The translations under genes were made by a program, and so were the position numbers. DNA of 23,201 nucleotides from a virus: IMG/VR virus record IMGVR_UViG_3300048839_000034, positions 1 through 23,201 of that record. One strand, written 5' to 3'. Positions 1 through 23,201 of this stretch are shown in pieces (within the stretch, counting starts at the first letter, position 1; each line of letters starts with the position of its first letter). A model generated the notes under the pieces. That model made no database searches and was not told where the DNA came from. It was given only the letters and a program-made list of their open reading frames with translations.

Positions 1-168
1 TGCGCGCTGCCGAGCGTGTTCCAGGTGAGGGCTTGGTCCTGCTGCGCGCTGCCGAGCGTGTTCCAGGTGAGGGCTTGGTCCTGCTGCGCGCTGCCGAGCG
101 TGTTCCAGGTGAGGGCTTGGTCCTGCTGCGCGCTGCCGAGCGTGTTCCAGGTGAGGGCTTGGTCCTGC
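1..168 (-). repeat. Perfect 42-bp tandem repeat, four copies, coding
   Basis: Four head-to-tail copies of a 42-base unit occupy 1-42, 43-84, 85-126 and 127-168 and read as identical at every base. The period is a multiple of three, so on the minus strand it encodes a 14-residue unit, DQALTWNTLGSAQQ, in the frame of the partial gene that starts at 458. The array touches the window edge, so the copy number is a minimum. Identity at silent positions suggests recent expansion or homogenisation. There are no spacers between units, which excludes a CRISPR array. Confidence 0.97.
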
Positions 169-458
169 GTGACTTGCCCGTTGGTCGTGAACTCCCCGAC
201 CTCAACCGTCGCGTAGTCCAGCTCGACGTCATCGTAGATTGTCCAGGCGACCTTGTAGGCCGTGCCGGCGCTGAGAGTGATCGCCGTCGATTCGGTGATC
301 GTGCCGGAGCCGAACTCTGCCGCGAAAGCCTCCGAGCCCGCAGTAACGCCCGTCGCGGACCCGTTGCTCTGCTGCCCGTTGCGGACTTGCAGCCCGCTCG
401 GCGGCGTGCCGGTGTAATCGGCAGCGGCAACGACGATCCAGTAGGCGATGCGGGCCAT
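1..458 (-). CDS. Putative tail fibre/adhesin protein with 14-residue repeats (3' end outside window)
   Basis: An open frame starts at ATG 458-456, one base after the stop of the upstream LamG-like gene, and runs through the left window edge without a stop (152 codons seen). The first about 95 residues begin MARIAYWIVVAAADYTG and look like a small beta-rich domain. They include the segment AGTAYKVAWTIYDDVELDYA and lead into GEFTTNGQVTQ. From there the protein consists of perfect copies of QQDQALTWNTLGSA, four of them visible. Length and C-terminus are unknown. As the last visible gene behind the tip and LamG genes it is most likely a virion adsorption protein. That role is inferred from position and repeat character, not from a recognised family. 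No signal peptide is evident. Confidence 0.75.
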   Translation of the reverse strand, partial: MARIAYWIVVAAADYTGTPPSGLQVRNGQQSNGSATGVTAGSEAFAAEFGSGTITESTAITLSAGTAYKVAWTIYDDVELDYATVEVGEFTTNGQVTQDQALTWNTLGSAQQDQALTWNTLGSAQQDQALTWNTLGSAQQDQALTWNTLGSA

Positions 459-459
459 G

Positions 460-1290
460 TCAGAACGTGTAGCTCACGCGCGGCTGATAGGTGTTGCCGC
501 CCGCAGGGACGAGAGTCGCGGCGGAAAGGGTGGGATGGGTGTAGCCGGATGGTGCGGCGTAGGGGACGATGATCTGGCGGGGGGCGCATAGCTGCCACGG
601 GTTATCGAATAACGACAACTGCCATTGCGCCCCTATGTTTATGTTGAACATAAACACAAAATGGATTGCCCCATAAAACGCGCGACCGCCAGTAATTCTA
701 TTCCCAATCGACGGCTGTATGGTTGTTGATGAAATAGTGCTTGTGTTGGAATTTGTATTGTTGTATCGGCCGTTTATGTATAACGTCCGCCCGTTTGAGC
801 CCCACTCGGCGCCATACACAGCGGTTTCATTTTGCCGCGCCGAGGAAGCCGTTGAAATTGCATCAACTCCCGCAAGCCCAAACCCAAAGCGCCCGCCTGT
901 CCAGTTACCCGCATCGTTACCCAGCACACAGTTAAAAATCGTTGTCGATCCGTCTCTGATGGCAAACAGAGTCGGATACGTGCTGCTTGTCAAGGTGCCG
1001 ATTGACGCGCCAACGACTAATGACCCGTTGACACCGACTAAGCGGAATTCGTTGTTGTCCGGGAGGTTGACTATCCCCCCGCCGGAATACGAACCAAAAT
1101 TTACAGCCCGACCGCCGCCATTGACGCCCGAGGAGATGCCGGAACTCGTCAGCGAGGTGCCTGCTATGCGAGTAGGGGCGCTGCCGCTCCACAGCCCCAC
1201 CACATACGGCGCAAGCGGATGATGCGCGTTTAGCACGATCTCCGACGGCGGCTGACGCGCCCACGGTCGGCTGACGATCAAGCTCGTCAT
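460..1290 (-). CDS. LamG/concanavalin A-like virion protein
   Basis: The 276-residue protein starts with MTSLIVSRPWARQPP, an opening I associate with phage and prophage proteins that carry a laminin-G/concanavalin A-like jelly roll. About residues 60-225 are rich in short beta strands and Gly/Ser/Asn turns (GGIVNLPDNNEFRLVG, FGFGLAGVDAIS, RTLYINGRYN), as expected for such a fold. The segment SLFDNPWQLCAPRQ near residue 235 is a typical closing motif of these proteins. The ATG overlaps the upstream stop by one base (TAATG), suggesting coupled translation. Likely role: sugar or surface binding at the tail tip. The DNA of its C-terminal half is clearly poorer in GC than the neighbouring genes, consistent with exchange of receptor-binding parts. 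Confidence 0.7.
   Translation of the reverse strand: MTSLIVSRPWARQPPSEIVLNAHHPLAPYVVGLWSGSAPTRIAGTSLTSSGISSGVNGGGRAVNFGSYSGGGIVNLPDNNEFRLVGVNGSLVVGASIGTLTSSTYPTLFAIRDGSTTIFNCVLGNDAGNWTGGRFGFGLAGVDAISTASSARQNETAVYGAEWGSNGRTLYINGRYNNTNSNTSTISSTTIQPSIGNRITGGRAFYGAIHFVFMFNINIGAQWQLSLFDNPWQLCAPRQIIVPYAAPSGYTHPTLSAATLVPAGGNTYQPRVSYTF
636..656. repeat. 9-bp perfect inverted repeat inside the LamG-like gene
   Basis: TGTTTATGT (636-644) is followed by a 3-base loop and by its exact reverse complement ACATAAACA (648-656). A smaller palindrome, GTTAT-CGA-ATAAC, lies at 601-613. Both lie in the AT-richer coding part for the C-terminal half of the LamG-like protein. No function is known to me. It could be chance in low-complexity AT-rich DNA. 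Confidence 0.6.
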
Positions 1291-1733
1291 TACGCAGTCG
1301 TCGCGGTGATGTTGGCCTGATAGACGTTGCCGCTTGTCAGGGCGACGCCCATGTCGTTCTTCGCCACGAGCTTCAAGTAGCGCGTGATCGGCACCCCGGC
1401 GTCGCGCAGGCTGAAGAACTTCCGGTGGTCGTTTGTGTCGTTGGTCGGCAGCACGCCGATCAGGTGCAGATCGGCTTCCCCAGTCGCGGTCGTGCCGGAC
1501 TCCGGGCCGCTGCCGTAGTTCGTGTTATCAAGAGACAACTTGGCGAACAGTACCAACTGCTTGTTACCGCTCGGCGTGCCGTTCGGGTTGCACTCGACCT
1601 CGAACACGACATCGAACGGGATTGAGGCGCCAAGGTCGATGGCCGATGACGTGACGTAGGTTGCGCTGGCGAGCGTGCCCAGCGCCAGGACCGCGCTGCT
1701 GCGAGTGCCTTGGGTAAATGTGGTCGTTGCCAT
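1290..1733 (-). CDS. Virion protein of unknown role (147 aa)
   Basis: The protein MATTTFTQGTRSSAVLALGT... has 147 residues, no signal peptide, no membrane segment and no cysteines except one in VECNPNG. The composition (many Thr, Ser, Ala, Asn and alternating hydrophobics) suggests an all-beta virion protein. The ATG at 1733 is preceded by GAGG at about six bases, a usable ribosome binding site. Eight bases separate it from the upstream gene, and its stop overlaps the next start by one base. The position between putative adsorption proteins suggests an accessory tail or fibre component. I do not recognise a named family. Confidence 0.75.
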   Translation of the reverse strand: MATTTFTQGTRSSAVLALGTLASATYVTSSAIDLGASIPFDVVFEVECNPNGTPSGNKQLVLFAKLSLDNTNYGSGPESGTTATGEADLHLIGVLPTNDTNDHRKFFSLRDAGVPITRYLKLVAKNDMGVALTSGNVYQANITATTA

Positions 1734-1741
1734 TCAGCGCC

Positions 1742-2233
1742 TCACAGACTGATTGCGCGCACGATGTCGTAGCCGGTCACCTGGCCCTCAAAGACCATAA
1801 GCCCAGGCTCGGCATCGCTACCGATGCCAGTGGCGAACAGCTTCTCTCCACGGGTCGCCGGCCGCTTGCAGTGGACATACACGGCGGCGCGGACAGCCAA
1901 ATCAGCCGCCGTGCCCTTCCATACCTCGTCGATGCCGGCGCGTACGTTGGGCTTGCTCGGGTTGATGGCGCGCGCCTCATTGCCAAACAGCCACACCCAG
2001 ATGCGCGCCTTTCCGACCGCGAGGTTGTCCACCCGCACCCAGTCGAAGCCGTTCAGCATGATTTCGTCTTGCGTCACGGCGGTGCGCCACACGATGAACT
2101 CGGGCGAGGCCGCGCCGTTGAACCACTCGGCCATCGCGCCGGTGGCACCCGAATCCCGGTAGCCCACGAACTCAGGGTCAGTCTCAGCCGCAATCGCAGC
2201 GGCGAGGGTCGTCAGTTGTGCATCAGTCAGCAT
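1742..2233 (-). CDS. Conserved phage-type protein of unknown function (163 aa)
   Basis: The protein begins MLTDAQLTTLAAAIAAETDP, an opening I associate with small proteins of Gram-negative phages near tail fibre genes, then YRDSGATGAMAEWFN. The middle part is Trp/Arg rich (WVRVDNLAVGKARIWVWLFG). Helix-rich N-terminus, no membrane segment. A clear GAGGAAGGA ribosome binding site lies a few bases before ATG 2233-2231. Function unknown. Gene order suggests a tail-fibre-associated or assembly role, which is inference only. Confidence 0.75.
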   Translation of the reverse strand: MLTDAQLTTLAAAIAAETDPEFVGYRDSGATGAMAEWFNGAASPEFIVWRTAVTQDEIMLNGFDWVRVDNLAVGKARIWVWLFGNEARAINPSKPNVRAGIDEVWKGTAADLAVRAAVYVHCKRPATRGEKLFATGIGSDAEPGLMVFEGQVTGYDIVRAISL

Positions 2234-2245
2234 GTCAATCCTTCC

Positions 2246-2533
2246 TCATTGATCCGGCCACGGTGGATCTCCCCACACGACACGGCCACGGAACAGGCCG
2301 GCGTGGCCCCAATACGGCTTGCTTGGCGTGACTGGCTTGTAGCTGACGACCCGTAGCGTTCCGTCGCGTCGGCCTCGCCCGACGAGTAGGTGGAACGGGC
2401 CGCCTTTGATGAAACTCCAACGCCACACATAACGCGGCATTGGGGTCAGAACACCTCGATCCAAGTTGCGCTTCCAACGCCGATCCAAGCGGCGCTTCAG
2501 CAGCACGGCGAAGATCAGACAGTTGGAATGCAT
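2246..2533 (-). CDS. Small basic protein of unknown function (95 aa)
   Basis: Two overlapping frames compete here. This one (MHSNCLIFAVLLKRRLDRRW...) has a short hydrophobic start followed by a strongly basic, aromatic-rich body (PRYVWRWSFIKGGPFHLLVG) and ends FRGRVVWGDPPWPDQ. It looks like a real small phage protein and begins eight bases after the upstream stop. The competing 100-residue frame starting at 2537 has the Arg/Pro/Ala-rich look of an off-frame translation. There is no strong ribosome binding site for either, so translation probably depends on the upstream gene. Function unknown. Confidence 0.55.
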   Translation of the reverse strand: MHSNCLIFAVLLKRRLDRRWKRNLDRGVLTPMPRYVWRWSFIKGGPFHLLVGRGRRDGTLRVVSYKPVTPSKPYWGHAGLFRGRVVWGDPPWPDQ

Positions 2534-2540
2534 TCATGAC

Positions 2541-3038
2541 TCACGCCAGGGTGTCACACTTCACGCGAAGCGTTCCACCGTCGTCCGTGTAGGCAGCAGC
2601 GGCAGCACCGATCGTCCTGCGAACCCACACGGCCTTGTGCTGGCCGGGCGGGATGTCGCCGAGCGCCACTGCGGTACCTTCGATCGGTGCAGCCGAGAAG
2701 GACACGCCGGAAGGCGCGGTGTTCTCGTTGGCGACGGTCTGCTCTTCACCGTTGATGGCGCTCGTGCCGGCACCAATGTCGAGTGCACTGTCGGTGCTCG
2801 GTGTGTTGGTCTGAATCCAGATGACGGAGTTGAGCATCGTCAGCGTTGCGTGCGAGTTGTGCACGTAGAGGCATCGGTACTCGGTATCGCCGGCCGACGC
2901 TTCACCGCTGGCAACGGTGTCGAAGAGATCCGCTCCGACTTCGTTCGACGACTTGGCTCCACCAAGGGATGCGTCGGGATCGGCATTGGCAGCGCCGCCC
3001 GACAGGCGGAAATCGATGTCTGCTGCGACGATGGGCAT
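2541..3038 (-). CDS. Putative virion/tail protein (165 aa)
   Basis: The protein opens MPIVAADIDFRLSGGAANAD and contains GDTEYRCLYVHNSHATLT and GDIPPGQHKAVWVRRTIG. I associate this pattern with a family of beta-rich structural proteins found beside tail genes in many siphoviruses and prophages of Gram-negative bacteria. No signal peptide or membrane segment. An AGGAGT ribosome binding site precedes ATG 3038-3036 at good spacing. It stands between the BppU-N-like gene and small unknown genes. A baseplate/tip or fibre-attachment role is likely but not proven by sequence. Confidence 0.72.
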   Translation of the reverse strand: MPIVAADIDFRLSGGAANADPDASLGGAKSSNEVGADLFDTVASGEASAGDTEYRCLYVHNSHATLTMLNSVIWIQTNTPSTDSALDIGAGTSAINGEEQTVANENTAPSGVSFSAAPIEGTAVALGDIPPGQHKAVWVRRTIGAAAAAYTDDGGTLRVKCDTLA

Positions 3039-3107
3039 TTGTGAACTCCTGAACAGGTTGTGGAACGACCGCCCGAGTCACAACATCGGACAGCCAATTG
3101 TAGCGAG

Positions 3108-3410
3108 TCAGTCTCTGACGACGATCTTGACTGGCGTGGTTGAGATGGGGTCGCCATCCGGCGACGTGGCTCGAACACTCAACTCGTACTCACCGAGTTC
3201 GAGCCCTTGCGTTTCTTCAGCACTCAAGCGCAGCCGGCCGACATTGACGAAACCGACGATCCATTCAGTCTCCAGGTCAACGGGTGCGCAATTGCTGAAC
3301 TTCATCGAAGCAGCAAGTCCCCAGCCCGTCATGTCGTACTGCACGCCATCCTCGGTGAACGTGACTCGAAGCACGAGCGCGTCTCCGCGACGCAGGTTGA
3401 TGATGCTCAT
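3108..3410 (-). CDS. BppU-N-like small beta-sandwich protein
   Basis: I place the start at ATG 3410-3408, giving 100 residues beginning MSIINLRRGDALVLRVTFTE. It is preceded by AGGAGAAGG and lies one base after the stop of the lysis gene. The longer frame upstream would run deep into the lysis gene and has no such site. The pattern of an N-terminal GD.LVLRVTF strand, a middle DMTGWGLAASM segment and a final GEYELSVRATSPDG resembles the N-terminal domain of phage upper baseplate proteins (BppU-N fold), an Ig-like sandwich. In this context it may link fibre proteins to the tail tip. The family assignment is by pattern only. Confidence 0.65.
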   Translation of the reverse strand: MSIINLRRGDALVLRVTFTEDGVQYDMTGWGLAASMKFSNCAPVDLETEWIVGFVNVGRLRLSAEETQGLELGEYELSVRATSPDGDPISTTPVKIVVRD

Positions 3411-3411
3411 T

Positions 3412-3966
3412 TCACACCTTCTCCTGAGCCCGAATGTCGTCCTTCTGGCGTGATCCGAAAGACGAACCCATCCAGAACTCACGCGCGCCAACGATTGTCG
3501 CAACGGCCGCGATCATGACGATGTTGTCCAAGGTCGATTCGGTGATCTTCCCGGCCCAGGCAAGCAGGCCGATGCTGGTCCAGGACGAAAAGATCAGCAC
3601 CAACGTCAGGAACTCAATGAAGGTGAAGCGTCCAACGACGGTACGGACGTCCTGCATCTGAGCATTCTCGACCGCATAGCGGCGAGCACGATCGACACTT
3701 TCCTCGTGCGCCTCGAAGATGTCGAACCAATTGGCTTGTACAGCCTCACGAACGGCTTGCGCTGCCTGCGGATCTGCTGAGATGATCTCGGCAAGAGCCT
3801 GCTCGTTCTGCGCCCCCGTGGCCGCCTTTGCAACTTCCAAGACCTTCTCGACGGTCTGAGCTTGGCGTTCGGCCTTTTCCCCGTTTTTCCCCCACATTCG
3901 GACGAGATCAGGGACGACATTCAGCAATGCCGGAATGGCGAGTTTCGCAACGGGTGGCAGGGGCAT
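3412..3966 (-). CDS. Possible separate holin-like product from internal start (184 aa)
   Basis: Within the lysis gene the codon for Met204 (3966-3964) is preceded by AAAGGAG at 3973-3979 with a spacer of six bases, an excellent ribosome binding site. Starting there yields MPLPPVAKLAIPALLNVVPD... to the common stop, a complete holin-like protein. It has an amphipathic N-terminal segment, a long polar helical region and two predicted membrane helices near its residues 114-138 and 147-166. Two helices with a short connecting turn would put both ends on the same side of the inner membrane. Its expression as a separate protein is inference. The alternative is that the site is a relic of formerly separate genes. 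Confidence 0.6.
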   Translation of the reverse strand: MPLPPVAKLAIPALLNVVPDLVRMWGKNGEKAERQAQTVEKVLEVAKAATGAQNEQALAEIISADPQAAQAVREAVQANWFDIFEAHEESVDRARRYAVENAQMQDVRTVVGRFTFIEFLTLVLIFSSWTSIGLLAWAGKITESTLDNIVMIAAVATIVGAREFWMGSSFGSRQKDDIRAQEKV

Positions 3967-4575
3967 TTCGGACTCCTTTGGAATGTGGATCGTCTCGATC
4001 GGCGCAGGCTTGTTGGTAGAAGCACCAAGAACTTGTCGTGCGATTTCCCAGCGGCGCTCACGATCGGCAGCGCCGTTCTGACCACCGTTGATGCGCAGCG
4101 TGATCAACTTGAAGTCGCCGCGATCGGCCAGTTCGTTGAGACCTTTCCAGTCCCAATAATCGGCTGCCGACCATGCCGCCCACTTCGGCTCTGCGAGCTT
4201 TTCAGGATCAGCCTCGAAGTCCGGGACAGCCGAACCAAAGTGCTTCCGAAGCCGGTCTCGCACTGCGGCGTGATTGAACCTGCCAGTGGTTTGAATGAGT
4301 CCGTGGCCTTTGTAACGCTCACCGTCGCCGGGCTGCGTGTTCCCTAGATCCTTGCGCCCTTCGTAGCGTCGCTGCGCTGGCGTAGGCCTCCAAATTTCTT
4401 TGCTGTGCTTGAGAGAAACGCTCTCGTGGCCGATCTGCGCAAGAAATGCCGCGAGTCTGTCCGGCGTGTTGATCTTGTAGAAGCCACATGCCTCGGACAG
4501 CAGCGGCGCGTACAGGTCGGCACGTTCTTGCGTGCAACCTGTCGCAGCCTTTAATGTGTCGGGGGTGAGAAGCAT
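3412..4575 (-). CDS. GH19-type endolysin fused in frame to a holin-like membrane protein
   Basis: 387 residues, ATG 4575-4573 with TAAGGA just upstream. Residues 1 to about 186 form a GH19 chitinase-like lysozyme domain. AAFLAQIGHESVS carries the expected general acid Glu51. Glu60 is a candidate second acid. RYKGHGLIQTTGRFNHA (88-104) and RINGGQNG (161-168) are family signatures. A linker (187-203) leads directly into a second module, residues 204-387. This has a mixed, charged helical part, two predicted membrane helices (about 317-341 and 350-369) and the tail FWMGSSFGSRQKDD, as in small phage holin-like proteins. Free GH19 endolysins normally end near residue 185, so this is a fusion. The enzyme would cut cell wall peptidoglycan during lysis. 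The second module begins at its own Met with a strong internal ribosome binding site. Confidence 0.85.
   Translation of the reverse strand: MLLTPDTLKAATGCTQERADLYAPLLSEACGFYKINTPDRLAAFLAQIGHESVSLKHSKEIWRPTPAQRRYEGRKDLGNTQPGDGERYKGHGLIQTTGRFNHAAVRDRLRKHFGSAVPDFEADPEKLAEPKWAAWSAADYWDWKGLNELADRGDFKLITLRINGGQNGAADRERRWEIARQVLGASTNKPAPIETIHIPKESEMPLPPVAKLAIPALLNVVPDLVRMWGKNGEKAERQAQTVEKVLEVAKAATGAQNEQALAEIISADPQAAQAVREAVQANWFDIFEAHEESVDRARRYAVENAQMQDVRTVVGRFTFIEFLTLVLIFSSWTSIGLLAWAGKITESTLDNIVMIAAVATIVGAREFWMGSSFGSRQKDDIRAQEKV
3964..3979 (-). promoter_or_regulatory. Internal ribosome binding site in the lysis gene
   Basis: Read on the minus strand the sequence is AAAGGAGTCCGAAATG. The first seven bases match the 16S rRNA anti-Shine-Dalgarno pairing region, and the ATG follows after six bases. 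In the long frame the same bases encode Lys-Glu-Ser-Glu-Met in the linker between the endolysin and holin-like modules. A chance site of this quality placed exactly at a domain border is unlikely. Confidence 0.75.
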
Positions 4576-4603
4576 TGGTTCCTTACCGAGCCTGGAAAGT
4601 ATT

Positions 4604-5503
4604 TTAGTTCAAGATGTCATAGTTAAATGAGAAATCCTGAACAACGGAACTTTGAATGTCGAACGACAGAGTGAAATCGTTGCTTACAGGCGATCTTGAT
4701 TCAAAGGTAAAGTCAATGCGGTAAGGCTGCAGTGATTCATAACCTTCTCTCACACTGACGAACATCAGATATCCAGCAATGACACCGGGCGTGCTTGCTG
4801 CAGCAAAGTCGGACGTCATTTGCTGCACAGAGTATTGCCACGACATTGCAGCAATGCCTGTGTGGGTGGCCTTCAAAACGCCAAGATCGTCGTACACACG
4901 GACGGTGTAGGTCTGACCTACCTCCGGGGTGACGTTGGCTTGCGTGTGATCGACCAGGAGGTCCATCTGCGTCACGCGGTTCCGATGTACCCACGTCAGG
5001 TCAAGCTGCGTTGTTGCTCCGCTGATGTCGACGAGGTTGAACCACGGTGATCCATTGGCTTCGACCTGAGCAGGCGGGTAGGGACGAGGGAACCTGTAGT
5101 TGAACGTAAGCCCCTCGGGTGGGCTGTAGGCAATCGGGACCGAGCCGCCCGTCAGAGTCTCAGGCAATGGCTTCACGCCGATGGTCTCATTGCCCGCATA
5201 CTCGATTCCATCGGTTGCAACGAAGTCATCGAAGAACCAGATGGTCGTGCCCGCACCGTGGCTCGCCGGAATGGTGTCTCCGCAGCCGCGCGCAATGCCG
5301 AAGTCGCTGCCGGCTTGGCTGACGATGGCAACGATCTCTTCGCCAATCATCGCGGCCGAACCTAGACGAATGTCGTTCGGAGACGGAGACGTCAGGCCAG
5401 TGACCGAGATCAGGGTGTCGAGCGGGCCGATCGCGCCAGTGATGACTGCGGCCGGACAGAAGGTCAATGACAGATTGCGAGCCGTGTAGTGCGTGTTCGC
5501 CAT
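4604..5503 (-). CDS. C-terminal part of a split gpJ-like tail tip protein (299 aa)
   Basis: The start is ATG 5503-5501, one base after the stop of the gpJ-like gene (TGACATG). The longer frame to 5584 overlaps that gene and is rejected. The N-terminal half (MANTHYTARNLSLTFCPAAV..., then GEEIVAIVSQ, FGIARGCGDTIPASHGAG, TIWFFDD) has the look of the segment that usually continues gpJ-like tip proteins in one chain. PRPYPPAQVEANGSPWF then leads into a fibronectin-III-like stretch (TYTVRVYDDLGVLKATHTG). The last about 30 residues (DFTLSFDIQSSVVQDFSFNY) are short Phe-rich repeats. I infer a partner of the tip protein encoded just upstream. The split is judged from family memory only. Confidence 0.7.
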   Translation of the reverse strand: MANTHYTARNLSLTFCPAAVITGAIGPLDTLISVTGLTSPSPNDIRLGSAAMIGEEIVAIVSQAGSDFGIARGCGDTIPASHGAGTTIWFFDDFVATDGIEYAGNETIGVKPLPETLTGGSVPIAYSPPEGLTFNYRFPRPYPPAQVEANGSPWFNLVDISGATTQLDLTWVHRNRVTQMDLLVDHTQANVTPEVGQTYTVRVYDDLGVLKATHTGIAAMSWQYSVQQMTSDFAAASTPGVIAGYLMFVSVREGYESLQPYRIDFTFESRSPVSNDFTLSFDIQSSVVQDFSFNYDILN

Positions 5504-5504
5504 G

Positions 5505-7298
5505 TCAGGCCCCGTAACCACAGTAGTAGGAATCGTCAGGCGGGTTGTCCTCGACCTCTGGCGCACCGCTGCGCACCGCGACATCCGTGGACAGGTTCAA
5601 GGGGTTGCCCTGCTCGATGGCAATGCCGAGATACGCCGAAGTGTTCTCTAGCACGTTGAAATCGGCCGTGCTCAAACGACGGTACTGCGTGCGGTAGGGC
5701 AACTCGTACAACTGATAGTCGCCAACGCACGGCGTCCAGGTCGGTGGCGTCCAGGTCGGTGGCCCAATCACCGTGAAGCCGCGCTGCGGAGTCCCAAAGA
5801 CATCCTGAACAGCCGTGACCTTGATCTTCCCGTCTCGCAGCGTGCCGTAGTCGATCGATGCGATCCGCAGAACCATGTCGGGGATGTTCCGCTGCAAGTC
5901 CTGAATGCGGACCGCGCCGCCAGGGTAGAGCGAGAACGCACGACGATCGAACGTCAGAGAGAAACGACGCAAGCCGGGCGCCGCCGCCTTGAGGTCGCGC
6001 TTTGCCAGCCGGCTTGCGATCTCTGCAGTCGGAACACCTGGGTATTCTTTCGACAGCACGTTGATCGAGCCACCCGATGCCTGCAGCGCCGCGAGGTTGG
6101 ATGCGCGGACAACCCGGTCCTCGTTCGTCACCGGATCACGGTATGTCACGCGGATCTCGTTGACCACCTTGGTCGGAGAACTGACCGCAGCCTCGCCAAT
6201 CTCAAGCAACCCGTTCTCGATGTCGAACAGCGGCAGTTGGTCCTGCTTGTAGTCATCGCGGATCAGTCGCAGTGTCAGCAGTCCTTGGCGGTCCTCATAG
6301 AGCACCGCACCGATTTGATCAAGCACGGACTGAACGAATGTCTGAATCTCGTCTCGACGCGACCAGCGACGGCAGAATCCAAGGTTCTCTGCATAGAGGA
6401 CGTCGGCTGCTTCCCGGAACGCCGTGTCGTTCAACTTGGCACTCGACAGCCCCCGGCCCCACTCGCGGTTCGTCAGCGCTTCGTAGATGACGTGCGCCGG
6501 GTTCATCGACTTGATCAGCGTGTCACCAAGACCACCCTCGCCTTCGCCTTCGCCTGCGCCAGCAAGATCGACGTTCGCCTCGTACTTGATCGTTGTGTAC
6601 AGCAGAGCGTCGGGCGGGTCCGGTGGCGTCAAAAAGGTGATGACATTGCCTGCCACGGTGTAGTCCACGCCTGCTACGAGATTCACAATGGCCGAATAGC
6701 CGCCGCCCTCGTTGTAGGACCAGTAGTAGTCCTGAATGAGACTGACGGATGTGAGCGTGCCGGTCAGACCCCTCATTTTGACCGTGTAGTTTGTGCTACG
6801 GGCGGATAAACCGATGGCCTCGGAGAAGTTCAACGTGGTGTTGCTGCCCGGCGCATTGCTCTCGGCTTCGCTTACCGTGCGGATCAGGTTGATGACCGCT
6901 GTCTCTGGATACCAGACCGCGCCGTCCCACCCTTGCAGAATGCGGCGATGCCGGAATGCCCACTTCTTCGGGTACGGATTGTTCGCACTGATCTGACCGC
7001 TGAAGAACAGCGTGAACATGCGACGGAAGCCCGGAAGCGTGCCGAACACGGATGTCATGGAAGCCGGCGCAACCTGGGTAGGCCCACCCATGAGCACGTC
7101 GAGCGTGCCTGCGATGCCACCTTCCTTCTTGTCACCTCCGAACAACTTGCCGGCATCGATGGTGATCTGCGAGTTCGCCGTCACTGAACCACGCCATGCC
7201 CCCTTGTCGCCGACCTTGATCTCGATCAGTTCATCCACGGGGCCACGACCGACACCCATATGGATGTCGAAGTAGTAGCGGTATCCGATGATTGCCAT
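5505..7298 (-). CDS. gpJ-like tail tip protein (Phage-tail_3 type)
   Basis: 597 residues, ATG 7298-7296 overlapping the upstream stop by one base. Residues 1-130 (MAIIGYRYYFDIHMGVGRGP, KWAFRHRRILQGWDGAVWYP) form the N-terminal hub part. Residues 264-350 (SMNPAHVIYEALTNREWGRG, then RRDEIQTFVQSVLDQIG and LYEDRQGLLTLRLI) and 376-500 (NEIRVTYRDP, SINVLSKEYPGVPTAEIA, FDRRAFSLYPGGAVRI) are the classic gpJ/Phage-tail_3 hub. The protein would form the central tip of the tail, bind the tape measure end and carry fibres. Odd points are a beta-rich block at about 135-260 between conserved segments, a Trp/Pro repeat at 513-523, and an early end compared with one-chain relatives. The missing part seems to be the next gene. 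Confidence 0.85.
   Translation of the reverse strand: MAIIGYRYYFDIHMGVGRGPVDELIEIKVGDKGAWRGSVTANSQITIDAGKLFGGDKKEGGIAGTLDVLMGGPTQVAPASMTSVFGTLPGFRRMFTLFFSGQISANNPYPKKWAFRHRRILQGWDGAVWYPETAVINLIRTVSEAESNAPGSNTTLNFSEAIGLSARSTNYTVKMRGLTGTLTSVSLIQDYYWSYNEGGGYSAIVNLVAGVDYTVAGNVITFLTPPDPPDALLYTTIKYEANVDLAGAGEGEGEGGLGDTLIKSMNPAHVIYEALTNREWGRGLSSAKLNDTAFREAADVLYAENLGFCRRWSRRDEIQTFVQSVLDQIGAVLYEDRQGLLTLRLIRDDYKQDQLPLFDIENGLLEIGEAAVSSPTKVVNEIRVTYRDPVTNEDRVVRASNLAALQASGGSINVLSKEYPGVPTAEIASRLAKRDLKAAAPGLRRFSLTFDRRAFSLYPGGAVRIQDLQRNIPDMVLRIASIDYGTLRDGKIKVTAVQDVFGTPQRGFTVIGPPTWTPPTWTPCVGDYQLYELPYRTQYRRLSTADFNVLENTSAYLGIAIEQGNPLNLSTDVAVRSGAPEVEDNPPDDSYYCGYGA
5731..5760 (-). repeat. 15-bp tandem duplication encoding a Thr-Trp-Pro linker
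   Basis: Two identical 15-base copies lie at 5731-5745 and 5746-5760, in frame, giving the protein segment PPTWTPPTWTP between the conserved hub and the C-terminal part of the gpJ-like protein. Proline spacing suggests an extended linker. Confidence 0.9.
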
Positions 7299-7510
7299 CA
7301 GTCTTCCTCGCCGGCCGCTTCAGCCCGCACGCGGGAAGCGATTTCCTTGCCCATTGCGTCACCCGTCCCTTCAATCACTTCAACCGGATAGCCGTGCGAC
7401 AGGAAGTGCTCGAAGTTCAAGCCATGCCGCTGGAACCACATCCGAGCGCCACGGACGCAAAGCCGCGCATCGCGGACATGCTTGATGGTCACGATCAGTT
7501 CGGTCGTCAT
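7298..7510 (-). CDS. Small conserved tail-module protein (70 aa)
   Basis: MTTELIVTIKHVRDARLCVRG... is a compact, probably helical protein: RGARMWFQRHGLNFEHFLSHG, then PVEVIEGTGDAMGKEIASRV. I recognise this pattern (a KHVR.A..C.RG start and a TGDA..... end) from small proteins encoded directly before gpJ-like tip genes in siphoviruses of Gram-negative bacteria. Its start overlaps the upstream stop by four bases and its stop overlaps the tip gene start, implying coupled translation. A tip assembly role is inferred from this constant position. No enzymatic motif is seen. Confidence 0.78.
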   Translation of the reverse strand: MTTELIVTIKHVRDARLCVRGARMWFQRHGLNFEHFLSHGYPVEVIEGTGDAMGKEIASRVRAEAAGEED

Positions 7511-7743
7511 TTCTTCCCACCGTCGCCTTCAATGCTCGTGGTGCGGTAGTTCCCGATGCCGAGGACCATCCAGTCTTCCGACCAGCAGTCGCCGAACGTG
7601 ACTGCTTGCGGTGTGCCCTCGTCAGCTTGCGGAAAGTCGAACTCGTCGAACGCCGCAGGCTTCGGCGGCTGTACCTTCGGCATGAGCGCAGCCGAGATGA
7701 CGACGCTGGCGACGAGTAGGATGATGCCGGTAACGATGTCCAT
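7507..7743 (-). CDS. Small membrane-anchored tail-module protein (78 aa)
   Basis: The N-terminus MDIVTGIILLVASVVISAALMP is one hydrophobic helix (about residues 3-21). The rest is soluble: KPAAFDEFDFPQADEGTPQA, then VTFGDCWSEDWMVLGIGNYRTT. Small proteins with an N-terminal helix followed by a FPQ.DEGTPQAV.FGD pattern are common next to gpL/gpJ-like genes and are thought to help tip assembly, comparable in place to lambda gpI. GAGG before the ATG at 7743 gives the start. The stop overlaps the next start (ATGA). Confidence 0.78.
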   Translation of the reverse strand: MDIVTGIILLVASVVISAALMPKVQPPKPAAFDEFDFPQADEGTPQAVTFGDCWSEDWMVLGIGNYRTTSIEGDGGKK

Positions 7744-7752
7744 GTCTGAGCC

Positions 7753-8568
7753 TCAGAAAACCGGATCGCCATCGAAAGGTGACTTGCCGGGCAAGCCCGG
7801 TACTCCACCGTAATTGTCGTAGTTCGAGAATTCTTGGCAGTTCTCAGGCGTGAAGTTGCAGCCAGGGTACGCATCGCCACTAGCCCCGACGTACAACTCG
7901 TTCAGATTCGTCAATGCCGTCAGAACCGAGCCTTCGTGGATCTCGATCGGGATGTACTCGATGCCGCGAATCGGATGGACCCATTCGATGAAGCCTCCGT
8001 CAAGATCGCCGTCCGACAGTGCTCCGATGCCGTCCACCGTCAGTTCATTGCCTGAGATCGCAAGAACCGTGATCGGCGTCGCCCATACTGCCTTGCCGAC
8101 CTTGCACGTCAGCGGGTCGTAGAGCGCATAGGGACACGACCGCTGCCAGGACAGCCGCAGACCCTCGCGCGCCAAGGTGGCCGATAGCGTCTCGCAGATG
8201 ATCCGCGCGGCTCCGGGCAATGGGTAATTGACCTGACTGACCTCACCCGAGTAGAAAACCTGCGTCTCGACACTGCCCTCGTGCTTGCCGAGGATCGTCA
8301 ACTCGATGGCTTGCGATGGTGCACCACGCATGAACACCTGGGCGGGGCCGATCCATGACGGGGCATTGAGCGTCAGCATGTCGGCTGCAGCCTCACCGGA
8401 TTGCCGCACGCCATCGTCGCTGATCGCCGCTGCCTTGTATGTGTTGCCGCCGACATCGAGGTCTTCGTCGGCCGAGGTATAGCGCCACACCGTCGAGCCG
8501 AACGTGAAGACGTAGAGCGAGACCGGCCTGCCGTCCTCGATCGATGATTCGAGTGTGTTGAAGGTCAT
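7753..8568 (-). CDS. gpL-like minor tail protein with four-cysteine set
   Basis: 271 residues starting MTFNTLESSIEDGRPVSLYV. The N-terminal half (EDLDVGGNTYKAAAISDDGV, LTLNAPS, YSGEVSQVNY) and the C-terminal half fit the DUF2163/BR0599-type tail proteins that occupy the place of lambda gpL. Cys145 and Cys155 lie in RSCPYALYDPLTCK. Cys237 and Cys244 lie in YPGCNFTPENCQEFSNYDNY, followed by GGVPGLPGKSPF. In lambda gpL a cysteine set in the C-terminal domain binds an iron-sulphur cluster, so metal binding is plausible here. The start overlaps the upstream stop (ATGA). It likely forms part of the tip ring between distal tail protein and gpJ-like protein. Confidence 0.8.
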   Translation of the reverse strand: MTFNTLESSIEDGRPVSLYVFTFGSTVWRYTSADEDLDVGGNTYKAAAISDDGVRQSGEAAADMLTLNAPSWIGPAQVFMRGAPSQAIELTILGKHEGSVETQVFYSGEVSQVNYPLPGAARIICETLSATLAREGLRLSWQRSCPYALYDPLTCKVGKAVWATPITVLAISGNELTVDGIGALSDGDLDGGFIEWVHPIRGIEYIPIEIHEGSVLTALTNLNELYVGASGDAYPGCNFTPENCQEFSNYDNYGGVPGLPGKSPFDGDPVF

Positions 8569-9146
8569 ACGATCTCGAACTGCATGCGCAGGTTACGCCC
8601 CATGCCGATGTTCCTGAGTCGCTGCGATGCCGGAATGCTGTCGCGCAAGAAGTATTCGGTCAGGTAGCGATCACGCTGCTGGCGATAGTACAGGGTGTCG
8701 CCGCGGATGTACGCGAAGATCACATCGGAGGCGCCGAGTATCGCTGGCCGCTTGTCGTCGAGCGCAAGCCGCGGTGAGCGAGCATCGGCGAATGTCGTTG
8801 TCGTGTAGCCGGGAATGGCGTTGTCGTACCAGTAGAGTTTGACGACTGCATCGCTGACGTAAGCCAGCGCCACGTTCATGTTCTGATCGAACGCGAGCGA
8901 GATTTCCGTGATGTTGAAGTCCTGGATCAACTGGAATGGTGCCTCGTTGCCCGGCTGCAGGTACACCCATCCGTCGTTCCCGTTGTAGAAAGCTTTCCAG
9001 TTCTTGACGCGCAAGCCCAGTGACGGATTGTTCAGTGCCACGCCGCCGAGTTCGTAGTCGATCAGCAGCGACGACAGCAAGGTATCGGGCGGCATGAACA
9101 GGGAGTTCACGGCAATCGACGAGTAGGTGTTAAGCGGCAGGGCCAT
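8565..9146 (-). CDS. Conserved tail-tip-associated protein (193 aa)
   Basis: The protein contains YNGNDGWVYLQPGNEAPFQL, FDQNMNVALAYVSDAVVKLY, SPRLALDDKRPAILGASDVI and IRGDTLYYRQQRDRYLTEYF. Together these form a pattern I associate with siphovirus proteins encoded beside gpL/gpJ-like genes. The strand-turn repeats look like incomplete beta-propeller blades (FDQN.NVALAYV, ..LDDKRPA). ATG 9146-9144 is nine bases after the upstream stop, without a strong ribosome binding site. Function not established. The position argues for a virion protein of the tail tip. Confidence 0.75.
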   Translation of the reverse strand: MALPLNTYSSIAVNSLFMPPDTLLSSLLIDYELGGVALNNPSLGLRVKNWKAFYNGNDGWVYLQPGNEAPFQLIQDFNITEISLAFDQNMNVALAYVSDAVVKLYWYDNAIPGYTTTTFADARSPRLALDDKRPAILGASDVIFAYIRGDTLYYRQQRDRYLTEYFLRDSIPASQRLRNIGMGRNLRMQFEIV

Positions 9147-9155
9147 GATGGTGCG

Positions 9156-10085
9156 TCAGATCGTCTTGCGAGCCCAGGCCAGCTTGAGGTCGAGCATCAG
9201 CGTGTTGGTGTTGCGCTTCGGGATTGGCGGGTCGAATGACATCTTCCACTGGCCGAATCCACCACTGAGGATGCTCATCATGTAGACATCGGCGTTGCCT
9301 TGGGAAATCGAGAATGTCGCGCGGTGGGTGATCTCGTAGCTGTTATCAACGTAGGTTCCAGCCGAATAAGTGCCAGATGCAATCTGAGTTGCGGTCGGCG
9401 TGGTCGTGTAGTCACCAAGAGTTCCTGAAGCGTAGATGATCGGGTAGATATCAGGGACTTCCGTATCCATTCCGCTTGAAGTGAATCTGGTGTAATAAAG
9501 ACTCCCCCAAGAAGAGAATGCCGAAGGACGCAGAACCGTGTCGTAATCAATACCTGCAATGTTGACCACTGCGATGGTGTCGGTGATCTTAGGGTACAGC
9601 CGCAACTCGTAAATGACGTCCAAGAACTCGTCGCTGAGTACCGTGATTGCTGTCGGCTCGCCGAGCCCGTCGAGGATCAATGCGCGGCTGAAGCAGGACG
9701 TGTCGGAATTACCGATGCCGACTTCCGTGAGGTTGCCTGCCGCAACACCTTCGTTGAACCTGTAGGTCCATCGGACATACGCATAGTTGTCAGTCAGATC
9801 GACACCGCGCACGATTGACGTCGCGCTCGTCGTAGAGGCAATGCGGTTGTCCAGTTGGCTCTGCGTAGCAACAGGTGTCGACGTACCCGTTCCAACCATG
9901 CAACGCGACTGCGGGTAGATCGTGCCGAACGTGTTCAGCCCGTTGTTCAGGATCAGGTTCGGGAACCAGTCGGCAAGCACGCGACGCCGCCCTGTGCGCC
10001 TGCTGACAGCCTCCATGCGGAAGCGGCCGGCGAGACCGACGTTGGCCTTGCGGGCGATGGTGGGGCGGTCGCTACGGAAGATCAT
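9156..10085 (-). CDS. Tail-tip-region protein, paralogue of the upstream gene (309 aa)
   Basis: I choose ATG 10085-10083 (MIFRSDRPTIARK...) because CAGGTG stands six bases before it. A GTG at 10094 in the same frame would use part of that site as its own codon. The protein shares clear segments with the gene before it: AGRFRMEAV, NLILNNGLNTFG, EVGIGNSDTSCFSRALILDG, LDVIYELRLYP, and a C-terminus NTNTLMLDLKLAWAR. The middle (residues about 180-260) is Tyr/Ser/Thr rich. No named domain is recognised. It is probably a virion protein assembling near the distal tail protein, perhaps decorating the tip. The role is inferred from position. Confidence 0.75.
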   Translation of the reverse strand: MIFRSDRPTIARKANVGLAGRFRMEAVSRRTGRRRVLADWFPNLILNNGLNTFGTIYPQSRCMVGTGTSTPVATQSQLDNRIASTTSATSIVRGVDLTDNYAYVRWTYRFNEGVAAGNLTEVGIGNSDTSCFSRALILDGLGEPTAITVLSDEFLDVIYELRLYPKITDTIAVVNIAGIDYDTVLRPSAFSSWGSLYYTRFTSSGMDTEVPDIYPIIYASGTLGDYTTTPTATQIASGTYSAGTYVDNSYEITHRATFSISQGNADVYMMSILSGGFGQWKMSFDPPIPKRNTNTLMLDLKLAWARKTI

Positions 10086-10113
10086 GGGAATCACCTGTGC
10101 TTCTGAATGGACG

Positions 10114-11100
10114 TCAGACCCGACCCCACGACTGGCGGAACGTCAGGCTGAGAACCTTCGTATTGTCCTTCGGGATCTTCGGAGTGAATGCAAATTGGTA
10201 TTTCGGGTTGTCCCAAGACGGACGACGGAACGGGCAGACTGCACCGAGGCCACTGGCAAAGTTCGCTTCTGACAGAGAGAACTCGAACGTGCAATCCCGC
10301 TGAAGAGAATTGTCCACGTAAGGCAACATCGGCGGGGTCGTACCACGAGAAACACGACCTGCCGGAGCGGCTGTGCGTGCCCCTAGAATATTCGTTTCAG
10401 CAACGGCGCATGCCTGTGTTAGAGAAAATGCCATGGACAAATGATAATTTGATGACCACGGGCCTGAACTCGCATGAACATTATTTACGCTTGCCGCTCG
10501 ACCCGTGTAGTCATAACTGGAACCAGAAATGTTGATGGCCCCCAAAACATCGTCTAGCGGGGGATAGGTTCTGAAGAAATACTCAACATCGAGAATGTCG
10601 TCTGCCAGTTTCTCGATTGTCGTCGGTGTGCCAACCCCATCAACCACGAGTGCTCGACTGAACAAAGATCCTGACGCCGCCCATGCGACACCAACCTCGG
10701 CAATGGTCCCTGTGCCGACGCCTTCTGCGAAACGACGAAGCGTGCTCACTTCCGCGTAATCAGGTGGGCCGGCAAAGTATGTGTCGAGTTGTCCTGCTAC
10801 TACCGAAGCATTTGATCCAGCGAGCCACGATGCGAGCGCCGAATCGGTGACAGCAGGTGCGGTGTTTCCACTGCCAATTTGAAAATGAGAACTGACGGTT
10901 TGACTTCCAAATGGCTGATCTTGTACTTTTCCGAGCCTATTCAGCCCAGCGTTCGTGATCAGGTTGTCGAACTCAAGAACCTTGTGCGGCGCACGGTCTC
11001 GCTTCATGAGCGAAAGGCGGAACCTACCGCTCACCCTGGTAGGAATGACGATCTCGCGCTTCGGCTCGATGATCTTGCGGGTGAAGACGATCAGACTCAT
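10114..11100 (-). CDS. Tail-tip-region protein, paralogue of the downstream gene (328 aa)
   Basis: The start is ATG 11100-11098 (MSLIVFTRKIIEPKREIVIP), overlapping the upstream stop by four bases. The longer frame to 11154 only extends into the upstream gene. It shares with the next gene SGRFRLSLM, NLITNAGLNRLG, EVGVAWAASGSLFSRALVVD, GVGTPTTIEKLADDILDVEY and the end NTKVLSLTFRQSWGR. Related segments appear in the same order at both ends and in the centre, while the connecting parts differ. This indicates an old tandem duplication. Part of the coding sequence (about 10380-10600) is poorer in GC than average. The function of the pair is unknown. Confidence 0.75.
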   Translation of the reverse strand: MSLIVFTRKIIEPKREIVIPTRVSGRFRLSLMKRDRAPHKVLEFDNLITNAGLNRLGKVQDQPFGSQTVSSHFQIGSGNTAPAVTDSALASWLAGSNASVVAGQLDTYFAGPPDYAEVSTLRRFAEGVGTGTIAEVGVAWAASGSLFSRALVVDGVGTPTTIEKLADDILDVEYFFRTYPPLDDVLGAINISGSSYDYTGRAASVNNVHASSGPWSSNYHLSMAFSLTQACAVAETNILGARTAAPAGRVSRGTTPPMLPYVDNSLQRDCTFEFSLSEANFASGLGAVCPFRRPSWDNPKYQFAFTPKIPKDNTKVLSLTFRQSWGRV

Positions 11101-13136
11101 ACCAATGTGCCCCCAACGATGCTCGGCGTGACGTCCATCGCCTCGTCCGGCCATTCCTCGTAAGTAATCAGTTGCTCGTTCAGCCCGCCGCCAACGATGC
11201 TCGGCGTGACGCCCATCGCCTCGTCCTCCATCTCGTAGTCGAGCAGCGCGACACGCAGTTCGCCGGACACGAGGTCGTAAGACGTGATCTCGATGGACTC
11301 AGGCGGCCAATCACTGTACGTCGACAGGATGGCCCTCAGTTCCCCGTCAACGATATCCGCGGCAGGAGCAATGCCTTCGGTGTAGTACAACTTCTCTTTG
11401 AGTGCTGCTGCAACAATCGACGGATCAACCGTCATCTCGTCGAGCGGCGTGAGCGGATAGGGCTTGCTTGTGACGAAGCATTCAATGGGTGGAAGCCCGT
11501 CGTCGCGTGCCGTCTTGACGACGATACCGCTGCGCAGCACTGCGGAATCATCAACGAGGTGTTGGATCTCGAAAGAGTCCTGGTCGAAACGACTCGGCAA
11601 GACGAAGGTGATCCTCTCAATCTCGGCGAGCGCAATGGCCGGTAGCGCCACCGTGACGTAGAAACGCTCATAGTCGCCAACCTTCTCGACCGTGGCGATC
11701 GTGCGATAGAACGGCGTGCGGCCATCCTTGAACACGACGGCGAGCGTCAATCGAGCGTCCTGCGGCACCTTCAGGTAATCAGCAAAACCGGCATCGCGCG
11801 CATCGAAGAAGATCCCGCCGATGTCGCCGATCGGATAGATGTGCGCCACCCAGTCGGGAAACCAGAAACACACGGCACGGCCGCGAGCGTTCTGCAGGAA
11901 GGCCCGCCATGCGACCATCTGGCGGCGGCCGAACGTGTGAACCGTGGCCCGCATGCCAATGCGTGTCCGCAGTGCCGGATCGGTGACATCGACCGTGCCA
12001 GTGTCGTTGTCGAGCATGAACACCGAGCGATCGAACTCGGCAGTCACGTTGTTCTGGCGGTCGATCTTGAATCCGAACAACGGGGCACAGGCGCCCCACG
12101 ATCCTTCGGTGATCCCCTTGAACGGCTCTTTCAACTCGAACCGAGCTTGCAGGTTGCTCGTGTCGTCGGTCAGGTGATTGAACGGCGTGGCGTCGAGCAC
12201 GCGAGCCACGCGCAGCGGCATGATCTTCGCCCCGATGCCCCATGTGCCGACAGGTGCCGATGCGAATGTCAGCGTGTCGGTTCCGTCGTATCTTGCGCTG
12301 ATCTCAAGGATCTCGTAGTTCGCCTGATTGACGTACACCACGACGAGATCGCCGACATTAAACTCACGGTACTGCAGCGTCTCGGTCGGGAAGGTCAGCG
12401 TCGAGGCGAGAACCGTGCTCAACGGGTACTGTTCATGCCACAACGGGATAAGACATTCGTTCTTGCCGGTGCCCGTAAAGAAGTTGTCCAGGCGTGCCCG
12501 CAAGATTCCCTTGCGGAGAAACGAAGCCTCGAATGATCGGCGCGGATAGCGGCGAACCGATCGACGCTGCTCGACGTCGGCCTCGCTCGACAGCACGTCG
12601 GTATTCCAAGACAGTCGTTCGAGAATCCCGCCCGCCCAATTGGGCATGACCGAGAAGAACGGATAGGTCAGGCGGGTGTCGCTGATCTCCGGGATCGAGG
12701 CATCGGGGACAGGTGCGGTGTCGAACACCCAGCCTTCACTGCCAGAGGCATAGACTAGTTTCCCGTACTGCCAGATCGAGAAAGCCACGTAGCACGATGA
12801 CGTGCTCGTGCTCAGGTTCACGAGGATGATGTCGAGCCGCTTGCGCCCACGGGGGATGAAGACGGTGTACTCGGCAACGCCGTCAGTCACCGTGTTGCTG
12901 AACAGCACTCGCCCGTTCTGCTGCTCGACCGAAGCGACCCAGGTGGCCGCGTCATCGACGTAGCACTTGATCGTGTAGACACCACCCTCGAAGTCAAACC
13001 ACTTGGCGAGGTGGAATGTCGTGCGTGCCGCGGCAGTGCCGATAGGTGATGCGACCGAGATTGCCGTCTCGCCAGCCGTGAACTCCGCGTTCTGCGGCGC
13101 AGGAATGGCGAACTGAAAGGCAGCACCGACCGCCAT
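11097..13136 (-). CDS. Large distal-tail-region protein with C-terminal repeats (679 aa)
   Basis: ATG 13136-13134 follows the tape measure stop by one base (TGACATG). The N-terminal about 160 residues (MAVGAAFQFAIPAPQNAEFT, FHLAKWFDFEGGVYTIKCYV) look like a beta-sandwich binding module. From about 160 onward the pattern YPFFSVMPNWAGGILERLSW, DVEQRRSVRRYPRRSFEASF, TEFDRSVFMLD-like strands and MVAWRAFLQNARGRAVCFWF matches long tail proteins located between tape measure and gpL-like genes in many siphoviruses. Residues about 568-679 are degenerate 26-residue repeats (DEAMGVTPSIVGGGLNEQLI, then TYEEWP). Likely a distal tail hub or ring protein with a repeat tail. Confidence 0.72.
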   Translation of the reverse strand: MAVGAAFQFAIPAPQNAEFTAGETAISVASPIGTAAARTTFHLAKWFDFEGGVYTIKCYVDDAATWVASVEQQNGRVLFSNTVTDGVAEYTVFIPRGRKRLDIILVNLSTSTSSCYVAFSIWQYGKLVYASGSEGWVFDTAPVPDASIPEISDTRLTYPFFSVMPNWAGGILERLSWNTDVLSSEADVEQRRSVRRYPRRSFEASFLRKGILRARLDNFFTGTGKNECLIPLWHEQYPLSTVLASTLTFPTETLQYREFNVGDLVVVYVNQANYEILEISARYDGTDTLTFASAPVGTWGIGAKIMPLRVARVLDATPFNHLTDDTSNLQARFELKEPFKGITEGSWGACAPLFGFKIDRQNNVTAEFDRSVFMLDNDTGTVDVTDPALRTRIGMRATVHTFGRRQMVAWRAFLQNARGRAVCFWFPDWVAHIYPIGDIGGIFFDARDAGFADYLKVPQDARLTLAVVFKDGRTPFYRTIATVEKVGDYERFYVTVALPAIALAEIERITFVLPSRFDQDSFEIQHLVDDSAVLRSGIVVKTARDDGLPPIECFVTSKPYPLTPLDEMTVDPSIVAAALKEKLYYTEGIAPAADIVDGELRAILSTYSDWPPESIEITSYDLVSGELRVALLDYEMEDEAMGVTPSIVGGGLNEQLITYEEWPDEAMDVTPSIVGGTLV
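11113..11226 (-). repeat. 78-bp-period coding repeat at the 3' end of the distal tail gene
   Basis: A 36-base block at 11113-11148 recurs at 11191-11226 with a single difference by eye (35 of 36 identical), offset 78 bases or 26 codons. The protein units are DEAMGVTPSIVGGGLNEQLI-TYEEWP and DEAMDVTPSIVGGTLV. Three earlier, more diverged units can be read upstream to about 11434: LDEMTVDPSIVAAALKEKLY, then a shorter IVDGELRAILSTYSDWP unit, then PESIEITSYDLVSGELRVAL. Confidence 0.85.
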
Positions 13137-13137
13137 G

Positions 13138-16100
13138 TCAGCCGCCCTTCAGCATCGAGCGCACGGTCGGCAGGTTCTTGCGGAGGTGCATGATCGTGAC
13201 TTGCTCGCCTTCCGCGCCAGCCATTGCCTCGGCCACGCGGCTGCGATCGTCCACGAGCACGAACCGCTGCGCCATCGTCGCTGCGCCACCGCGGGCAGCA
13301 AGACCGCCGTTCATCACGTTCCGGGGGTCGCTCTTGGACAGGACTTCCTCGTTCTTCTGCAAGATCGCCGGGTACTCGTCAGGACGCAGGCCGACGAGTC
13401 CGCCCGAGTGGTAGCGCGGTGCGTTGGCGAACCACGTCGGAGAGACATTCCGCGAGCGGTTCGATCCCTGACCGACGACCATGCCGCTGTGAGCAACGGG
13501 AACGCCGATGGACCGCAGTGCGATGAGGATCTGCTGTCGGAGGATCGCCTTGGCAATCTCGGCGAGCACGTCGGCAAGCGTCTGCAGGATCGTCTGACCG
13601 ACAGCCTTGAAGACATCCCCCCACTTGGCCGTGCCTTGCGCAACCTTCGTCAGCGACTCTTGCAATGCGTTGAGCGAGTTGTCAATGCCTTGCCCAATGC
13701 CACGCCGAATGATCTGACCCGTGCGGTCGAACTCGGCGTTCATCCGCTCGCCGCTGCCGATGGCGAGTAACAACTTGTCGATGAACTCCTGCACACGCAC
13801 GGGATCGAACGCACCGTCGATGGACAGTGCGAACTCGCGGCCGAGCGCCGCCAGTGCCTCGATCTGCGGCTGCAGTTGAGCAATGACCTCGCGCCGCTCG
13901 ACGTCGGCCTGCTGCTGCGTCAGGATGCCCGCAGCCTCCTTGTCGGCAATGGTGCGCAGCCGAGCCTCGCGGCTTTGCAGCAGATCATTGACCTGACTCT
14001 CGCGTCGCTGCAGTTCGTCCTTGATGAACTTCTGACGCTCAAGGATTTCCAGTTCGCGGATCGTCGCGTCGAGCCGGCGCCCGGCCTCGTCAGCAGGCGC
14101 CGTGTCACGTTGGTTCGCTTCGAGCGTTGCGCGGAAGTCGGCGATCTGTCGGTACGTGCCTTCGTAGGACTTCCGAATCGCCTCAAGGCGGGCGTCTAGT
14201 GAGTCCTTCTCCTTGCGGCCCGATGCAGCTTCAGCCTGCTCGATCTTCGACAGGATGGCTTCTTGTTCGGCCAGGAGTTTGTCGTTGAACTTGCGCGTCG
14301 TCTGCAACTTCAGTTGACCGACAGCCGTCTCAAGTTGCGCGAGGAACTGACTGGCCTGTTCGCCACCGAGTTTCTGAATGCGGCGCGCGAGCGCTTGGTA
14401 CTCGGTATCGATGGCTCCGAGTTGCGCAGACAACGTGTCGGTCTGCGACCGATCGATCTTGGCGTCGAGCGCTTCGAGGGCTCGCGTGATCGCCTCGATC
14501 TCGCGTTGCCGCTTGGCAATGTCGGCAGCGCTCGCCTCGCCGGACCCAGCCGGCGTGCGCTTCGGTGGGGCAAGGGTTGTTCCGGCTTGCTGAATCTTGA
14601 CTTGCTGCGGCTGTGCAGCAGCAATCGCCTCATCAGCAAGGTCGTTCCCAATCTCACGAATCCGCTTAAGGTCTTCTTCAGACTGGCGACGAATTTCTGC
14701 AACACGCGACGACACTTGTTCGTTCGTGCGGAACGTCAATGTGTCTATGGCCGACTGAATGCCTTCGCCCAATCCTTTCAAGCCGAGCGCATTGGCACCG
14801 GCCTTCAAGATCGTCAGAAGAGTGCGAGTAAAAACAGTTGACGAATTGAGAATGCGCTTGTACGCATTGCTGATGAGTCGCGGGAGGTCTTCCCACAGTT
14901 CCATCGCGCCGAACTTGATGCGCGACCACAGTTCGGCAAACCCCGTGACAAGCGCCACGCCGGCAAGCCGTACTTCGACGAACTTGTCTCGGAAATACGC
15001 GCCAATCTGCCAGCCGATGACGAATGCATTGAAGGCAAGAACTGCCTTTTGAACTAACGTCAGTGCTGTGCTAACGCCAAGAATCGCCTTCGCCGCAGCG
15101 CCGCCGCGCGTGACGATGCTTGCGAAGATATTGCCAGCAAAAGCCGCGACGACGACGACGAGTGCAGACTTGACCAGTTCTAGGTTCTCAACCAAGAACC
15201 GAAGTACATTCGCAACGGAACTGAATGCCGACGAAAGGTCTCTGGCGAACTGCTTCCCGTCGTCGCTGCGGAAGAACTCCTGCAACTCGCGCAGCAGATT
15301 GACGTAGGCATCGGCAAAGCCGGCGTCGGCAATCTCCTTCTTGAAGAACAGGACCGAGTTGTTGAAGCGCTGCTGCTCGGCGTCCAGGGAGCGAAGCGCC
15401 GGGCTCAGTGCTCCTTGTGCAGCACGACGGATCGACTCAGCAACCGTCAGCAAGTTCTCAGCACCGACCAAGCCCTGTTCAAGCGCCTTGTCGAGATTCG
15501 GGAAGACGTCTTTCAACGCCTCTTGCGCGAACGCGAACGCACCCGGCAAACGCTCGCCGATCTGCTGCCTCAGTTCTTCAGCCTGAATCTTGCCCTTCGA
15601 GAACGACTGCCCGAGTGCGTTGAATAGGCCGTTCAACTCGTCCGGCGTCAAGTTGATGACCCGAGCGACCTCTGCGAACGACTCGAAGATGAACCGTGTC
15701 TCGTCCAGGCCCGCGCCGCTGCGACGTGCGGCGGCCGAGAACTTCGCGTAGCTCTTGCTTGCGAACTCGAAGTTGACGCCAAGCCGCTCGGCTTGCTCGG
15801 CGAGATATTCAATCTCTTCGGCGACTTCAGGGCCTGTCGCGTCAGTGTCGAACGCAAACGCCAGGGTATTCGCCAAGCCCTGACGCTGCGTGAAGGCACG
15901 AAGCGAATCGCCAGCCAGTCCGATGACACCCTGCAGCCCGACATAGGCTGCAGTCAGCGCAAGAACCTCACCTCGGATGCGCTGAATCAGCGACAGCGTG
16001 GTCCGGCCTTCGTCACGGAACAACGAGAAGCCCTTGGCGCCCCCCTTGGTCGTCTCGACGTTGTAGGTCTTGACTGCCGTCGTGAGTTGCTTCGTGGCCT

Positions 16101-17544
16101 CGGTTGCCGTGCGAGCACCGCGAGCAAGCCGCTCTTGCGCTTCACCTAGGTTGCGGTTGTCGATGCCAGCCGCACGCAGCGCGTCGCGTGACTGCCGCGT
16201 GACTGCAATCTGATCGCGCAGTGCCGCGGCAGCACGCTTGACGCGCGCCTCGGCCTCTGCGAGAGGCTTGATGAACTGCTGCGCCGAGTCGCCGCCTGCC
16301 CGGACTGCCGCCGCGTACTGCGTGACCTGTGCTCGCGCCTGACTCAGTTCACTTCGCGTGGCCCGCAGAGCCGCAGCCTGTTTCCTGAAATCATCGATGA
16401 GGCGGGCCTGCCCGGAGATGGCGTCCTGAGCCGCACGGAGATTCCTGAATTGATCTGCGACGTCCTTGACTGGCCCGTTGATCTTGGAGATCCCCGATGC
16501 GAGTTCCTGGATCTGCTTCTCGACCCCATCAAGGGTCTCGCGGGCCTTCTCGGCTGGCGACGTGATCTGTTTGATCGCATCGGCCACGGAGACGATCTTC
16601 GGCCGCAGGTTCGTCGAGGCGCGGGCGAGAGTGCTGTACTGGCGTGCTGCCGCTTCAGCGTCGTCTGCGGTCTTGCGCAGCCCGGCATCACGCTTGTTCG
16701 CTTCCTCGATCTTCCGTTGGTTCTCAAGGTAGCGCCGGGTGAACTCTTCGGACTCACGGATCGCCGCGAGTTCGCTGTCGGCTTGCACACGACCGCGGCG
16801 CTGCTGCTCGAACTGCGCGGCATGCTGGATGATCGCCAGTCGGTCAGCCTCGGCCTGCTCGATCTTCTTGATCGCTGCGACACGCTGATCGGCAGCTAGG
16901 CGCGCGTCGGCCTCATTGCCGGCCTGCAGGCGTTGAAGCAGTTGTTGCTCACGCGCGAAGTCGCGCGCAGCCGCCTTGCCTTCTTCGAGCGTCTTGTTGT
17001 AGTTCGTCAGTTCGCCGCGCGCACGGTTGAACGCAGTCGCTGCGGCGAGAACCTGTTCGTCGACTCGCGCGATGGCGGCAGCGACATTCGACGTGTCGTC
17101 GCCGGTTTCCTTGAGCGCGGCTTCAAGGTTCTCGAACGACTGACGGAATCCAGTCAGCCGCTTCTCGGCATTCTGATAGGCGAGTGTGAGGCGCTGCAGC
17201 CGCGCCTGTTGCTCGTCGCTGCGATTCTCGCCGAGCTTGGCGTTGAACGCATCGAGCGAGTTGCGGGCCTTCTCGACAGCCGCTTGCTGCTTCTCGATCT
17301 GTTCGGTGAGTTTCTGCAGTTCCTGCAAGGCGCCGCGCCGGGCGCCGAGTTCCTGCTGAACCTGCTTGAGCGCTTCCTGCGAAGCGGTCAGTTCCTTGAA
17401 GGAGCTTTCGCCGCGCCGAGCGGCAGCGGCTTGCGCGTCGAGCGCCTTTTCGAGATCGACAATCGACTTGGTGATCGACTCAAGATCGCGGCCCCCTTGC
17501 AACCGGGCCTTGATGAGAAGTTCGACTTGCTTCTGGTCAATCAC
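13138..17544 (-). CDS. Tail tape measure protein (1468 aa)
   Basis: This is the longest gene of the window. The start is GTG 17544-17542, overlapping the chaperone extension by eight bases, with GAAGAGG upstream. Residues 1-500 are a nearly continuous Ala/Gln/Glu/Arg-rich coiled coil. Residues about 550-740 are the tape measure domain (YLAEQAERLGVNFEFASKSY, FSKGKIQAEELRQQIGERLP). Residues about 785-850 hold hydrophobic stretches (LVKSALVVVVAAFAGNIFAS, VLAFNAFVIGWQIGAYF). The C-terminal third returns to coiled coil and ends with MVVGQGSNRSR...HLRKNLPTVRSMLKGG. Tape measure proteins set tail length and help DNA entry into the host. At about 0.15 nm per residue a tail near 220 nm is expected. 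Confidence 0.95.
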   Translation of the reverse strand: MIDQKQVELLIKARLQGGRDLESITKSIVDLEKALDAQAAAARRGESSFKELTASQEALKQVQQELGARRGALQELQKLTEQIEKQQAAVEKARNSLDAFNAKLGENRSDEQQARLQRLTLAYQNAEKRLTGFRQSFENLEAALKETGDDTSNVAAAIARVDEQVLAAATAFNRARGELTNYNKTLEEGKAAARDFAREQQLLQRLQAGNEADARLAADQRVAAIKKIEQAEADRLAIIQHAAQFEQQRRGRVQADSELAAIRESEEFTRRYLENQRKIEEANKRDAGLRKTADDAEAAARQYSTLARASTNLRPKIVSVADAIKQITSPAEKARETLDGVEKQIQELASGISKINGPVKDVADQFRNLRAAQDAISGQARLIDDFRKQAAALRATRSELSQARAQVTQYAAAVRAGGDSAQQFIKPLAEAEARVKRAAAALRDQIAVTRQSRDALRAAGIDNRNLGEAQERLARGARTATEATKQLTTAVKTYNVETTKGGAKGFSLFRDEGRTTLSLIQRIRGEVLALTAAYVGLQGVIGLAGDSLRAFTQRQGLANTLAFAFDTDATGPEVAEEIEYLAEQAERLGVNFEFASKSYAKFSAAARRSGAGLDETRFIFESFAEVARVINLTPDELNGLFNALGQSFSKGKIQAEELRQQIGERLPGAFAFAQEALKDVFPNLDKALEQGLVGAENLLTVAESIRRAAQGALSPALRSLDAEQQRFNNSVLFFKKEIADAGFADAYVNLLRELQEFFRSDDGKQFARDLSSAFSSVANVLRFLVENLELVKSALVVVVAAFAGNIFASIVTRGGAAAKAILGVSTALTLVQKAVLAFNAFVIGWQIGAYFRDKFVEVRLAGVALVTGFAELWSRIKFGAMELWEDLPRLISNAYKRILNSSTVFTRTLLTILKAGANALGLKGLGEGIQSAIDTLTFRTNEQVSSRVAEIRRQSEEDLKRIREIGNDLADEAIAAAQPQQVKIQQAGTTLAPPKRTPAGSGEASAADIAKRQREIEAITRALEALDAKIDRSQTDTLSAQLGAIDTEYQALARRIQKLGGEQASQFLAQLETAVGQLKLQTTRKFNDKLLAEQEAILSKIEQAEAASGRKEKDSLDARLEAIRKSYEGTYRQIADFRATLEANQRDTAPADEAGRRLDATIRELEILERQKFIKDELQRRESQVNDLLQSREARLRTIADKEAAGILTQQQADVERREVIAQLQPQIEALAALGREFALSIDGAFDPVRVQEFIDKLLLAIGSGERMNAEFDRTGQIIRRGIGQGIDNSLNALQESLTKVAQGTAKWGDVFKAVGQTILQTLADVLAEIAKAILRQQILIALRSIGVPVAHSGMVVGQGSNRSRNVSPTWFANAPRYHSGGLVGLRPDEYPAILQKNEEVLSKSDPRNVMNGGLAARGGAATMAQRFVLVDDRSRVAEAMAGAEGEQVTIMHLRKNLPTVRSMLKGG

Positions 17545-18213
17545 TTTCGTCGAGCCTCTTCAGTACCTTAGCCAGTTGCTTGCCGGCTTTGGAGTCGAAC
17601 ACTGAAGCAATGACCATCTGCATCTGCGCCGCATCTGCTCGCCGTCGTGCGGCTTGGCGTTGCCTGATGATCCGTGCCTCCGACCACGCGAATCCGATGG
17701 GGTAGTTCCTTGCTTCGGTGTGGCCCTCCGAAAGCAGCAGACTCACATCGCGGCGAAGACCTTGGTAGAACCGGATTACCCGATTCTCGCCGTCGTCTTC
17801 GTGATCTTGTTGCTCACTTCCGTCTTCTTCAGGAGCGCCGCGATTAGCTCCATCGCTTTTTTTATGCCACCCACGTCGTTGAACGTGAGTTCGCCGATGT
17901 CGAGAAGTGCCTGCACCTGGATCGGGAAAGGCAACCGCTCGGCATCCTTGGCAGAACCCTCGCCGGCCGCCAACGCGATGACGTTTGCAGCGAATCCCGG
18001 AGCATTCGACACCACAGACAGCACGAGCGGCTGCATCTTCTGCGCGTCCATCTGTTCCAGGTTCCCGAACAACTCGAACAGCGATTCGAGATCCGGGAAG
18101 TGCTCGCGCACGAGCACCGCCACGTCGTTGAGACCGAGTCCCCGGACCTGGAACGAGTTCGTCGTTCCGATCTGGATGACCCGGTGCTCTGGCTGAAAGC
18201 CTGCGAGGGGCAT
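17537..18213 (-). CDS. Tail assembly chaperone, -1 frameshift fusion product (G-T type, 225 aa)
   Basis: The zero frame is read from ATG 18213 to Lys119 (codon 17859-17857). A -1 shift on the A7 run then continues with AGC (17857-17855) and stays open for 106 codons to the stop at 17537-17539. The added part begins SDGANRGAPEEDGSEQQDHE and includes FYQGLRRDVSLLLSEGHTEA, ARIIRQRQAARRRADAAQMQ and ends KVLKRLDESD. An independent start for the downstream frame is doubtful: only a GTG at 17746 exists, without a ribosome binding site. Lambda gpGT is the model. Such fusions bind the tape measure and tail tube proteins during assembly and are absent from the virion. Confidence 0.85.
17776..18213 (-). 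CDS. Tail assembly chaperone, zero-frame product (G type, 145 aa)
   Basis: MPLAGFQPEHRVIQIGTTNS... starts at ATG 18213-18211 with GGAGT five bases upstream, between tail tube and tape measure genes, the usual place of gpG-like chaperones. It is predicted to be mostly helical (DVAVLVREHFPDLESLFELF, VQALLDIGELTFNDVGGIKK). Without frameshifting it ends 26 residues after the slippery site with AMELIAALLKKTEVSNKITK and TTARIG. The abundant short product and the rarer fused product normally act in a fixed ratio. Confidence 0.88.
   Translation of the reverse strand: MPLAGFQPEHRVIQIGTTNSFQVRGLGLNDVAVLVREHFPDLESLFELFGNLEQMDAQKMQPLVLSVVSNAPGFAANVIALAAGEGSAKDAERLPFPIQVQALLDIGELTFNDVGGIKKAMELIAALLKKTEVSNKITKTTARIG
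17832..17863 (-). promoter_or_regulatory. Programmed -1 frameshift signal: A7 slippery run plus stem-loop
   Basis: Minus-strand reading is GGC ATA AAA AAA GCG in the zero frame. The seven A residues (17863-17857) form a perfect A-AAA-AAA slippery heptamer in the correct phase. Five bases later GGAGC (17851-17847) can pair with GCTCC (17836-17832) around a 10-base loop, a possible stimulating stem. The -1 frame is open from the slip site to 17537, which is the decisive support. Confidence 0.85.
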
Positions 18214-18225
18214 GCGTTACTCCGA

Positions 18226-19053
18226 TCAGCTCGCCACTGCGCGACCGTCGATGTAGACGCCCTGGATGTTGGACGCCTTCTGCAGCACCTCGAAGGTGAA
18301 CGACATGGTTTGCCAGTCGTCGCCTTTCAGGTTGTAGTCGCCGTTCGGCGACAGCTTGCAGTACGGCATGTAGTAGTCCCGGTTCGAGCCCTTCGGGTTG
18401 TCGGCCACGAAGCGCAGCGCACCGTAGATCGACTGCGACTTCGAGATCACCTGTTCACGGGTGGCGGCGGCCACGTCGTAGGTGATCTCGATTTCCGTGT
18501 CGTCCGGGATGTCCGCGGAACCCGGGATGATGTAGAGACGGCCGAGCGCCTCGTCGACTTCCCAGTTGGTTGCAGCCGCGACGTTGGTCGCAAAGCCGAC
18601 ACCCTTGGCAATGACGACGTTGCTGACGATCCGCACACCACTGGGGTTCGTCTCGCTCGCACCGATCTGGTAGAACATGCCCTGCTTGACCGTCACGACT
18701 TGCGTCGAGGCCACGGCAGCGGATTGCACTTCACTGGTCGCGCCGTCCGACAGGAACAGCAACGCGAGGTTCGTCGCGTCGATGTGGTCCGTCGTCAGCG
18801 TGCCGGTGCGATCGAGTTGCAGCGACACGGAGTCGTCCTTGACCCGAATGCCGCCCTCCGACGAGAAGTGATCCAACACCTCTTCCTCGGACGTCATGTT
18901 GAATTCGGTCGTGTTGCCGAAGTAGCGCTCGCCCTCGCCTTGCGTGGCAGCGGTGATGCCGGCAGCAACCTGTGCCGGCGTGAAGCGGTCGAAGAAGACC
19001 CGGCCACGGCCGAGCGTGTAGTTCTTGCCGCCGAGATCGGACGTGATGGGCAT
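18226..19053 (-). CDS. Major tail tube protein (275 aa)
   Basis: MPITSDLGGKNYTLGRGRVF is the kind of opening found in tail tube proteins of siphoviruses of this type. FFDRFTPAQVAAG, ERYFGNTTEFNMTSEEEVLD, GIRVKDDSVSLQLDRTGTLT and a C-terminal WQTMSFTFEVLQKA complete the pattern. A strong TAGGAGC ribosome binding site precedes ATG 19053-19051, as expected for a protein made in hundreds of copies. It stands directly before the chaperone pair and tape measure gene. It would polymerise into the hexameric rings of the tail shaft. Confidence 0.88.
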   Translation of the reverse strand: MPITSDLGGKNYTLGRGRVFFDRFTPAQVAAGITAATQGEGERYFGNTTEFNMTSEEEVLDHFSSEGGIRVKDDSVSLQLDRTGTLTTDHIDATNLALLFLSDGATSEVQSAAVASTQVVTVKQGMFYQIGASETNPSGVRIVSNVVIAKGVGFATNVAAATNWEVDEALGRLYIIPGSADIPDDTEIEITYDVAAATREQVISKSQSIYGALRFVADNPKGSNRDYYMPYCKLSPNGDYNLKGDDWQTMSFTFEVLQKASNIQGVYIDGRAVAS

Positions 19054-19097
19054 TGCTTGCTCCTACAGTGGATGGGAAAACAGCAAGTGGATTTTAA

Positions 19098-19613
19098 CTA
19101 CGAGGTAATCCGAGCGAGCCCCACTTGCACAGGGAGATAGAAAAAGCTCCTGCTCGAAACGTTCTCGGTCGGCGGCCGAACAATGCCGGCGCCAGCCTCG
19201 AATGACGTGATCAGCCCGCCGAGAAGGAAATGCTCGGGGTACTTTCCGCCGCCGTCGCTCGTTCGACGACGGTTCACTCGGTCGAGCCGCTGCTCGACGT
19301 CATCGAGCAGGCTGTAAACAGGATCGGACGGATTGATCTTGTCGTCCGGGCACCAACCCTGGATCAGCAGCGACCATTGCTCGCGTCGCGCTTCCGATTC
19401 ACTGCCGTAGACCGATGGCCCGGGACGCGGCGATTCGAGGATCGAGAGCATCGTCGCCGGGTCGCTGTCGCTGAAGCGAGCACGGCCGCGGAACACCAAG
19501 CCGTCGAGCGTCGCAGGAAGTGCAGGCGTCACGCCGGCAATCGGCGTTAGCGTTGTGCCTTCCAAGAGCGTCGTCAACGCCTTGAGGACTTGCAGGCGAT
19601 AGGAGTCAGCCAC
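19098..19613 (-). CDS. Putative tail terminator protein (171 aa)
   Basis: The start is GTG 19613-19611, overlapping the upstream gene by eight bases. No ATG fits. MADSYRLQVLKALTTLLEGT (first helix), LDGLVFRGRARFSDSDPATM, a REQWSLLIQGWCPDD strand and a PVYSLLDDVEQRLDRVNRRR helix agree with the small alpha/beta fold of tail terminators that cap the tube below the head. The position just before the tail tube gene matches lambda gpU. The assignment rests on pattern and order. Confidence 0.75.
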   Translation of the reverse strand: MADSYRLQVLKALTTLLEGTTLTPIAGVTPALPATLDGLVFRGRARFSDSDPATMLSILESPRPGPSVYGSESEARREQWSLLIQGWCPDDKINPSDPVYSLLDDVEQRLDRVNRRRTSDGGGKYPEHFLLGGLITSFEAGAGIVRPPTENVSSRSFFYLPVQVGLARITS

Positions 19614-20217
19614 GGCGGCTCAACCTGTCGAATTGACGAGTGAAATTCTGGAACAGTCGATCCTGGATCTCGGTCGTGCGGTCAGTGATGACGCCCGTCA
19701 TGACCTGATCGACGGACGGACCATAGAGAAGCCAGATCGGCAGCAATGTCTTGCCGCTGTTCTGCGTCAACTGCACAGGCTTGTAGGCCTTCTCGGGCCG
19801 CTGGCCTTCAGGAAGGCGAATAGCGAGACCGATGTTGTTGTTCCGCAGTTCGATCAAGAAGGCTCGACGCAACGAGACACGCTGCCCTCCGCGCACGCGC
19901 ACGATGATCTGCTTACCTCGCGTGTTCTCGCGTGTCGCGCCTTCGGCGAACCGGGCCAGCGACGTCGGACGATCACGGCCGACGATCGAACCTTCGAGCC
20001 TCGTGCGAGAAGCCCGCTTGCCGATGCCGTATCGGTTGCCCTTCAGATAGCCGCGAGGGAAGTTGATCTCGACTTCCATCTGGCGACGCACCGCCACTTC
20101 CTCGTCACGGAGGGTGTCGTTGACTGCGAAGAACGCAGCGTCTGTCGCAAGATCAGGCAGCGCGTCGAAATACCGACGCGCATCCTTCAGACCATCGACG
20201 ACGAACGCTACGCTCAT
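19606..20217 (-). CDS. gpZ-like minor tail/tail completion protein (203 aa)
   Basis: MSVAFVVDGLKDARRYFDAL, AFFAVNDTLRDEEVAVRRQM, then EINFPRGYLKG and the C-terminal LLYGPSVDQVMTGVI are typical of the prophage minor tail protein Z family, which lies between connector and terminator genes. Highly basic central part (GKRASRTRLEG, RENTRGKQIIVRVRGGQRVS). ATG 20217 overlaps the upstream stop by four bases. It would act in completing the head-tail joint. Lambda gpZ is known to be needed for correct tail function, although its exact mechanism is unclear. Confidence 0.78.
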   Translation of the reverse strand: MSVAFVVDGLKDARRYFDALPDLATDAAFFAVNDTLRDEEVAVRRQMEVEINFPRGYLKGNRYGIGKRASRTRLEGSIVGRDRPTSLARFAEGATRENTRGKQIIVRVRGGQRVSLRRAFLIELRNNNIGLAIRLPEGQRPEKAYKPVQLTQNSGKTLLPIWLLYGPSVDQVMTGVITDRTTEIQDRLFQNFTRQFDRLSRRG

Positions 20218-20573
20218 TTCCGAGTCACAACCCAGGCTTCTTCGAGTGGCCCGGTGGCCGGTTCCTTGTAGTCAAGGATGAACTCGACACCGGGATGCAA
20301 CTCGGGAATGGTGAAGACCCCACCCCGCTTGGTCGTGAACTCAAAGCCGTCCACGTCCTCGGGAATGAAGACGATTCGATCAACACCCTCGACGATCTCC
20401 GCGTAGCCGCCCTCTGCGAGATCCCCGTAGGGCCTACTGATGCGGTTGTGCCAGCGGACTCGGGTCTCGACGGGAGTGCTGATCGAATCATCCAAGTAGA
20501 ACGCCTGCACGCCGAGCGTCGTGTTGACCGCTCGACGTGCCGTGGCCTTCGCCTCTGCGAAGTTGAAGGTCAC
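20214..20573 (-). CDS. Putative head-tail joining/connector protein (119 aa)
   Basis: The start is GTG 20573-20571 with AAGGA seven bases upstream and a 4-base overlap (GTGA) with the preceding gene. MTFNFAEAKATARRAVNTTL, then GVQAFYLDDSISTPVETRVR, a GGYAEIVEGVDRIVFIPEDV segment and a final LDYKEPATGPLEEAWVVTRK resemble small connector proteins of the lambda FII/head-tail attachment class. Gene order (after capsid, before gpZ-like) supports this. No enzymatic motif. The fold assignment is tentative. Confidence 0.65.
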   Translation of the reverse strand: MTFNFAEAKATARRAVNTTLGVQAFYLDDSISTPVETRVRWHNRISRPYGDLAEGGYAEIVEGVDRIVFIPEDVDGFEFTTKRGGVFTIPELHPGVEFILDYKEPATGPLEEAWVVTRK

Positions 20574-20794
20574 AGGTCTTCCTTGACCTCGGACTTCTTG
20601 ACCTTCGTCGCAGACTTCTTGTCTTCGACGACGGTCATGTCAGCCGGGACGGTAGCGATGTTCGTCACGCTGCCGACGCGCTCGAAACGCTCGGCTTCTT
20701 CTTCGGTGAACTCGAACGGCATGCCGAGTTCCGGCCAAATGCGCTTGCCGTCGCGGCGAACGCTGACGGACACCACAGGGACTCGCTTGATCAT
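20570..20794 (-). CDS. Small head-region protein with charged C-terminus (74 aa)
   Basis: MIKRVPVVSVSVRRDGKRIW is followed by FTEEEAERFERVGSVTNIAT and a Lys/Glu-rich end (DKKSATKVKKSEVKEDL). AAGGAG lies six bases before ATG 20794-20792. It stands between capsid and connector genes, where many lambdoid phages have a small protein. I do not recognise a named function. A head-completion or connector-related role is possible. Confidence 0.72.
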   Translation of the reverse strand: MIKRVPVVSVSVRRDGKRIWPELGMPFEFTEEEAERFERVGSVTNIATVPADMTVVEDKKSATKVKKSEVKEDL

Positions 20795-20817
20795 CAGGGG
20801 CTCCTTGAGAGGAATGG

Positions 20818-20840
20818 GGGAGGGGTGTCAGACCCCTCCC
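20818..20840 (-). promoter_or_regulatory. Perfect 9-bp hairpin behind the major capsid gene
   Basis: GGGAGGGGT (20818-20826) and ACCCCTCCC (20832-20840) form a perfect GC-rich stem with a five-base loop. On the transcribed strand it lies 20 bases after the capsid stop and 23 bases before the next start. There is no run of U behind it, so it is not a canonical terminator. It may reduce read-through or protect the capsid mRNA end, giving more capsid than connector transcript. Confidence 0.7.
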
Positions 20841-20860
20841 TCCGTGTCGCCGTCAGGTCG

Positions 20861-21910
20861 TCAGACCGTCAGGATCTTGAAGCTCGCGTTCGGCTTCTTC
20901 GGGACCATCAGCGGCGCCGATTGCGTCATCAGGTACTCCACGCTCGGGTCTTCCTGCTGCCACATCTTCGGGAACCGCTCCATCGCCACGAGACCGGCGC
21001 GGAAGTCCTTGATGGCGCCGAAGCAACGCACGCCTTCCACGTCGCTGACACCGACCACGGTGTCTTGATCCAGGAAGAACTGCTCGGCGCCGTTCTCGTC
21101 AACGTACTTCGAGCGGTCGATCCACAGTTCGATCTGACCGCCGCCGAACACGCCACCGTAGGTGCCCATGTACTCCTGGCCCTCGAAGCCGTCGTAGGCC
21201 CGCTGGATGTTGACGTTCAGGCCACCGTAGTTGCGGTCCTGCAGTGCCTTCAGGTCGACCCGCGCCGCGAAGTTGGTCCAGGCGTTGCCGCCGAAGATCA
21301 CGCGACGAATGACGGCACCCGAGCGGTTGTGCGCGTTGATGCGCGCCACGCGGATGTCGTCGAGCGGATCGGCCGTGCCCTGATCCCACGCATCCGCGCC
21401 GCCGCCCACGTCGTAGGACAGCGATGCATGGCGCTGGAACGCCACCGTGGTCGTCGGGTAGTCGTCGCTCGCCAGCGTGACCGAGGCGTCGATGATCGCG
21501 CGAGCCGCCAGCCACTCGTAGCGGTTGGTCAGCAGCGCGTCATGCAAACGCAGGATCTCGGCCACGGCGGCGTCGCGGCGTTGCCCCAGGCTCAGACTGC
21601 CGGCGCCCAGCGCTTCACCCGCACGACGCTCGATGACCATGTTCGGGTCGACGGCGTGCTTGGGCTTGACGTAGGCCGGCTTGAAGGACAGCGACGAGTA
21701 GCCGCCCATCCCCATCACCTTGCCTTGGACGTTCGGCACCACCAGCGGCGCAAGCCGACGGTAGTCCTGATCCACCTTGTCGAAGAAGATTTCTTCGGTG
21801 TCGAAGTTGATCTGGCGCGGGAAGAACTGCAGCCAGAACGGAGTGATCGACTTGATGTGGCGCGTGACTTCCAGAAGTTGCGCCGTGCTGTACGGGCTGT
21901 TGAATGCCAT
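20861..21910 (-). CDS. Major capsid protein, lambda gpE-like (349 aa)
   Basis: The pattern of major capsid protein E runs through the protein: SITPFWLQFFPRQINFDTEE, then FDKVDQDYRRLAPLVVPNVQ, GKVMGMGGYSSLSFKPAYVK, PKHAVDPN and RRAGEALGAGSLSLGQRRDA. The C-terminal half has VRRIIFGG-like and MGTYGGVFGGGQIELWIDRS segments and ends with MVPKKPNASFKILTV. The length of 349 residues agrees with the family. GAGAGGA precedes ATG 21910-21908. Preceded by decoration protein and protease/scaffold genes, it would build the icosahedral shell with an HK97-type fold. Confidence 0.93.
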   Translation of the reverse strand: MAFNSPYSTAQLLEVTRHIKSITPFWLQFFPRQINFDTEEIFFDKVDQDYRRLAPLVVPNVQGKVMGMGGYSSLSFKPAYVKPKHAVDPNMVIERRAGEALGAGSLSLGQRRDAAVAEILRLHDALLTNRYEWLAARAIIDASVTLASDDYPTTTVAFQRHASLSYDVGGGADAWDQGTADPLDDIRVARINAHNRSGAVIRRVIFGGNAWTNFAARVDLKALQDRNYGGLNVNIQRAYDGFEGQEYMGTYGGVFGGGQIELWIDRSKYVDENGAEQFFLDQDTVVGVSDVEGVRCFGAIKDFRAGLVAMERFPKMWQQEDPSVEYLMTQSAPLMVPKKPNASFKILTV

Positions 21911-21943
21911 GATTCAGTCCTCTCGATCTTGTGGTTGCTGGGC

Positions 21944-22339
21944 TCAGACCGCGGCCCAGCCGCCGCCGACCTTGCCGACGCGGAACAGACCGTTGAAAAA
22001 CGCCTGACGCTCGGCGAAGGTGTCCATCGCGGCCACGGCGTAGAGCGTGGCGTTGCCGGCGATGCCCGCCAGAAGGTCGTCGTTGAAGACCCCCTGATAG
22101 GCGTACTGGCAAGTGCCGCCGCTCGTGCAGTCCTGCATCACCAGGACGGCCTGTGCCGCAGTGTGCGTGCCGGAGACGAAAACCACCACGCCGGCCGACG
22201 TGCGGGCGCCGATGGTGTACTTGCCCATCGTGGCACCGGCAGCAGCGCTCGCCGTCTTGATGGGGAGATCGCCCGCGAGCAGTTCCTGCGGAACGAGCGG
22301 GCCGTAGGTCGTGACGCCTGCGAGATCGTTGACAGCCAT
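21944..22339 (-). CDS. Head decoration protein, gpD-like (131 aa)
   Basis: MAVNDLAGVTTYGPLVPQEL, LLAGDLPIKTASAAAG (a typical gpD-family opening), then SAGVVVFVSGTH and a C-terminal DTFAERQAFFNGLFRVGKVG. GAAGGAGAG precedes ATG 22339-22337. The gene lies between the protease/scaffold gene and the capsid gene, as in lambda. Two cysteines close together (QDCTSGGTCQYAYQG) are unusual for this small protein type and might pair in the extracellular particle. The protein would bind as trimers on the expanded shell. Confidence 0.85.
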   Translation of the reverse strand: MAVNDLAGVTTYGPLVPQELLAGDLPIKTASAAAGATMGKYTIGARTSAGVVVFVSGTHTAAQAVLVMQDCTSGGTCQYAYQGVFNDDLLAGIAGNATLYAVAAMDTFAERQAFFNGLFRVGKVGGGWAAV

Positions 22340-22367
22340 ATCGGCTCTCCTTCAGTGGTTCGGTTGA

Positions 22368-22760
22368 TCAGTGCTTCTTGGCCGACTCGAAGCCGCGCAC
22401 GCCAGCCATGCGCGCGGCGGCAAGGATGCCCGCAGCAGCGTTGTCGCCCGCGTTGTCGGTCCCGGTGGCGGCATCGGCGCCGACGTTCGGGTGTTCGCCG
22501 TTGTCCATCGCCTCCTTGAAGGCACTGGTGCCTGCGGCGTCCTGCTTCGGGGAGACGGCGAGGATCGCCTTGGCCTCATCGACGGACATCGAGGTGTTGA
22601 ACGCCAGATGGGAAGCCAGTTGCTCGCGCCCCTTGGCCTCGTCACAGGTCTGAATGCCGGACACGCGGGCGCGCTCGGCCTTCACGGCATCGGCTTGCGC
22701 CTGCGCCAGTTGTTCCGGGGTGGCCTGAGTGTTGGCGCCCGGCTTCGTTGCATCGGACAT
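22368..22760 (-). CDS. Scaffold protein from internal start in the protease gene (130 aa)
   Basis: ATG 22760-22758 lies in frame within the protease gene and is preceded by a perfect AAGGAGG with five bases spacing. The product, MSDATKPGANTQATPEQLAQ..., is helical and rich in Ala, Glu, Gln and Asp with a basic end (GVRGFESAKKH), as expected of a capsid scaffold such as lambda Nu3, which is made in the same way from the 3' part of gene C. The border coincides with the end of the protease domain. Confidence 0.82.
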   Translation of the reverse strand: MSDATKPGANTQATPEQLAQAQADAVKAERARVSGIQTCDEAKGREQLASHLAFNTSMSVDEAKAILAVSPKQDAAGTSAFKEAMDNGEHPNVGADAATGTDNAGDNAAAGILAAARMAGVRGFESAKKH

Positions 22761-23201
22761 TTCGTCCTCCTTCTTGCTGCGTTGCGGATTCGAGCCGGAA
22801 AGCTCGCCCAGGAAAGCCATCGCGGCCGACTGCGGCGTTGCGATGGAGTCGATCAGGCCGAGCGACAGTGCGTCGTCGGCGCGATACGTTCTTGCTTCGG
22901 TTGCCCGAACGGCCTTCTCATCCATGTCGCGCATGCCGGCGACGTGGGCGACAAATGCCCCGTAACTCTTGTCGATGGACTTCTGAATGTCGGCCTTGAC
23001 CTCGGTCGACAGATCCTCGAAAGGATTGCCGTCGACCTTGTGCTTGCCGGCGTGAATGAACGTCACCTTGATCCCAGCCTCGTCCAGCCACTTCTCCATG
23101 CTGACGTGCATGGCGACGACACCGATGGAACCGACACCCCCGCTCGGAGTAACTGCAATCTGATCAGCACCGGCCGCCAGTGCGTAACTCGCCGAGTAGG
23201 A
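22368..23201 (-). CDS. S49-type head maturation protease with in-frame scaffold (5' end outside window)
   Basis: The frame is open from the window edge through 277 codons to the stop at 22368-22370. The visible part begins SYSASYALAAGADQIAVTPS followed by GGVGSIGVVAMHV, the core of S49 (SppA-like) proteases. The first SA serine (codon 23195-23193) fits the nucleophile. A lysine 52 residues later, the second Lys of HAGKHKVDGNPFEDLS, fits the dyad spacing known from Bacillus SppA. From about residue 148 the protein changes to an Ala/Gln/Glu-rich helical scaffold. The ATG at 23111 lies inside the catalytic domain and is not the gene start. Like lambda C, it would cleave scaffold and capsid-related proteins inside the procapsid. 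Confidence 0.9.
   Translation of the reverse strand, partial: SYSASYALAAGADQIAVTPSGGVGSIGVVAMHVSMEKWLDEAGIKVTFIHAGKHKVDGNPFEDLSTEVKADIQKSIDKSYGAFVAHVAGMRDMDEKAVRATEARTYRADDALSLGLIDSIATPQSAAMAFLGELSGSNPQRSKKEDEMSDATKPGANTQATPEQLAQAQADAVKAERARVSGIQTCDEAKGREQLASHLAFNTSMSVDEAKAILAVSPKQDAAGTSAFKEAMDNGEHPNVGADAATGTDNAGDNAAAGILAAARMAGVRGFESAKKH
22758..22772 (-). promoter_or_regulatory. Internal ribosome binding site for the scaffold
   Basis: Minus-strand reading is AAGGAGGACGAAATG. Seven bases (22772-22766) match the consensus Shine-Dalgarno exactly, and the ATG follows after five bases. In the long frame it encodes Lys-Glu-Asp-Glu-Met at the protease/scaffold border. Confidence 0.85.

Follow-up and report, generated by a model that had tools for sequence, protein, structure and literature searches.

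In the canonical model of phage lysis, the timing of lysis and the delivery of the muralytic enzyme are the tasks of separate proteins. The lambda holin is a dual-start protein, the longer form of which, S107, carries an extension of two residues and slows triggering compared with the shorter S105. In two-polypeptide endolysins, the short product is the C-terminal part of the enzyme, typically a wall-binding one. These endolysins, as described in a survey of Gram-positive and mycobacterial phages, use an internal start to make two in-frame products with one stop; Gram-negative phages were excluded from that survey because internal starts were thought unlikely in their endolysins (PMC9430671). 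The endolysins Enc34 ORF39, M4Lys and that of Siskin are described as having C-terminal membrane helices (PMC8943055, PMC7143992, PMC6498227). The N-terminus of M4Lys is predicted to be periplasmic and this protein, when overproduced, lysed E. coli without a holin (PMC7143992); the Siskin endolysin is predicted to adopt an N-in, C-in topology (PMC6498227). A natural holin-endolysin fusion of the TpeE family is described for Clostridium sporogenes (PMC9527704). Finally, for TeaA, a holin of the phage ICP1, it is reported that expression of this protein on its own causes a drop in the proton motive force and lysis of V. cholerae, and the authors placed it in the GTA_holin_3TM family via remote homology and synteny (PMC7182436).

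In the window analyzed here (the entire stretch of 23,201 nucleotides, positions 1 to 23,201 of the IMG/VR virus record IMGVR_UViG_3300048839_000034), these two tasks appear to be tied together in one gene. The fused endolysin-holin gene occupies positions 3412..4575 on the (-) strand and is delineated by the open frame (387 codons plus stop) and by homologues with the same plan. A reading made from the sequence alone (hereafter the sequence-only reading) had noticed an endolysin and a holin-like protein in one frame without a stop; indeed, all 387 codons are open, and a PHROG profile search started with the window protein identifies both halves, with residues 1-210 matching the endolysin family PHROG 181 (5e-58) and residues 213-381 matching PHROG 1544 (1.7e-7). 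Searches of Pfam and NCBIfam with the same protein detect nothing above a cut-off. The ATG of the full-length product is preceded, at a distance of 4 bases, by a Shine-Dalgarno-like TAAGGA (4580..4585, (-)). Both frames ahead of the fused gene match tail families in PHROG, and the short frame behind it matches PHROG 1084, a family of unknown function. The record IMGVR_UViG_3300048592_000081 is 100% identical to the window over the 23,139 bases compared and may not be an independent sample.

The enzyme half (about residues 1-186; 4018..4575, (-)) is a GH19 endolysin domain. In the AlphaFold2 model, the pLDDT of ten-residue blocks in this domain is mostly 93-98, with one block at 79, and a fold search superposes PDB 9ms7 on the enzyme half at 1.5 A over 183 columns, followed by 9eoi and 4ok7; profile comparison identifies the same three PDB entries and thus also points to GH19. 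A BFVD fold search lists 50 of 125 matches, and those with names are either GH19 proteins or proteins of other kinds. Glu51, Glu60 and Glu72 are invariant across the window protein, its fused relative L032 and two free endolysins, that is, the conserved acidic residues of GH19 are present. A hydropathy scan detects no hydrophobic N-terminal segment above the threshold in the enzyme half.

The holin half (residues 204-387; 3415..3966, (-)) is homologous to TeaA throughout. A tblastn search aligns ICP1 TeaA over 98% of the length of this half with 28.9% identity (E 7e-7), and a profile-profile comparison of the fused holin clade with the stand-alone TeaA family (hhalign) yields a match at 99.6%, E 6e-24. 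PHROG 1544 is matched by TeaA itself at 1.7e-53 and, at E up to 0.05, by 10 of the 13 fusions scanned (all fusions other than L057 and L066), with L033, L048 and L049 giving no match. In Pfam, neither the window protein nor ICP1 TeaA matches GTA_holin_3TM (PF11351) at E up to 1, and searches started with stand-alone holins (four, then five) produce only matches under the curated cut-offs; in PDB, no relative of the holin family is detected at E 0.001 (the best match is at 0.027).

In the AlphaFold2 model of the fusion (30 sequences; mean pLDDT 81.8, pTM 0.54), the enzyme is predicted firmly and the linker (188-206) is disordered; a helix (208-227) comes next, then a small domain made of helices and two further helices (319-340 and 346-386), with pLDDT <70 in parts of the holin half. 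In the window protein, the N-terminal helix of the holin (residues 208-227; 3895..3954, (-)) scores too low to pass the hydropathy threshold, and the predicted transmembrane helix at residues 319-340 (3556..3621, (-)) is accompanied by a hydropathy peak at 310-328; the scan of the holin half yields a single segment above the threshold. A helix at about residues 346-368 (3472..3540, (-)), which is also under the threshold, is probably the second one of the hairpin and extends into a charged C-terminal tail, suggesting that the tail lies inside. Taken together with the enzyme half that has no visible export segment, this predicted topology would place the enzyme on the cytoplasmic side before triggering, an assignment that is not certain given the periplasmic N-terminus predicted for M4Lys. 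Because M4Lys lyses cells alone and its enzyme side is predicted to be periplasmic, entry independent of a holin should be kept in mind.

Alignments of the holin alone against IMG/VR recover, in addition to the window gene, the fusions L011, L013, L014, L019, L032, L033, L034, L039, L040, L041, L048 and L049, and a search with the GH19 half as the query adds L057 and L066. Thus, IMG/VR contains 15 distinct fused endolysin-holin genes, the window gene included, with five kinds of enzyme. The near-duplicates L012, L016, L018, L025 and L054, along with a 68-residue remnant (L042) and a distant 121-residue frame (L055), were dropped from the tree and the counts. The enzymes belong to GH19 in four fusions, to phrog_90 in six (presumably, the lambda-R type, GH104), to phrog_7 in three (which we take to be the T4-lysozyme type, GH24) and to phrog_873 in one; the remaining enzyme, that of L048, we take to be SLT-like, with its best matches being phrog_4928 (unknown) and phrog_196 (baseplate hub).

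The sequence-only reading had proposed counting joined against separate relatives. The tree compares the 15 fused genes from IMG/VR with 14 separate holins (4 from INPHARED and 10 from IMG/VR, which are not all of the known relatives). A single branch splits the fused from the separate holins, with support of 99/97, and is present in 98% of the bootstrap trees. Among the fused holins, at least 9 changes of enzyme class are required, a figure that applies to this tree, in which 10 of the 26 inner branches have support <80. Exchange of the enzyme is apparent in three pairs of well-supported sisters that carry different enzymes, namely L033/L034, L041/L048 and L019/L049, the holins of which are 76%, 60% and 59% identical, respectively.

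The sequence-only reading held that, in known phages, the two functions come from separate genes, and the deposited genomes bear this out. When the full-length fusions of the window, L039 and L041 (a query set without the SLT-like and phrog_873 fusions) were compared with INPHARED by tblastn, none of the 1204, 553 and 1016 matching records, respectively, covered 80% of the query, and the idea of a fusion widespread among deposited phages was therefore rejected. The window protein is matched most widely, over 68%, by mycobacteriophage lysin A records, one of which, when inspected, was found to encode a protein of 467 residues with a top hydropathy of 1.29 and no segment above the threshold, with a separate holin gene behind it. 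A search for separate relatives of the holin matched 125 INPHARED records. The holin half of L034 has no match in phages and none in plasmids, and that of L011 matches, among phages, 30 Vibrio phage records, all at E 0.1 or above. Two scans of genome contigs, with one and two peptide patterns, identified no relative and, given how few patterns they rested on, leave room for prophages. Across the collections searched, all members of the fused clade come from IMG/VR contigs. The record number of L066 resembles what we take to be isolate-genome numbering, and this fusion may come from a prophage of a sequenced isolate. Among the best 80 of at least 591 GH19 candidates in IMG/VR, 74 end within 30 residues past the matched domain and five carry at least 100 further residues; in two of these five, the addition is this holin.

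The internal start codon, ATG (Met204; 3964..3966, (-)), at which the presumed free holin would begin, is located six bases behind a Shine-Dalgarno-like AAAGGAG (3973..3979, (-)), so that both the motif and the good spacing reported in the sequence-only reading are confirmed; the AAGGAG part of this signal encodes Lys-Glu in frame. In all 15 fusions, the holin part begins with a start codon (14 ATG and 1 GTG). Shine-Dalgarno matches of at least 5 bases are found at 12 of the 15 holin starts compared with 3 of the 241 remaining ATG/GTG codons in frame (Fisher P 1.6e-15) and, in a smaller set of 11 genes, at 9/11 compared with 4/191. The holin starts of L013 and L066 have only a four-base match, and that of L011 has no match of four or more bases. 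A chance origin of the plan was considered and rejected, given that 14 other distinct genes share it and that the internal Shine-Dalgarno signal is enriched. By sequence signal, the in-frame internal start, ribosome-binding site and shared stop of two-polypeptide endolysin genes are present.

We regard it as somewhat probable that this is a two-product lysis gene, which would give rise to a membrane-tethered endolysin-holin and, from the internal ATG, to a free holin, with the two forms assembling together and playing a role in timing. That one gene could yield both a tethered fusion and a free holin had already been suggested in the sequence-only reading; judging by the sequences, this appears to be the best interpretation, and the relatives strengthen it. 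Also in its favor, searches for three endolysin families and the holin in the records of 12 of the 15 fusions (all but L011, L034 and L057; the records may be fragments) identify phrog_7 in 3, phrog_90 in 4 and phrog_181 in 3 records, in each case at the fused gene, so that none of the 12 records contains a second member of these families; the records with the SLT-like and phrog_873 enzymes have no phrog_7, phrog_90 or phrog_181 match, and the searches did not extend to the enzyme families of L048 and L049. The holin profile has exactly one match in each of the 12 records, again at the fused gene. Under this proposal, the full-length product would be an endolysin with a complete TeaA-type holin as its C-terminus and the enzyme would, by virtue of the C-terminal holin, be anchored to the inner membrane, whereas ribosomes starting at the internal ATG would make the holin alone. 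The long and short forms would probably mix within one holin assembly. No export signal is visible in the enzyme, which would therefore be expected to remain on the cytoplasmic side of the membrane up to holin triggering; upon opening of the membrane, the tethered enzyme would find itself at the edge of the hole, beside the wall. The bulky N-terminal enzyme would probably slow triggering, like lambda S107 compared with S105, in which case the time of lysis would depend in part on the proportion between the two products. The likeness to lambda consists in the two starts and in the expected delay of the shorter form by the longer one; the difference is that the extension in the window protein is 203 residues long and contains an enzyme. 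A broader interpretation, for which we would stop just short of even confidence, is that the clade represents a lysis device that is portable and encoded in one gene, in which the muralytic enzyme is a covalent subunit of a TeaA-type holin, such that enzyme delivery would be part of the lesion. The full-length protein would then serve both as the delay element and as the enzyme, the internal-start form would be the effector holin, and the chassis would keep the fusion and the second start while at least five enzyme classes are exchanged.

An alternative that we consider unlikely, albeit deserving serious attention, is that only the full-length protein is made and functions as a tethered endolysin of the Enc34/M4Lys kind, with the internal start being an unused remnant of a formerly separate holin gene. 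Endolysins with C-terminal membrane helices do exist, as Enc34 and M4Lys demonstrate, and the internal signal is usually translated as Lys-Glu or Gln-Glu, so that part of it could reflect the peptide rather than the signal. These peptides make a Shine-Dalgarno-like sequence likely even under synonymous recoding: when the eight codons before the start are recoded in this manner, a mean of 8.3 of the 15 genes retain such a match compared with the 12 observed (P 0.024, a weak result from a stricter control). The signal persists, however, in holins that are just 19-58% identical to one reference member, and is mostly stronger than that of the first start (medians of -8.2 and -5.8 kcal/mol, respectively, Wilcoxon P 0.011, with some of the first starts being uncertain). 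The known endolysins of this kind, namely those of Enc34, M4Lys and Siskin, resemble the window fusion in combining an N-terminal enzyme with C-terminal membrane helices and no distinct N-terminal export signal. Enc34 is reported to encode a PHA02564-family enzyme with a two-helix membrane part, next to a separate lambda-like holin gene, whereas the window fusion joins a GH19 enzyme, set apart from the PHA02564 family by its profile and fold matches, to a complete TeaA-type holin. Furthermore, the accessible parts of the three reports mention no internal start within the endolysin genes, in contrast to the window fusion with its internal start signal.

It is also conceivable, although rather improbable, that the holin-like half serves as an anchor or as an antiholin, with the hole being made by the product of another gene, for example, a small protein with one TM of the kind encoded near several fusions. 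Small genes with one TM, coiled-coil-like by eye, are located near 7 of the 15 fusions (L011, L019, L039, L040, L041, L049 and L066); genes of this type were recorded at L011:2237-2536, L140:3156-3476, L039:1542-1865, L040:1324-1740, L041:1417-1704, L049:1557-1856, L066:3101-3361 and L141:9669-10079, the last of which shows weak PHROG matches to a hemolysin (0.0098) and an Rz-like spanin (0.012). Possible roles of these genes are those of antiholins, spanins or holins. The window sequence is also part of contig G001, where a small one-TM gene is found about 19 kb away from the fused gene, but no such frame with the orientation of the fused gene was identified within 2.4 kb before or 3.0 kb after the window fusion. 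Apart from the fusion, the most hydrophobic frame on the coding strand of the window (7507-7743) matches a tail assembly family. Moreover, the full-length homology of the C-terminal half to TeaA, a protein that collapses the proton motive force, argues against this alternative.

The linker (residues 187-203; 3967..4017, (-)), which ends with PKESE ahead of Met204, was delineated from the AlphaFold2 model and the junction peptides. It is predicted to be disordered (pLDDT <50 at residues 188-206) and is Pro/Ala-rich in several members, which is compatible with the fusion being a precursor that is cut in the linker by a protease into a free endolysin and a free holin. Nevertheless, this scenario appears very improbable because, by eye, the linkers share no motif besides the Lys/Gln-Glu that encodes the start signal, and the internal start would be redundant.

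Between the fused frames on the two contigs L011 and L012, 16 codons differ synonymously and 1 nonsynonymously, and one whole linker codon is inserted or deleted in frame, a pattern that looks like purifying selection on the joined frame. The sequence-only reading had also entertained that the endolysin lost its stop recently or that two genes were joined artificially; both options, the latter covering errors of sequencing as well as of assembly, can be dismissed with near certainty: separate endolysin and holin genes can indeed be two bases apart, as in Vibrio phage 1.228.O, where an M15 peptidase gene ends two bases ahead of the stand-alone holin gene, but 15 divergent genes share the same plan and their holins form one clade, the window sequence is identical on two contigs, and L011 and L012 retain the frame despite the in-frame codon indel.

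The two-product lysis gene proposed here thus has several partial precedents. In ICP1, TeaA is a separate gene product of 182 residues, whereas in the window its relative is the C-terminal half of the endolysin gene. The TpeE fusion, as outlined in the accessible part of its report, likewise combines holin and endolysin in one polypeptide, but the order is the opposite, holin first, the holin belongs to a different family, the host is clostridial, and no second start is mentioned there. The two-polypeptide endolysins share with the window fusion the two in-frame products (predicted in the present case) and the common stop. The short product in the window is a TeaA-like holin, unlike the wall-binding domain of those endolysins, and the phages that carry the fusion may infect Gram-negative bacteria. 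What is new compared with Enc34/M4Lys, TpeE and the two-polypeptide endolysins is a complete holin on an endolysin, with its own internal start; searches of the open-access literature yielded no report of such a fusion or of enzyme exchange on an endolysin-holin fusion. A fusion gene with the holin as a presumed second product provides a direct means to test if diffusion of the enzyme through the holin lesion is required at all, and if an enzyme in fused form can act as an antiholin. With different enzyme heads on the same holin, the clade also amounts to a natural modular lysin, in which the membrane part is constant.

Several minor observations were made along with this analysis. At positions 1-168 of the window, a 42-base unit occurs four times in perfect tandem, and the second contig of the window phage begins inside the same repeat, 62 bases further in; hence, an assembly break seems to mark the start of either contig. 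Outside the window, the same phage encodes a terminase-like frame of 1050 residues (L141:11935-15087) that, by eye, appears to be interrupted by an intein-like stretch. In L042, a lysozyme-like frame stops and is followed by a 68-residue frame (2435-2641) with a remnant of the fused holin C-terminus, and this locus is probably a decayed fusion. The GH19 endolysins L127, L129 and L134 have other C-terminal hydrophobic segments, which suggests that enzyme-membrane fusions may extend beyond this holin clade.
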